A stretch of DNA of 64,000 nt from assembly GCA_001310415.1 (NCBI GenBank), contig BAXE01000027.1, forward strand, positions 1 through 64,000. Direction: 5' to 3'. Every line of letters starts with the position of its first letter. The first letter of the stretch is position 1. Both the position numbers and the translations under genes were made by a program. Origin of the DNA: Enterovibrio sp. JCM 19048. Its GTDB lineage: Bacteria > Pseudomonadota > Gammaproteobacteria > Enterobacterales > Vibrionaceae. Below the pieces are notes generated by a model. That model had not been told where the DNA came from. It saw nothing but the letters and a program-made list of their open reading frames with translations, and made no database searches. Below, in pieces: positions 1-64,000 of this stretch.

Positions 1-692
1 TCCGGTCAGGTCGGGCGGAACTACATGCGCCACGTTACCGGCTCTGTCTACGGTGAGTTTGAAAAACCGGTAAACATGTACCGCGGCACGACCATGGCAG
101 GTATTGTGCAAGATGAGGCGCGCCACGATCCTTCCCGCGGTTTTGTTGGCGGCTATGAGCTGGAAACCCTGTCGCTTGGCTTGCCATTTATGGCTGCATT
201 CCTGCGACCCGGTGCATGGGGAGAGGATTTCGCCAAAGACATGGAAGGCTATGAAAATATGGCCGGTATGTGGATTGTGGGTGAGGATATGCCCCGTGCT
301 ACCAACCGCATTACTCTGAACACCGATGTGAAAGACCAGTACGGCCTGCCAGTACCAAATGTGCATTACGATGATCATCCCAACGATATCGCCATGCGTA
401 ACCACGCTTATCAACAGGGTAAGGCAATTTATGAGGCCGTGGGTGCAGTGAAAACCCATGAAGTGGTGCCATACCCTTCAACCACAACCTAGGCACTAAC
501 CGTATGAGCGCCAAGGCGCAGGATGGGGTGGTGAACCGCTGGGGACAAAGCCATGATATCGACAACCTGTTTGTCTCTGATGGCAGTGTGTTTACCACCG
601 GTGCGGCGGAAAACCCGACTCTGACTATTGTCGCCCTGGCGATCAGACAGGCTGATTACATTGCCGATCAGATGAACAAGCGGGCAATTTAA
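1..692 (+). CDS. GMC-family FAD oxidoreductase, C-terminal part (frameshift)
   Basis: This is the C-terminal ~230 residues of a glucose-methanol-choline family flavoprotein, which oxidises alcohol or sugar substrates with FAD. The start lies outside the window and the frame is open from base 1. The late hallmarks of the family are visible: THNLGTNRM carries the catalytic histidine, and NLFVSDGSVF followed by AENPTLTIVALA is the conserved FAD-binding C-terminal block. The frame breaks at about 483, where one C is missing from a CCC run (between PYPST and HNLGTN). Restoring it joins the two open halves exactly. The substrate cannot be told from this part; gluconate- or sorbitose-type dehydrogenases are possible. 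A bidirectional terminator follows directly. Confidence 0.85.
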
Positions 693-700
693 AGGCATTT

Positions 701-727
701 AACCCGGCGCTAGCCGGGTTCTTTTTT
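701..727. terminator. Bidirectional intrinsic terminator
   Basis: The inverted repeat AACCCGGC/GCCGGGTT with a 4-base loop is followed by a T run. It lies between two converging genes, and its T run overlaps the stop codon of the leftward exonuclease gene. Confidence 0.85.
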
Positions 728-1346
728 ACCGATGAGTACTGCTCAACACCTTATCCAACGCATGTTTGTTGGCTTTGCTGATTTTCTGCATCAGGGTAAA
801 GCTTGGCTGAATGCCTCGCTGCCCGGCCAGTTCAGAGACCATCAACAGCCAGAGCTTTGCGGTCATTTCCGCATCTGCCAGAGCACGGTGGAATACGCCG
901 TCATTCTCAATCTGTTTATACCGCACCAGATCGCCGAGCTTGTGGGTCGGCGCATCCTGGATCAGGCGACGGGCAATCAGCATTGAACAGGCAAACTGGC
1001 CGTGATAACCGGCACCGGCAAATTCAAGTTCGGCATCCAGAAAACGCTTATCGAATGAGGCGTTGTGCGCGACCAGATTGAAGCCACTGATAAAGTCAGC
1101 AAATTCAGCCATTACCGTTTCACAATTTGGCGCGGTGCGCAGCATATTGTTGGTAATGCCCGTGTAGCTTTCAATAAAGCTGCTGACGCGAAAGCCGGGG
1201 TTCATCAACGCCTGAAAGGTATCTACCACCACGCCGTCAACCAGTTTGACAGCGCCAATCTCAATCGCCCTGTCGCCCATGTTAGGGGACAAACCTGTGG
1301 TTTCGAAGTCGAGCACGACGACGGTATTGGCAGATGTTGATGACAT
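726..1346 (-). CDS. DEDDh 3'-5' exonuclease (DnaQ/PolC epsilon-like)
   Basis: A 206-residue intact exonuclease-fold protein. Exo I is VLDFETTGL (residues ~11-19), with the catalytic Asp and Glu. Exo II is LVAHNASFDKRF (~91-102). Exo III is HRALADAEMT (~152-161), with the DEDDh histidine and final Asp. It resembles the stand-alone epsilon-like exonucleases of vibrios and not the replicative DnaQ, because there is no C-terminal clamp/alpha-binding extension. The likely role is trimming of DNA or RNA 3' ends in repair. It is transcribed alone, away from the cold-shock gene. Confidence 0.85.
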   Translation of the reverse strand: MSSTSANTVVVLDFETTGLSPNMGDRAIEIGAVKLVDGVVVDTFQALMNPGFRVSSFIESYTGITNNMLRTAPNCETVMAEFADFISGFNLVAHNASFDKRFLDAELEFAGAGYHGQFACSMLIARRLIQDAPTHKLGDLVRYKQIENDGVFHRALADAEMTAKLWLLMVSELAGQRGIQPSFTLMQKISKANKHALDKVLSSTHR

Positions 1347-1630
1347 AGGTAGGCTTCCAAAGCGAGATAAAAGTAGAGGAGTGGGAGTATACGATCAAAA
1401 TGAAATTGCCGAAAAACGAAAAAAACCTCGCTATTTAATTAATCCCCTGTATAGTAAAGCACGGCTCTTAAGAAAGAGTTGTTAATGCTACATTTAGTTT
1501 AAGTTCCATCTCAGCGACTTCTCGAAATTCTTCGTTAAACCCCTGCGCCAACTTCTGCTTCATCTACCATTCAATAGCTTTCCGTAACAGCCTTAATATA
1601 TTTAATTTAAAACTCAAAATAGAGGTCTCT

Positions 1631-1843
1631 ATGTCTGGTAAAATGACTGGTCTGGTAAAATGGTTCGACGAAACTAAAGGTTTTGGCTTTATTACTCAAG
1701 ATAACGGCGGTAAAGATGTATTCGTGCATTTCCGTGCAATCGTTTCTGAAGGTTTCAAAACTTTGGCTGAAGGCCAGAAAGTTCGTTACGATGTTGAGGA
1801 AGGCCAAAAAGGTCTACAAGCAACGAATGTAACTGCGATCTAA
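1631..1843 (+). CDS. Cold-shock protein, CspA family
   Basis: A 70-residue single cold-shock domain (S1-like beta barrel) that binds single-stranded RNA and DNA. RNP1 is KGFGFI (residues ~16-21) and RNP2 is VFVHF (~30-34). The start is the first ATG after AGAGGT. The gap of about 280 bases from the divergent exonuclease gene is AT-rich and would allow a long 5' leader of the kind cspA-type genes use for cold regulation. A TATAGT -10-like hexamer sits at 1450-1455, but I found no convincing -35. A GC hairpin (CAGCGCG/CGCGCTG, ~1855-1883) follows the stop but lacks a T run. Confidence 0.95.
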
Positions 1844-2027
1844 TTGCATCGCAGCAGCGCGGTTACTGCCTGATCGCGCTGATACTTCCCTTCGGAAATA
1901 CTCTTATACCCAAAAATACAATGAATGCGCTATCACAGTGCAGGTGTTTCTGTGCCCATAAAAATAAACGCTCAGAATTAAGCTAATTTAAATAGCCCTG
2001 GAGTTATTAAAAACAATAAGGAAAACC

Positions 2028-2117
2028 ATGTCCCGTAGAACTGGTCGACAACGACATTGGTATCAACTATGTCGCGATAAAAAAATACTAATAAAGAGTA
2101 ATGATAGTGAAAATTGA
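2028..2117 (+). CDS. Possible 29-residue small protein
   Basis: An ATG is preceded at good spacing by AAGGA (ATAAGGAAAACCATG) and opens a 29-codon frame with a very basic N-terminus (MSRRTGRQRHW). It overlaps the next frame by 17 bases, an arrangement seen in translationally coupled genes. I do not recognise it. It could be a real small gene next to csp or the start of a degraded one. Confidence 0.3.
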   Translation: MSRRTGRQRHWYQLCRDKKILIKSNDSEN

Positions 2118-2313
2118 TTTTCATCTTGAGCAAGAAAATATTGGCTGGCGAGCGAAATACATCAATTGAAATAGCGATGTATTAAAAAGGCATATATTAC
2201 CAAGAATTACATCAACCAGTTATCTCCTTGATTTCGAATATTGTGATAAAACCGGATCAGGGAAAATACTGGAATCAACAGGAAAGCTTGTGGGTGACTT
2301 TACCGTTTATTAA
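2101..2313 (+). pseudogene. Decayed 71-codon frame with one internal stop
   Basis: Starting at ATG 2101 the frame reads MIVKIDFHLEQENIGWRAKY, then meets a TGA at 2167-2169. It continues in the same frame, with protein-like composition, to a TAA at 2311-2313 (ending GKLVGDFTVY). One substitution at the TGA would give a ~70-residue soluble protein. This is unlike most breaks in the window, which are single-base deletions. I do not recognise the family. Confidence 0.35.
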
Positions 2314-2342
2314 CCATTTCCTGTGATAAGCCCTTGATAGGA

Positions 2343-2495
2343 GTGAAAACTATAGAATACCTTTCTCCCCGCCAGTTAAAAGATTACCGTAAAATTGTTA
2401 AGACTAAACCGGGTAAAATCTCACCACACCACATCCGCCGACGCATCGAAGATATACTTCAAGAGCAAGCACTTACCAGGCAGTTTGATTTGTAA
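2343..2495 (+). CDS. Possible 50-residue basic protein
   Basis: A GTG-initiated frame reads MKTIEYLSPRQLKDYRKIVK and continues through a His/Arg-rich centre (HHIRRRIED) to end TRQFDL. The composition is helical and charged, typical of a real small protein. However, AGGA directly abuts the GTG, which is poor spacing, so the start is uncertain. It follows the decayed frame in the same orientation. No function can be assigned. Confidence 0.35.
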   Translation: MKTIEYLSPRQLKDYRKIVKTKPGKISPHHIRRRIEDILQEQALTRQFDL

Positions 2496-2789
2496 CCTGT
2501 CACACTCCTCAATCTGTGTCTTTTAGACAGCGAACCCTCTTTACTTTCCGTCATTTTCCCCCGCGTATCGATACCTGTTCGTCCCAAGAGACGTCACTGC
2601 ATTTGTTACGGACATGGTTGACATGGGTTGTACAAAAATGCACCAGATCGCCTAATCACGTAAGTGATAAATCTATTGTGCATTGATAGTCAACGTGCTC
2701 CCCCATAAACCGAATCGCCTTACTGCGTGGCTCTGTGGGTTTTGATAAACACCCTGAACACAGACGTTTTTCGATTACAGGGAGCTAAA

Positions 2790-4331
2790 ATGAAAACAAC
2801 AATAGGATTGCTGTTGTCCGCTGGGCTTGTTGCCTCTGCGGCAAACGCAGGAGAAACAGATTTATTCACCGGAAAACATGGTGAATATCAACAAAGCAGT
2901 GGCAAAGTCGTCGCTACGTATGTCGCTAACTGGTCAGAGCCCAGCGCGGTTAAGAATATTAATGGCAACAACTTAACCCACATCCTTTATGCCTTTTTGG
3001 ATATCTGTGGCCCAGGGCAACGGGCAGGTCACGAAGCCACCTGTGCAGATAAGTCAGATTTTTCACTGGCTGAAAATGAACGCACCGTAGACAAAGCTTT
3101 TGCTGCATCATTCTCGGTGCTGAAAGCCCAGTATCCGCACTTGAAAATTCTGCCTTCTGTTGGTGGCTGGAACGGTGATGGCCCTTTCGCGCCCATGGCT
3201 ATGGACAGCACAAACCGGCAGTTCTTTGTTGAAAACATGGTGGCCTACCTGAAAGCAAACCCGGCATTTGATGGCGTGGATATTGACTGGGAATTCCCAA
3301 AAGACCCGGTAGAAGGGGAAGCCTATGTTGATTTGATGATTGATCTTGATGTCGCGCTCAAAAAGTTGGGTCAGGAAACTGGGCGTGAATATCTGGTGAC
3401 CACCGCGATTCCCAGCACGGCTTACTATATCAACAAGGTGAATTACAAACGGGCTGAGTCAGCGATAGATCTTGTTTTTCTTATGACCTATGACTTCTTT
3501 GGCGGTTGGTCGAGTACCAATATCGGCCATCACACAGCCATCAGTGCCCACAGCGAAAACCTGGCTAACGGTTATGGCTATGGTGCAGAGAACGGTATTG
3601 AAAATGCGTTGGCAGCCGGGCTACCCGCCGACAAACTGGTACTGGGCGTCGCAAAATATGCCAAAGGCTGGGACGGTGTAGTGCTCAGCCTGGTGGTTCC
3701 CCTATTGGTGGCAATGCCAGCGGCTTGTTTCCCAAACCTGTCAATGTATGGGATGAAGCGGGGATAGCGGTTTACTCCCGTCTGGTGAATGAAGTCTTAG
3801 GTCCGGACGGTAAAGGCATCAACGGGTTTGAGATCGTCTATGACAAGGATTGCCAGTGTCACTATGCGTGGCGCGCAACAGATGCCGCGTTTATCGGCTT
3901 TGATCACCCAGCAGATGTGGTCGCAAAAGGTGAGCTTGCTTGAGCCGGGGTCTTGCCGGGTTATTCTCGTGGGAATATGGACAGGATAACGGCGACTTAC
4001 TTAATGCGATGAACATTGGGGTCGGCAATACTGACATGAATGCCCTGCCAGATGCAGAGGCGTGGCAGGCAGAAACTGTCTATCTGACAGGCGACAAAGT
4101 GGTTTTTAACGGTGACCTTTATCAAGCCAAATGGTGGACACAAAACAACGTTCCCGCTCGATGTACGGCCCATGGATGAAAGTCGATTTATCCCCTGATG
4201 GCAGTTGGTCAGCCGATAAAATTTACCATGCTGGGGATCGTGCCACCTTTAATGGTGTGCTGTATGAGGCGCAATGGTGGACACAAAATAATGAGCCTGG
4301 GGCGAAATACGGGCCTTGGGTCGCGATATAA
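2790..4331 (+). CDS. Secreted GH18 chitinase with two chitin-binding domains (three frameshifts)
   Basis: An extracellular endochitinase of ~514 residues that cleaves beta-1,4-GlcNAc polymers. The start at 2790 follows GGGAG and gives a clean Sec signal peptide (MKTTIGLLLSAGLVASAANA). The GH18 barrel carries DGVDIDWE at residues 161-168, with catalytic Glu168. VGGWNGDG and FLMTYDFFGG are further barrel strands. The tail holds two CBM5/12-type chitin-binding repeats, each with the WWTQNN signature (around 4130 and 4280), the second ending KYGPWVAI. The frame breaks near 3678, 3943 and 4155, each by loss of one base (at 4155 GGC reads GC). Restoring them gives one continuous protein. It probably belongs to chitin use, a typical vibrio trait, and stands alone here. 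Confidence 0.93.
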
Positions 4332-4341
4332 CCCAGACAGA

Positions 4342-4366
4342 ACAAAGGGGCTGAATGCCCCTTTGT
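4342..4366. terminator. Hairpin after chitinase
   Basis: ACAAAGGGG pairs with CCCCTTTGT across a 7-base loop just after the chitinase stop. The T run is short (TTGTTGTG), so this is a weaker intrinsic terminator, possibly serving both converging genes. Confidence 0.6.
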
Positions 4367-4399
4367 TGTGATTGGTTCTATAACGGAAAGCTTTGTTTC

Positions 4400-4781
4400 T
4401 TAAAACACCATTTCTGGCTCTTTCAGCCAGCAGGCAACAATATCTTCCAGCGTCGACCAACTATTAATTTCTGTTGTGCCCACCAGAAAACTGTTGCCCG
4501 TCAGGTGCCATATATTTTTTCGTGACATCTTCCGCCGGGTACTGAAACGTACAATGAATGGACGTGGCGAGTGGGTCGATATCAAACGACACCAAACAAA
4601 CCGGAAGATCCGGATTTGCATACCCCATGTTTACCCGCAGGATCACTGGCAGTCCATCATCAGTGACAAACATATAGATAGGAACCACCCTGTTCCGCTC
4701 ATCACTGGGAAGCAAGTTTTGTAGATAGTCGAGCCTGTCTAACATAGTCAATACCCATAATTTTAATAAGCCTTTAGTCAT
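4400..4781 (-). CDS. Unknown ~126-residue protein (frameshift)
   Basis: The leftward frame from 4781 reads through a central YMFVTDDGLPVILRVNMGY segment. It breaks at about 4486, where a run of four A (plus strand) appears one base too long. Removing one base joins QQF to LVGTTEINSWSTLEDIV and the protein ends EPEMVF. This is one of the few apparent insertions in the window. A second ATG at ~4745 (MLDRLDYLQNLL) could be the true start, and neither start has a strong ribosome site. It is soluble and acidic at the end, with no motif I recognise. Confidence 0.5.
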
Positions 4782-4996
4782 ACTAGGGCTTTTCCACTAT
4801 CCGAGTATAGCGAGGGTTGGCTATTGTCGATGTGATCGAAAGTCATAATGTGAGTTATGAAAGGGGCGGGATTTAAATGCGTGATGACGCGTAACGTTTT
4901 TAAAGCAAAGGGGGATAGCCTTTAGTAAAACCACTTAAAGCTTGATCAGGGGCAAGCCGCAAACGGTGAACACCGCTAGCAACTGCCCCGGTCTGG

Positions 4997-6622
4997 CTAG
5001 GCGAGTTTGAAAACAATTATCTGGTCGCGTAGCTGTTTGGCGAGTGAATCGAGCGTTGAGCTTGATTGAGCGCTGTCTGCCGCCTGTTCCTGAAGGGATT
5101 GCGCAGCAGTGTGTAAATTGGAAATCAATGAAGCGATCTCCTGAGAGACAGAAGTCTGTTCATTCGCCGTCGCCGCTACGGTGGCATTCAAGGTGGCGAT
5201 ATCGTTAATGGCACTGGCAAGTTGCTGCCAGCGCTCTGCCACTTCACTGATGTTACTTACCACCTCATCCGTTTTATTTTGCCCGTTCTGCATCGCCTGA
5301 ACGGTGGATTCAGAGCCCTGGCGTAAACCAGTCAGAACCTCTGCTATCTCAGACGTTGATTCCTGGGTTTTTTGTGCCAACGCCCTGACTTCATCTGCCA
5401 CCACCGCAAAACCACGGCCTTGTTCACCTGCGCGGGCAGCTTCAATCGCCGCATTCAGTGCGAGCAGGTTCGTTTGTTCGGCAATACCGCTGATTACCGT
5501 CATCACTTCATCAACACGCCCAACGCGCTTAGACAGATCCCCTACAGCGGTGCTGGCCGATTCTATATCACTGCGAAGTTGATTCATCAGACCATTCACC
5601 GCCTCCATTTGGCTGGCGCCCGTTGCTGCAGACTCGGTCGTCTGCTGGGTGCTGTCTGAGGTTTCATTGGCGCTGCGTGCAATTTCTGCCGCCGAACTTG
5701 AAAGCTCCTCAACCGCCGTGGATGCCTGCTCCGTCTGTTGTTTCTGGGTGTTTGCAGAATTCGATTGTTGCTGAGAGTTCTGGTTCAACTGATTCGAAGC
5801 ATTGGAGAGTTCATTGGCGGATTGTTGCAGGCCGCCAATGAGTATCGCCAATTGCTTATGAAGTTTGGCAGCGGACGCATTGATGGTGCCAATTTCACCC
5901 AAGCCAACTGCAGAGGGCGAACTGGTAAGGTCACCACTTGCAATAATGTCCAACTCTTTACTTGTGGCTTCCAGCGGCCGGGTGATGAACTTAACGATAA
6001 GTACATAAGCGAGTGCCAGCAAAATGATGCTGATCCCAACCACTGATAGTATGGATATCTGCACCAACTCACGAGCGGTAGCCTGAAGAATTTTTCCGTG
6101 CGCGGCAGCAGATTCGGTCAGCTCATTAGACAGGTCGTCAAGGCGCGAGGATGGCTCGCGATCGATTCCACTGACCGCTTTGTCACCCGCGGTATGATTG
6201 TAGTTTGCATCAACAAAGTCGTTAAAGCCGGTTCGATATGCTGTGCCCATTTGCTTGTGGGAGGCTAAAAACTCCGTGGCTTGAGATTTAAGCTGTGGCC
6301 GGCCTTCCAAAAGTGGCAACAGCTCTTGGCCCAGGGCTTGGATTTTCCCTTCTTGTCCCTGGAACTTGCCCCAGTACTTTTCTCTTTGTTTGTCATCGCT
6401 CCCGCGGATCAGCACGTTTTTCCACTCTTGTACCTGTCGCTTGAACTCAATGTTCATTTTATCTGCGATCTGTGCGGAACGAATTTCTGTGTTCACGACA
6501 AAGTCGTATTCCTGCAGATCGTTTCGCAAAGACAAAATGGTAGTGACCGAAATCAACGTAAGGATTGCAATAGCTGCAGTAAGAATGCCAATTACGGCAC
6601 CTTTAATACTCAAGTTTTTCAT
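4997..6622 (-). CDS. Methyl-accepting chemotaxis protein
   Basis: An intact 541-residue chemoreceptor. TM1 spans ~8-30 and is followed by a ~150-residue periplasmic four-helix-bundle-like ligand domain. TM2 spans ~190-212 ([20 protein letters not shown]), then a HAMP linker and a long Gln/Ser-rich coiled coil. The signalling tip [20 protein letters not shown] and following [15 protein letters not shown] are textbook. It relays a periplasmic signal to CheA/CheW. The ligand is unknown and there is no CheR-tether pentapeptide at the C-terminus (VFKLA). It is monocistronic. Its 1.6 kb without a frameshift is notable in this window. Confidence 0.95.
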
Positions 6623-7158
6623 TAAAAATCTGCCGCTTCAGTTATCTGTGGGTTCTCTCTAAGTGTAGGTACCAAACATAAGACATGCCTAAATTATGAG
6701 AGGTTTTTAGCTGTGGAATTGGAAGAGCTTTTTTAGGGGGGCGGTGAAGGCCCAAAATGCGCGGCGGTGAGCGTAGATGCCTGGTCGGCGTGTTATGTAA
6801 ACGCACTGAACAGCCATCGCGCCGCACTTTGAACTCGCCGTTGATACGGAAACAGGCGTTGTGAAAACGTCTATGTATAGCGAAGAGGAGCTTTTGAAGG
6901 TACAGAAAGGCATCTCTTCGGGTGGCAAAACCATTGTCACCCGAACCAACGAGTGGCATCTGTCATGAAGACAGATGCGCTTTTACTTGGAGTTCTGTGA
7001 ATAACTGTATTTTGGGTTTATCACAGATAGGTAAATCAACGAACGAATTATACAAAGTCGAACGTTTGAGTCTTGTTATTTCCCTTTAGACCAGTAACTC
7101 TGAATCAGTAAGGGCTGGATGATTAGCCTTCAGATTTAAGTCAAAAGGAATCAGACAT
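6623..7158. other. 536-bp gap with a possible gene remnant
   Basis: There is no convincing full gene. On the plus strand a coding-like segment at about 6822-6968 reads PHFELAVDTETGVVKTSM and on to TNEWHLS before a TGA. It has no start codon in frame upstream except an internal ATG at 6873 (31 residues). It may be the tail of a broken small gene. The remaining bases show no promoter, repeat or RNA I can support. Confidence 0.35.
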
Positions 7159-7748
7159 ATGGATAGTGAGAAGCAAGTTCCAGACGAAATTAAGGGCTGG
7201 AATTGGGGGGCGTTCGTATTCAGTTTTATTTGGGGAATACGTTTCAAGTCTTATAAGGCACTTTGGCATTAGTCCCTCTTTTTGGCACTTTCTATACGTT
7301 CGTGATAGGAGCAAAAGGCAACGAGTGGGCATGGGAAAACAATAGTTGGGAGAGTATCGAGGCTTTTAAAGCAACCCAGCAGAAGTGGTCGTTTGGTGCA
7401 CTGGCGTTTCTTTTGGTTCTCGTGCTTTATGTGATTGTGTCTCTCAATTTAAGTTTTCGAGATTTTGAAGAGTCTCCTTCTGTGAAGCTTGCACTGGCTG
7501 AATTGGAGCAAAGCGAGTCCTTTCAAAGCAAGATTGGCATTCCCTATGATTATTCATTGAATGCAGGGAAGATTGGTGGCCATGACGCGAAAGGTTACGC
7601 TGAAATGGATCTTGATATTGAAGGCGACAATGGCGAGGGCGTGTTCTTCTTCAAAGCGAGCCATGTCAATCGGAACTGGCAGTTGGACTGCCTGACAATT
7701 CAGTTTGCTGATACGCAAGAAACAGAGACGGTTATACCTTGTGAATAG
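7159..7748 (+). CDS. Coa1-like membrane protein (frameshift)
   Basis: Two frames join into ~196 residues once a G lost from a GGG run at ~7266 is restored (YKALW to ALVPLFGTF). The start at 7159 has AAGGA nine bases upstream. The N-terminal half has the WGAFVFSFIWGI hydrophobic segment, a second hydrophobic stretch and the NEWAWENNSWES motif. A third membrane helix (ALAFLLVLVLYVIVSL) is followed by an extracytoplasmic ~100-residue domain. This arrangement is that of bacterial proteins annotated as cytochrome c oxidase assembly factor Coa1 family. The biochemical role in bacteria is unproven. It stands in an accessory stretch of small genes. Confidence 0.6.
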
Positions 7749-7831
7749 CGCTAAAAATGAGGAAGTATCAGCATGGATAAAAACTCGGGCGTCAAGATAG
7801 AGCAGTAGACAATGAATTCAGAGAACAACGC

Positions 7832-8185
7832 GTGTCAAACGTTCGCGGTGTAAATTGGGACGGTTGCTTGCTCAAAGTCCATGTCGAGTTTGATAGTGTC
7901 GAAGAGCCTGTTTACGTTTGCTTTTTTTGGGTAGATGGATTCAGAGTGTTGGATGAAGTCGATCTAAATGAGTTTTGGTGGGCAGACAATGCCGACCTCA
8001 CTTGGCTTTGCACGGTGAAAGATGGAGGCTGGCTTAGTCTTGAGAAAACACGGTCTGGTTTTCTATCCGATCCCGAAGGTCTAACTGAGTATCTTATTGC
8101 TGGTAATACTGAGTGCGTTAGCATTCTGACAACCGCACCACCGACTATCATTTATGCTTCCCCAAATGCCCTCAATTCAAAATAG
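7832..8185 (+). CDS. Hypothetical 117-residue protein
   Basis: A GTG-initiated open frame, acidic and tryptophan-rich (WDGCLLKVHVEF, CFFWVDGF, EFWWADNADLTWLC). No signal peptide or membrane helix. The ribosome site is weak, so the start is uncertain. The composition is protein-like and there is no competing gene on the other strand. I do not recognise a family. It follows the Coa1-like gene by about 80 bases and may be cotranscribed. Confidence 0.5.
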   Translation: MSNVRGVNWDGCLLKVHVEFDSVEEPVYVCFFWVDGFRVLDEVDLNEFWWADNADLTWLCTVKDGGWLSLEKTRSGFLSDPEGLTEYLIAGNTECVSILTTAPPTIIYASPNALNSK

Positions 8186-8199
8186 AGGCTAAAGACGTT

Positions 8200-8542
8200 T
8201 CAGTTCACGGATATAGGTAGATATTTGAACGAGGTCAATGAGAGCTGTTTTGCATATTGCTTTGCCGCTTCCTTACTTTCGAAAGGGTAAATCCCTGCCT
8301 TACCTAATTCCGCAATAGCATCATCTACATTTTTCACCATCTTTCACCATCCATTTACCATTAGCGACAAAGATCGGATCGCGGCCATTAATACCTCTTA
8401 TAGTCTGAATTTGTAGCTCGCCTTTTGCGTTTAATGTCCTGACATCTTTATTATCAGCATAGGGTAATTCTACGTCTGCGATACTGCCGTCAACCCGATA
8501 AAACATTGGAGGTTTGTGTGTGGTGATCAAGTAATAGTGCAT
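8200..8542 (-). CDS. Hypothetical ~110-residue protein broken by a 10-bp duplication
   Basis: The leftward frame from 8542 (MHYYLITTHKPPMFYRVDGS) is open to residue ~70. There TTTCACCATC occurs twice in direct tandem (8332-8341 and 8342-8351), which shifts the frame and stops translation. Removing one copy joins NGKWMVK to NVDDAIAELGKAGIYPFES and gives a continuous protein ending KYLPISVN. It is soluble and charged, and I do not recognise it. The lesion differs from the single-base losses elsewhere and may be genuine. Confidence 0.5.
8332..8351. repeat. 10-bp perfect tandem duplication
   Basis: TTTCACCATC is present twice head to tail inside a coding frame and causes a frameshift. This is typical of replication slippage. 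Confidence 0.85.
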
Positions 8543-8704
8543 AGTTTAGGCTCCACCTCGAACATGAGTGTATCGCTAGACTAATGCTCAAGAATGTAAG
8601 GGTATAGTGAGCTATTCCGACTTATGGAGACGGTTCTATCTTTCGTGGTGAGAGAGTGAAAGCAATCTAGTGGAGTGAATGTGATATTACGGAGCAGAAA
8701 CGCA

Positions 8705-8739
8705 AAAGGCCTGAGTGGTTACTAACCTCTCAGGCCTTT
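8705..8739 (-). terminator. Terminator of tRNA-Ile2
   Basis: AAAGGCCTGAG pairs perfectly with CTCAGGCCTTT across a 13-base loop immediately downstream of the leftward tRNA. On the minus strand T-rich sequence follows the hairpin. Confidence 0.75.
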
Positions 8740-8746
8740 AAAAATT

Positions 8747-8822
8747 TGGTGGCCCCTCCCAGACTTGAACTGGGGACCAATCGATTATGAGTCGACTGCT
8801 CTAACCACTGAGCTAAGGGGCC
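8747..8822 (-). tRNA. tRNA-Ile2 (anticodon CAT)
   Basis: A 76-base cloverleaf with an encoded CCA end. The acceptor stem is GGCCCCT/AGGGGCC. The D loop contains AGCTCAGTGGTTAGAGCA, the anticodon loop is CTCATAA and the T loop is GTTCAAGTC. Although the anticodon reads CAT, the body matches the isoleucine isoacceptor whose C34 is converted to lysidine by TilS to read AUA. It does not match initiator or elongator methionine tRNA. Confidence 0.92.
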
Positions 8823-8926
8823 GTGTAGGCGGTTGATTATAAGGGTTGAGGGCGGGGGTGTCCAGACACAAGGGCAGTGCGAACGGTATGGTTTTTAATC
8901 ACTTAAACCAATTCTTGGATATGAAA

Positions 8927-8947
8927 AAGGCGAGCTGTGCTCGCCTT
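8927..8947 (-). terminator. Terminator of the rpsU-dnaG-rpoD operon
   Basis: AAGGCGAGC pairs with GCTCGCCTT across a 3-base loop. On the minus strand it is followed by TTTCAT, directly after rpoD. Confidence 0.8.
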
Positions 8948-8974
8948 CTCATTTTTCGCTAACTTACGTCAGGA

Positions 8975-10818
8975 TTATTCGTCCAGGAAGCTGCGCAGAA
9001 CTTCTGAGCGGCTTGGGTGACGCAGTTTACGCAGTGCTTTCGCTTCAATCTGACGGATACGCTCACGGGTAACGTCAAACTGTTTGCCTACTTCTTCCAG
9101 CGTGTGGTCGGTGTTCATGTCGATACCGAAACGCATACGCAGAACTTTTGCCTCACGTGGCGTCAGGCCAGCCAATACTTCGCTGGTTGCCATCTTGAGG
9201 TTGTTCATGGTCGCGGAATCCATTGGCAGCTCGAGGGTGGTATCCTCGATAAAGTCGCCAGATGTGAATCTTCATCGTCACCGATTGGGGTTTCCATGGA
9301 GATTGGCTCTTTGGCGATCTTCAGCACTTTGCGGATCTTGTCTTCTGGCATTTGCATGCGCTCTGCCAGTTCTTCCGGCAGTGGTTCACGACCCATCTCC
9401 TGAAGCATCTGACGAGAGATACGGTTCAGTTTGTTGATGGTTTCAATCATGTGAACAGGGATACGGATTGTACGCGCCTGGTCTGCGATTGAACGGGTGA
9501 TTGCCTGACGGATCCACCATGTTGCGTAAGTCGAGAACTTGTAACCGCGACGGTATTCGAACTTGTCTACCGCTTTCATCAGGCCGATGTTACCTTCCTG
9601 GATCAGGTCCAGGAATTGAAGGCCACGGTTGGTGTATTTCTTCGCGATAGAAATAACCAGACGCAAGTTCGCTTCAACCATTTCTTTCTTCGCACGGCGT
9701 GCTTTCGCTTCACCGATTGACATGCGACGGCTGATGTCTTTGATACGCTCTACAGACAGGCCGGTTTCATCTTCGATGATTTTCAGCTTCTGTACGCAGC
9801 GGCGCAGATCTTCTTCGTATTGCTTCAGGCGATCTACGTATGGCTTTTCAGTTGCCAGCGCAGCATCCAACCAGTTGTCAGAAGACTCATTGCCACTGAA
9901 CAGCTGTACGAAGGTTTTCTTCGGCATTTTCGCTTGGTCTACGCAAAGGCGCATTACCAGACGCTCTTGGGTACGAACGCGGTCCATGGTGTCGCGCATT
10001 TCGTTAACCAGGCGGTCAAACTGTTTTGGTACCAGACGGAATTGCTTGAACACTTCAGACAACTCGCCAACTGCGGTGGCGGTTTCTTCGTGGAAGCGGC
10101 CGTTTTTCTGGATGCAAGCTTGCATGCCTTCATAGGCCAAACGCAGCTCGGTGAATTTCTCACGCGCTAGCTCAGGGTCGATACCTGCGTCGTCGTCGCT
10201 ATCACCGTCTTCGTCATCGTCATCATCGTCATCCATGTCGTCTTCATCGTCCAGCTGCTCTTCGCTAAGCTCTGAGCCGATGTGAGTGGCGGTAGGCGCG
10301 ATGTCGTCCTGGCTTGGGTCTACAAAGCCAGAAATGATGTCAGTCAGGCGAAGCTCTTCGGCTTCAACTTTGTCGAATTGGTCCAGCAGGTAGGAGATTG
10401 AACCCGGGTATTCCGCTACGGAAACCTGTACCTGGTTGATACCATCTTCGATGCGTTTGGCGATATCGATTTCGCCTTCGCGGGTAAGCAGTTCTACTGT
10501 ACCCATTTCGCGCATGTACATACGCACTGGGTCAGTTGTACGACCTATTTCAGATTCGACACTGGAAAGCGCTGCTGCTGCGGCTTCGACGGCATCTTCG
10601 TCAGCCACAGTTTCAGACATCATGAGCTCATCGGCATCAGGCGCGGTTTCCACTACCTGAATACCCATGTCGTTGATCATCTGAATAATGTCTTCTATCT
10701 GATCAGAATCGACAATGTCTTCCGGTAGGTGGTCATTTACTTCTGCATAGGTTAGATAGCCTTGTTCCTTACCTTTTGCGACAAGCAACTTTAGCTGTGA
10801 CTGCGGATTTTGATCCAT
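8975..10818 (-). CDS. rpoD: RNA polymerase sigma-70 factor RpoD (frameshift)
   Basis: The primary housekeeping sigma factor, ~614 residues. Region 1.1 is at the N-terminus ([20 protein letters not shown]). A very acidic non-conserved region follows region 1.2, with a run of about ten Asp/Glu. Region 2 ([30 protein letters not shown]) contacts the -10 element. Region 4.2 ([20 protein letters not shown]) contacts the -35. One G is missing from a GGG run at ~9259 between DEDSHL and [10 protein letters not shown], which splits the gene artificially. The gene must be intact in a living cell. It is the last gene of the macromolecular synthesis operon and ends in a strong terminator. Confidence 0.98.
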
Positions 10819-10911
10819 AGACGATATCCAACTTCGGGTCTGAGTGAAGAATTTAGTATGCGGAAACGCAAACTGCCAATTTTAGCAAATTGCAAGTATG
10901 CTGGCTAGTTT

Positions 10912-12660
10912 CTAATCGGGGCGGTTGAGGATTAACAACTGCAATTCCCGCTTCTCTTCGGCTGATAAGCGACGGTATTTGATTTAGCTTGCAACTTGGC
11001 TATTTGTTGTTGGACGCACTGGCCCAGAATCTTGTCCAGTGAGTCTAAAAATACATCTAACGCATTGTCTTCATTGATGGGGAGTTCCCATCCGGCCAAT
11101 TTGGCTAACAATGCTTCTTGCTCGGTGCCTCGCCAATGTTCGAGCAGTTGTCCTGTCGTGATATTGGGACGGCTACGGCAAATTTCAAGCATGGTGGTGA
11201 ATAATTTTAAGCCGGGAATCCCCAGCTCTTCCATGCCATCGAGTGGGGGCACATTTTCGACAAATCCCGGGTTTTGCAACAGCAGGGTGATCACTTCACG
11301 CATGGGTGTGCGTTTCATTTCAGGCAGGGGCTGGCGCGATTGCGTCTGTCCTTGCTTGCTGATGAGCTTTTCGAGCTGCTGTTCATCAGGTAGACCGAGC
11401 TTCTGCCCCAAAATGTTACGCAGGTAGAGGCGAAGTGTGCCGCCGGGCACTTTGTCGATAAGTGGCACGGCGAGTGTGGTCAGCTTGGCTTTGCCTTCAT
11501 GGCTGCTGGTGTCGACCTGTTCCATCAAAGTGTTAAATAAAAACTCCGACAGGGACATGGCGCTGGCAAGGCGGGCTTCAAAGCCTTCTTTGCCTTCTTT
11601 GCGCACCATGGAATCCGGGTCTTCACCGTCTGGCAGGAACATAAATTTCAGCTGACGCCCATCCACTAAGTGTGGCAGAGCTTGCTCCATTGCGCGCCAT
11701 GCCGCGTCGCGTCCAGCACGGTCGCCGTCGTAACAGCAAATGACACTGGATGTCTGGCGGAACAATGTCTGGATATGATCGGCGGTGGTCGAGGTACCAA
11801 GTGACGCAACGGCGTAGTCAACACCAAATTGCGCCAGCGCCACGACGTCCATGTATCCTTCAACCACCAGAAGTTGTTTGGGTTCGGTGTGCCTGGAGCA
11901 CTTCATACAGGGCATAAAGCTCACGCCCTTTATGGAATATCGGGGTTTCCGGTGAGTTGAGGTATTTTGGGGTGCCGTCGCCAAGGACACGGCCACCAAA
12001 GCCAATCACACGACCACGACGGTCACGAATGGGGAACATGACACGGCCACGGAAGCGGTCGTAACGGCGTCCGTTGTCGTTTTCAATCAGCATGCCGGTT
12101 GATACCAGTGCTTGCTGGCTGGCGTTATCACGTCCGAAACGTGTACGCACCTGATCCCATTCGTCAGCGACGTAACCAATACCAAATTTCTGCACGATTT
12201 CACCGGAAAGGCCGCGGCCTTTGAGGTAGTCAATCGCGACTTTCCCCGCTTCGCTGCGAAGCCCTGACTGATAAAACTGGGCGATTTGCCCCATCATCTG
12301 ATACAGGTCGCGCTTTTGGTCGCTGCGGGCGTAGGGCCCTTTTGGGGCGCCGCCACTTTGCTCTCGCGGTACATCAAGACCCAGCTGGGAGGCTAGCTCT
12401 TCAATCGCTTCGACAAACTCGAGGCGATCAAACTCCATCACAAAGTCGATGGCGTTGCCGTGGGCACCACAACCGAAACAGTGATAGAACTGCTTTTCCT
12501 GACTGACGGAGAAAGAGGGGGTTTTTTCGTTATGGAAAGGGCAGCAAGCACCGTAATTTTTGCCTTGCTTCTTAAGTTTCACCCGCGCGTCTATCAGCTC
12601 GACAATGTCCAGTCGGGCCAGTAGGTCATCAATGAATGAGCGTGGGATTTTTCCTGCCAT
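10912..12660 (-). CDS. dnaG: DNA primase DnaG (two frameshifts)
   Basis: Synthesises RNA primers at the replication fork. The N-terminal zinc-binding domain shows CPFHNEKTPSFSV and FYHCFGCGAHGNAIDF (residues ~40-66). The TOPRIM core has LVVEGYMDV and CCYDGDRAGRDA. The C-terminal DnaB-binding helical domain follows. The frame breaks at ~11886 (net +1; one extra or two missing bases before EPKQLLVVEGY) and at ~10983 (one base lost, after KLQAK). With these corrected the protein is ~583 residues, the normal size, and ends RELQLLILNRPD. It lies between yqeY and rpoD. Confidence 0.97.
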
Positions 12661-12725
12661 AACCTTTATTTATCTGGTAATTGGGTGAAGCGATATGAAT
12701 AAGTATTTGCTAGCGCACAAATACG

Positions 12726-12765
12726 AACAAGCCGCGCACTCCAAAAATGGAAAGCACGGCTTGTT
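12726..12765 (-). terminator. Hairpin between yqeY and dnaG
   Basis: AACAAGCCG pairs with CGGCTTGTT around a 22-base loop. On the minus strand only a weak T tract follows, so it may attenuate rather than end transcription. In enterobacteria an internal terminator between rpsU and dnaG lowers primase expression, and this hairpin sits in the equivalent place. Confidence 0.55.
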
Positions 12766-12782
12766 TGCAGGTTGGATAAAAT

Positions 12783-13226
12783 TTAGGACAGGTTGGCCTT
12801 AACCAACTGGCCGATTTTACCCATGTCAGCACGGCCCTGAACCAGAGGTTTCAGGACGGCCATGACTTTACCCATGTCTTGCATGGAGCCTGCTCCAGAA
12901 GTTGCGATGGCTTCTTTAACCAGAGCATCAACTTCCTCGTCGCTGAGTGGCTTTGGCATGAACTCTTCCAATACGGCGATTTCAGCCAGTTCCACGTCAG
13001 CCAGGTCATCACGGCCTGCTGCTTGATATTGCGCGACGGAATCACGACGCTGTTTAACCATTTTTGTCATCACTGCCAGCACTTCGTCATCGTTCAGAGT
13101 TTTCTGACCGTCAACTTCTTGCTGTTTAACTGCAGCCATGATCAAACGGATGGCACCAAGACGAGGTTTGTCCTTCGCCTTCATCGCCGCTATCTGTTCG
13201 CCTTTAAGACGTTCAAGCAATTCCAT
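12783..13226 (-). CDS. GatB/YqeY domain protein
   Basis: A 147-residue intact protein with the YqeY fold, similar to the tRNA-contacting C-terminal domain of the GatB amidotransferase subunit. Visible signatures are RLGAIRLIMAAVKQQEVDG and the closing GRADMGKIGQLVKANL. It lies between rpsU and dnaG, as in other vibrios. A role in tRNA-dependent amidation or translation quality is inferred from the fold only; the molecular function is not established. Confidence 0.9.
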   Translation of the reverse strand: MELLERLKGEQIAAMKAKDKPRLGAIRLIMAAVKQQEVDGQKTLNDDEVLAVMTKMVKQRRDSVAQYQAAGRDDLADVELAEIAVLEEFMPKPLSDEEVDALVKEAIATSGAGSMQDMGKVMAVLKPLVQGRADMGKIGQLVKANLS

Positions 13227-13250
13227 CTCGCAATCCTGTATTAATCGTAA

Positions 13251-13476
<226 letters not shown>

Positions 13477-13538
13477 TCAGGGGTTATCTAGTTAACGCTG
13501 GTGACAAAATGACCAGCTTTGATTAAAAATGGTGCGGA

Positions 13539-13568
13539 ATTCTAATCCGATACAGGGGTGCTTGTAAA
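13539..13568 (-). promoter_or_regulatory. Promoter for rpsU operon
   Basis: On the minus strand TTTACA and TAGAAT are separated by 18 bases, about 75 bases upstream of the rpsU start. It reads like a sigma-70 promoter. Confidence 0.6.
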
Positions 13569-13672
13569 GCATAACTGGTGAATTTGATCACGCCCATGTA
13601 ATATTGCCGCCTGTTTTAGAAATTGGCAGATCGATAGCGGATCGATCTGGGATCCAAGAGAGCTGAGGTGTT

Positions 13673-14691
13673 ATGCGAATTCTGGGCATCGAGACGTCGT
13701 GCGACGAGACTGGCGTTGCGATTTATGATGATGAAAAAGGTCTGTTGGCACATCAGTTATACAGTCAGGTGAAGCTGCATGCCGATTACGGTGGCGTCGT
13801 CCCTGAACTGGCTTCTCGTGATCACGTAAAGAAGACGATTCCGCTGGTTAAAGCTGCACTGGAAGAAGCGGGTTTGACACCGAAAGATTTGGATGGCGTG
13901 GCATATACTGCAGGCCCAGGTCTGGTGGGCGCGCTGTTGGTCGGCGCAACGATTGGCCGCAGTCTGGCGTATGCTGGAATATTCCAGCTGTCGCCGTTCA
14001 CCATATGGAAGGTCACCTGCTGGCACCGATGCTGGAAGATAACCCGCCACCGTTTCCGTTTATTGCGGTGCTGGTTTCCGGTGGTCACACCATGCTGGTG
14101 GAAGTAAAAGGTATCGGTGAATACCAGATCCTTGGCGAGTCGATTGACGATGCTGCCGGTGAAGCGTTTGATAAAACCGCTAAGCTGATGGGGCTCGACT
14201 ATCCGGGCGGCCCGCTGTTGTCGAAACTGGCAGAAAAAGGTGACAGCTCCCGCTTTACCTTCCCACGCCCGATGACCACAGTGCCAGGCCTTGATATGAG
14301 CTTCTCTGGCCTGAAAACCTTCACAGCCAATACCATTGCGGCGCATGGCAACGATGAACAAACCCGTGCAGACATCGCCCGCGCATTTGAAGATGCGGTG
14401 GTGGACACGCTAGTGATCAAGTGTAAACGTGCCTTGAAGCAGTGCGGCATGAAGCGCATTGTTATCGCGGGGGGCGTAAGTGCCAACCGTCACCTGCGTG
14501 CCAAGCTGGAGGAGCTGGCGAAAAACATTGGCGGTGAGGTTTACTACCCGCGCACTGAATTTTGTACCGATAACGGTGCCATGATCGCATTCGCTGGTAT
14601 GCAGCGCCTGAAAAACGGTGAGCATAACGACTTGGGTGTGAAAGCCTTCCCGCGTTGGCCGATTGATACGCTCAAGCCTGTTGAGGGGTAA
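13673..14691 (+). CDS. tsaD: tRNA threonylcarbamoyladenosine transferase TsaD (frameshift)
   Basis: The catalytic subunit that transfers the threonylcarbamoyl group to A37 of ANN-decoding tRNAs, with TsaB, TsaC and TsaE. The start [19 protein letters not shown] is canonical. The metal-binding histidines fall in VHHMEGH, and [15 protein letters not shown] is the ASKHA-fold nucleotide loop. One T is missing at ~13974 (between LAYA and WNIPAV). Restored, the protein is ~339 residues, the standard length. It is divergent from rpsU, the conserved arrangement in this class. Confidence 0.97.
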
Positions 14692-14875
14692 GGGCGAAGA
14701 GCAGGGACTGGGAAAAGCGAAGAGCGGTCCTAGATCCTAGGAAGAGCAAAAAGCAGAACTAAAAAAAGCGGCGACTGATTTTCAGCGCCGCTTTTTGTTT
14801 GTCTATGTTGGGAGTATTGTCTTCAAGGATCCTAAGACCTAGGACCAGCTCTTCCTTCTTGCTCTTCCCTTTCCG
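14692..14875. repeat. Inverted repeat element with central terminator at tsaD/plsY convergence
   Basis: Two arms flank a terminator hairpin (14763-14796, AAAAAGCGGCG with CGCCGCTTTTT). The left arm, around 14719-14750, reads AAGAGCGGTCCTAG then ATCCTAGG. The right arm, around 14826-14865, is its approximate reverse complement (CCTAGGACCAGCTCTT). The AGAGC/GCTCT ends and repeated CCTAG units relate it to the heptamer arrays at 17.4, 21.3 and 31.0 kb. The right arm also encodes the last residues of PlsY. Confidence 0.65.
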
Positions 14876-15491
14876 TCAGCTTCTTCTTTTTATTCCAGAT
14901 CTTTTGCTCATCGCCTTTGATAAGGCGCTTAATGTTTTCCTGATGACGGAAATGATAAGACAGGAGAGCATGGCAACAGGCATGGTGAACTGGGGTTTGA
15001 CCAGCCAGGTGAAAAGCGGAGCGAATAGGGATGCGAGAATGGCACCCACTGAGGAGTAGCCGGTCAGCATGACCGTGGCAATCCATGTGCCTAACATCAT
15101 TCCCGTGAGGTCTAATCCGATAGGCGCAATAGCACCCAATGCGGTGGCAACGCCTTTACCGCCACGAAAATGAAAGAATATTGGGTAAATATGTCCTAGG
15201 CAGGCAGCGATACCAATCAGGCCAAGCATGAACGTTGATGCCCATCAGGTAGCTTGCCCAAACGGGAATGGTACCTTTTAACATGTCGCATAGCAGGACT
15301 AAAGCGGCAGCGAGGCGTCCGCCAAGGCGGAACACATTGGTGGCGCCCGGATTGCCGGAGCCTTGTTCGCGCGGGTCAGGCAGGCCATAGAGACGACAGA
15401 TCAGCACCGCACTGGAAATAGAACCCAGTAGGTAGGCAAGCACAATCATCAGGAGGCCAAGTGCCGTCATGTCGTCATCCACGTTGAACAT
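14832..15491 (-). CDS. plsY: Glycerol-3-phosphate acyltransferase PlsY (two frameshifts)
   Basis: A membrane acyltransferase that uses acyl-phosphate to make lysophosphatidic acid, with five expected membrane helices. Signature segments are [38 protein letters not shown] and [20 protein letters not shown]. Breaks occur at ~15234 (net +1, near INV/FMLGLIG) and ~14938 (A lost, RKN). The corrected C-terminus runs [16 protein letters not shown] and then through [11 protein letters not shown], residues encoded by the neighbouring repeat arm. The final ~12 residues are therefore probably not ancestral. The gene is convergent with tsaD and divergent from folB. Confidence 0.93.
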
Positions 15492-15676
15492 TCGCTAGGG
15501 CGGCGAGAACTTGCTATAGTTCGCGCACCAGACACAAAGTATCCATTTTTTAGGGATATTGTGTAGATACAGCACGTGTCTATGACCGCAAAAGCGGGAC
15601 TCAATGGACACTTTGCTGATTGAACGATGTTACGTGCTTTTGCGCATAATGGGTATCCGACCTCTGAATTTTTTGA

Positions 15677-16036
15677 GTGAACATGGATTTAGTATTTATT
15701 GAGCAGCTTGAAGTCGTGACCACCATCGGTGTCTATGACTGGGAACAGCAGATCAAACAAAAGCTGGTGTTTGATATCGAAATGGCGCATGACAACAAGC
15801 CTGCAGCGACAAGCGATGATGTGGCTTATGCGCTGGATTATGCTGCGGTAAGTGGCGCGATTATCAATCTGGTCGAAAATGGCCGTTTCCTTTTGGTTGA
15901 GCGGGTAGCGGAAGAGATTGCCGCGCTTATCCAGTCCCAATTCTCTGTGCCTTGGGTTCGCGTGAAAGTGAGCAAGCCGGGTGCAGTGCCGCAAGCACTC
16001 ACTGTGGGTGTGGTGATCGAGCGGGGCGCAAAGTGA
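15677..16036 (+). CDS. folB: Dihydroneopterin aldolase
   Basis: A 119-residue folate-pathway enzyme that converts dihydroneopterin to hydroxymethyldihydropterin. The start reads MDLVFIEQLEVVTTIGVYDWE, with the catalytic-region Glu and Tyr. LDYAAVSGAI and LVERVAEEIA are the tetrahydroneopterin-fold core, and RVKVSKPGAVP holds the conserved Lys-Pro. The ATG at 15683 (MDLV) is as likely as the one six bases earlier. The gene overlaps folK by three bases, so the two are cotranscribed consecutive steps. Confidence 0.95.
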   Translation: MNMDLVFIEQLEVVTTIGVYDWEQQIKQKLVFDIEMAHDNKPAATSDDVAYALDYAAVSGAIINLVENGRFLLVERVAEEIAALIQSQFSVPWVRVKVSKPGAVPQALTVGVVIERGAK

Positions 16037-16516
16037 CACAGGTACTGGTAAGTGTGGGCTCAAACATCGAGCGTGAGCGCCACATTGCAGAAGGAATTGC
16101 TGCGCTGAGAGAACTCGATCCCAATTGCCGTTGCTCCCGCATATTTGAAGCTGAACCTGTTGCTTTGAAGGCCCGAATTTTTATAACCTTGTGGTCGAAC
16201 TGCACACCGAACTGAGCCTTGAAGGCATCATGGCGGCGCTGAGGGAGATTGAATCCCGCTGGGGCCGTGAACGGAATGCGGTAAAATATCGCGATCGCAC
16301 GCTGGATATCGATTTGCTCACCTTTGGTGATTTGGCTCAGGCGTCGGGCCCGACCCTGCCACGCAAGGATGTCTACAAGTTTGCTTTTACCCTTTGGCCG
16401 CTGGCAGAGCTTTGCCGGATCAGGTGATTCCGGGTGATACGCAAACCTATCAGCAGGCATGGGATGCATTCACTGAACCACAACCCCTTTGGCCTATCGC
16501 CGATCTCCCCGTTTAA
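16033..16516 (+). CDS. folK: Hydroxymethyldihydropterin pyrophosphokinase FolK (two frameshifts)
   Basis: Catalyses pyrophosphate transfer from ATP to 6-hydroxymethyl-dihydropterin, the step after FolB. The GTG start overlaps the folB stop (AAGTGA) and reads MTQVLVSVGSNIERERHIAE. GPNFYNLVVELHT and RDRTLDIDLLTFGD carry the pterin- and metal-binding Asp pair (DIDLL). A T is missing from runs at ~16165 and ~16412. Corrected, the protein is ~161 residues, normal for the family. The LPRKDVYKFAFTLWPL block is slightly unusual where families show HPR. Confidence 0.95.
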
Positions 16517-16538
16517 TAACTAAAAGTGATTGATAACT

Positions 16539-17342
16539 ATGAGTATGTTTGAAGCCTTTGCGCTGGCTTTGATTCAGGGATTGACGGAATTCCTTCCGGT
16601 CTCAAGCTCTGCGCACCTGATTCTCCCGTCAGAAATCCTAGGCTGGCAGGATCAGGGGCTGGCCTTTGATGTGGCCGTTCACGTCGGTACCTTGATGGCA
16701 GTCGTCGGTTATTTCCGCAAAGAAGTGACAGATCTGCTGGGTGCGTTTTTCCGCTCTATTTTCAAAGGCGAGCGCTCTGCTGATGCTTCTCTGGCGTGGA
16801 TGATTGCCCTGGCGACCATTCCTGCGTGTCTGTTTGGCCTGTTCATGAAAGACATCATCGAGGTGTACCTGCGTTCAGCATGGGTAATTGCTGCAACCTG
16901 TATTATCTTCGGCCTGCTGCTGTGGTGGGTGGATGTAAAAGCCAAGTGCGAGTTTGATGAATACAAGACCACGCCGAAAATGGCGTTGTGGATTGGTATT
17001 GCACAGGCGCTGGCAATGATCCCGGGCACATCACGCTCAGGCGCAACCATGACCATGGCGTTGTACCTGGGTTACACCCGAGAAGCAGCAGCGCGTTTCT
17101 CTTTCTTGATGTCGATTCCTATCATCGTGCTGGCAGGCTCTTACCTGGGTCTGGGTCTGGTACAGAGCGACGCACCAGTGATGTGGGCGCCAATCCTGAC
17201 TGGCGTGGTGGTTTCTTTTGTGAGTGCGTATGCGTGTATTCACTGGTTCCTGAAGCTGCTGACCCGTGTGGGCATGCTGCCGTTCGTGATTTACCGTATC
17301 GCGCTAGGCCTCGGCTTGGCGGTGTTTTTGGCGACGCGTTAA
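16539..17342 (+). CDS. uppP: Undecaprenyl-diphosphate phosphatase UppP
   Basis: An intact 267-residue inner-membrane enzyme that recycles the lipid carrier of cell-wall synthesis. Its loss or overproduction changes bacitracin response. The two signature loops are [15 protein letters not shown] (residues ~19-33) and [17 protein letters not shown] (~160-176). About eight hydrophobic helices alternate between them. I chose ATG 16539 over a TTG three codons upstream by homology of the N-terminus. The gene follows folK closely and converges on cca across a heptamer array. Confidence 0.96.
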
Positions 17343-17361
17343 CAACGTAGTTGTGAGACGC

Positions 17362-17541
17362 GAGATAAGAGCAGATATAAGAAAGAGCTAACTCATCAGC
17401 GCGTTTTGCGGTCTGGGGAGTTTGTTCAAAATCCTGCTCTTATCTCTTATCTCTTATCTCTTATCTCTTATCTCTTATCTCTTATCTCTTATCTCTTATC
17501 TCTTATCTCTAATCTCTAATCTCTTATCTCTAATCTCTTAT
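17362..17541. repeat. Heptamer array CTCTTAT x15 with inverted left arm
   Basis: From 17437 to 17541 there are exactly 15 tandem 7-bp units: twelve CTCTTAT and three CTCTAAT (units 11, 12 and 14). The array abuts the stop codon of the leftward cca gene. The left flank carries GAGATAAGAGCAG (17362-17374), the perfect reverse complement of CTGCTCTTATCTC at the array entry (17434-17446). The transcript can therefore form a 13-bp stem in several registers. No coding potential. It sits between convergent uppP and cca. Confidence 0.95.
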
Positions 17542-18766
17542 CTACCTTGCGTTAGCGAGAAAGCTCTTCACCGCTTCAACTCTCTGCCTTGTCAGCTCAT
17601 CCCTAATTGCAGGGCCCTTCAGGCTGATGCCACAATCGGTTTTACATCCACTTGGCTTGCTGCATCAAAGGCTCCGATCAGCAGGGTGGCCTGCGGGTAG
17701 TCGCGGTTTTCGAAACCTGTGCGACCCTGGTGATCGGCCTGGCTGGCAATCGCCAGTTGCGGGATCTTTTCCGGTTTCCGCCAGCAATCGTTACGATCAA
17801 AAATTTTAACGAAGGTCGCTGCTTTTAACTCTCCGGCGTTGTGCACATTGGTGTGTTCTGCACAGACCAGCATCGCGGCATCCCGGTATGCATTGGGGAT
17901 GCGGATACGCTCACACAGGGCTTTGATAGCTTCAGCCCCAGCTTGGTGTGCAGCTTGTGGCTTGGCCACTCTTCTTTCGGTGTCAGCCCTTTGCCCAAAT
18001 CATGCACCTGGGCGGCAAAACGGATCACATCATCATCAGTTAGGGCTGCTGCCTGTTTGGCGACCATCAAGGTGTGGATGCCGGTATCAATTTCTGGGTG
18101 CCACTGCTCGGGTTGCGGGACGCCAAACAGCGCGTCGATTTCCGGCAGTACCACAGCCAGGGCGCCGCAATCGCGGAGTACACTTAGGAACACTTCAGGG
18201 TGCGCGCAAGAAAGCGACTTCTCCCACTCTTTCCAGACACGTTCTGCCGTCAGTGCTTCCAGCTCACCGCTTTCAACAATCTCGCGCATCAGGGAAAGGG
18301 TTTCGTCTGCTACCTTGAATCCTAGATGATGGAACCTTGCGGCAAAGCGGGCAACCCGCAACACCCGAAGTGGATCTTCGACAAACGCTGGCGAAACATG
18401 GCGAAGCAGGCGTGCTTCCAGATCCTGCTGACCACCGTAAGGGTCAACCAGGGTTCCGTCTTCCGCCTGCGCAATCGCATTGATGGTGAGGTCACGACGC
18501 AGCAGATCCTCTTCCAGCGTCACGTCCGGGGTGAAGTCACATACAAAGCCTGTGTAGCCCTGGCCGGATTTCCGTTCGGTGCGGGCAAGCGCATATTCTT
18601 CGTGGGTTTTAGGGTGGAGGAAGACCGGAAAGTCTGCGCCGACTTGCTGATAGCCCGCATTCAGCATGGTGTTGATGTCGGCACCGACAACAACCCAGTC
18701 TCTGTCTGTCACTTTCAGGCCCAGCAATTTGTCTCGTACTGCGCCACCGACAAGGTAGGTTTTCAC
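17542..18766 (-). CDS. cca: CCA-adding tRNA nucleotidyltransferase (two frameshifts)
   Basis: Adds and repairs the 3' CCA of tRNAs, with a C-terminal HD phosphohydrolase domain. The head domain reads [24 protein letters not shown]; the DRD carboxylates bind metal. [10 protein letters not shown] and RVARFAARF follow. The HD motif is [10 protein letters not shown] (~residue 255). Bases are lost at ~17930 (GGC to GC, joining LGLKA to IKALCERI) and ~17625 (GGCC to GCC, joining PIVAS to [11 protein letters not shown]). Corrected length is ~408 residues. The stop TAG directly touches the heptamer array. Confidence 0.96.
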
Positions 18767-18982
18767 ATTAATATCCGGAGTCTAAGCAATAATAGGATTA
18801 TCTTAATCGAAACACTGCCAAGATGCAGGTGGGCACAAAGGGTGCAACTAGGTGCAAGGTGTGCTGAAGCTGCGAACCTGTCCCTGAATCCGTGGTCTCA
18901 ACGAGTGTCTTTCTTTACAACGTATTAGGGGCGCGATACCGTGCCTGCGGGTATCACAGGTTAAGGAAACAGAGAGCCTTTC

Positions 18983-21220
18983 ATGTATCAGGACTTTTTC
19001 CGGTTGTCAGAGTCGCCGTTTGCGATCGTGCCAAACCCTAAGTTTTACTTTTTGAGTGAACGCCACCGCGAAGCGTTAAGCCATGTGCTGAACGGTATTG
19101 AAGACGGTGGCGGTCTGGCATTGTTAACCGGTGAGGTGGGGACGGGTAAGACCACCACCATGAAAGCCTTGCTGGATCGCCTGCCGGAAAAAACGCAGGT
19201 TGCGACCATTCTCAACCCGAGCGTTTCCACGCTGGAGCTTATGCAGACCCTATGCGATGAGCTGGGCGTGACGTATAAAGACGAAGACAGCTTCAAGCGT
19301 CTGTACGATTTGATTGCCGATAAGCTCTTCAACAATGAATCGAAAGGCATCCAGACGGTGTTGTTGGTAGATGAAGCCCAGCATCTGATGCCGGATGTGC
19401 TTGAGCAACTGCGTCTTCTGACCAACATTGAGACGTCATACCGCAAGCTGCTCAAGGTGATTTTGATTGGCCAGCCTGAACTGCAGGAAATGCTGCGCCA
19501 GCCAAACTTGCGTCAGCTTGCTCAGCGTATTACGGCGCGTTATCACCTGATGCCGCTTTCTGCCGATGAAGTTCACCAGTACATCACCCACCGCATCAGT
19601 TGTGCTGGTGGACTGGACCCTTTGTTTGATGGTGCCGCCATCAAGCTGATTGCCAAAGAAACCGGCGGCGTACCGCGGCTGGTCAACCTGGTTTGCGACA
19701 AATCGCTCAAGATGGCGTTCAAAGAATCCCGCCACAAGGTCAACAAAGAACTTGCTGAGCGTGCCTGTCAGGATGTGTTGGAGTGGCAGGGGGCTGCCAA
19801 GCCGAAACCTTCGTTTGATTATAAACGCTACTGGCCGGTGTATGCCGGTGCTGTGGGCGGAGCGGCGCTGCTGGCGATTGCTATCCGTATTGGGCTCGGC
19901 GGTGATGATGTGCCAGCCGCTCCCCAGATTAGCGAACCAGTGGCAAATTCCGTCGTTGTTGCGCCGTCGCCGCAACCTTCTGCCGCGGCACCTGAAACCG
20001 TGGCGCCCGTGGTTGTGGTGGAAGCCTCCAAGCCTGAACCAAACGTTGACACCTTGCCGTTCAATACCCTGGTGCGGGAGAGCCTAAGCGCAGGGGCGGC
20101 GATGCAGTCCCTGTATAAGCTCTGGGGGTTTGATGCCGATGTACTGGCTGCAAGTTGTTCGGCGCAGGTGCGTGGCGAGCTGGCCTGTTACAAAGGCGAA
20201 TTGCCGCTTTCGCAACTGCTGACGATTGACCGCCCAGCAGTGCTGCAGATGAATGGCCCACAGGGGCAAAGCTGGTTTGCTGTGCTTTATGGCAAAGGTG
20301 ACGGTCAGTTTGAACTTCTCGCGGCAGACAGGCGTGTTTTGGTCAGCGAGCAGTTTGTGAATCAGTTCTGGAGTGGGGAGGCGTTAATCCTTTGGCGTCC
20401 GCCGTTAGGCAACCCGAACTTCATCAAATTGGGTCAACGCGGTGAGCGCGTACAGTGGCTTGATCAGCGGCTCAATCTGGTGCTTGGCGACAACTCGCCG
20501 GTTTCCAACCAGTTTGGGCAGGCGCAGCGTAACAAGGTTCGTGATTTCCAGCGCAGCAAAGGATTGGATGCTGACGGCATTCCGGGCGCGATGACCTTTA
20601 TGGTGCTGGATACGGTATTGCAGATGCCAGGGCCAATGCTGACCGACAGCATCACTGCGACACCAGCAGAACAGAAAGCGCTGGAAGATGGTGAGGTGGT
20701 GGAAGTTCCGTCCTCTGACGTATTCACATTGGCACTGACACCGTTACCGCAGGTGGAGTTGGTTGAAGTGGCCGAGCCGGAACCCAAAGTAGAGCAGTAC
20801 GGCCGTACCAATGTGACCGCGCCCAATCAGACGCCATTGAAAAGTTCTGATGAACTGACATTGGACGATCTTGATTTGTCTGAGTTGTCACCGGAGCTTG
20901 CCCAAAAAGTGGAAGCGGCAATGAGCGGTGATAAGTCCCGCACGCTTGATGCTAAGTTGGAACGCGCGCAACCGGCCAGTAATGTGATACCGATTTCCCA
21001 GTTATCCGCAGATATGCTGGATCGCCTTCCGGCCATGGATTTCCAGTCTCACGTCTATGCGTCTAATGAAAACTCAAGACGGGTAAAGGTCAACGGCAAA
21101 GATGCCCGTGAAGGGGAGTTTGTGGCAGAGGGTGTGTTGCTGAGGGGCATTGAGCCACAACAGGTCGTGGTGCAGTTTGAAAATGAATTGATTGCCATTC
21201 CTGCGTTGACGAAGTGGTAA
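18983..21220 (+). CDS. GspA/GspB (ExeA-ExeB) fusion, type II secretion assembly ATPase
   Basis: An intact 745-residue inner-membrane protein. Residues ~1-270 are an ExeA-type AAA+ ATPase: Walker A GEVGTGKTT at 50-58, Walker B LLVDEAQHL at ~130, sensor region QRITARYHL. One membrane helix lies at ~284-304. The periplasmic part has a peptidoglycan-binding domain (LGQRGERVQWLDQRLN to FQRSKGLDADGIPG, ~480-540). After a Pro/Glu-rich linker the last ~80 residues (ISQLSADMLDRLPAMDFQSH to VVQFENELIAIP) match the C-terminal domain of GspB/ExeB. In Aeromonas these are two proteins that help the secretin cross and assemble beyond the peptidoglycan. Here they are one polypeptide. Chitinases are typical cargo of this system. 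Confidence 0.9.
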   Translation: MYQDFFRLSESPFAIVPNPKFYFLSERHREALSHVLNGIEDGGGLALLTGEVGTGKTTTMKALLDRLPEKTQVATILNPSVSTLELMQTLCDELGVTYKDEDSFKRLYDLIADKLFNNESKGIQTVLLVDEAQHLMPDVLEQLRLLTNIETSYRKLLKVILIGQPELQEMLRQPNLRQLAQRITARYHLMPLSADEVHQYITHRISCAGGLDPLFDGAAIKLIAKETGGVPRLVNLVCDKSLKMAFKESRHKVNKELAERACQDVLEWQGAAKPKPSFDYKRYWPVYAGAVGGAALLAIAIRIGLGGDDVPAAPQISEPVANSVVVAPSPQPSAAAPETVAPVVVVEASKPEPNVDTLPFNTLVRESLSAGAAMQSLYKLWGFDADVLAASCSAQVRGELACYKGELPLSQLLTIDRPAVLQMNGPQGQSWFAVLYGKGDGQFELLAADRRVLVSEQFVNQFWSGEALILWRPPLGNPNFIKLGQRGERVQWLDQRLNLVLGDNSPVSNQFGQAQRNKVRDFQRSKGLDADGIPGAMTFMVLDTVLQMPGPMLTDSITATPAEQKALEDGEVVEVPSSDVFTLALTPLPQVELVEVAEPEPKVEQYGRTNVTAPNQTPLKSSDELTLDDLDLSELSPELAQKVEAAMSGDKSRTLDAKLERAQPASNVIPISQLSADMLDRLPAMDFQSHVYASNENSRRVKVNGKDAREGEFVAEGVLLRGIEPQQVVVQFENELIAIPALTKW

Positions 21221-21438
21221 GAGCAGATAAAGCAGGAAGAGCAGACAGGAGAAGAAGCAGATAGGAGAAGAACCAGATAGGAGAAAGAGCAGAAAGTGCA
21301 GAATGTCTCTAGTCTCTAGTCTCTAGTCTCTAGTCTCTAGTCTCTAGTCTCTAGTCTCTAGTCTCTAGTCTCTAGTCTCTAGTCTCTAGTCTCTAGTCTC
21401 TAGTCTCTAGTCTCTAGTCTCTAGTCTCTGGTCTCTAA
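21221..21438. repeat. Heptamer array TCTCTAG x17 with purine-rich leader
   Basis: Immediately after the gspA/B stop come about 85 purine-rich bases with repeated AGAGCAG, GGAGAAG and CAGATAGG words. Seventeen perfect TCTCTAG units follow (21306-21424), then TCTCTGG and TCTCTAA, then a terminator. It sits at a convergent junction with the ygiM-like gene, like the other arrays. Confidence 0.95.
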
Positions 21439-21441
21439 ACT

Positions 21442-21467
21442 AAAAAAGCCGCTTCCGCGGCTTTTTT
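21442..21467. terminator. Bidirectional intrinsic terminator
   Basis: AAAAAAGCCGC pairs with GCGGCTTTTTT across a 4-base loop between the array and the leftward SH3-domain gene. Confidence 0.9.
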
Positions 21468-21486
21468 AATGTCGTTCGAATATCGC

Positions 21487-22100
21487 TTACGCCCAACCGT
21501 TGTTACGCTTTTTACGGCGTGGGATCAGGTGCGGCAGGATAAGACCAAACAGCAAGCCACCACCTGCAACCATGCCACCGTATGCGAAGTAACGCATCAG
21601 CAGGTCGTCTTTCTGGGTATCGATACGTGCACGCAGTTCGCGGATTTCAGTTTGCGCATCAATCAGCTTCTGGTTCAGCTCACTGGTGTGCTGTTCCAGC
21701 TCTTTCACTTGCGCGTTGCGCTGTGCCAGAGACTCAATTAATCCCTTGGTTTTGGCTTCCGTGTCACCCTGTGCGCTTGCCAGTGCTTCTTTCACCTGCG
21801 TCAGCTCTTCTTCCAGTGCAGGAACGCGCACCTTCAGCCTGGCTGGTTGGTCACGTATTTAGACTCTACCCAACCCTTACGGCCGCGATCATCGATCACC
21901 TGGCTGTAGCCTTCGTTACGGTTAGTGTCCACAACTGTTACTTTAGTGCCCGCATCCACACTGCCAATGATGCGGTATTGGGTGCCCGGGCCAGAATGCA
22001 TGTAGGTGAAAAGCTCATCAGAGATGTAGTTATCCTTCGCGTGTGCAGCAGGGACAGCCAGCATCATCAGCACAGCCAGGGCAGAAAAAAGTTGCTTCAC
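21487..22100 (-). CDS. YgiM-type SH3 domain membrane protein (frameshift)
   Basis: A periplasmic SH3b-domain protein anchored by a C-terminal helix, ~204 residues once a C lost at ~21841 (GGCC to GGC, joining TNQPG to LKVRVPALEEEL) is restored. The signal peptide is MKQLFSALAVLMMLAVPAAHA. The SH3b domain (DELFTYMHSGPGTQYRIIGS to GRKGWVESKYV) is followed by a coiled coil (~90-165). One helix (YGGMVAGGGLLFGLILPHLI) and a basic tail RRKKRNN close the protein. The family sits beside cca in many gammaproteobacteria. It is suspected to act at the cell envelope, but the function is unknown. Confidence 0.88.
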
Positions 22101-22180
22101 GGGGTATTCCTTTGGTTGGTCGTGAGTTTCTGTTTGATTGGTATCAGATACTAAAAAATTTTGAGGTTCAGGTACAACAA

Positions 22181-22206
22181 AAGGGAGGCATAACCTCCCT
22201 TTTTTA
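22181..22206 (-). terminator. Terminator of the phosphate transport pair
   Basis: An AAGGGAGG/CCTCCCTT hairpin with flanking A and T runs lies downstream of the leftward PiT gene. It can work in both directions. Confidence 0.85.
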
Positions 22207-22265
22207 ACCGAAGACTGACATCACTGCACAAAAACGTGACTGAAATGCCTTTCTTGCCGTGCTAA

Positions 22266-23529
22266 TTACGCGCCAAATACCGCTCGCATGATGTAGAAGA
22301 AAATCACTGCCAGCAGTGCACCGGCAGGCAGGGTGATCACCCAGCTTGCAACGATATTACGCACTACGTTCAGGTTCAGCGCGCCGATACCACGGGCAAA
22401 GCCTACACCCAACACAGCACCCACCAGGGTTTGTGTGGTTGAGATTGGCAGGCCAGTACCAGAAGCCAGAACCACGGTAGAAGCGGTTGCCAGCTGCGCA
22501 GCAAAACCGCGGCTTGGTGTCAGTTCAGTGATACCCGTACCCACAGTTGCCATTACCTTGTGACCTAGGGTAGCCAGACCAACCACGATACCGATACCGC
22601 CCAACGGCAGGATCCACCAGGCGATGGCGCTTTTCTCAGTGATTTGACCCATGTGCTCAACGGTAGAGACGATCGCAGACAGAGGCCAATCGCGTTTGCT
22701 ACGTCGTTAGAGCCGTGGGCAAAAGCCATCGCACAAGCGGTCACAACCATCAGCAGGCTGAACACGCGCTCAACGCCCTGATAGCCATTCGCGCTGGCAG
22801 TATCGTCTTTGTATTTACGGCTGATATAAACGTAACCGAATGCCATAACCAGCGCAGACACCACCAGAGAAACCATCACAGCTTCCGATGTGGTCAGGTG
22901 CAGGCCAACGTGTTTCAGGCCTTTTTTGATGGTCACTAGCGCGATAATCATCGCAGTCAGGAACATGTAAACAGGCACGAAACGCTTGGCGTTGATCAGT
23001 GGCTTGTCGGTGTCGAAAATCAGCTTCTGGGCACTGACAAAAATCGCGTAGGCGAACACACCGGAAATAAGCGGCGTGACAATCCAGCTACCCACGATGC
23101 CTTGCACTGAGCTCCAGTCAACCGCATTGGTACCGACAGACACACACGCAAAACCGATGATGGCACCGATGATGGAGTGAGTCGTGGATACCGGCCAGCC
23201 CATGTAGGATGCCAGCAGCAGCCAGCTACCTGCAGCAAGCAGCGCCGACATCATGCCGTAAACCAGAATTTCCGGCTGGTGGGCATACAGCGACGTTTCA
23301 ATTACCCCTTTCCGGATAGTGTCGGTCACTTCACCGCCTGCCAGGTACGCACCGGCAAATTCAAAGATCATCGCGATGATGATCGCCTGTTTTACGGTCA
23401 GCGCTTTAGAGCCCACTGACGTACCCATGGCGTTAGCAACGTCGTTTGCGCCGATACCAATAGCATCATGAAACCAAAAACTGCGGCCACCAGAATAATC
23501 ATGGTGCCGTAATTCGCTAGGATTTCCAT
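22266..23529 (-). CDS. PiT family inorganic phosphate transporter (two frameshifts)
   Basis: A low-affinity cation-coupled phosphate permease of ~421 residues with ten or more helices. The inverted-repeat signature motifs are GANDVANAMGTSVGSKALT near the N-terminus and AHGSNDVANAIGPLSAIV in the second half. Single bases are missing at ~23461 (GGC to GC, after FGFMMA) and ~22684 (CCC to CC, after NAIG). The start MEILANYGTMIILVAAVFGF is at 23529. It lies 36 bases after the DUF47 gene, its usual partner, so the two are cotranscribed. No Pho box was seen upstream of the pair. Confidence 0.95.
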
Positions 23530-23564
23530 TGTTTTACCTTGTTAAATGTTCGATGAACGGCGCA

Positions 23565-24243
23565 CTATGAGCGCGAAAGCATCAGCTCAAGACGCGAGCC
23601 GACACGCTGTGCCTGATCGGCAATCGCGCCGACCCATTCCAGAATCTTGTAAAGGAACATGACGTCAACCGGGTTGTATTCACCCTCGACTAACATCAGT
23701 TGCTGGCGAAGCTTGATTTGCATTGAGTCAGTGTCGCCCTCAATGGTATCCAGCTGGTGGATCATTTCTTCGACCAGGGTAACTTCACGTCCTTTGAAGC
23801 CGGACTCGAGCAGTTCATCCAATTCACTGATCACGCGACGGGCCTGATCGGCAGCATCTAAACAACGCTGTACGTAGGCAACGAAATCAGGGTAAAGCGC
23901 AGAAGGGACCTGTAGCTTGCGGCCAATAACGCGGCCAGCAATGTCTTTGGCAAGATTGGCAAGTTTATCCTGTTGGATAACCAGATCGAGCATGTCAGTA
24001 CGGTCAACCGGGAGGAACAGACCGCGAGGCAGCTTGAGACGGATTTCACGCTTGAGGACATCAGCCTCTTTTTCCAGCGTAGAAATCTCATGGCGCAGTT
24101 GTTCTGCGCGCTCCCAATCGCCTTTTTCGCATGCTTCGAAGAAGGGGATCAGCACAGAGCAGCAGTCATTGACGCGGCTCACGTGACGTTGCAAAGGTTT
24201 AGAGGCTCTTTGCAAACAGCCCAACAATTGTATTTACAGGCAT
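23565..24243 (-). CDS. DUF47/PhoU-like phosphate transport regulator (frameshift)
   Basis: A ~226-residue all-helical cytoplasmic protein of the TIGR00153/DUF47 family that accompanies PiT permeases and is related to PhoU. The start at 24243 (MPVNTIVGLFAKS) is followed by a break at ~24200 where two bases seem missing (CCC and AAAA runs), then KPLQRHVSRVNDCCSVLIPF. EKEADVLKREIRLKLPRGLF and EILEWVGAIADQAQRVGSRLEL are conserved. It probably modulates transport through the downstream PiT protein; the mechanism is not known. Confidence 0.93.
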
Positions 24244-24452
24244 AGCCGTATCTACCTAAAAAACCCGCTCAGGGGGACATCAAACAGTATGACGTATCCC
24301 AAGATTAGGCTAAAACTTACACGATGGTATTTTAGGCGGCGAATGTTAACGCAATCACATTTGTATTGATACCGTTTCAGATCAATGAAAGTTCCTTGCC
24401 CGGCTGTGTGATTCCCAATATCCTTGTTCGGCGTTAGGTTATAGGTCCCTTT

Positions 24453-25977
24453 ATGGAAACTGAGATAGAGTTAAAGTTTTTGTCTCTTCCGATTTTTCAC
24501 GCCAAATTCGAGACAAAATCACCGATCTGAAAGTGTTGCAGCAGCGTCAGAAGAACCTGGGCAATATCTACTATGACACTCCGGATTTCCTGCTTCGACG
24601 CCATGATATCGGCCTTCGGGTAAGACGATATGATGACGTTTATGTCCAGACTCTGAAAACAGCCGGCCGCGTGGTTGCCGGGCTGCATCAACGGCCGGAA
24701 TATAACGCTGAGTTAGACTCTCCGGTGCCGGACTTGTCCCTGATCCCAGCCGATGCATGGCCGGATGGACTGGACGTTAACGCGCTTTCCCAGCGCATAA
24801 ATCCTTTGTTCTCTACAGATTTTGAACGTCAGCAATGGCTGCTGGCCATGCCGGACAGCAGTCAGGTAGAACTGGCGTTTGACAGTGGTGAAGTGACCAC
24901 TGACGCAGGCGGTTATGACCCGATTTGTGAAGTCGAACTGGAGCTGAAATCCGGCCAGACTGACGCCCTGTTTGTGCTGGCGCGTGAGTTGGCGGAAAAC
25001 GGTGGTCTTCGTCTGGGGAACCTGAGTAAGGCGGCGCGTGGCTATCGCCTGGCGACGGGTTACGAAGGTGATCCGGTCAAACCGCTGACCATGGTGGACG
25101 TCAACGACAGGCTTTCTGTCGAGCAGTCTTTTGTCCACGCACTGGAACATGCGCTGGAGCACTGGCACTACCATGAGCAAATCTATGTTGAACGCCCTGA
25201 GCAGGAAGCCATTTTTGAGATTTGCAATGCAGTCAGCCTGATCCGCCAGGCGCTGGTATTGTTCGGTGGGTTAATCCCGCGCCGCGCAAGTGCATTGCTA
25301 CGCCAAGAACTCCAGTGGTTGGAAGGTGAGCTGAGCTGGGTTTATGAAGCCCGTGCCATTGAGCGCCTGCTGGATGACAAAGGCTATTTCCTGCGTAAAC
25401 TCAGCACCCAGAAGCCGTTGATGGCGAAACTGAAAGCACGTTACGAGGCGCTGCCTGAGCGGGCGGAAGTGCTGGAGTTGCTGCATGCAAGCCGCTATTG
25501 CAACCTGCTGCTGGATTTGAGCCGTTGGATATTGACCCGCGGCTGGCAACCGTTTCTGGATGACAAAGCCCGTGAAAAGCTGGCTGAGCCTTTGCGCCAG
25601 TTTGCTAACCGTTCACTGGCACAATCCTGGAAGAGTTGCTGTCTGTGTTTGCACTGGGTAATGAGCTGGATCGCTTCGGTTATCTGGATCAGCAGCCGCG
25701 CCTGATCCGCAACCTGATGTCAGGCTGCTGTGTCGCCGCGCTGTATGATGCGGAAGAGCGGGAGTCTTTCCGCTTGCCTTGGTTGGACTTGCAACAGGGC
25801 ATAGAAGATATCCAGTTGCTGGAACCCGTTCGCCAGCTGGCAGATGACGAAGAGTTTGACGACGAAGAGCGTCAGCAAATCGCCAAATGGCTAGGACGCA
25901 AAGAAGAGTCACTGCTCCATGCCATGATGCAGTCACGTCAGATGGGGCTGAATCTGGAACCTTACTGGGACGAGTAA
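24453..25977 (+). CDS. ygiF: CYTH-CHAD inorganic triphosphatase YgiF (two frameshifts)
   Basis: Hydrolyses tripolyphosphate. METEIELKF holds the ExExK signature of the CYTH tunnel fold at the N-terminus, and a CHAD helical domain with conserved His residues fills residues ~200-500. A T is missing from the TTTTTT run at ~24478 (ELKFFVSSDF) and one base at ~25620 (before TILEELLSVFALGNEL). Corrected length is ~508, larger than E. coli YgiF (433), mostly in the CHAD part. In E. coli it directly precedes glnE. Here a chemoreceptor gene separates them. Confidence 0.9.
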
Positions 25978-26344
25978 AGTCACCCGGATAGATGCCTTTA
26001 AATCGCGCTGTAACGGCGCGATTTTTTGGCGCAATTCGCTTTGAGGTGAGGTTGCTCGCAAAATTAGTGACCTCATTATCAATTTTAAGATTGTGTTTCA
26101 TTGATTTAACAAAAATCCTCACCTTCCCCGCGCTTTCCATACTGACATTAAGGTATAACGTCTCCCAACAAGGGAGCACAGCCTGAGCGCCGTGATGCCC
26201 ACCACAATGAGCAAGCCCGAAATTTTGCGTCTTGTTGCTCAATAATCCACCTGCCATGCCGATAACACAAAAGAGTAGTCAAATTTATGCTTTTCATGGG
26301 GTTATTGCCGCACGCAAGGTGCGTATGTCAAGGAGTTCACGACA
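25978..26344. other. Gap between ygiF and chemoreceptor gene
   Basis: The first 50 bases hold an intrinsic terminator (AAATCGCGC paired with GCGCGATTT plus T run, 26000-26027). The rest is AT-rich leader of the chemoreceptor gene. No gene was seen. Confidence 0.6.
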
Positions 26345-27941
26345 ATGTCACAGATGGTTCTGAGACCTTGGGAAAAGGTTATCGCCAATATCAAACTCGT
26401 CCCTAAACTGATCCTGCTGATGGCTTTCAGCACAGTGTTGCTGCTGGCCAAGCAGCTATGGGATGCCAACACTTTCCGTGAATCAGTACTGGAAGTGACG
26501 GAAAACCAGAGCCACAGCATCGCGCTGCGCAGCGCCGAAATGGCCAGAACTTTACTGGCACAAGCTAACGGTGAAGCGCTGCTTGAGCAGATAGTGGCGG
26601 GTGAGAATGCCACCAGTGAACTTGGCAGTACATTTTCTTTGCCAATCCTGCGACGAAAGAAATCCTGGGACACCCGAACATCAATAGGTTCCGAGGGTTG
26701 GCGCTGCCACTGGAAAATGGCGGTACACTGACAGACCTTTTCGGCCGCAATTCCGGCGGTTTTAGCTACCATCTGGCGCAGGAAGCGCGTCACGGTATTG
26801 CTGTACCCGTCAAAGGCACAGACTGGCTGGCAATCGCCTCGCAGCCAGACTCTGCCGCAGGGCAGTATTACAACGCCTACCTGGTGCAGGTCGCATGGCA
26901 GACCGGCATTATGATCGTTGCCTTTATGGTGATATTGCTGGGCGGCTCAAGACTGATGCTGCGCCAAATCAACTACCTTATCGACGGCATGCGCCAAATG
27001 GCGCAAAAAACCTCAGCCAGCCGGTGGAGATGGACTGCAAGGACGAATTCGGTGAGCTGGCCAGGGAGCTGGAGAAAGCCCGTATCCAACTGGCAAGTGT
27101 GCTGCGCACCCAGCGTAACTCCTCCGAAGAGCTGTATTCTATCGCGGAAGTCATGACCATCAGCATGGATGAGACCCGAGAGTCAGCCAAAGAGCAATTC
27201 GGAGAAATAGACCAGCTGGCATCGGCCATGAGCGAAATGACCTCAACCGTACAGGATGTGGCTGCGCACGCCCGTGCTGCTTCACAGGCAACCGAAAGCT
27301 CCCGTGAGCAGGCTGTTCGCGGCCAGAGCTATGTCACCAACACCATCAACACCATCCATAAGCTGTCGGACGATATCCGCCAGTCTGCGGGCGTGGTGAA
27401 CCAGGTGGAAGAGCGCGTTGAGAAAATCAGTTCTGTGGTGGTTACCATTCAGGGCATTTCTGAGCAGACCAACCTTTTGGCATTGAATGCCGCAATTGAA
27501 GCCGCGCGTGCCGGTGAAGCGGGTCGCGGTTTTGCGGTGGTGGCAGACGAGGTGCGAAACCTGGCGCAGAATACCCAGAAAGCGACCGTGGAAATCCAGG
27601 AAATGATCACCCAGCTGCAGTCATCAGCGCAGCAGGCAGTGGGCCTGATGGAGCAAAGTGTGGTGGAAGCGGTAGACAGCGTGGAATCGGTCAGTAAGGC
27701 CGGTGAAGAGCTGAACCTGATCGTGGAGCAGATTGCCCAAATCAATGACATGAACTTCCATATCGCCACCGCCGCAGAGCAACAGGCATCGGTGGCGGAT
27801 GAAATGAATGTGAACCTGACCAATGTGCGCGAGATCGTCGAAGCGTCTGTGGTGGTGGTGACTGAGCTTGCTGAAACCTCTGGCAGCATGCAAAGCAATG
27901 CCGAACAACTGGATCTCAAAATCAAAGAATTTGCGGTCTAA
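26345..27941 (+). CDS. Methyl-accepting chemotaxis protein (two frameshifts)
   Basis: A ~532-residue chemoreceptor after restoring a T at ~26637 and an A at ~27010 (QKNLSQPVEMD). TM1 is KLILLMAFSTVLLLA (~18-33). A ~150-residue periplasmic region of the single-Cache type (FFANPATKEILGHPN, GFSYHLAQEARHGIAVPVKG) follows. TM2 is GIMIVAFMVILLGG, then HAMP. The tip [19 protein letters not shown] is conserved. There is no CheR-tether pentapeptide (end KIKEFAV). It stands between ygiF and glnE, where most relatives have nothing, suggesting insertion of a receptor gene into a core block. Confidence 0.93.
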
Positions 27942-27960
27942 CCGCCGTCGCGTAATCACT

Positions 27961-27989
27961 AAGCCCGCATCCTTGTGCGGGCTTTTTTT
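27961..27989 (+). terminator. Terminator of chemoreceptor gene
   Basis: AAGCCCGCA pairs with TGCGGGCTT across a short loop, followed by seven T. Confidence 0.9.
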
Positions 27990-28034
27990 GTGGTATTTTA
28001 AGCCAAACGGAAACGCCCAAAGGAAAGAACTCGA

Positions 28035-30887
28035 ATGTCGCTGCCCAAGGAACTGGAACGCTGCGCCACCCGCGCACTGGAATTACTGGCTGAGAAACAG
28101 CCTGAAAATCTTGCCCAATGGCAGGGCGATGCCCGTGAGTCATTGACCCGCTCAATGGCGATGAGCGACTTTATCACCGAATCTGTCCTGCATGATGAAA
28201 CCCTGTTGCCATGGCTGGTGGACAACCTCGCAGCGGTATCCGCGCGCCCATTATCGCAGTAACCTGAAAGCACTACTGGATACCCAGTCTGATGAAAATG
28301 GCCTGCTGCGTGAGCTGCGGCGCTTCCGCCGCCGGGAAATGGTTTGGCTGGCATGGCATGACTTCAACAACACCTTGTCACTGGATGATGGTCTTTCGCA
28401 CCTCTCCAAGCTCGCTGAAGCTATCATCATGGAAGCCTATGGCTGGCTTTACCGCTATTGTTGCAGTGAGTGGGGCACCCCCTGCGATGCCGACGGTCAC
28501 CCTCAACCCATGCTTATCCTCGGTATGGGTAAACTTGGTGGTGGCGAACTGAATTTCTCTTCCGATATCGACCTGATTTTTACCTACCCGGAAAACGGCG
28601 AAACCCAGGGCGCACGGCGCAGTATTGCCAATGCGCAGTTCTTTACCCGCCTTGGGCAGCGTCTAATCAAAGCACTGGATCAACAAACCTACGACGGCTT
28701 TTGCTATCGCGTCGATATGCGCCTTCGCCCGTTTGGCGACAGTGGTCCGCTGGTGATGAGCTTTGCGGCGCTGGAAGATTACTATCAGGAGCAGGGGCGC
28801 GACTGGGAACGCTACGCCATGATCAAAGCGCGGGTGATGGGTAAAGAGCAGTTTGCCTGTTATCAGACCCTTCGCCAGATGTTGCGTCCGTTCGTGTTCC
28901 GCCGCTATATCGACTTCAGCGCTATTCAGGCGCTGCGCAGGATGAAGGCACTGATCCGCAGTGAAGTTCGCCGCCGTGGCTTGACCAACAACATCAAACT
29001 GGGGGCGGGTGGGATCCGTGAAATTGAATTTATTGCGCAATCCTTTCAGCTTATCCGTGGCGGACGTGATCCTATCCTCCGTAAACGCGGGCTGTTTATC
29101 ACCTTAAATGCCATCCGCGAGCTGGCATTGCTGCCTGAAGATGATGCCGATACTCTTGAAGCCTCTTACCGTTTTTTACGCCGCGCAGAGAACCTGTTGC
29201 AGGCAATCGGTGACAAGCAAACCCAGACCCTGCCTGATTGCGAGCGCGATCAACTGCGTCTTGCGCTGGCGATGGGGGAGGACAGCTGGGCTGGCTTTAC
29301 GGAAAAACTGGCTGTGCACATGGACGGCGTGCGCCGGATATTTGATGGCCTGATTGGTGATGAAGACGAGCAGGACGAGAAGACGATCCCGGCTGAATTC
29401 AGCGAGATCTGGGATGCGGCGCGCGATCCGGAATTAACCGAGAAGATCTTGTCTGACATGCAGGCCGCTGATGTCTCAGCGCAGGCGAGTGCCCTGCTGC
29501 GGTTCAAGGAAGAGCTGGCCAAGCGTACCCTGGGGCCACGCGGGCGCGAAGTGATTAACCGCCTGATGCCGGTGATTTTAAGCCAGGTGGTGTGCCGTGA
29601 AGATGCCATCGCGGTACTCGACAGGGTGCTGAAACTTCTGGTGCGTATTGCCACCCGCACGACCTACCTTGAGCTGTTGGATGAACACCACGGTGCCATT
29701 ACCCAGCTTATCCGCCTGTGTAGCGCCAGCCCGATGGTCGCAGAGCAACTGGCCAGTTATCCCATTCTGTTGGATGAACTGCTCGATCTGCAGCACCTTT
29801 ACAATCCGACGCCAATCGACCAATACCGCAACGCGCTGTTTGATTTCCTCGCCCGTATTCCGGAAGAGGATATGGAGCAGCAGATGGAAAACATCCGCCA
29901 GTTCAAGCAAAGCCAGCTATTGCGCATTGCTGCTGCCGATATTGCCGGTGTGCTGCCGGTGATGAAAGTCAGTGATCACCTGACCTATCTGGCCGAAGCC
30001 ATTGTGGAAGCGGTAGTGAACCAGGCCTGGTACCAGATGACCGAAAAATATGGCCAGCCTTCGCACCTGGCAGGACGTGATGGCCGGGGCTTTGCGGTGA
30101 TTGGTTACGGCAAAGTCGGTGGCATCGAGCTGGGCTATGGCTCAGATCTGGATGTGGTCTTCGTCCATGACTGTCCGGACAACACCTACACTGACGGTGC
30201 GAAAGAGATAGACGGCCGCCAGTTTTACCTGCGCCTCGCCCAACGCATTGTGCATCTGTTTTCTACCCGCACTGCGTCCGGCGTGCTGTATGAGATTGAT
30301 ACCCGCCTGCGTCCTTCCGGTGCATCCGGCATGCTGGTCACAACACTGGAGTCCTTTGAGGAGTACCAAAATGAAGAGGCCTGGACCTGGGAGCATCAGG
30401 CACTGGTGCGTACCCGTATGATCTACGGTGACAGCCAGTTGGGCAAAGGCTTTGCTGATGTGCGTAAGCGGGTGCTGACCAAGGAGCGCGACAGGGCTAC
30501 GCTGCGGCAGGAGGTGGTGGATATGCGCCATAAAATGCGCGACCACCTTGGCAGTAAGGAGAAGGGAAAATTCCATATCAAACAGGATCCGGGTGGGATC
30601 ACGGATATCGAGTTTATGACCCAGTATTTCGTGCTGGCCAACGCCCACGATGAACCGGCGCTGACCCGCTGGAGCGACAATGTCCGCATCCTTGAAGACA
30701 TGGCTCAGGCAGGGATCCTTTCGACACCTCAGGCGCTTTCCTTGCGCGATGCTTATGTGAGTATGCGTGATGAAATCCACCGCCTTAACCTGCTTGATGC
30801 GTCAGTGGAGGTGGACGACAGCGCGTATACCGCGGAGCGCGAAGTGGTGAAAGCGGCTTGGGGGAGTGGATGGAGCCAGCTATCTAG
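28035..30887 (+). CDS. glnE: Glutamine synthetase adenylyltransferase/deadenylase GlnE (two frameshifts)
   Basis: A bifunctional enzyme that adenylylates and deadenylylates glutamine synthetase in response to PII and glutamine. It has two nucleotidyltransferase domains: [15 protein letters not shown] for deadenylation and [18 protein letters not shown] for adenylylation, each with the paired Asp. The start at 28035 follows AAGGAA. One break at ~28230 is a net +1 shift. A second at ~30862 (one base lost in GGGG) moves the true stop to 30885, ending [10 protein letters not shown]. Corrected length is ~951 residues, normal. It ends at the convergent heptamer element. Confidence 0.96.
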
Positions 30888-30902
30888 CCATACCAGAGGC
30901 TT

Positions 30903-31039
30903 GAGACTGGAGAATTGAGACACGAGAAAGAGCAGAGAAAAGAAAAAGCGAGAAGAGCTGCAAGGGTTTGACTTGCTTCAGAGAGACGATAAAACTCCTC
31001 TCGTCTCTCGTCTCTCGTCTCTCGTCTCTCGTCTCTCGT
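30903..31039. repeat. Heptamer array CTCTCGT x6 with purine-rich leader
   Basis: After glnE comes GAGACACGAG and AGAGCAG-type purine sequence (30917-30960), then a hairpin arm GAGAGACGA (30981-30989). Six CTCTCGT units follow (30998-31039). The arm pairs perfectly with TCGTCTCTC at 31001-31009. A seventh unit starts CTCA and supplies the stop codon of leftward lpxL. The junction is convergent. Confidence 0.95.
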
Positions 31040-31040
31040 C

Positions 31041-31970
31041 TCAATCGTACAGCGACGGCTCACCTTCCGGGCGGCTTTTGAACCGGCGGTGCAGCCACAT
31101 GTACTGCTCAGGTGCACGCAGGATGGAGCGCTCGATAAACTTATTGGTGTAGGCCGCGGCGGCGACTTCATCGTCGTACGGGAAAGCGTCCATTCGCGGG
31201 TCAAGCGTCAGGGTATAGCCTGTGCCTTCGCGGTTGCGGGTAATGGTGAACGTTGCGATATCGCACTTGCTCGCGGCTGCCAGAAGGTGGGTACCCGTTG
31301 TGGTACAGGCTTTATCCACGGCAAACAGTGGGGCCCATGCGTAGCGGTGACGGCCATAGTCATGATCCGGTGCGTACCAGACCAACTCGCCTTTACGCAG
31401 GCGTTTTACCATCTGCTTGACGTCCAGACGGTCAATCAGCTTGTTCTCGCGGGTACGGCCGCGGTATTGGAACCAGTCATAGACCGGGTTGCTGTTCGGA
31501 CGGTATACACCATAGCCGGTGGTATGCAGGCCAAAAGCCCGGGCGCCGAACTCAAGGTTAAAAGAGTGTATTGCAATCAGCAGCACACCTTTTTTGCGGG
31601 CTTTAAACTCTTCAATCTGTTCAAAGCCGACGTATTTGACGTGCTTTTTCACTCGCCACTGCGGCCAGAACCAGGCCATGCAGGTTTCTACTAGCGCAAG
31701 GCCCATGTTCTCTGAATTTTCTTTCAGCAGGTGGTCGCGCTCGCCACGGGTCATTTCAGGAAAGCAAAGCTCAAGGTTACGCTCGGCAATTTTGCGGCGG
31801 CTTTTGAAAAACTTCATGATCAGCAGGCCAAGCTTTTTACCAATAAAGCGCTGAACGCGGTATGGCAACCAACTGATCAAAAACATCAATCCAACGCCAA
31901 TCCAGGTGTGCCAGTAGCGGGGATGTAGGAAGGACCATTGGAAAGTCGGCGCGTTGAAATTGCTGCTCAT
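31041..31970 (-). CDS. lpxL: Kdo2-lipid IVA lauroyltransferase LpxL
   Basis: A 309-residue intact inner-membrane late acyltransferase of lipid A synthesis. The start resembles E. coli LpxL (LHPRYWHTWIGVGLMFLISW, the single membrane helix). The HX4E catalytic motif is HSFNLE (~residue 134). VYRPNSNPVYDW, LVWYAPDHDYG and APEQYMWLHRRFKSRPEGEPS match LpxL more closely than LpxM. The stop codon overlaps the heptamer array. It is divergent from hldE, another LPS gene. Confidence 0.93.
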   Translation of the reverse strand: MSSNFNAPTFQWSFLHPRYWHTWIGVGLMFLISWLPYRVQRFIGKKLGLLIMKFFKSRRKIAERNLELCFPEMTRGERDHLLKENSENMGLALVETCMAWFWPQWRVKKHVKYVGFEQIEEFKARKKGVLLIAIHSFNLEFGARAFGLHTTGYGVYRPNSNPVYDWFQYRGRTRENKLIDRLDVKQMVKRLRKGELVWYAPDHDYGRHRYAWAPLFAVDKACTTTGTHLLAAASKCDIATFTITRNREGTGYTLTLDPRMDAFPYDDEVAAAAYTNKFIERSILRAPEQYMWLHRRFKSRPEGEPSLYD

Positions 31971-32172
31971 GGCTAATCTTTGATTCCTGAATCAAGCGAT
32001 AAAAACGAGCGATGAGTATAACGAAAACCGGCGAAATAGTCAGATTTGGCGTGAGTGGTTTGTCAATGAATGTCAAATCCGGTGCAGGGCTTTGGGAGAT
32101 GTGGTGTGTTTGGCTGTTGTGCTCAGGTGTTTATGATAATATCGCCGCGTTCCTTTTTCCGTGGAGAAAACA

Positions 32173-33605
32173 ATGAAACTGACTTTGCCTGACTATCAGC
32201 AAGCCGATGTTCTGGTTGTTGGTGACGTGATGTTAGACCGCTACTGGTATGGCCCAACTGGACGTATCTCACCGGAAGCGCCGGTACCGGTTGTGCAAAT
32301 CAACCAGACTGAAGAGCGTCCGGGCGGTGCGGCTAACGTGGCAATGAACATTGCTGCTTTGGGCGGCAAGGCGAGCCTGATCGGCTTGGTAGGTCAGGAT
32401 GAGCAGGCAGCAGTGCTAAACAGCAAGCTTAGCTCACTGAAAGTGAACTGCGATTTTGTTGGTCTGGCAGACTATCCGACCATCACCAAGTTGCGTGTGA
32501 TGAGCCGCAACCAGCAATTGATCCGTCTGGACTTTGAGCAAGGCTTCCACAACGTGGATCCTCAACCAATCCTGGCACGTATCGAAGCTGCACTGCCAAA
32601 CACCAAAGCGATGATCCTGTCTGACTACGCAAAAGGTGCGTTGGAAAACGTGCAGCCAATGATCCAGCTGGCACGTCAGGCCGGTGTAGCAACGCTGGTG
32701 GATCCGAAAGGCACGGACTTTGAGCGCTACCGCGGTGCAACCCTGCTGACCCCGAATATGACCGAATTTGAAGCGGTTGTGGGTGCGTGTCATTCTGAAG
32801 AAGACATTGTTGAACGTGGTCTGGCACTGATTGCCAAGTTTGAATTTGACGCATTGCTGGTAACCCGCAGCGAAAACGGCATGACATTGCTGCGCCCTGA
32901 TCATGAGCCTCTGAACCTGCCAACACTGGCGAAAGAGGTTTACGACGTGACTGGTGCCGGTGATACCGTGATTTCCGTACTGGCGGCGTCTCTGGCTGCA
33001 GGCAAGCCTATTGAAGATGCGTGTGCGCTGGCAAATGCTGCCGCAGGTGTTGTGGTCGGCAAGCTGGGTACATCAACCTGTCTACCATTGAACTGACTGA
33101 AGCGGTGCATGGCAGCCACCAGTCTGGCTACGGTGTGGTCACTGAAGAACAGCTGAAAGCTGCGGTACAGATGGCGCAGGCGCGCGGTGAGAAAGTGGTG
33201 ATGACTAACGGTTGTTTCGACATCCTGCATGCCGGTCACGTGGCTTACCTGAATGAAGCGGCAAAACTGGGCGATCGCCTGATTGTGGCGGTAAACACTG
33301 ACGAGTCTGTACGCGGCCTGAAAGGCCCTGGTCGTCCTGTGAACCCAACTGATCGCCGCATGGCGGTGTTGGCGGGTCTGGGCGCGGTTGACTGGGTGGT
33401 ACCTTTCGGTGAAGAAACCCCTCAGCGTCTGATCAGCGAAGTGTTGCCAAACCTTCTGGTGAAGGGTGGTGACTACAAACCGGAGGAGATTGCCGGTGGT
33501 AAGGAAGTTGTTGAAGCGGGCGGTGAAGTGCTGGTACTGAACTTCGAAGACGGTTGCTCAACCACTGAAATTATCAATTCAATCCTGAGTGGCCACAACA
33601 AGTAA
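32173..33605 (+). CDS. hldE: Bifunctional heptose-7-P kinase / heptose-1-P adenylyltransferase HldE (frameshift)
   Basis: Makes ADP-heptose for the LPS inner core. The N-terminal ribokinase-fold domain has [16 protein letters not shown] and the VTGAGDT catalytic loop. The C-terminal cytidylyltransferase-fold domain has [16 protein letters not shown] and the GGDYKPEEI region. ATG 32173 after GTGGAG is preferred over the in-frame GTG four codons earlier. One base is missing at ~33082 (GTST to STIELTE). Corrected length is 477 residues, the same as E. coli. A strong terminator follows. Confidence 0.97.
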
Positions 33606-33621
33606 GTTCTGGCAGGAAAAG

Positions 33622-33650
33622 AAAAGGCACCGACGCGGTGCCTTTTTTGT
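33622..33650. terminator. Bidirectional terminator hldE/tolC
   Basis: AAAAGGCACCG pairs with CGGTGCCTTTT across 3 bases, with T runs on the plus strand and A/T on the other. It lies between converging genes. Confidence 0.9.
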
Positions 33651-33665
33651 TTTTGTTGTCACACC

Positions 33666-34985
33666 TTATTTTTTCGGTGGCAGCAGGCTGTTATTGATAT
33701 CCACAAGATCCTGTTCGTTCAGCGAACCCACCGCCTGGCGCAGTTGCAGTACGTTCAGGATGTAATCGTAACGGGCATCAGACAGGTTACGGTTCGCATC
33801 GTACAACTGACGGGTCGCATCCAGTACGTCAACGATAGTACGGGTACCGACTTCAAAACCGGCTTCCGTTGCTTCCAGTGCTGAGCGCTGTGAAACCACG
33901 GTTTGCTCATAAGCACGCAGTGAGCCAATGCTGGCGTTGATGTTGTTGTAGAAAGCGCGAACGTCTTTCACTGTGCTGCGGTAAGTGCCTTCCAACTGCT
34001 CAGAAGCGGCAACATAGTTGTATTGTGCTTCTTTCACACCGGCATTGATGCTACCACCAGAATACAATGGCATTGCGAAGTTGATGCCACCAGTCAGCTG
34101 GTTGTTGTCAAAGTCACGGGCAGAGTTGGTTTTGTTGTTCTGGTCAGTGTAACCATAACCTGCATTCAGCGTCAGAGAAGGCAGGTGGTTTGATTCCGCC
34201 AGAGAGATACGCTCTTTGGATGCATCGCGGGAAATACGCTGGGCCAGCAGGCTCAGGTTGTTTTCTTCCGCTTGTTTTACCAGCGCATCAACCGCCTGCT
34301 CTGGGCGGCTGGCAGAAAATGATTTGGTGTTCAGCACATACAGGTCATCATGGGTTTGACCTGTGATTTCGCGCAGTGCTTCGTAGCTGTTAGATACGTT
34401 GTTTTCTGACAGGATTTCCTGAGCCAGTACAGAGTCATACTGCGCTTGTGCATCATACACGTCGGTAATGGCCGACAGACCCACTTCAAAACGCTGTTTG
34501 GTTTGCTCCAACTGACGACCAACCGCGGCTTTCTCTGCGCGGACAAAAATCAGGTCATCGGTAGCACGCAGCACATTGAAATATGCCTGGGCAACACGCA
34601 GGATCAGGCCCTGTTGCTGTGTTGCATACACTGCGTCTGCTTGGCGGGCAGTGATTTCTGCGATGTCGAGATTTACCCAGCTGTTACGGTTGAACAGTTC
34701 TTGGCTCAGAGCCACACCTGCTGTCAGCGTATTTGTGTCAGCGATAGCTTGCTCATTGCTGTTACGGGAAAGGTTGTAACCGGCAGAAAGGTTAATTTGA
34801 GGTAGCAGCGTACCGCGGGTAGTGCCCACTGATGCGAATGCCGCATCACGTGTTGCAGCTGCTTGCAGAAGTTGCGGGTCACTTTGTTTCGCCTGCTCGT
34901 ATACCTGAATCAAATCATCAGCAGTTGCCAGGGGAGCTGCAGTGCCCAGCGCAACCCCGATGAAAAGGGGGAGCAATTTTTTCAT
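33666..34985 (-). CDS. tolC: Outer-membrane efflux channel TolC
   Basis: An intact 439-residue outer-membrane channel used by tripartite drug pumps and type I secretion. The signal peptide is MKKLLPLFIGVALGTAAPLATA. The duplicated helix-strand repeat is clear: LSAGYNLSRNS with ALSQELFNRNSWV, and LNAGYGYTDQN with NFAMPLYSGGSIN. The second repeat ends in the EVGTRTIVDVLDATRQLYDA segment and YILNVLQLRQAVGSL. It is divergent from nudF, the conserved arrangement in enterics and vibrios. Confidence 0.97.
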   Translation of the reverse strand: MKKLLPLFIGVALGTAAPLATADDLIQVYEQAKQSDPQLLQAAATRDAAFASVGTTRGTLLPQINLSAGYNLSRNSNEQAIADTNTLTAGVALSQELFNRNSWVNLDIAEITARQADAVYATQQQGLILRVAQAYFNVLRATDDLIFVRAEKAAVGRQLEQTKQRFEVGLSAITDVYDAQAQYDSVLAQEILSENNVSNSYEALREITGQTHDDLYVLNTKSFSASRPEQAVDALVKQAEENNLSLLAQRISRDASKERISLAESNHLPSLTLNAGYGYTDQNNKTNSARDFDNNQLTGGINFAMPLYSGGSINAGVKEAQYNYVAASEQLEGTYRSTVKDVRAFYNNINASIGSLRAYEQTVVSQRSALEATEAGFEVGTRTIVDVLDATRQLYDANRNLSDARYDYILNVLQLRQAVGSLNEQDLVDINNSLLPPKK

Positions 34986-35250
34986 AGTAGGTAATCCCTG
35001 AACGTATCGTTATATGTCAGTGCCAAAGGTGTCCGACCTTAGGGGCTAGCCCTAGTGTAAACCATGGTTGCTTACATGGAACTGACTATGTGATGGTTTA
35101 TTGAGAAAAATTGATTGTAAAACCAACTGGCCGGTAAAGATATTCAAATAATTCTGCAATCCATACCAAAAAAGTAAAGGTTTATCATTGCAGCCCGCCT
35201 TTGCGAGGAATTATCATTTGCCACCCGCTCCCAGACAAAAAGGATATTGC

Positions 35251-35870
35251 GTGCCACATAATAAACAACCCACACAATTCGGTCGCGATGACATCCAGAT
35301 TGAGGCAACAGACGTTGTCTATAATGGTTATTTCAAGATGATAAAATATCGCTTCCGTCACCGCCTGTTTGCTGGTGGATGGAGCGAAGTGATTGATCGC
35401 GAACTGTTTGAACGCGGCCATGCGGTGGCGATGCTGCCTTATGATCCGGTGTCTGACAAGGTTGTGCTGGTCGAGCAAATCCGTGTCGGTGCATGGTAGA
35501 CAGTGACTCTCCCTGGCAGCTTGAGATCGTTGCCGGGATTATCGACAAAGATGAAACGCCCGAGAAGGTGGCGGTGCGCGAAGCGGAAGAAGAAGCGGGT
35601 TTGACGGTACGCGAGCTGGCGCCAATGACCAGTTATCTTTCAAGCTCTGGCGGTTGTTCCGAGCGTATTCACCTTTATTTAGGTATTGTTGACGCCGCGC
35701 AAGCTGAAGGCATTCACGGCCTGGCCGATGAAGGTGAAGACATATTGGTGCACGTGGTGTCATTTGATCAGGCCATGCAGTGGGTCACCGAAGGTAAAAT
35801 CGAAAACGCGGCCTCTATCATTGCGTTGCAATGGTTGGCGCTGAATAAGCACCGCTGGCATAAATCGTAA
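35251..35870 (+). CDS. nudF: ADP-ribose pyrophosphatase NudF (frameshift)
   Basis: A Nudix hydrolase that splits ADP-ribose to AMP and ribose-5-phosphate. The GTG at 35251 has AAGGAT upstream and starts MPHNKQPTQFGRDDI. An upstream in-frame start is unlikely. The Nudix box is GIIDKDETPEKVAVREAEEE followed by AGL. A T is missing at ~35494 (VRVGAL to VDSDSPWQLE). Corrected length is ~206 residues. It is the first of a tight run nudF-yqiB-cpdA-yqiA. Confidence 0.95.
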
Positions 35871-35887
35871 GCGAAAGTGGAACGGGG

Positions 35888-36316
35888 ATGTTAAAGCAAG
35901 AGTATAAAGTGGATCTCAATGCGCTGATGCGTATGTATGAGACCAACTATGCCAAATTGCTCAGACTGATGCCGCGTGATGACAACGTGGGGGAATCCTG
36001 CGTCTATGAAATTCAGGGACATGAGTTTCAGGTAGAGATCATTGAATCTACCCGTTACACCACTTTGCTCGATATCTGGCAGCGTGGCGATGTGCCTCAA
36101 TATTTGCGGCCACGGCTCACGGTTCGTATGTACCATGATGCACGGGTGGCTGAAGTGTGTACCACACAGCAGATTTCTCAGATTCGGCCGCGTTATGATT
36201 ACCCGAATCCGCGCATGCACCAGCGTAATGAAAAACATCAGGTCAACGCATTTCTCGCGGACTGGTTAGCGCATTGCCTTAGAAATGGCATTACAAAACA
36301 GAATATAATTTATTAA
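35888..36316 (+). CDS. yqiB: DUF1249 protein YqiB
   Basis: A 142-residue soluble protein of unknown function, always found between nudF and cpdA. Conserved features are MRMYETNYAKLLRLMP and the Arg-rich segment RPRLTVRMYHDARVAEVC followed by RPRYDYPNPRMHQRNEKHQV. It starts 18 bases after nudF and is probably cotranscribed. No enzyme motif is visible. Confidence 0.92.
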   Translation: MLKQEYKVDLNALMRMYETNYAKLLRLMPRDDNVGESCVYEIQGHEFQVEIIESTRYTTLLDIWQRGDVPQYLRPRLTVRMYHDARVAEVCTTQQISQIRPRYDYPNPRMHQRNEKHQVNAFLADWLAHCLRNGITKQNIIY

Positions 36317-36361
36317 ATTGGCGCGTGGTTACGTGTACTTTTAATCGGGATTTTCAAAACG

Positions 36362-37186
36362 TTGCGGATTAGTCATCTACCAAGTCACGACAGCCAGACA
36401 GTTCGGTTGTTGCAAATTACAGATACACACCTCTTTGCTGATCCCAATGGTTGTTTACTGGGTGTCAACACGGTCGATAGCTTTCGCGCCGTTGTCAGCG
36501 AAATCCAGGCGCAGGATGTGAAGTTTGACGCCATCATCGCCACTGGCGATATCTCTCAGGATCATACCCCAGAGTCTTACCAGCGTTTTGTCGACGGCAT
36601 TGCTGAATGGCCGCAAACTTGTTTTTGGTTGCCTGGCAATCATGACTACCAGCCTGAAATGCAAAGCGTACTGGTGAAAAGTACCCTTGAGCGCTGTGAG
36701 GTGGCCTTGGCTGGCGATCACTGGCAACTGGTGATGCTCGACAGTCAGGTAAAAGGTGTCCCACATGGCCGTTTATCCGATGAGCAGCTGGCGATGTTAG
36801 ATGCGGCACTTTCCAAGCAGGCTGGCAGACATACCTTGGTGTTACTGCACCACCACCCACTGCCTGCAGGCAGCGCATGGCTGGATCAGCATCAATTGCA
36901 TAATCGTGACGCATTCTGGGCGGTGTTGGAAAAACACACCAATGTCAAAGCCGTAGTCTGTGGCCATATTCACCAGGCGTTGGATACTGAGCACAACGGA
37001 TGCCGCGTGATGGCAGCGCCGTCAACCTGTATCCAGTTCAAACCGGATTCTGACGATTTCGCATTGGACAGCACAACCCCGGGCTGGCGTGAATTTTCCC
37101 TGCACCAGGACGGCACCATTTCCACAAAAGTAGGACGACTCCAAGGCACGGAATTTCAGCCGGATATGCACTCAAAAGGCTATTGA
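36362..37186 (+). CDS. cpdA: 3',5'-cyclic-AMP phosphodiesterase CpdA
   Basis: A 274-residue class III metallophosphodiesterase that degrades cAMP. All metal ligands are visible: QITDTHLF, GDISQD, GNHD and GHIH. A TTG start at 36362 is used because no ATG precedes the first conserved residues (VRLLQITDTH). The start is the least certain part. The stop overlaps the region of the yqiA start, indicating translational coupling. Confidence 0.95.
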   Translation: MRISHLPSHDSQTVRLLQITDTHLFADPNGCLLGVNTVDSFRAVVSEIQAQDVKFDAIIATGDISQDHTPESYQRFVDGIAEWPQTCFWLPGNHDYQPEMQSVLVKSTLERCEVALAGDHWQLVMLDSQVKGVPHGRLSDEQLAMLDAALSKQAGRHTLVLLHHHPLPAGSAWLDQHQLHNRDAFWAVLEKHTNVKAVVCGHIHQALDTEHNGCRVMAAPSTCIQFKPDSDDFALDSTTPGWREFSLHQDGTISTKVGRLQGTEFQPDMHSKGY

Positions 37187-37188
37187 AC

Positions 37189-37766
37189 ATGCCAACCATG
37201 TTGCTCTATATCCATGGTTTTAACAGCTCGCCTTTGTCGGCAAAAGCACAGCAGATGCGGGTTTGGTGTGAAACGCACCGTCCCGACATTAAAGTGGAAG
37301 TTCCCCGTCTTGCCTGCTACCCTGCCCAAGCCGCGAATCAGCTAGAGAAATTGGTCGAAAAGTACCAAAGTGACTATCATATCGGACTGGTAGGTAGTTC
37401 TCTCGGAGGCTATTTCTCAACCTGCTGAACGCCCGATATGGTTTTCGCGCTGTATTGGTTAATCCTGCAGTGACACCTTATGATCTTTTAGCGGATTATC
37501 TTGGCCCGCAGGAAAACCCGTACACAGGCGAAAAGTACCTATTAGAGCCGCATCATATGGCGGAGCTCAAGGCGCTGGATGTCGACACCATTTCCCAGCC
37601 GGATACCCTGTGGCTATTGCAACAGGAAGGGGATGAAGTGCTGGATTACCGACAGGCGGTGGCTAAGTACCTGGGATGCAAACAAACAGTTGAAGCATGC
37701 GGCGATCATGCTTTTGTCGGATTCGACAGATACCCCGCTGAAATTATTCAATTCCTGGGACTATGA
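37189..37766 (+). CDS. yqiA: Esterase YqiA (frameshift)
   Basis: A small alpha/beta-hydrolase of ~192 residues with esterase activity in E. coli. The N-terminus is LLYIHGFNSSPLSAKAQQM, the nucleophile elbow GSSLGGY (Ser), and the catalytic His lies in ACGDHAFVGFDRY. One C is missing at ~37424 (joining GGYFST to LLNARYGF). ATG 37189 begins three bases after the cpdA stop. It is followed by parE, as in enterics. Confidence 0.93.
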
Positions 37767-37863
37767 CCACAACTCACAGAATAACCTCGTTTGCTGTGAC
37801 ATTATTTGACAAGCCAACGGGGCATCACAGACCATGTGACAAACTTTAGAAAACCATTCATCT

Positions 37864-39755
37864 ATGACAGAGCAAGTTTATAACGCGGGATCCATTGAAG
37901 TACTCAATGGTCTTGAGCCGGTGCGTCGTCGCCCGGGCATGTATACAGACACCACCCGTCCAAATCACCTCGGTCAGGAAGTTATCGACAACAGTGTCGA
38001 CGAGGCATTGGCGGGTCATGCACGCAAAGTGGAAGTCATCCTTCACGCGGATCAGTCGCTGGAAGTTATTGATGACGGCCGCGGTATGCCGGTGGATATC
38101 CACCGGAAGAGGGGGTTTCGGGGGTCGAACTGATCCTGTGTAAACTTCACGCCGGTGGTAAATTCTCCAATAAAAACTACCAGTTCAGTGGTGGTTTGCA
38201 CGGCGTGGGTATTTCAGTCGTAAATGCCCTCTCTAACCGTGTTGAAGTCTCGGTAAAACGTGATGGACAGGTGTATGAAATTGCCTTTGAACACGGTGAA
38301 AAAGTACAGGAGCTGACCGTTACCGGTACCTGTGGCCGACGCGCTAAAGGCACACGTGTGCACTTCTGGCCTGATGCCAAATACTTTGATTCGCCAAAAT
38401 TCTCTGTCTCCCGTCTGAAGAATATCCTCAAGGCCAAAGCGGTACTGTGCCCAGGGCTTGAGATTGTCTTTACCGACAAAATCAACAACGAAACCATCAC
38501 CTGGTGTTACGAAAGCGGCCTGAAAGACTACCTGGCTGAAGGTGTAAAAGGTTACGAGTTGCTGCCGGAAGAGCCGTTTGTCGGCGAATTTAAAGCGCCA
38601 CAAGAAGCGGCAGACTGGGCGGTGATCTGGCTGCCAGAAGGCGGTGAACTGGTTGCAGAAAGCTACGTTAACTTGATCCCGACCGCGCAGGGCGGTACCC
38701 ATGTCAACGGTCTGCGTCAGGGGCTTTTGGATGCGATGCGTGAGTTTTGTGAATTCCGCAATCTCCTTCCGCGTGGCGTGAAGCTGACCGCTGATGATAT
38801 TTGGGATCGCTGCGCCTACGTGCTTTCGGTGAAAATGCAGGATCCACAATTTGCCGGACAGACCAAAGAGCGTCTGTCGTCGCGCCAATGTGCGGCTTTT
38901 GTTTCCGGCGTGGTCAAAGATGCGTTCAGCCTTTGGCTGAATGAACGTCCGCAACTGGCGGAGCAACTGGCAGAAGTCTGTATTGCCAACGCTCACCGCC
39001 GTATGCGCGCGGCCAAAAAAGTAGTGCGTAAGAAAGTGGCTTCCGGCCCAGCACTGCCAGGCAAGTTGACTGACTGTTCTATGCAGGATCTAGCGCGTAC
39101 TGAACTCTTCCTGGTGGAAGGTGACTCTGCGGGCGGTTCTGCCAAGCAGGCGCGTGACCGTGAATTCCAGGCCATCATGCCGCTGCGCGGTAAGATCCTG
39201 AACACTTGGGAAGTCTCCGCCGATCAGGTACTGGCATCGCAGGAAGTGCACGATATTTCTGTTGCCCTCGGTATCGACCCGGACAGCGACGATCTCAGCG
39301 GCCTGCGTTACGGCAAGGTATGTATCCTCGCCGATGCGGACTCGGACGGTCTGCACATCGCAACCCTGCTGTGCGCCCTGTTTGTGAAACATTTCCGTGC
39401 ACTGGTGAAAGCCGGTCACGTCTATGTGGCGATGCCGCCTCTGTACCGTATCGACTGTGGCAAGGAAGTGTTTTACGCCCTGGATGACGAAGAGAAGAAA
39501 GGCGTCCTTGAGCGCCTGAGCCAGAAACGCGCGAAGATCGACGTGCAGCGCTTTAAGGGTCTGGGTGAGATGAACCCGCTACAGCTGCGTGAAACCACCA
39601 TGGATCCGAACACCCGCCGTCTGGTACAGCTCACCATCGATGATCATGAAGAAACCGATCGCATGATGGATATGCTCCTTGGCAAGAAACGCGCTGAAGA
39701 CCGCCGCCACTGGTTGCAGGAAAAAGGCGACATGGCCGAGCTGACCGAAGTTTAA
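37864..39755 (+). CDS. parE: DNA topoisomerase IV subunit B ParE (frameshift)
   Basis: The ATPase subunit of topoisomerase IV, which unlinks daughter chromosomes. The GHKL ATP site is EVIDNSVDEALAGHA and VIDDGRGMPVDIH. The transducer follows. The TOPRIM domain has LFLVEGDSAGGSAKQ and ILADADSDGLHI, with the metal-binding acids. A C is missing at ~38105 (IHPEEGVSGVE). Corrected length is 630 residues, identical to E. coli. It is immediately upstream of parC. Confidence 0.98.
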
Positions 39756-39783
39756 GCAAGAATTTTAAGATCGGACGTTTTCA

Positions 39784-42063
39784 ATGACTGATATCACTTA
39801 TGACGGTGTCGAACAGCTTCCGCTGAGGAAGTTTACCGAGGATGCATACCTCAACTACTCGATGTACGTCATCATGGACCGTGCGCTGCCATTTATCGGC
39901 GACGGCCTAAAACCGGTACAGCGCCGCATTGTGTACGCAATGTCTGAACTGGGCCTGTCGGCGACAGCCAAATACAAAAAATCTGCCGTACCGTGGGTGA
40001 CGTGCTGGGTAAATACCACCCGCACGGCGACTCGGCGTGTTACGAAGCCATGGTCTTGATGGCGCAGCCTTTCTCTTACCGCTACCCGTTGGTGGACGGT
40101 CAGGGGAACTGGGGTGCACCGGACGATCCGAAATCCTTCGCAGCGATGCGTTATACCGAATCGCGCCTGTCGCGCTTCTCGGAAGTGCTGCTGGCAGAGT
40201 TGGGTCAGGGCACCGTTGACTGGCAGCCTAACTTTGACGGCACCATGAAGGAGCCTAAAGCGCTGCCTGCGCGCCTGCCACACATCCTGCTGAACGGCGT
40301 CACCGGTATCGCAGTGGGTATGGCGACAGACATTCCGCCGCATAACGCCCGTGAAATGGCCAACGCGCTGGTGGCACTCATCGATGAGCCGAAGATGGAT
40401 CTGGATGGCGTGCTTGGGCACGTGAAAGGTCCGGATTATCCAACTGAAGCTGAAATCATTACCCCGCAGGTAGAGCTGAAAAAGCTGTACCGTGAAGGCC
40501 GTGGCTCGGTCAAGATGCGTGCTGTCTGGCACAAAGATAACGGTGATATCGTGATCACGGCGCTGCCGCATCAGGTGTCTGGTGCGAAACTGCTGGAGCA
40601 GATTGCCAACCAGATGCGCGCGAAGAAGTTGCCGATGGTGGACGATCTGCGTGATGAATCGGATCACGAGAACCCGACCCGCATCGTGATCGTACCGCGC
40701 TCAAACCGCGTGGATTGCGATCAGCTGATGAACCACCTGTTTGCGTCTACAGATCTGGAAAAGAGCTACCGCGTAAACCTGAACATGATTGGCCTTGATG
40801 GCCGTCCTCAGGTGAAAGGTCTGGTGCAAATTCTGTCTGAGTGGCTGGAGTTCCGCCGCGAGACGGTGCGTCGCCGTCTGCAATACCGCCTGGATAAAGT
40901 GCTGGCCCGCCTGCACATTCTGGAAGGTCTGTTGGCCGCGTATCTCAACATTGATGAAGTGATTGAGATCATTCGCACCGAAGACGAGCCGAAGAAAGAG
41001 CTGATGAGCCGTTTTGGCTCAGCGAGAAACAGGCCGAAGCGATCCTTGAAATCAAACTGCGCCAGTTGGCGAAGCTGGAAGAGATCAAGATCCGCGGTGA
41101 GCAGGATGAGTTGAGCAAAGAGCGTGATCAGCTGGAAAAACTGCTGGGCTCTGAGCGCCGCATGAACACCCTGCTGAAAAAAGAGATCCTGCAGATGCCG
41201 AGAAGTATGGCGACGATCGCCGTTCACCACTGGTTGAGCGCGCGGAAGCGAAAGCCATGACTGAGCGTGATCTGATCCCAAGTGAACCGATCACCGTCGT
41301 GCTGTCTGAAAAAGGTTGGATTCGCCATGCCAAAGGCCATGATGTGGATCCAACGACCCTGAGTTACAAATCTGGCGATGGTTACCTTGCTGCCGCCCGC
41401 GGTAAGAGCAGCCAGCCTGCGGTGTTTATCGGTACCGATGGCCGCAGCTATGCGCTGGAATCCCACTCATTGCCATCTGCGCGCAGCCAGGGTGAGCCTA
41501 TCACCGGCCGCCTGAATATCACAGCAGGCACTTCTGTGCGCCATGTGATGATGGGAGAGAATGAAAATCTGGTGCTGATGCATCGGATGCCGGTTACGGT
41601 TTCGTGTGTAAGCAAGACGATTTGCTGTCGAAAAACCGCAGTGGTAAAGCTTTGCTGAGTCTGCCACAGCTGCCGAGGTTATGCCGCCACAGCGCGTGTT
41701 TGACATCGAAAGCGATGACATCGTGGCGATCACTAACGAAGGCCGTATGCTGGTCTTCCCGGTTAAAGAGCTGCCGCAATTGGGCAAAGGTAAGGGTAAT
41801 AAGATTATCAATATCCCGTCAGCCCGCGCTAAAGCCCGTGAAGAGCTGCTGGCGCAGTTGCTGGTGGTGCCACAGGCGCAACACTCACCCTGCATGCCGG
41901 CAAGCGCAAGCTGTCCCTGAAGCCAACGGATATCGATAACTTCCGTGGCGAGCGTGGCCGCCGTGGCGCCATGCTGCCGCGAGGCTTGCAACGTGTGACT
42001 GCGTTTGAGATTGCGACGCCTGGCAGCGCAACAGATTCACCGGATACCCCGGTAGAAGAATGA
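39784..42063 (+). CDS. parC: DNA topoisomerase IV subunit A ParC (six frameshifts)
   Basis: The DNA-cleaving subunit. The catalytic tyrosine is in AAMRYTES. The quinolone-determining stretch [15 protein letters not shown] has the Ser and Glu typical of susceptible strains. Six single-base losses break the frame at ~39986 (SARTVGD), ~41017 (FGLSEKQAE), ~41191 (EILADAEKYG), ~41581 (LMASDAGYG), ~41670 (LPQAAEVMP) and ~41877 (PQAATLTLH). Most are GGC to GC or CC to C. Restored length is ~761 residues, near the E. coli 752. This is the densest cluster of breaks in the window. It follows parE by 28 bases. Confidence 0.97.
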
Positions 42064-42142
42064 TACCCAGCCCTCTCCGGAGGGCTTTTTTCTGTCAGCT
42101 CAAGAATGTGTAAAGAAGGTTGATGATTTTTAGTAACGCTTG

Positions 42143-42407
42143 TATACCCAAACAACCTGAAGATGCAGGATTCAGCGAGATTGACTGGCGTTGTGATCGC
42201 GGCGTTCCTTTGTAGGTGTAGTCACCTCCATCAAAAAGGAACAACAATGAGCACGGCGTCAGTCAACTCGCCCGAAGGGAGGACATCAATGCGCCCACTC
42301 TTCGTTAAATTCCACGGAAATAGAACGACTATTCCTCGTAAAATTTGCCTCGAATTGAACGCATTAATGACCTCTGAATGCGAGCATCTTCAGGTCGTTT
42401 GGGTATA
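42143..42407. mobile_element. MITE-like element with 24-bp inverted ends
   Basis: Left end TATACCCAAACAACCTGAAG then ATGC (42143-42166). Its reverse complement, with one mismatch in 24, is at 42384-42407. Inside are a small hairpin (AGGTG/CACCT, 42214-42227), a ribosome site and a 58-codon ORF whose 3' end runs into the right arm. No transposase. TA-rich bases at both borders could be a target duplication (TA/TATA). It lies alone between parC and plsC. I suspect one copy of a dispersed vibrio repeat family, but a genome search is needed. Confidence 0.7.
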
Positions 42408-42423
42408 TACTAGTCGCAACTGA
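42247..42423 (+). CDS. Possible 58-residue protein inside the inverted-repeat element
   Basis: The ATG is preceded at ideal spacing by AAAAAGGA. A second ATG (MRPLFVKFHGNRTTIPRKIC) lies 15 codons further on, after GGGAGG. The product is basic with a hydrophobic end (CEHLQVVWVY) encoded by the right inverted repeat. I do not recognise it. Two good start contexts argue that it can be translated; location in a repeat element argues for caution. Confidence 0.4.
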   Translation: MSTASVNSPEGRTSMRPLFVKFHGNRTTIPRKICLELNALMTSECEHLQVVWVYTSRN

Positions 42424-42518
42424 TTTTAGCGCACATGTGTACGCTGTAAATTTTACCCGGCCGCTCCAGGCAGATAGCCATTATTTCGCAGCGGTTCGCC
42501 GGTTTTAGGAGATTTTGA

Positions 42519-43243
42519 ATGTACTTTATACTGCGACTGTTGGCTGTCGCGCTATTTGCGATTGTCATGCTCGTTTTCGGTTGTGGTTACTGCCTGTTCA
42601 GCCCGAGAAACCCAAAGCACGTTTACACTTTCGGCCGCCTGTTTGGCAAATTGTCCCGCCTGTTTGGTATCAAAGTCGACCTGCGCCAGTCTGCAGCATC
42701 CAAAGATGTCGGTACCTGCGTTTATATCGCCAACCACCAGAGCAACTGGGATTTGGTCACCGTCTCCAATGCTATCCGTCCGGGGGCAGTGACTGTGGGT
42801 AAAAAGAGCCTGGCCTACATCCCGATTTTTGGCACCTTGTACTGGCTGACCGGTAATATCCTGATTGACCGTAATAACCGCAGCAAAGCCATGGGCACCA
42901 TTGGTCAGGTGATTGATAAAATCAAAGAGCGCAATGTCTCTGTCTGGCTGTTCCCGGAGGCACCCGTTCACGTGGCCGCGGTTTGCTGCCGTTCAAAACC
43001 GGGGCATTCCACGCCGCAATTGGCGCCGGAGTACCGATTGTGCCTATCGTTTGTAGTTCTACCCGTCACTTGAGTGCATCCCGTGGTGACAATGGCCATA
43101 TCATCGTAGAAGTGATGGATCCGATTTCCACCGAAGGGTTGGGTAAAGATCAGGTTCGAGAGCTGGCGCAGCGTTGCCACGATGTGATGGCGGCGAAACT
43201 CGCTGAGCTTGACGCTGAAGTGGTCGAACTGAACAAAAAATAA
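42519..43243 (+). CDS. plsC: 1-acyl-sn-glycerol-3-phosphate acyltransferase PlsC (frameshift)
   Basis: Makes phosphatidic acid from lysophosphatidic acid at the inner membrane. A membrane helix is at residues ~3-25. Catalytic HX4D is NHQSNWD and the acceptor-binding block is FPEGTRSRGRG. A G is missing from GGG at ~42959, exactly inside that block (FPEG). PIVPIVCSSTRH follows. Corrected length is 241 residues. In E. coli plsC also follows parC. Confidence 0.97.
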
Positions 43244-43268
43244 TAAACTAGCGTCATAATGAAACCGG

Positions 43269-43294
43269 AAGGATACGCTGTAGCGTATCCTTTT
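43269..43294 (+). terminator. Terminator of plsC
   Basis: AAGGATACGC pairs with GCGTATCCTT, followed by TTGTGTTTT. Confidence 0.8.
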
Positions 43295-43337
43295 GTGTTT
43301 TCTGGAAACCTGTTTTTGTAGAAGAAGTAAGACAAGT

Positions 43338-43873
43338 ATGCTGAGAGATCAGGTTGTTCTAGTCACGGAGAAGGGTGAGCCCACCGGTCTGGCTGAAAAG
43401 ATGGCAGCGCACCAACAAGGTCTGCTGCATCTGGCATTTTCTGTGATGATCTACCGTGAAACTGAAAAGGGGCGTGAATACCTGCTCCAGCAACGTGCGT
43501 TGGGTAAGTACCACAGCGGCGGGCTCTGGACCAATACCTGCTGCTCGCACCCCATGCAGGGGGAATCTTTTGAAGCTGCGGCGGCGCGCCGCCTGAATGA
43601 AGAGCTGGGTATTGCTGCGCCACTCCAGTTCGAAATGGGCGATACATTTTGCTACCGTGCCGAGCTGGACAATAACCTGACCGAGCATGAGCTGGACCAG
43701 ATCATCGTGTGTAAGGTGGACGACGTTGCATGACACCGAACCCGGAAGAGGTCATGGGCTGGCGTTGGTGGCCTGAGCAGGAAATGTCATCAACCATGGC
43801 GCAATCGCCGGAATTGTTTACGGCCTGGTTTGGGATGGTGGTCAACCGTATTGAGCGCCAGCTTACGGCATAA
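43338..43873 (+). CDS. idi: Isopentenyl-diphosphate delta-isomerase type I (frameshift)
   Basis: A Nudix-fold enzyme interconverting IPP and DMAPP. The active-site Cys is in WTNTCCSHP, the Nudix-like block is ESFEAAAARRLNEELGI, and the second acid lies in EHELDQIIV. An A is missing at ~43730 (KVDDVA to MTPNPEEVMGWRWW). Corrected length is ~178 residues. It is non-essential alongside the MEP pathway, which makes both products. It stands alone between plsC and ridA with terminators either side. Confidence 0.94.
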
Positions 43874-43893
43874 AAAGCGTGATACGTAGGTAT

Positions 43894-43923
43894 AAAAAAA
43901 GCGACCATCAGGTCGCTTTTTTC
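43894..43923. terminator. Bidirectional terminator idi/ridA
   Basis: AAAAAAGCGACC pairs with GGTCGCTTTTTT across 4 bases, between converging genes. Confidence 0.92.
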
Positions 43924-43935
43924 GATGTGTAGCAA

Positions 43936-44325
43936 TCACTTGCGAACAGCAATGGCTTCAATCTCGATGCCAACATCTTTTGGCAGGCGGGCAACTTCCA
44001 CACAAGAGCGCGCTGGGTAGTGCTCTACATTGTGCTCGTCGAAGAACTTGCCATAAGCTTCGTTTACGGTACCGAAATCGTTCAGATCTTTTACGAATAC
44101 GGTCATTTTCACGATATCGCTGACAGTCAGGCCTGACGCTTCAACCACCGCTTTTACGTTTTCCAGAGACTGGCGCGCTTGCACGGCGATATCAGCAGAC
44201 ACTTCGCCCGTTACCGGGTTCACTGGGATCTGACCCGAAGTCAGTACCATGTTGCCCAGATCAACGCCCTGAATGTATGGGCCGATAGCTGCTGGAGCAT
44301 GTTCTGTGTGAAGCACTTTAGTCAT
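43936..44325 (-). CDS. ridA: Enamine/imine deaminase RidA
   Basis: A 129-residue trimeric YjgF-family enzyme that hydrolyses reactive 2-aminoacrylate made by threonine/serine dehydratases. Signatures are GPYIQGVDLGNMVLTSGQIP and the substrate-binding Arg in YPARSCVEVARLPKDVGIEI. It follows pyrBI but is separated from it by a terminator, so it probably has its own promoter. The same neighbourhood is seen in enterics and vibrios. Confidence 0.96.
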   Translation of the reverse strand: MTKVLHTEHAPAAIGPYIQGVDLGNMVLTSGQIPVNPVTGEVSADIAVQARQSLENVKAVVEASGLTVSDIVKMTVFVKDLNDFGTVNEAYGKFFDEHNVEHYPARSCVEVARLPKDVGIEIEAIAVRK

Positions 44326-44460
44326 TTACCTTTCCTTAATCTAAACAGTAGCGACAAAAGGGATGGCGCTTAGTCTGCACTGCGTCGGCGCCAGCGTAAA
44401 CCCAAGACGTCACATTTTACTCGTCTTTTGGTACTTTCCGCGCTTCATGGGCAAGAAAAA

Positions 44461-44478
44461 GCCGGCATCTCAGCCGGC
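44461..44478 (-). terminator. Terminator of pyrBI
   Basis: GCCGGC pairs with GCCGGC around 6 bases. On the minus strand a run of five T follows. Confidence 0.8.
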
Positions 44479-44504
44479 GCTTTGAAACACGTCGAAAGTG
44501 TTTA

Positions 44505-44972
44505 TCAGTGACTTTCAGTCATGATCTCTCGAGAGAAGACTTTCTCGCAGTATTTGCACTTGAGGTGCACATCGTCTGCCTTTTCAATCACGTTGAAGCT
44601 GCTCTCTACTGCTTTTTCATCGTGGGTGATGCAGTTGGTGTTAGGGCAACGGAATACGCCCTGAATGCTTTTTGGCAGCGTCAGCGGCAGTTTGGCAACC
44701 ACCTGGTAGTTTTCAATTTGGTTGACGGTTGCTTTGGGCGCGTAAAGTGCCAGTTGTTGCGCCTGCTCTTCAGTCACGAAGATGTTTTCGATTTTGATCA
44801 GATCCTTGGCACCCAGCGCAGAAGAAGGCAGGTTTAGGCCGACTGTCACACGCTCGTTGGTTTTATGCAGCTTGAACAGTTTCATTACCTTGAAACCGAC
44901 ATTGGCAGGGATGTGGTCGATAACGGTACCGTTTTTGATCGCTTCAACCTGAAGTTTGTGTTCTTTAACCAT
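44505..44972 (-). CDS. pyrI: Aspartate carbamoyltransferase regulatory chain PyrI
   Basis: An intact 155-residue allosteric subunit that binds CTP/ATP and holds the catalytic trimers together. The nucleotide-binding region includes [20 protein letters not shown]. The zinc site is four Cys in CPNTNC and CKYC near the C-terminus. It starts 15 bases after pyrB, with which it forms one operon. Confidence 0.97.
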
Positions 44973-44987
44973 GATAATGCTCCTGCC

Positions 44988-45916
44988 TTAAATGCTGCCG
45001 TTGATAACCAGTGCCAGTAGTGCCTGACGCGCATAGACGCCGTTTTCGGCCTGCTGGAAGTAGTAGGCGTACGGGGTTTTATCGACGGCAACGGTGATTT
45101 CATCCACACGTGGCAGCGGGTGCAGCACTTTCAGGTTGTCGCGTGCTTCCGCCAGTTGCGGGGTATCCAGGATGAACGCTGATTTGATGTGTTGATATTC
45201 TGACTCGTCCAGACGCTCTTTCTGTACGCGGGTCATGTAAAGAATATCCAGCTCAGGGATCACTTCTTCAATGCTGCTGTGCAGACTGTAGTTGATGCCT
45301 TGTTGCTCCAGTTCTTCGAGGATGTAGTCCGGCATTGCCAGCGCATCCGGCGCGATAAAGTAGAAGCGGTTGTTGTTGAATTTTGACAGCGCCTGGGTCA
45401 GGGAGTGCACAGTACGGCCATATTTCAGGTCGCCGACCATGGCGATATTCAGGTTGTCCAGACGGCCCTGGGTTTCGAAGATGCTGAACAGGTCGAGCAG
45501 GGTCTGGATGGGTGTTGGTTAGCACCGTCACCGCCGTTAATCACAGGCACGCCTTTGGAGAATTCAGATGCCAGACGCGCAGCACCTTCTTTTGGGTGGC
45601 GCATCACAAAGGCATCGACGTAGGAAGAGATCACCTGCACCGAGTCAGACAAGGTTTCGCCCTTTTTACCTGAAGACGTGTTACCGCCATCCGGGAAGCC
45701 GATCACTGTGCCGCCAAGACGCTGCACTGCGGTTTCAAACGACAGTCGGGTGCGGGTAGATGCTTCAAAAAAGCAGCTCGCAACCACTTTGTTTTTCAGG
45801 ATAGTGGGGTTGGGTTCGGCTTTCAGCTTGCCGGCGGTGTCGACAATCAGTTCCAGTTCTTCGCGGGACAACTCCGGGATGGAGATAATGTGTTTGTTGT
45901 ACAGCGAGGTCGCCAT
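44988..45916 (-). CDS. pyrB: Aspartate carbamoyltransferase catalytic chain PyrB (frameshift)
   Basis: The first committed step of pyrimidine synthesis. The carbamoyl-phosphate site is [12 protein letters not shown] and [10 protein letters not shown] is the aspartate-domain junction. [11 protein letters not shown] and HPLPRVDEI are conserved. A C is missing at ~45511 in HPIQT. Corrected length is 309 residues. I chose the ATG at 45916 ([10 protein letters not shown]) after GGGAAGAG, not the upstream in-frame GTG/ATG. Expression is probably set by the leader attenuator listed below. Confidence 0.96.
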
Positions 45917-46002
45917 GTCTTCTCTTCCCTTAACAGATTCCCTGTGCAGTCGTGGTAACTCGCCCACGTTGCGACAGTGGTGAATGGTGAATTTCGGCCA
46001 AA

Positions 46003-46028
46003 AAAAGCCTCCCGATCAGGAGGCTTTT
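46003..46028 (-). promoter_or_regulatory. pyrBI attenuator hairpin
   Basis: On the minus strand AAAAGCCTCC pairs with GGAGGCTTTT and is followed by eight T, about 85 bases before pyrB. It overlaps the end of the leader peptide frame. In E. coli pyrBI, high UTP lets RNA polymerase outrun the ribosome and terminate here. The same layout is seen. Confidence 0.8.
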
Positions 46029-46114
46029 CTTCTAATTCCTTTAAAAACGAAAAATGGTGCCAATGCCGCGATTCGGCAGGTTTTAGCAGCAGATTGTGGC
46101 GCTAAATGTGGCAT
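46016..46114 (-). CDS. pyrBI leader peptide (PyrL-like)
   Basis: A 32-codon frame running from 46114 into the attenuator stem, ending FVFKGIRRKAS just inside it. The late segment is encoded by a U-rich stretch (CCATTTTTCGTTTTTAAAGG), as in E. coli pyrL, where UTP-dependent pausing occurs. The sequence is not similar to E. coli PyrL apart from a PFF-type patch and a basic end. Position, U tract and stem overlap are the evidence. Confidence 0.65.
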   Translation of the reverse strand: MPHLAPQSAAKTCRIAALAPFFVFKGIRRKAS

Positions 46115-46145
46115 TCCGGTTCGTTTTTTTGACAAATTGCGAAGG

Positions 46146-46173
46146 ATTATACGCCCATTTTTCAGGGGTGCAA
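46146..46173 (-). promoter_or_regulatory. Promoter of pyrL-pyrBI
   Basis: On the minus strand TTGCAC and a perfect TATAAT are 16 bases apart, ~30 bases before the leader peptide start. Confidence 0.75.
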
Positions 46174-46190
46174 CCCGGCAATTTGTGCGC

Positions 46191-47194
46191 TCAGTTGCCT
46201 AGCGTTGCTACCATCACCGCTTTAATGGTGTGCATGCGGTTTTCTGCTTCATCAAAAACGATGGAAAAATCAGACTCAAACACTTCTTCGGTCACTTCCA
46301 GACCTTTCATGCCGTATTTTTCTGCCACTTCCGCCCCGATGGTGGTTTCATCATTGTGGAAGGCCGGAAGACAATGCATGAATTTGACCTTTGGGTTACC
46401 GGTGGATTTCACCACATCCATATTGACCTGATAAGGCTTCATCATGGCAACACGCTCATCCCATGCATCTTTGGCTTCACCCATGGAAACCCACACGTCG
46501 GTATACAGAAAATCACAGCCTTGGACGCCTTCCTGAACATTCTCGGTCAGGGTGATTTGTGCACCGGTTTGGGCGGCAATGGCTTGGCATTGCTCAACCA
46601 GTGACGCTTCCGGCCAGAACTGCTTTGGCGCGACCAAGCGGATATCCATACCCATTTTGCTGCGCCGACCATCAGGGAATTGCCCATGTTGTTGCGCGCA
46701 TCCCCCAGGAATGCAAATGAGATGTCACTGAGCGCCTTGCCACCGCCATGCTCCTGCATAGTGAGGAAATCCGCCAGGATTTGGGTAGGGTGGAACTCGT
46801 CTGTCAGGCCATTCCAGACCGGTACCCCCGCATACTGACCCAGCTCTTCCACGATGGACTGGCCGAAACCGCGGTATTGGATACCGTCATACATGCGGCC
46901 GAGTACACGGGCAGTGTCTTTCATCGACTCTTTATGACCGATCTGTGAGCCGGAAGGGCCGATGTAAGAAACCTGCGCACCCTGATCAAATGCCGCCACT
47001 TCAAAGGCGCAGCGGGTACGGGTTGAGGCTTTCTCAAAGATCAGTGCAATGTTTTTCCCTTTCAGGCGTTGCTGCTCATAGCCGCCGTACTTGGCTTTTT
47101 TCAGGTCGGCAGAAAGCTCAAGCAGGTGCTGAATTTCCTGTGGGGTGAAATCGAGCAGTTTCAGAAAGTTCCGGTTACGCAGATTAAATGCCAT
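46191..47194 (-). CDS. argF: Ornithine carbamoyltransferase ArgF (frameshift)
   Basis: Forms citrulline from ornithine and carbamoyl phosphate, or runs in reverse in the arginine deiminase pathway. [15 protein letters not shown] is the carbamoyl-phosphate site, HPTQILADF and [10 protein letters not shown] are the ornithine-site loops. An A is missing at ~46656 (GAAKMGMD). Corrected length is 334 residues. It lies downstream of arcA, same strand, with a terminator and paired ARG boxes between. It could therefore serve biosynthesis, catabolism, or both. Confidence 0.95.
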
Positions 47195-47277
47195 GGTGAG
47201 GTCCCTTTCAACATCTTGATGTATCTCTTTATGGTATGTGGCTACCACTTTGATAGTAATCACGATATTGACCTATA

Positions 47278-47316
47278 TATGACTATTAATGCAACCCCTG
47301 TGAATAAATAATTATT
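47278..47316. promoter_or_regulatory. Paired ARG boxes (ArgR operator) before argF
   Basis: Two 18-bp sites are separated by exactly 3 bases, the hallmark spacing of ArgR operators. Box A (47278-47295) has core TGACTATTAATGCA. Box B (47299-47316) has core TGAATAAATAATTA. Compared with TGAATWWWWATTCA each has two mismatches. They lie ~85-120 bases upstream of argF. Confidence 0.6.
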
Positions 47317-47342
47317 ATTGGCGATTTGTCCGTCACAATAAA

Positions 47343-47368
47343 AAGGCCACCGCCGAAGCGGTAGCCTT
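47343..47368 (-). terminator. Terminator of arcA
   Basis: AAGGCCACCGC pairs with GCGGTAGCCTT across CGAA, with one unpaired position. Minus-strand T-rich sequence follows. Confidence 0.75.
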
Positions 47369-47399
47369 ATTGCTATGGCAGTTGTATAGGAGGGTGAAC

Positions 47400-48619
47400 C
47401 TAGAGGCCTTCGCGCTCAATCGGACAGCTCATACAGCGTGCGCCACCGCGTCCCCGTCCCAGCTGATCGCCGGGGATAGGGAGCACAGTAATGCCAGCTT
47501 TGTCGTATTTCTCATTGGTGTAAACGTTTCCTTCGTAGCCAATGACCACACCCGGACGGACGGTAAGCACGTTATTGGCATCATTCCACTGCTCACGCTC
47601 AGCTTCAAAGCTGTCACCGCCGGTCGTGATGATATTGAGCTGTGGCAGTTCCAGTGCCTTCTCAATGGCGTTCAGGAAGTAGTCGGCTTCTTTGACTTCA
47701 ACGTCACCATTGCCCTTATTGATCAGACGCCAGCTTTGCAGATCTTTGCGCATCACCTGCGGATAGACTGAGAAGGTGTCGATATCCATGTGGGTCATGA
47801 CAGTATCCAGATGCATGCAGGAGCGGTGTTTTGGCAGGTTAATCGCTATCACCTCTTTGGCCTGACCGTGGGCGAACAGGCTGCGAGCCAGCGCTTCCAC
47901 GCCCTGTGGGGTGGTGCGTTCAGACATTCCGACCAACACTGCTCCATTGCCAATCACCAGCACATCACCGCCTTCGACCATGGCATTGTCGTAGTCACGT
48001 TGCTCGGCGCCGAGATAGGTAATGAAGTCCTGTCCTGCGAACAGCGGGTGCCAGCGGTAAATTGCACGCAGATGATTGGTTTCGCGCTGCCGCGCAGGCA
48101 TTGCCATTGGGTTTAGCGATACACCACCGTAGACCCAGCAGGAGGTATCGCGGGTGAATAGGTGGTTGGGCAGGGGGTCAATGATAAAGTCTGTGCGCTC
48201 ATGCATTGCCTGCATCATAGAAGCTGAGTGGTGAGGGAAGTCAATGTAGCTCAGGCCTCCCAACAGGATATGCGCTAACTCATCATCACTGAGGGTACCC
48301 AGATAATGCCGCACATCTTCTGCAAACTGGTGGCCAAGCGGTAATCGCCAACCTGGGTATTGAGCAGCCACTGTTTGGCTTCGGGCACGGCCAGCGTTTC
48401 AGCCAGCAGATCGTGCAGCAGCAGAACTTCTACATCCTGATCTCGCAGGGTTTGTACGAATTGGTCGTGCTCTTCACCGGCACGCTCTACGGCCAGCACA
48501 TCATCAAACAACAGATCCTTATAGTTTGATGGCGTTAGGTGGTTCAATGCACGCTCAGGGCGATGCAGCATCACCCGTTTTAGTTGGCCGACTTCAGATC
48601 CCACATATAACTGACTCAT
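47400..48619 (-). CDS. arcA: Arginine deiminase ArcA (frameshift)
   Basis: Hydrolyses arginine to citrulline and ammonia, giving ATP and acid tolerance through the deiminase route. The start is [22 protein letters not shown]. Catalytic residues appear in [18 protein letters not shown] and the final nucleophilic Cys in [14 protein letters not shown] is missing at ~48333 (DYRL to [13 protein letters not shown]). Corrected length is ~406 residues. arcC (carbamate kinase) and the antiporter arcD are not in this window. The gene points to argF and pyrBI, all of which use or make carbamoyl phosphate. Confidence 0.97.
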
Positions 48620-49127
48620 GATCGTTTCTCTCTTGAATTTTTATTAACCCCCAACCGGTTTGTTGTTCTCTGCGCGAACGCACAAAGATGCAATGTCTTA
48701 ATGCATGTTCACAGCAGAAACGGTGGGGGAAATGGAGATAAAGCGACAGAATTCTGTGACTGTGGCGCCTGATAGCAAAGACGCCTGAAAACCCGTCGTA
48801 AATCCATTTATCCTGTTTGGACACCTAAGCCTTGTCTGCTGGTGCGCAGCGGCTGTTTCGGTATGTCCTCACATCCATAAGTGCGTATCTATGCGAAATA
48901 AATGCACACTATTCCATAATTCAGGGTTTTTATGGCGCAAGATTGGGTAATTTTAACTTTATCCAGCATCATGTGTTGTTACATCCCTGTTCTCAAATAA
49001 TGACAACCTTGTTCGTTTAGGTCAATTTTACTTTTGATTAACATGTGCTGTGGCGGTGAATTTAGCATGGCAAACCGCTGCGATCCGTGCCATAGTGCCC
49101 CCGTTAATTCGAGTCTGGAGCTTACAG
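48620..49127. other. 508-bp divergent region arcA/rraB
   Basis: There is no gene I can support. An ARG-box-like palindrome TGAATTTTTATTAA (core 48634-48647, one mismatch from TGAATWWWWATTCA) lies just upstream of the arcA start and could mediate ArgR control. The rest should hold the two divergent promoters, but I see no strong -10/-35 pair. Confidence 0.5.
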
Positions 49128-49526
49128 ATGTCTTACGCCGACATTATTGAAGAACAAAAAGCGGAAACCCGTGAAATCATTGCTGCGTTGCTGGAAGACG
49201 GCAGCGATCCTGATGCGCTTTACACCATTGAACACCACCTGTCAGCGGACAGCTTTGCGGAGCTGGAAGGCGCAGCGGTTGATGCGTTCAAAATGGGCTT
49301 TGAAGTGCTGGAAGCAGAAGAGCTGGAGCTGGAAGATGGCGGCACAGTGATCTGTTTTGATGCAGTGATGGAATCTGCGCTGGATGCGGATCGCATCGAC
49401 GAGCAGGTGGAAAAACTGGTCGCGTTGGCTGAAAAGCACAAGATCGATTACGACGGCTGGGGCACCTACTTTGAATCGGATGAAGAAGACGCCGAAGAAG
49501 AAGGTGAGCTGGAAGAAGACGATTAA
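49128..49526 (+). CDS. rraB: RNase E inhibitor protein RraB
   Basis: A 132-residue acidic protein that binds and modulates RNase E, changing mRNA turnover. The start [20 protein letters not shown] at 49128 is preferred over an in-frame ATG 26 codons upstream in promoter-like sequence. The central [21 protein letters not shown] and [11 protein letters not shown] match the family, and the tail is almost all Asp/Glu. It is monocistronic with a strong terminator. Confidence 0.95.
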
Positions 49527-49547
49527 TCGTTATCGACAGAATTGAGA

Positions 49548-49574
49548 AAGCCGGAGCATGCTCCGGCTTTTTTG
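49548..49574 (+). terminator. Terminator of rraB
   Basis: AAAGCCGGAGCATGCTCCGGCTTT is a near-loopless perfect inverted repeat followed by T. Confidence 0.92.
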
Positions 49575-49612
49575 TACCCCGGGATCTTGATAAGTCGCAG
49601 GGTCGCTTACCA

Positions 49613-50521
49613 TCATAGCTTTTTCAGCATAGCTACTTCGCAATCTGTATGTCCGGTGTCACCGAGCGGCCCATCGAGATGCTCAAATCCGATGGACTCA
49701 TACAGCCGGATCGCCTCTTTCAAACAGGCGGTGGTTTCGAGATAACAGGCGGTAAACCCTTGCTCACGGGCAAATTTCATTGCCTTTGCAGCCAACCTCC
49801 GCGCAAACCCCCGGCCACGCAGTTCCGGGCGGAAATACATTTTCTGTAGCTCACACACACCTGCTTCACCCGCTAAAGGCGCAACACCGCCGCCGCCCAG
49901 AATTTTCCCATTTTGCTCTATTACCCAGTACGCGGCATTTCTGGCTTTGTAATTTTCGCTGAGGGTATCGAGTGTAGGGTCTGCAACACTGAACCCTTTG
50001 TCTGCGGTCAGGCCATATTCGGCAGAGACTTTGCGGATCACCGCGGCAATGGCGGCGTTATCTGCCGGTTCCAACCTGCGCAGGGTAAAGCCTTTTTGCT
50101 TGTCGCTCTGTTCCATAGCGCGGTTATAACGGTGCAGGGACGTCGCTAATAGCTCAATTTCATCCGTGTCGAGCTGTTCCAGATAAAGGGCGATCTGCTG
50201 GTTTATCCCGCAGTGGTGTTCGTTCAAACGTGCTTTTCCTGCCTCTGACAGGGCATAACGAGGTTGGTTGGTCGCAGGGTCGATTTGCGATACCACGCTG
50301 TCGTTGTTGATCAGGATAGCGAGGGTTCGGTTAGCATTGGTGACATCAATATTGAGTTTTCTCGCCAGCTCTTCAGCGCCCATGGTTTGTTGCTCCAGCT
50401 CAATCAGGACATGGCACTGCACGGTTGTCAGCCCGGCATTGCCGTAAATATTGTCGAGCAGGCCGCGGTGGCGGAGGAGTTGTCTGACTAATTGCCGGAT
50501 CTCTACAGGTCCCGTCTTCAT
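49613..50521 (-). CDS. MarR-type regulator fused to GNAT acetyltransferase
   Basis: A 302-residue two-domain protein, intact. Residues ~1-145 are a MarR winged helix ([55 protein letters not shown]). Residues ~148-300 are a GNAT domain with the acetyl-CoA loop [18 protein letters not shown] and [22 protein letters not shown]. Such fusions occur in many bacteria, and targets are generally unknown. It is monocistronic. It might regulate its neighbours or itself, but no operator was found. Confidence 0.9.
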
Positions 50522-50669
50522 GGTTTACATCCTTGCTTGGAAAAAATGCTGGCGCTAAAAATCAGGTCGATTTTCAAGGAAATATAAGGGGAGTTGAGGG
50601 AGATTGAAAGTAAACCGGGAAAACTAAAGCCGGGCACTGCTGAATGCCCGGCTGAGTAGGTCGGATGAT

Positions 50670-51073
50670 TTAAGCTTGGCAGCGTGATGATGGTGGCACT
50701 GCATTAATTGGAAGCGCTCTTTGGTTTGCCACACACGCTCATGGAAGTAATACGCCATGGTATTGATGCTTGGTTCAATCATCGCCATTACGCTGCCCAC
50801 CAGAATATCGCCGGTCAGCAGGTAAGCCACACCAAAGGCAACCGAGAAGTGCACCGTGGCAAAGCTGGCGGTTTTGCGGCCTGGGTGATTCATTCCCAGA
50901 CGTTTCAGCAAAGGCGTTTGCCAAGCTTTTTCATGGAAGTAGAAAGCCACGGTGTTGACCATCGGTTCTACCATGGCAATCAAGCTACCCAGCAGAATGT
51001 CACCTGTCAGCACGTAAGCAACGGTAAACGCAACGGTAAAATGGATGCCTGCAAAACTGATGGTCTTTTTCAT
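50670..51073 (-). CDS. DUF2061 membrane protein, two tandem domains (probable frameshift)
   Basis: A small inner-membrane protein of two homologous ~60-residue halves. Each reads FAxxHFxVAFxVAYxLTGDI, then VGS/LGS and a second helix, then FHE. The uninterrupted frame runs on to 50624 and through a terminator hairpin (AGCCGGGCA/TGCCCGGCT). More likely one G is lost at ~50675 (GGCTTAA reads GCTTAA), so that the real protein stops at 50670 after HHHHAAK. The function is unknown. A Fur-box-like site precedes it, so iron regulation is plausible. Confidence 0.8.
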
Positions 51074-51104
51074 AACGGTTCCCTCATTCGGTTATGAATT
51101 CATT

Positions 51105-51123
51105 ATTGCAAATAATTCTCATT
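51105..51123. promoter_or_regulatory. Fur-box-like operator before the DUF2061 gene
   Basis: On the minus strand AATGAGAATTATTTGCAAT agrees with the vibrio Fur consensus AATGANAATNATTNTCATT at all but two defined positions. It lies ~32 bases upstream of the ATG, in the promoter zone. The inner palindrome CAAAT(7)ATTTG is symmetric. Confidence 0.6.
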
Positions 51124-51199
51124 TGTAAATGCGAATTCAGCGAATCATTCCGATAGGTTAAAGCTATCAACTTGGCCGGATGCCGGATAAGGGAAAATA

Positions 51200-51229
51200 A
51201 AAAGGCCGACAGTTTCCTGTCGGCCTTTT
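51200..51229 (-). terminator. Terminator of valS operon
   Basis: AAAAGGCCGACA pairs with TGTCGGCCTTTT around a 4-5-base loop, 20 bases after valS. Confidence 0.92.
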
Positions 51230-51250
51230 CGTTTTTACGGATGTCTGAAA

Positions 51251-54105
51251 TTACAGTGCAGCGATAGTCGCTTTTTGCTCTTCCAGTTTGGTCAGCGCTT
51301 CCGCGTAACCGTCCAGTTTTGCGCGTTCTGCAGCAACAACTGCTTCCGGTGCTTTCGCTACGAATCCCTGGTTGTTCAGCTTGCCTTCGATGCGTTTGAT
51401 TTCACCTTGGGTTTTGGCGATCTCTTTGTCCAGACGAGCCAGCTCAGCGTCTTTGTCAATCAGACCCGCCATTGGGATCATCAGGTAGACTTGCCAACCA
51501 GTGCTGTTGCACATGCCGGGGTTTCTTCGCCAGCTGCCAGAATGCGGATGTCTTCCAGTTTCGCCAGAGACATCAGAACCTGTTTGCTCGCTTCAACACG
51601 TGCTGCGTCTTTCTCGTCAGCCGCTTTCAGCATGACGTCCATCGGCTTGCTTGGCGCGATGTCGTATTCTGCACGCAGGTTACGGATCGAAGTGATGAAA
51701 GATTTCACCCACTCAATGTCCGCCAGTGCGTCTGCATCGAATTGTGCTTCGTCGTACTGAGGTAGCGCCTGCAGCATGATGGTGTCACCTTCTACACCGT
51801 TCACCAGCGGCTTCACGCTCTGCCAGATAGATTCGGTGATGTAAGGAACCACTGGGTGCGCCAGACGCAGGGTCTTCTCAAGCACGGTGATCAGCGTGTG
51901 ACGGGTCGCGCGCTGTTGTGCTTCAGTGCCTTTCCACAGAACTGGCTTGGTCAGCTCCAGGTACCAGTCACAGAATTGGTTCCAGATGAATTCGTACAGG
52001 GTGTTCGATGCCATATCCAGACGGAAATTCTCGATGTGCGCATTGAACTCTTTCGCTGCCAGCTGGAACTGGGATTCGATCCACTTGTCCGCCAGTGAGA
52101 ATTCCATCTCACCACCGTTCATGCCGCAATCCTGATCTTCTGCGTTCATCAGCACGTAACGGCTTGCGTTCCACAGCTTGTTACAGAAGTTGCGGTAACC
52201 CTCAAGACGCTTCATGTCCCAGTTGATATCACGGCCGGTTGAAGCCATGGCAGCCAGGGTGAAACGCAGGGCGTCAGTACCGTAGGCTTCGATACCGTTT
52301 TCGAACGTCTTACGGGTGTTCTTCTCGATCTTCGCCGCCAGTTGTGGCTGCATCATGTTACCGGTGCGTTTCTCTACCAGTGACTCCAGATCAATACCGT
52401 CGATCATGTCGATTGGGTCAAGCACGTTACCTTTAGACTTCGACATCTTGTCGCCGTTTTCGTCACGGATAAGGCCAGTCACGTAAACAGTCTTGAACGG
52501 TACCTGTGGCTTGCCGTCTTCATCTTTCATGAAGTGCATGGTCATCATGATCATGCGCGCAACCCAGAAGAAGATGATGTCAAAACCGGTCACCAGCACG
52601 TCAGTCGGGTGGAAGGTTTTCAGCTCAGGGGTTTCTGCAGGCCAGCCCAGTGTACCGAAGGTCCACAGCGCAGATGAGAACCAGGTATCCAGTACGTCAT
52701 CGTCCTGGCGCAGAACGACAACCGGTGCCAGAGCGTTCTTCTCACGCACTTCTTCTTCGTTGCGGCCAACGTAGACGTTGCCGTCGTTGTCGTACCATGC
52801 TGGAATGCGGTGGCCCCACCACAGCTGACGGGAGATACACCAGTCCTGAATGTCACGCATCCAAGAGAAGTACATGTTCTCGTATTGCTTAGGCACGAAT
52901 TGGATGTCGCCGTTTTCTACCGCTTCAACCGCTGGCTGTGCCAGGGTCGCAGTGCGAACGTACATTGGTCAGTCAGCATTGGCTCGATAACCACGCCACC
53001 ACGGTCGCCGTAAGGGACGGTCAGGTCGTGATCTTTGATTTCGTCCAGCAGACCCAGTTCGTCGAACTCAGCCACGATCGCTTTACGCGCAGCAAAACGC
53101 TCCATGCCACGGTATTTCTCTGGCAGGTCAGTGCTGTAAACATCGCTTGCTTCACCGTTAGTGTTAAACACTTCGGCTGCATCACGGATGTCCGCGTTGA
53201 ACGTCAGGATGTTGATCATCGGCAGCTGGTGGCGCTTGCCCACTTCGTAGTCGTTGAAGTCGTGCGCAGGGTGATCTTCACACAACCTGTGCCTTTCTCC
53301 ATATCTGCGTGTTCGTCGCCCACGATTGGAATGCGGCGGTCAACGATTGGCAGGATGATCTCTTTACCGATCAGATCTTTGTAACGTGGATCTTCAGGGT
53401 TTACTGCAACACCGGTGTCGCCCAGCATGGTTTCCGGACGGGTAGTCGCTACCACGATGTAGTCTTTACCATCAGCAGTTTTCACGCCGTCAGCCAGCGG
53501 GTAGCGGAAGTGCCACATGTGGCCTTTCACGTCTTTGTTTTCTACTTCCAGATCAGAAATAGCAGTGTGCAGTTTAGGGTCCCAGTTAACCAGACGCTTG
53601 CCGCGGTAGATCAGGTCGTCTTCGTACAGGCGTACAAACACTTCCTGAACCGCTGCGTAGAAGCCGTCATCCATGGTGAAGCGCTCACGATCCCAGTCTA
53701 CAGACGCACCCAGACGGCGCAGCTGCTTGGTGATCGTGCCACCGGATTCGCCTTTCCATTCCCAGATCTTGTCGATGAAAGCGTCACGGCCGTAATCGTG
53801 CTTGGTTTTGCCTTCTTCTGCCGCGATCTTGCGCTCTACAACCATTTGGGTCGCGATACCTGCGTGGTCAGTACCGACCTGCCACAGGGTGTTTTTGCCC
53901 TTCATACGCTCACAGCGGATCAGGGTATCCATGATGGTATCCTGGAACGCGTGGCCCATGTGCAGGCTGCCAGTGACGTTGGGTGGTGGATCATGATGCT
54001 GTAAGCAGCTTTAGATGTGTCACCGTGAGGCTTGAAGTAGCCAGCCTCTTCCCAGCGCTGGTACAGCGCCTTTTCAATTGATGTTGGGTTGTATGTCTTT
54101 TCCAT
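51251..54105 (-). CDS. valS: Valyl-tRNA synthetase ValS (four frameshifts)
   Basis: A class I synthetase that charges tRNA-Val and edits Thr. The HIGH motif is [11 protein letters not shown], the KMSKS motif DKMSKSKGN. The editing CP1 domain lies between them, and a C-terminal coiled coil ([20 protein letters not shown]) binds tRNA. Single bases are missing at ~53983 (IPPPNVTG), ~53277 (ITPAHDF), ~52964 (DQWYVRT) and ~51494 ([11 protein letters not shown]). Corrected length is 952 residues, as in E. coli. It is preceded by holC and pepA on the same strand. Confidence 0.98.
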
Positions 54106-54125
54106 AGCGCTCTTGATGGACTGAT

Positions 54126-54581
54126 TTAATAGGACATTTCTTCAATGACGAGGGTGCGCATCTGGCGCCCCGCCATGCGGTATATTTTGTAGCGTTCCCG
54201 AGCCTGTTGCTTGAGAGCTTCATCGCAAGGCACGAAGTCTACCACTTGTGCAAAGGAAGGCGCAAAAGTTGCTGCTTCTTGCGCCAAATTTATCAGCACA
54301 TTCCGGTGGCCGGAATGGCGTACACCCGGCCAGCCGATTTCAACCTGCGCGCCGCCTCTTGGCCCTTCACCCACCAGATTGTGGGGAACGAAGGCATCGG
54401 ACGATTGCTGCCACAGCATTTCGTCGATAGCTTCTGCCTGCAGTTTGTCGCCGGCATTGATAAATACCTTCATACCTTGCTGGCTAAAAAGGGCAGATAG
54501 CTGACACGTTTTTTCCACCATACGTAATGACGCATCGTTGTGTGATTCGTCCAGTAAGTAGAAGGTGGCCGTGCCGTTCAT
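54126..54581 (-). CDS. holC: DNA polymerase III chi subunit HolC
   Basis: A 151-residue clamp-loader accessory protein that links polymerase III to SSB, with psi. The family start [11 protein letters not shown] and segments [22 protein letters not shown] and [20 protein letters not shown] are clear. Intact. It sits 20 bases upstream of valS, the conserved pepA-holC-valS order. Confidence 0.95.
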
Positions 54582-54691
54582 TGATTGTTCCCTTTTTGCC
54601 TAGTGCAGCGTTATGTCACGCGGAGGTATTTTGTTCGGCTCAGTGTGCGTGGTGTTGCCCATTGAGGCAACTAAAAATGCAAGCAACAAAA

Positions 54692-54711
54692 AAGGAGGCC
54701 GAGGCCTCCTT
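54692..54711 (-). terminator. Terminator of pepA
   Basis: AAGGAGGCC pairs with GGCCTCCTT across 2 bases. On the minus strand six T follow. Confidence 0.88.
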
Positions 54712-54728
54712 AATGTTTCAGTACAGGT

Positions 54729-56233
54729 TTATTCTGCAACTTCAAGGCCAGAGCGGTTCAGCAGGAACTGGACCAGCAATGGGACCGGACGACCGGTTGC
54801 ACCTTTGTTTGCGCCGCCTTTGAAAGAAGTACCGGCCACATCCAAGTGTGCCCAGTTGTACTTCTTGGCAAAGCGTGACAGGAAACAACCTGCAGTGATG
54901 GTACCGCCACCAGGGCCACCGATGTTTGCCATATCAGCAAACGGGCTCTTGAGCTGCTCTTGATACTCTTCGGTCATTGGCAGGCGCCACGCACGGTCAC
55001 CCGCTTGCTCTGACGCATTCACGATTTCGTGAGCCAGTGGATTGTGGTTGGAAATCAAACCACTGATGTGATGGCTCAGTGCCACGATACAAGCGCCTGT
55101 CAGGGTCGCTACGTCAATCACACACTCTGGCTCGTAACGCTCAACGTAAGTGAGGGCGTCACAAAGTACCAGACGGCCTTCAGCATCCGTGTTCAACACT
55201 TCAACGGTTTGGCCTGACATCGTGGTCACGATGTCGCCTGGGCGGTACGCCGCGCCATCTGGCATATTTTCACAGCCAGCCAGCACGCCAATCACGTTAA
55301 TTGGCAGTTCCAGTTTCGCCAGTGCTTTCATTGCGCCAAATACAGACGCTGCGCCACACATGTCGTACTTCATTTCGTCCATGTTAGCGGCAGGTTTCAG
55401 TGAGATGCCGCCCGCGTCGAAGGTCAGGCCTTTGCCGACCAATACGATAGGTTTTGCTTCTGGATCTGGGTGGCCTTTGTACTCGATGACAGACATCATG
55501 GATTCGTTCTTCGAACCCTGACCGACTGCCAGGTAAGAGGTCATGCCCAGCTCTTTCATTTCCTGCTCGCCAATGATCTTGGTGCTGACGTTGGCAAAGT
55601 CATCCGCCAGACGGCGGGCTTGGGAAGCAAGGTACGCAGGGTTTGCCACGTTCGGTGGCATGTTGCCGAGGTCTTTACAGCTTTCACGCCGGATGCGACC
55701 GCCAGACCGTGTGAAATCGCACGCTCGCCCAGGTTCAGCTCGCGGCGTTGGTACGTTGAACACCAGCTTGCGCAATGGACGACGGGTTTCCGGCTTCACA
55801 CTCTTGAACTGGTTGAAGGTGTAGAGCTGTCTTTGGTGCTCTCTACGGCCTGACGCACTTTCCAGTAAGTGTCGCGGCCTTTTACGTGCAGTTCAGTCAG
55901 GAAGCATACGGCTTCCATTGAGCCAGTTTCGTTCAGGGTGTTGATGGTATTTTTGATAATTTCTTTGTACTGGCGTTCACCCAGTTCACGCTCTTTACCA
56001 CAACCCACCAGAAGCACACGCTCAGACAGTACATTAGGAACGTGATGCAATAGCAGCATCTGGCCAGGCTTACCCTCGAGGTCCCCACGACGCAACAGGC
56101 TGCTGATGTAGCCATCGCTGATTTTATCGAGTTGCTCTGCCACAGGTGACAGGCGGCGCGGTTCAAATACGCCAACTACGATACATGCACTGCGCTGTTT
56201 CTCGGGACTCCCGCTTTTTACACTGAACTCCAT
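54729..56233 (-). CDS. pepA: Leucyl aminopeptidase PepA (three frameshifts)
   Basis: A hexameric dizinc M17 aminopeptidase; in E. coli it also binds DNA in Xer recombination and car/pyr regulation. Metal and catalytic residues appear in [15 protein letters not shown] and [12 protein letters not shown]. The N-terminal domain starts [20 protein letters not shown]. Breaks lie at ~55828 (one base lost, joining to [11 protein letters not shown]), ~55745 (net +1) and ~55676 (A lost, KAVKDLGN). The last two cancel, leaving ~25 residues in the wrong frame between them. Corrected length is ~501 residues. It is divergent from lptF. Confidence 0.97.
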
Positions 56234-56426
56234 GCGTACTCCTACATCCTAAAGACAAGTGAGGCTAAATGTTGGATAATGCCCGCTTTATCGGAACCCG
56301 AATTCGCGTTCGACGTAAACAATATTTAAGCAGGCCAACACCTGGCCGAAAGATTAAAAAATAACTGATTTACCGAAAAACTATAGCGATTCGAGTAAAA
56401 AACAAGTTTTCTAAAGGTAAAACGCC

Positions 56427-57526
56427 GTGATTATTGTTCGGTATTTGATCCGAGAAACAGTGAAAACGCAACTTGCGGTGCTGTTTGTGCTGTTTCTGGT
56501 CTTTTTTAGCCAGAAATTTATCCGTGTGCTGGCTAACGCTACAGATGGCTCAATTCCGAGCGGTGATGTGTTAACGCTGGTTAGCTTTATATGCCATCCA
56601 TGGGCATGCTCATGCTGCCGCTCAGCTTGTACATCGGCATCTTGATCACTTTTGGCCGTTTGTATGCCGAAAGTGAGATAACGGTGATGAATGCCACCGG
56701 TATCGGCAACAAATTCCTGATCCGCGCTGCGCTGTATCTGGCGCTCATTACCGGTGCGTTTGCAGCAGTGAATGCTTTGTGGCTGACGCCTATCGCGAAT
56801 GATAAAGAAATCAAAGTGATGGAAAAGCTGGAAGCGGATTCTGGTCTTGAATTGCTGGTTCAGGGACAAATCCAGGCGACGCCGGATGGTCAGGCCGTGG
56901 TGTATGTGAATGATATTACCGGCAGTGGCAAAGACCTGCACAACGTCTTTATTGCCCAGCCTGTACCGCGCGGCACCCTGCGCCCGAATGTGGTCGTGGC
57001 TGAAAAAGGCTATATCTCAGAGTTGCCGGATGGCAGACAGGTGCTCGATTTGGCGGACGGCATCCGCTATGAAGGTGTGCCGACCATGCTTGATTACACA
57101 GTGACAGACTACGAAAACTATCAGGTACTCATTGGCCAACGTAAGGTGCGTCAGCGTCACCGCGATTGGGATGCCGTACCGACGCACAAGCTGTTAAAGG
57201 AGTCAGCACCACGCGCGCAGGCCGAATTGCAGTGGCGTATTTCGATGGTGCTGTGTATTCCGTTGATGACCATGATTGTGGTGCCGCTTTCTTCTGTTAA
57301 CCCGCGACAGGGACGCTTTGCCAAACTGTTCCCGGCGGTGTTGATTTACCTGGCTTACTTCCTGGCCATCAGTGCTGCCAAATCAGCGCTGGAAGAAGGG
57401 GACTTACCGCCGGAAATCGGCCTTTGGAGCGTGAACATACTGGCGCTGCTGGTGGCTATCGTACTTATCAGCTGGGACAGCTTGCCAATGCGTAAACTCA
57501 AATATCGACTGCGGAGAGCGGCCTGA
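56427..57526 (+). CDS. lptF: LPS export permease LptF (frameshift)
   Basis: An inner-membrane subunit of the LptB2FG extractor, which lifts LPS from the membrane. The start is MIIVRYLIRETVKTQLAVLF, with the first helix. A periplasmic beta-jellyroll (~130-260) and three C-terminal helices (MVLCIPLMTMIVVPLS) follow. A T is missing at ~56587 (LVSFYMPSMGMLMLPLSL). Corrected length is 366 residues. The stop overlaps the lptG start (TGATG). Confidence 0.96.
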
Positions 57527-58598
57527 TGTTTAAGATCCTCGACTTTTATATCGGTCGCACCATTATCGCGACCACTGCGCTCTGTTTGGCGACGCTGGTA
57601 GGACTTTCCGCCATCATCAAATTTGTTGAGCAGCTGCGTTCTGTGGGTGAAGGCACCTACACCATTATGAAAGCCGCGCAGTTTGTGTTGCTGAGTATGC
57701 CCCGCGACGTGGAAATGTTTTTCCGATGGCGGTACTGCTCGGTGCGCTGATTGGTCTCGGAACCTTGGCATCCAGCTCTGAACTGGTGGTGATGCAGGCG
57801 GCCGGCTTCTCCAAGCTGGATATTGGTCTGTCTGTGCTGAAAACGGCGATGCCATTGATGCTGATGGTACTGGCTCTGGGGCAGTGGGGCGCACCGGAAG
57901 CGCAGAAGGCGGCGCGTGAACTGCGTGCCTATGCCAAGTCCGGCGGCAGTGTGATGTCAGTGCGGCGTGGGGTGTGGGCCAAAGACGGTGCTGATTTCAT
58001 TTACATTGCCCGTACGGATCAGAAAGAATCCCTGACCGGTGTGAATATCTGGAAGTTTGATGACAAGCAGAAGCTGACTTCACAGGTGTTTGCGGCGGAT
58101 GCAAGCTATCTGGATAAAGACAGCTGGATGTTGAACGATGTGACCATCACCTACTTCGATGACCCGACAAAAATCACTGAGTCCAAAGAAGCGCAACTGG
58201 CGTGGAAAACCACATTGACGCCAGAGAAGCTGGCGATTGTGACGGTGAAACCGGAAGAGTTGTCGCTGAGTGGTGTTTACAACTACGTGGAATACCTCAA
58301 GGCATCAGATCAGGATGCTTCGCGCTATGAACTCGCTTTCTGGCGTAAGGTGCTACAGCCGCTGTCTATCGGTGTGATGATGTTGCTGGCATTGAGCTTC
58401 GTGTTCGGGCCGCTACGTTCTGTCACCATGGGCGCGCGCGTGCTGTCAGGCGTTATCTTTGGTTTTGCCTTCTATATTTCCAACGAAGTGTTCGGGCCGA
58501 TGACCCTGGTCTATAAATTGCCGCCATTTGTCGGGGCAGTGGCACCGAGTCTCGCGTTTATTGTGGTGACGCTGTATCTGCTGAACCGCAAACTCTAA
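57526..58598 (+). CDS. lptG: LPS export permease LptG (frameshift)
   Basis: The partner of LptF in the LPS exporter. MFKILDFYIGRTIIATTALC opens the first helix; the periplasmic domain and ALSFVFGPLRSVTMGARVLSG near the C-terminus are typical. A C is missing at ~57727 (EMFFPMAVLLGALIGLG). Corrected length is 357 residues. It shares one base with the lptF stop, so translation is coupled. LptB, A and C are encoded elsewhere. Confidence 0.96.
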
Positions 58599-58613
58599 GC
58601 GCAGAAAGAAACA

Positions 58614-58640
58614 AAAAAGGGAGCGAAATGCTCCCTTTTT
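58614..58640. terminator. Bidirectional terminator lptG/RDD gene
   Basis: AAAAAGGGAGC pairs with GCTCCCTTTTT around 5 bases between converging genes. Confidence 0.92.
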
Positions 58641-58648
58641 ACTGCGTG

Positions 58649-59128
58649 TTATTTTTCGATTTTCACAACCTGGCAGTGTGCGAAGTGATCCTGAAACGCG
58701 CGGTTGTTGCTATCGAACAGTGCCAGCAGATTCCCCAACCCCAGACAGGCGGTCGCCATGCGAACCAGTGATTGGGTGAAAGAGATATCGCCACCGAATT
58801 CGCTGACCATCTTCAACTTCCACGCCTTCATGCCGACAGTCTGGCCGCCGTGGGTCCAGAAGTAGCCGTAGAAAGCGGCGGCAACGGCAAAGACAAACAG
58901 TGAGAAGAATGGGCTGACGGCAGGATTGCGGGTGAGGTAGTCGCCCACATCGACATAGCCTTCCATAGAAAGCCCCATTTGCATTGCTACTGCAATTCCG
59001 CCGACAACCAAAGCAATCGCCAGCATTTCAACCGCGATCAAAACCAGAAAATCATAGAGCCATGCGCCCATGCGGCGGAAAAATCCTGCGCCTTTGGGTA
59101 CGCTCATCGGAGTGGAGGATTGAGCCAT
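58649..59128 (-). CDS. RDD family membrane protein
   Basis: A 159-residue intact protein with three predicted helices. Family signatures are FFRRMGAWLYDFLVLIAVEM (the Arg and Asp positions of RDD) and GGQTVGMKAWKLKMV. Molecular function is unknown; some relatives have been proposed to be ion antiporters. It converges on lptG, an arrangement common in vibrios. Confidence 0.9.
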   Translation of the reverse strand: MAQSSTPMSVPKGAGFFRRMGAWLYDFLVLIAVEMLAIALVVGGIAVAMQMGLSMEGYVDVGDYLTRNPAVSPFFSLFVFAVAAAFYGYFWTHGGQTVGMKAWKLKMVSEFGGDISFTQSLVRMATACLGLGNLLALFDSNNRAFQDHFAHCQVVKIEK

Positions 59129-59259
59129 TTACCTGTCCTAGAAATGATGATGGTGTTTAGTTTACCAGCGTTGTGCCAGCCATTGAACGCATCAGAAGGC
59201 TTTAAAAAGGGCATCTTGGTGAAAAAAGAAACGGTCAGAAGGGATTTGTGAATTAGAGC

Positions 59260-59287
59260 TTGCGTCAATCAAACGCTTGCGTATAAT
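59260..59287 (+). promoter_or_regulatory. Promoter of tRNA-Leu
   Basis: TTGCGT and a perfect TATAAT are separated by 16 bases and end 11 bases before the tRNA 5' end. The GC-rich TTGCTCGC after the -10 fits a stringent-type discriminator. Confidence 0.8.
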
Positions 59288-59298
59288 TGCTCGCACTT

Positions 59299-59384
59299 GC
59301 CCGGGTGGCGAAATTGGTAGACGCAGCGGATTCAAAATCCGCCGGTGAATAACTGTGCCGGTTCAAGTCCGGCCCCGGGCACCA
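59299..59384 (+). tRNA. tRNA-Leu (anticodon CAA)
   Basis: An 86-base class II tRNA with encoded CCA. The acceptor stem is GCCCGGG/CCCGGGC, the D arm GGCGAAATTGGTAGACGC, the anticodon loop TTCAAAA, a long variable arm (CGGTGAATAACTGTG) and the T loop GTTCAAGTC. It reads UUG codons. Confidence 0.95.
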
Positions 59385-59721
59385 ATTTCATGACAAAGCC
59401 TCAATCGAAAGATTGGGGCTTTGTTGTATCTGGGCTCTGCCAATTTCCCGCCAAACTTTATCTATTGATGCTTTCCGGTGTTACCACGCCCGTCCGTATT
59501 TATCCGGCCTTATCAGCTCATTCATCGTTCATTGGTCACAATCCTGTTTGTTAATCCGCATTAAAATTATGGATTAAAAGGCCGCTATTCAAATTCCCTA
59601 CGTTCTATCGCAAATCCAGCTGGAAGAAACAGCGGCTACATCGATCCCCTTCGCAGTATTCTCATGTGCGCCTGAGATTTGCTTGGACGCTTTTGCTGAC
59701 TGGGGGCAGACAGGAGTGAGC
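59385..59721. other. 337-bp gap between tRNA-Leu and formate dehydrogenase
   Basis: It starts with the tRNA terminator (ACAAAGCCTCAATC with GATTGGGGCTTTGT, 59393-59424). A 7-bp inverted repeat TTAATCC/GGATTAA separated by 13 bases (59551-59577) could be an operator for the downstream gene. No small gene was seen. Confidence 0.55.
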
Positions 59722-62700
59722 ATGATTCAAATCGTCATCAACGGGAAATTCCGGATTGCAGAAGCAGGGCAGACGCTGCTCGATGTTGCCAAGGTGTGTG
59801 GTGAAGAAATACCGTCGCTTTGTGGACTCAACCGCTCAGGTGAGAAAATTGCCTGTGACCTTTGTGTGGTCGAGGTTGAAGGGGAGGGCAATCGCCGTGC
59901 CTGTGAACTGGAAGTATACGAAGGGCTGAACGTAAACACTCATAGTGAAGCGCTCGCTTCACATCGCCGTGATGCACTGAACCGTATCATGTCCGATCAT
60001 TACGCTGATTGCGAAGCACCCTGTAAAACAGCCTGTCCGGCTGGGGTCGATATCCAGTCCTACCTCTATCATATTGCCCAGAACGATATTCCAAAGGCGA
60101 TTGAAGTTATCAAGCGTACGCTGCCAATGCCACTTTCGATTGGCCGGGTGTGTCCTGCGTTTTGCGAGAGTGAATGCCGCCGCTCGCTGGTGGATTATGC
60201 CATTGCTATCCGTCAGCTTAAACGCCACGCCGCAGACATTGATTTGTCCGCGTACGAATCTTATGTGCCTCCTAAAAAAGCGGCTAAAGAGCAGCGCATT
60301 GCCATCATCGGCAGCGGGCCAGGTGGCTTAACCGCGGGGGTACTACCTGTCAAACGAAGGCTATCAGGTCGATGTGTTTGAGGCGATGCCGAAGGCGGGC
60401 GGCTGGCTAAGATACGGCATCCCGGAATACCGTTTGCCCAAATCTATTCTCGATAAAGAAATCGCGTTGATGTGCCGCAACGGGATGCAAATCCACACCG
60501 GTAAAAAGCTTGGCGAAGAGATAAAGCTCTCGGCTCTGAGCAGTGAATACGCGGCGGTATGCCTTGCGGTCGGTGCCTCTAAAGCGGTGGAGATGCGCTA
60601 CCCGGGTAGTGATCTGCATGGATGCTATCTGGGTGTTGATTACCTCAAAGACTTTGTCACTGAAAAGCGCTTTGTCACCGGAAAAAAAGTAGCGGTGATT
60701 GGTGGCGGGAACACAGCCATTGACTGCGCCAGGACAGCGGTGCGTGCAGGTGCAGACACCACGCTTATTTACCGTCGCACCCGTGATGAAATGCCAGCGG
60801 AAGATTATGAAATTGAGGAAGCGGAACATGAAGGCGTTAAGTTCCACTTCCTGACCAATCCTGCGGAAAATATCGCAGATGAAAAAGGCTGGGTCAGCGC
60901 GGTTAAGCTGGAAAAAATGGTGCTGGGCTCGCCGGATGCCTCAGGACGTCGTAGCCCGCAGCCGACCGGTGATTACTTTACCGAAGCTTTTGATACGGTG
61001 ATTGCTGCGGTTTCCCAACAGGCTGATCTCAGTTTTCTGAACGGGGATACTGTCACCCTTCCCCTAACTCGCTGGAACACGGCGGATGTCGACCCTAATA
61101 CTCTGCACACAGGTACAGGTAATATTTTCAGTATCGGGGATTTTCGCCGTGGGCCTGCAACTGCTGTGGAGGCGGTTGCGGATGGACGCATTGTGGCACA
61201 GGCGATTGACCGCTTTCTGAATGGCGACATGGAAAACGTGCCGCGCTTACCCTTTAACTCGCGCAAAGAGCCTTCTCTGAAGCAGGTCGATCCCAGCCAT
61301 TTTTCTGCTTATCCCAAAAAGGCGCGCAGTATCATGCCCGAGCTGACCCGTGCGCAAAGGGAGCAAAGCTTTGCGGAAGTTGAGCTGGGTTTTGAAAGCG
61401 CAGATGCGATTGCCGAGGCTGCGCGTTGTCTGGAATGTGGCTGTCAGGCCAACACCGCCTGTGATTTGCGCGACTATGCTACTGAATATCAGGCAGAGCA
61501 GACCTTTACCTGTTCCGTTGATGTGAAAAACCACGATGCCTGGCAAACGCAGCACCAGCGCGACCACCGTCATAAATTCCCTGTCGATCGCAGTGCAGAA
61601 TTTATTGTGTTTGACGCCAACCGTTGTATCAGTTGCGGACAGTGTATTGAGGCATGTCGAGAGCAATCCGTGCAGGGCGTACTGAGTTTTATGCGCAGCG
61701 AAAAAGGGCGTCCGGAAGTGAGGCCAGACTGTCGTCCCAACTTTGGCGGTTCAGGCGTTATGATGGGGGATTCTCGCTGTGTTCAATGCGGTGCCTGCGT
61801 GCAGGCCTGCCCTGTTGGGGCAATGACTGATGCACGTGATAAATCCCAGGGGCGGGAAAGCCCGCTTAAAAAAGTGGAAACCATCTGTACCTACTGCGGT
61901 GTCGGGTGCAAGTTGGTATTGCATGTTGATGAAACTGCAAACCGTATCCGCTTTGTGGAAGGGGCGCAGTCACCGGTCAACGAAGGCATGCTGTGTGTGA
62001 AAGGCCGCTATGGATTTGATTTTGTCGCCAGTGATGAACGTCTGACAACGCCACTTATCCGAAAAGATGGCTGGCTGCAGCCGGCAAGCTGGGACGAAGC
62101 TATCGCCCTGATTGCGCGCAAGCTCACCAACATCAAACAGGATGCAGGGGGGCGGGCTTTGGCCGGGTTCTCTTCAGCGAAAACCACCAATGAAGACAAC
62201 TATGCGTTCCAGAAATTTATCCGCCGTGAGCTGGGTAGCAACAATGTCGATCATTGCGCCCGTCTTTGTCATGCATCTACGGTAACCGGACTCGAAGCCT
62301 CGCTGGGCAGTGGCGCGATGACCAATGACATTCAGAGCATCAAGCACTCAGATGTGATTTTTATCATTGGCTCTGACACTTCGGCAGCACATCCTGTGAT
62401 TGCGTCTCATATCAAACGGGCAATCCGACACCATGGCGCGCGGCTGATAGTGGCCGATCCAAAGCGCATATCGATGGCCGATCATGCTGAATTGTATCTG
62501 GCACACCGTCCCGGCACGGATGTGATGCTGATCAATGGCGTGATGCAGCAGATCATCAAAAACGGCTGGTACGATCACGACTATATAGAAGAGCGTGTCG
62601 ATGGTTTCGATACCATGTTGCAGGAAGTGATGTCACCTGCTTATGCGCCCGATAAGGTAGAGCTGGTGACCGGGGTGAAAGCCTCGGATCTTTTCACCAT

Positions 62701-63932
62701 GGCGCGCATGATAGGTACTGCAAAGCACACTGCGGTTTATTACTCCATGGGGATCACCCAGCATACCTCCGGTCATGACAATGTCCGTTCCATCGCCAAT
62801 CTGCAATTGCTTTGTGGAAACATTGGTATGGAAGGAGGCGGCATCAATCCACTGCGTGGACAATCCAACGTACAGGGCGCCTGTGATATGGAGCCTTGCC
62901 TAACAACTATCCCGGCTACCAGAAAGTCTACAATCCGCTGATAAGAGATAAATTTGCGTACGAGTGGAAAGCACCGGCGCTATCTGCAGAGCCAGGGCTT
63001 ACCCTGACCGAAATCATCGATGCAGCCTGCCGACGGGAAGTGAAAGCACTTTATGTGATGGGGGAGAACCCGGTTCTCAGCGACCCAAACCAGGCGCATG
63101 TCATTGAAGGTTTGAAAGCACTCGATTTTCTCATCGTGCAGGACATATTCCTTACAGAAACTGCGCAGTATGCGGATGTGGTATTGCCATCCTTTTCCTT
63201 TGCTGAAAAAGAAGGGCACTTCACCAACACTGAAAGGCGCGTGCAGCGGATCAGCCTGCGGTTCAGCCACCCGGCGAAGCCAGGGAGGACTGGCGAATTA
63301 TCCAGGATATCGCCAATGCCATGGGCGGTGGTTGGCAATATCAGAATGTCTCCGACATCACCAATGAAATTGCCCGCGTTACCCCACAATACGCCGGTTT
63401 GAAATGGGACAATATCTCGCGAGATGGCGTGCAATGGCCGAGCAGTAAACATAACCCTGCCGGTACCCGCATCATGCATCAGATGCAGTTCACACGTGGG
63501 AAAGGGCAAATGGAAGCGATTCCCTTCCGTTATGCTGCCGAGTTGCCTGACGACGATTATCCGTTGGTGCTGACAACCGGGCGTGTGTTGGAGCAATTCC
63601 ATACCGGTACCATGACCCGCAAAACGGCGGGGCTGAATAAGCTGGCCGGGCCAAGAGCCATGATCAGCGTGGCAGATGCAGAAGCGTTGGGTATTGGGAA
63701 TGGCGATATGCTGAAGGTGACCACAAGGCGCGGCGAAATAGAAATAGCGGCGTTCGTGACTAAACGGATGCAGCAGGGGGTTGTGTTTATCCCTTTCCAC
63801 TTTGTCGAATCGCCGGTTAACCGATTGACAACCACCGCGACCGATCCACACGCCAAAATTCCGGAGTTTAAAGTGGCTGCAGTCCGGGTAGAAAAGTTAA
63901 ATGCGGAATCTGAAAGTTGCCTACCTGATTGA
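59722..63932 (+). CDS. Formate dehydrogenase fusion: flavin/iron-sulfur plus molybdopterin (three frameshifts)
   Basis: A ~1,403-residue multidomain oxidoreductase. (1) A [2Fe-2S] domain at ~1-80. (2) A glutamate-synthase-small-subunit-like [4Fe-4S] and FAD/NAD(P) domain at ~90-560 (CEAPCKTACPAGVDI, IIGSGPGGLTAG, VIGGGNTAIDCAR). (3) Two [4Fe-4S] ferredoxin clusters (CISCGQCIEAC, CVQCGACVQACP). (4) A molybdopterin FdhA domain (TICTYCGVGCKL, HCARLCHASTV, then NPLRGQSNVQGACD). The metal ligand is Cys (TGT), not selenocysteine. Breaks lie at ~60340 (one extra G), ~62887 and ~63283 (one G lost each). The start at 59722 follows AGGAG. It probably couples formate oxidation to NAD(P) in the cytoplasm; the cofactor is inferred from domain (2). 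Confidence 0.9.
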
Positions 63933-64000
63933 GTGCGTTTTTCTCCTCTATATATAGATAACGGGAAAATTGCGTAAAAAGCCCTGCGAACTATGAGCAG

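Follow-up and report, generated by a model that had tools for sequence, protein, structure and literature searches.

The window, i.e., the whole stretch of 64,000 nucleotides that was analyzed, belongs to a draft assembly (87.5% complete) and contains, at positions 42143-42407, an element of 265 nt flanked by a topoisomerase IV subunit A frame and an acyltransferase frame, which were read as parC and plsC. In line with the original prediction, which had been made from the sequence alone, the element is bounded by inverted ends: the terminal arms (42143-42166 and 42384-42407) are 24 nt long and complementary at 23 of 24 positions. The element had also been described as devoid of a transposase and as present only once in the window, and both statements proved correct, the longest frame inside it having 86 codons and no Pfam match. 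From the TA duplication described below, the mobile unit proper is 42145-42405. The parts of the element are listed in Table 1.

Table 1. Coordinates, strand and supporting evidence for the parts of the element in the window.
Feature	Position	Strand	Evidence
Whole element, with one target-site TA per side	42143-42407	.	End pairing, copies, TA duplication
Left terminal inverted repeat, TACCCAAACAACCTGAAGATGCAGGATTCA, part of the basal stem in the fold	42145-42174	+	End pairing, fold; inner limit from the arm-model match
Left hairpin arm	42175-42271	+	Covariance-model match, E 5.3e-14
Left arm internal-loop motif, 5' side, CGCGGC (consensus CAAGGC)	42198-42203	+	Placed by eye
Left arm internal-loop motif, 3' side, AACAATG (consensus AACGNNG)	42243-42249	+	Placed by eye
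Spurious 58-codon frame, unconserved, stop outside the element	42247-42423	+	ORF list, 108-copy alignment
7-nt centre CC-GAA-GG separating the arms	42272-42278	+	Sequence, element scan
Right hairpin arm, related to the left arm in inverted orientation	42279-42374	-	Covariance-model match, E 2.5e-12
Right arm internal-loop motif, AACGAAG side (CTTCGTT on +)	42300-42306	-	Placed by eye
Right arm internal-loop motif, CGAGGC side (GCCTCG on +)	42347-42352	-	Placed by eye
Right terminal inverted repeat	42375-42405	+	End pairing

Several other observations were made in the window. The gyrase-B-like gene and the topoisomerase IV A gene (37858-42063) are both broken into several frames, perhaps by sequencing errors in this draft genome. 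At 42406-42415, the insertion TA sits in a TATACT sequence which, by eye, could be taken for a -10 box preceding the acyltransferase gene; the TA duplication retains this box but swaps the sequence upstream of it. At 55488-55679, a match to the Rfam family Ysr276 (103.5 bits for a cut-off of 100) was found antisense within a 356-codon frame, aminopeptidase-like by eye, and TATACCC-type ends are absent there.

In its own genome, the element has 63 matches, eight of which are full-length, including the window copy, and matches were present in 23 of the 41 genomes searched (own genome included). A scan of named genomes with the core pattern returned at least 113 stretches, all of them, among the matches listed, in Grimontia or Enterovibrio, which we take to be Vibrionaceae. 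One hundred and eight copies drawn from among the matches listed were aligned, and 81 of the 106 copies with clear ends (two copies without clear end anchors were omitted) had a TA on both sides. The window site is empty in three relatives (L131-L133), where it reads GTATACTAG. Compared with this empty site, the occupied site, ...G-TA-[TACCC...GGGTA]-TA-TACTAG..., displays a simple TA duplication. Eight further sites were compared; empty sites occur among them, most being less clean than the window site.

Variant copies were also observed. A full-length copy directly precedes a second, partial copy and a further fragment in a tandem or nested array (L007/L016, G000:C3:11983-12397). Six elements (L010, L013, L346, L361, L393, and L402) are shortened and have either a single arm or a reduced interior, both ends being retained. 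One of two orthologous copies (L274 versus L031/L219) has an expansion of about 20 nt near the left-arm tip.

A relative encoding a transposase was found in genome G006. This IS630-type insertion sequence of 1097 bp, according to our own placement of its ends, contains a 357-codon open frame with DDE_3 and HTH_33 domains. Its right end, TATACCCATTCAACTTGAAGATGCAGGATTGAG, resembles the window end at 29 of 33 positions by a count made by eye, and its left end is a weak match, agreeing with its own right end at 18 of 26 positions. Similar right ends adjoin transposase pieces in three other genomes (G004, G014, and G233). The genome of the window contains one weak DDE_3 fragment; it gave no match to the G006 protein and has no intact partner. 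A DDE_3 match was absent in 9 of the 18 genomes of the genus. In G007, 28 DDE_3 matches were found, many at contig ends, and thus a multi-copy insertion sequence may break this assembly.

The element is thus short, devoid of a transposase and bounded by inverted ends, with dispersed copies, a target-site duplication and an empty site. The multiple copies, the paired ends, the TA duplication, the empty site and the IS630-type relative with a matching right end support its classification as a non-autonomous transposable element (MITE) of the Grimontia/Enterovibrio group. The original prediction had proposed such a MITE-like repeat, to be recognized by copies in the genome and its relatives and by TA duplication at empty sites, and both were found.

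The 265 nt fold into very stable structures on both strands, at -117.1 kcal/mol (+) and -129.2 kcal/mol (-), with z-scores of -11.3 and -12.1, respectively, and none of 200 shuffled sequences was as good. The folded strand is a three-way junction in which the end repeats form a basal stem from which two hairpin arms of about 97 nt branch. In the 108 aligned copies (among the matches listed), 96.8% of the cells were paired, compared with 35-40% when the partners were slid. Double changes affected 33 of 101 pairs in these 108 copies among the matches listed, with 411 double-change cells versus 155.5 in shuffles, although these copies are related, so a single change is counted many times. A search of Rfam gave no match at E up to 1 for 42100-42450, and 12 loci with relatives likewise had none at E up to 0.5; on this basis, a known RNA family was rejected. 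The short hairpin mentioned in the original prediction understates the structure, the element being paired over most of its length. The conserved feature of the element is its structure and not a coding sequence, and the earlier proposal of a structured RNA with paired ends holds to that extent; that it acts as RNA rather than as single-stranded DNA, we infer.

A search of the order with the end motif gave matches in 12 of 247 genomes (own genome included), with elements in other genera. Among 38 loci scanned, 26 had paired ends; 21 of these, two of which belong to the genome of the window, contained two large arms, and five were shortened. The two-arm elements are 263-281 nt long, with a basal stem of 22-30 bp and arms of 94-112 nt (mostly 96-102), and most have a 7-nt hairpin between the arms. 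Ten elements were subjected to the fold test and gave z-scores from -6.2 to -15.4. In 15 elements, the left arm could be aligned with the right one when each was read inward, as though a single hairpin had given rise to two relatives in inverted orientation.

To model the arm by covariance, 24 arms taken from 12 elements were used for training (30 pairs over 96 positions); the calibration was short, so the E-values are rough. Using this model, matches were detected in 58 of 119 genomes and 25 of 60 genera of the order (E 1e-3), in 51 of 185 genomes and 50 of 177 genera of the class (E 1e-4), and in 69 of 299 genomes and 34 of 154 genera of the phylum (E 1e-5), the three samples having some genomes in common. 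Of these 69 genomes, 38 do not belong to the class, and a single family accounts for 34 of the 38. A convergent pair, with a plus arm followed by a minus arm, was found in 39 of 58 re-searched loci (27 of 44 and 12 of 14), separated by 5-10 nt, mostly 7 and once 22. No pair in the reverse order within 30 nt was seen among the re-searched loci. The other 19 loci had no convergent pair at E 0.01, some being at contig ends and some being shortened elements. The window element itself contains two convergent arm-model matches about 7 nt apart between paired ends, the training set of the model having included a relative of the window copy (L342).

In an alignment of 86 arms, 93.1% of the cells pair, double changes were found in all 30 pairs and all four Watson-Crick types in 25 of them. 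The covariation score was 1.041, compared with 0.221 in shuffles; further pair types did not exceed the shuffles in these 86 arms (245/500). An internal loop, CAAGGC/AACGNNG, is nearly invariant among the arm-model matches. In 72 arms of 43 non-training loci, its 5' side had C 70, A 71, G 71, G 72, and C 70 times (this A being the second of the motif, the first being found in 69 of all 86 arms), and its 3' side had A 70, A 72, C 71, G 60, and G 70 times, two loop columns per side having been modelled as pairs. These matches were chosen and aligned by a model that holds both the motif and the pairs, so the figures lean toward the model, and the invariance of the loop, as well as the G·U excess described below, is therefore partly due to selection by the search. 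The left arm of the window copy deviates from the motif (CGCGGC/AACAATG).

The ends are paired within nearly every element. When L411, located at a contig end, was left out, 37 of 38 convergent pairs had end repeats scoring at least 36, the maximum reached by 500 random pairs being 36. Thirty-six end pairs fell into 21 sequence clusters at a score threshold of 14/20, the TATACCC... type being the commonest (10); the two pairs left unclustered were L444, whose score of 18 falls below the null, and L413, which scored 42 and has unclear boundaries. Different ends are thus found on related cores. Several of the other end types start with CTAG or hold TA at their edge, as IS630-type insertion would leave; the TA in CTAG was reportedly described by Tenzen and Ohtsubo in 1991. 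A DDE_3 match was absent in 13 of 18 element-bearing genomes, which had mostly been chosen for other end types, and in the other five, 10 of the 16 fetched DDE_3 loci were checked and none had the ends of the element. No IS630 partner for the other end types was therefore found in these 18 genomes and the loci checked. An insertion sequence with L407-type ends was sought in G134 and not found, only four places having those ends, two of which are the element itself. In G495, from another class of the phylum, the left end of locus L441, TATACCCAAACCACCTGAAGATGCAGGATTCA, is almost identical to the end found in the window family, which suggests transfer or long retention.

The balance of G·U pairs and A·C mismatches can indicate which strand matters, since a palindrome kept solely as double-stranded DNA is expected to show equal numbers of G·U and A·C. 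Read in the orientation of the arm, the arm-model alignment contained 142 G·U versus 20 A·C, and 115 versus 16 in the 72 arms of 43 non-training loci. In the 108 copies among the matches listed, with pairs pooled from forward, reverse and no-G·U folds, nine columns of the left arm had at least five G·U versus one with A·C; in the right arm, two G·U columns were found versus 11 A·C columns. Such a mirror pattern would be predicted for arms that each function on the inward-reading strand. When the arms of the 108 copies (among the matches listed) were pooled, there was no strand bias (G·U 155, A·C 182, at Watson-Crick core pairs), and the stem of the end repeats, with two G·U versus seven A·C columns, was omitted from the arm comparison. 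In 15 elements, one of them from the genome of the window and several from one family, a fold without G·U gave a split of 23 to 10 (p 0.035).

Changes after insertion were analyzed in 11 orthologous pairs, three of which derive from a single locus shared by three genomes. The wobble changes in these pairs were divided 18 to 5 in the same direction (one change being counted twice), whereas private mutations of copies, with L033 and L034 omitted, displayed no arm-oriented preference (21 versus 23). Selection is thus clear on the spreading lineage and uncertain on each resident copy. Elements diverged at 69 of 2922 sites, compared with 266 of 4385 in the 200-nt flanks (2.4% versus 6.1%), and were slower than their flanks in 10 of the 11 pairs, the eleventh (L292/L324) having 7.2% versus 6.8%; conversion between copies could account for this slower divergence. 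No compensatory double change was found among the 69 post-insertion changes. Taken together, the covariation of all 30 pairs, the nearly invariant loop and the excess of G·U over A·C (142:20) suggest that a single strand, RNA or single-stranded DNA, seems to be under selection.

Two readings of the locus that treat it as part of ordinary gene expression have virtually no standing. The position of the element between the topoisomerase IV A and acyltransferase genes would suit a leader or terminator region of the downstream acyltransferase gene, but the site is empty in relatives and the element is present elsewhere in the genome. Around the copies, the gene-context check, made with a crude ORF caller, showed no clear bias toward the 3' ends of neighbours, and terminator-like hairpins were found within 60 nt of 32 of 163 copies versus 2 of 163 at about 300 nt. 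A MITE carrying a small expressed gene, as originally predicted from a strong ribosome site and a 58-codon frame said to end in the right arm, deserves equally little credit. The window copy does have an open frame, an RBS-like AAGGA and an ATG, and frames of at least 50 codons, counted with 60 nt of flank, were found on the given strand in 21 of the 108 copies and on the other strand in 56 (among the matches listed). However, the stop (TGA, 42421-42423) lies 14-16 nt past the element, the presumed ribosome site, AAGGAAC, is part of the arm helix, where it pairs with GTTCCTT, and the ATG (42247-42249) is made of the last three bases of the AACAATG of the left-arm loop. The start-codon column of the 108 copies among the matches listed contains CCG 50, AAG 47, ACG 5, ATG 2, AGG 2, AAA 1, and CAA 1 times, and in 100 of these 108 copies among the matches listed the frame from this column closes at 20 codons. 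The window copy has a 1-nt deletion that is shared with one other copy (2 of 108, among the matches listed). Neither the start nor the open frame is conserved across copies, and the small gene was rejected; moreover, the outer helices of different arms have a median identity of 0.35, which makes a peptide common to the families most unlikely.

The main rival to a role as RNA is that the structure serves movement as DNA, both arms of an extruded or replication-exposed strand being recognized by a structure-reading recombinase or transposase, with ends that merely pair mutually. Integron attC hairpins, considered by eye for comparison, carry RYYYAAC/GTTRRRY boxes at the base of their stem. A role of the structure in DNA movement would fit ends that vary between families yet match inside each element (21 clusters for 36 elements), the same inward orientation of the arm at each end, the 13 of 18 element-bearing genomes without a DDE_3 match and the lack of compensatory doubles among post-insertion changes, and G-T wobble in single-stranded DNA would leave the same asymmetry as G-U in RNA. 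We nevertheless regard it as rather unlikely, because one end type matches an IS630-type end and the TA duplication is that of IS630-type transposition of double-stranded DNA, as described in PMC2170065. Maintenance of the arms by mutation alone is much less probable still. Palindromes self-correct by template switching, and quasi-palindrome correction of this kind, which implies no function, would agree with the good fold of both strands. It should not, however, prefer G-U over A-C (142:20), fix loop bases at 70-72 of 72 arms, or hold the arm length near 97 nt across the phylum; part of this evidence comes from model-selected matches, but this does not apply to the 9:1 and 2:11 columns in the window family.

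Small repeats of this general kind are known. PMC2759123 describes ERIC, IRU and RU-1 (MITEEc1) as small, strongly structured repeats that have TA at their termini and duplicate TA, and PMC6267812 links MITEPlu5, with 552 complete copies, to CCC-type IS630 elements. An ERIC-like copy (L040, labelled by eye) starts with TATACCCAAACAACCTGAAGTTGCAGG, the same TATACCC end as the window family. Only the ends are in common, however: ERIC has 127 bp and one stem (from the L040 fold), the window element has 265-266 bp and two arms, and the genome of L040 (G034) gave no arm-model match. YPAL/RU-2 of Yersinia, of the same general kind according to PMC2759123, is set apart by its description, with about 168 bp. 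According to PMC2229807, the pneumococcal RUP is a MITE that an IS630 transposase (IS630-Spn1) probably mobilizes in trans, at TA; it is distinguished, by that description, by its 107 bp and one end-to-end stem without arms. The CIR elements of Caulobacter and Brucella, as described there, resemble the window element in having two arms joined by a linker, but have no terminal inverted repeat and carry a GANTC motif in the loop (PMC2229807). The MITEs of Thiomargarita nelsonii, compared by description, are abundant, TATA-ended and folded as a long hairpin, and are likened to IS630 in PMC4853749. The bacterial MITEs described in the 2007 review (PMC2229807) consist of a single stem running from end to end or, in the case of CIR, of two arms whose ends are unpaired, and the combination of paired ends and two arms is different from these. 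A literature search found no description of the twin-arm core, which is weak evidence, as subscription papers were thinly covered and an earlier description is possible.

We consider it likely that the element is a MITE moved by an IS630/Tc1-mariner type transposase, without a coding role, whose twin-hairpin core works as a single strand. Such a transposase would act in trans on the paired ends and insert the MITE at TA. The interior would consist of two relatives of one ancestral hairpin of about 97 nt, convergent around a CC-NNN-GG centre, and the end repeats are predicted to close the three-way junction into which the whole strand folds. Since the arms converge, a transcript would first meet an arm in the working orientation whichever flank it enters from. 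The arms would act as single-strand structures, most likely RNA, and we infer that the core is a module at the RNA level. A conserved factor of the cell probably reads the internal loop, and it may process or shield the transcripts that cross the insertion, which would make the copies tolerable. The ends would follow the transposase, and the twin-hairpin core appears to be more widely shared.

A broader possibility, to which we give somewhat less than even credence, is that the twin convergent hairpin is a selfish module spread across the phylum, read as RNA by a conserved protein of the host or the transposon, which has outlived its transposons through some twenty sets of ends. In that case, the window would hold one copy of a structured mobile RNA element of a new class. 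Bacterial MITEs are usually seen as shrunken IS elements with an unimportant interior; here, the interior appears, in its shape, to be more widely shared than the ends; its loop motif is nearly invariant and its pairing is arm-oriented. This raises testable questions, namely what reads the motif and why many end types carry the same core, and the covariance model of the arm can be used for annotating unexplained repeats in many genomes.
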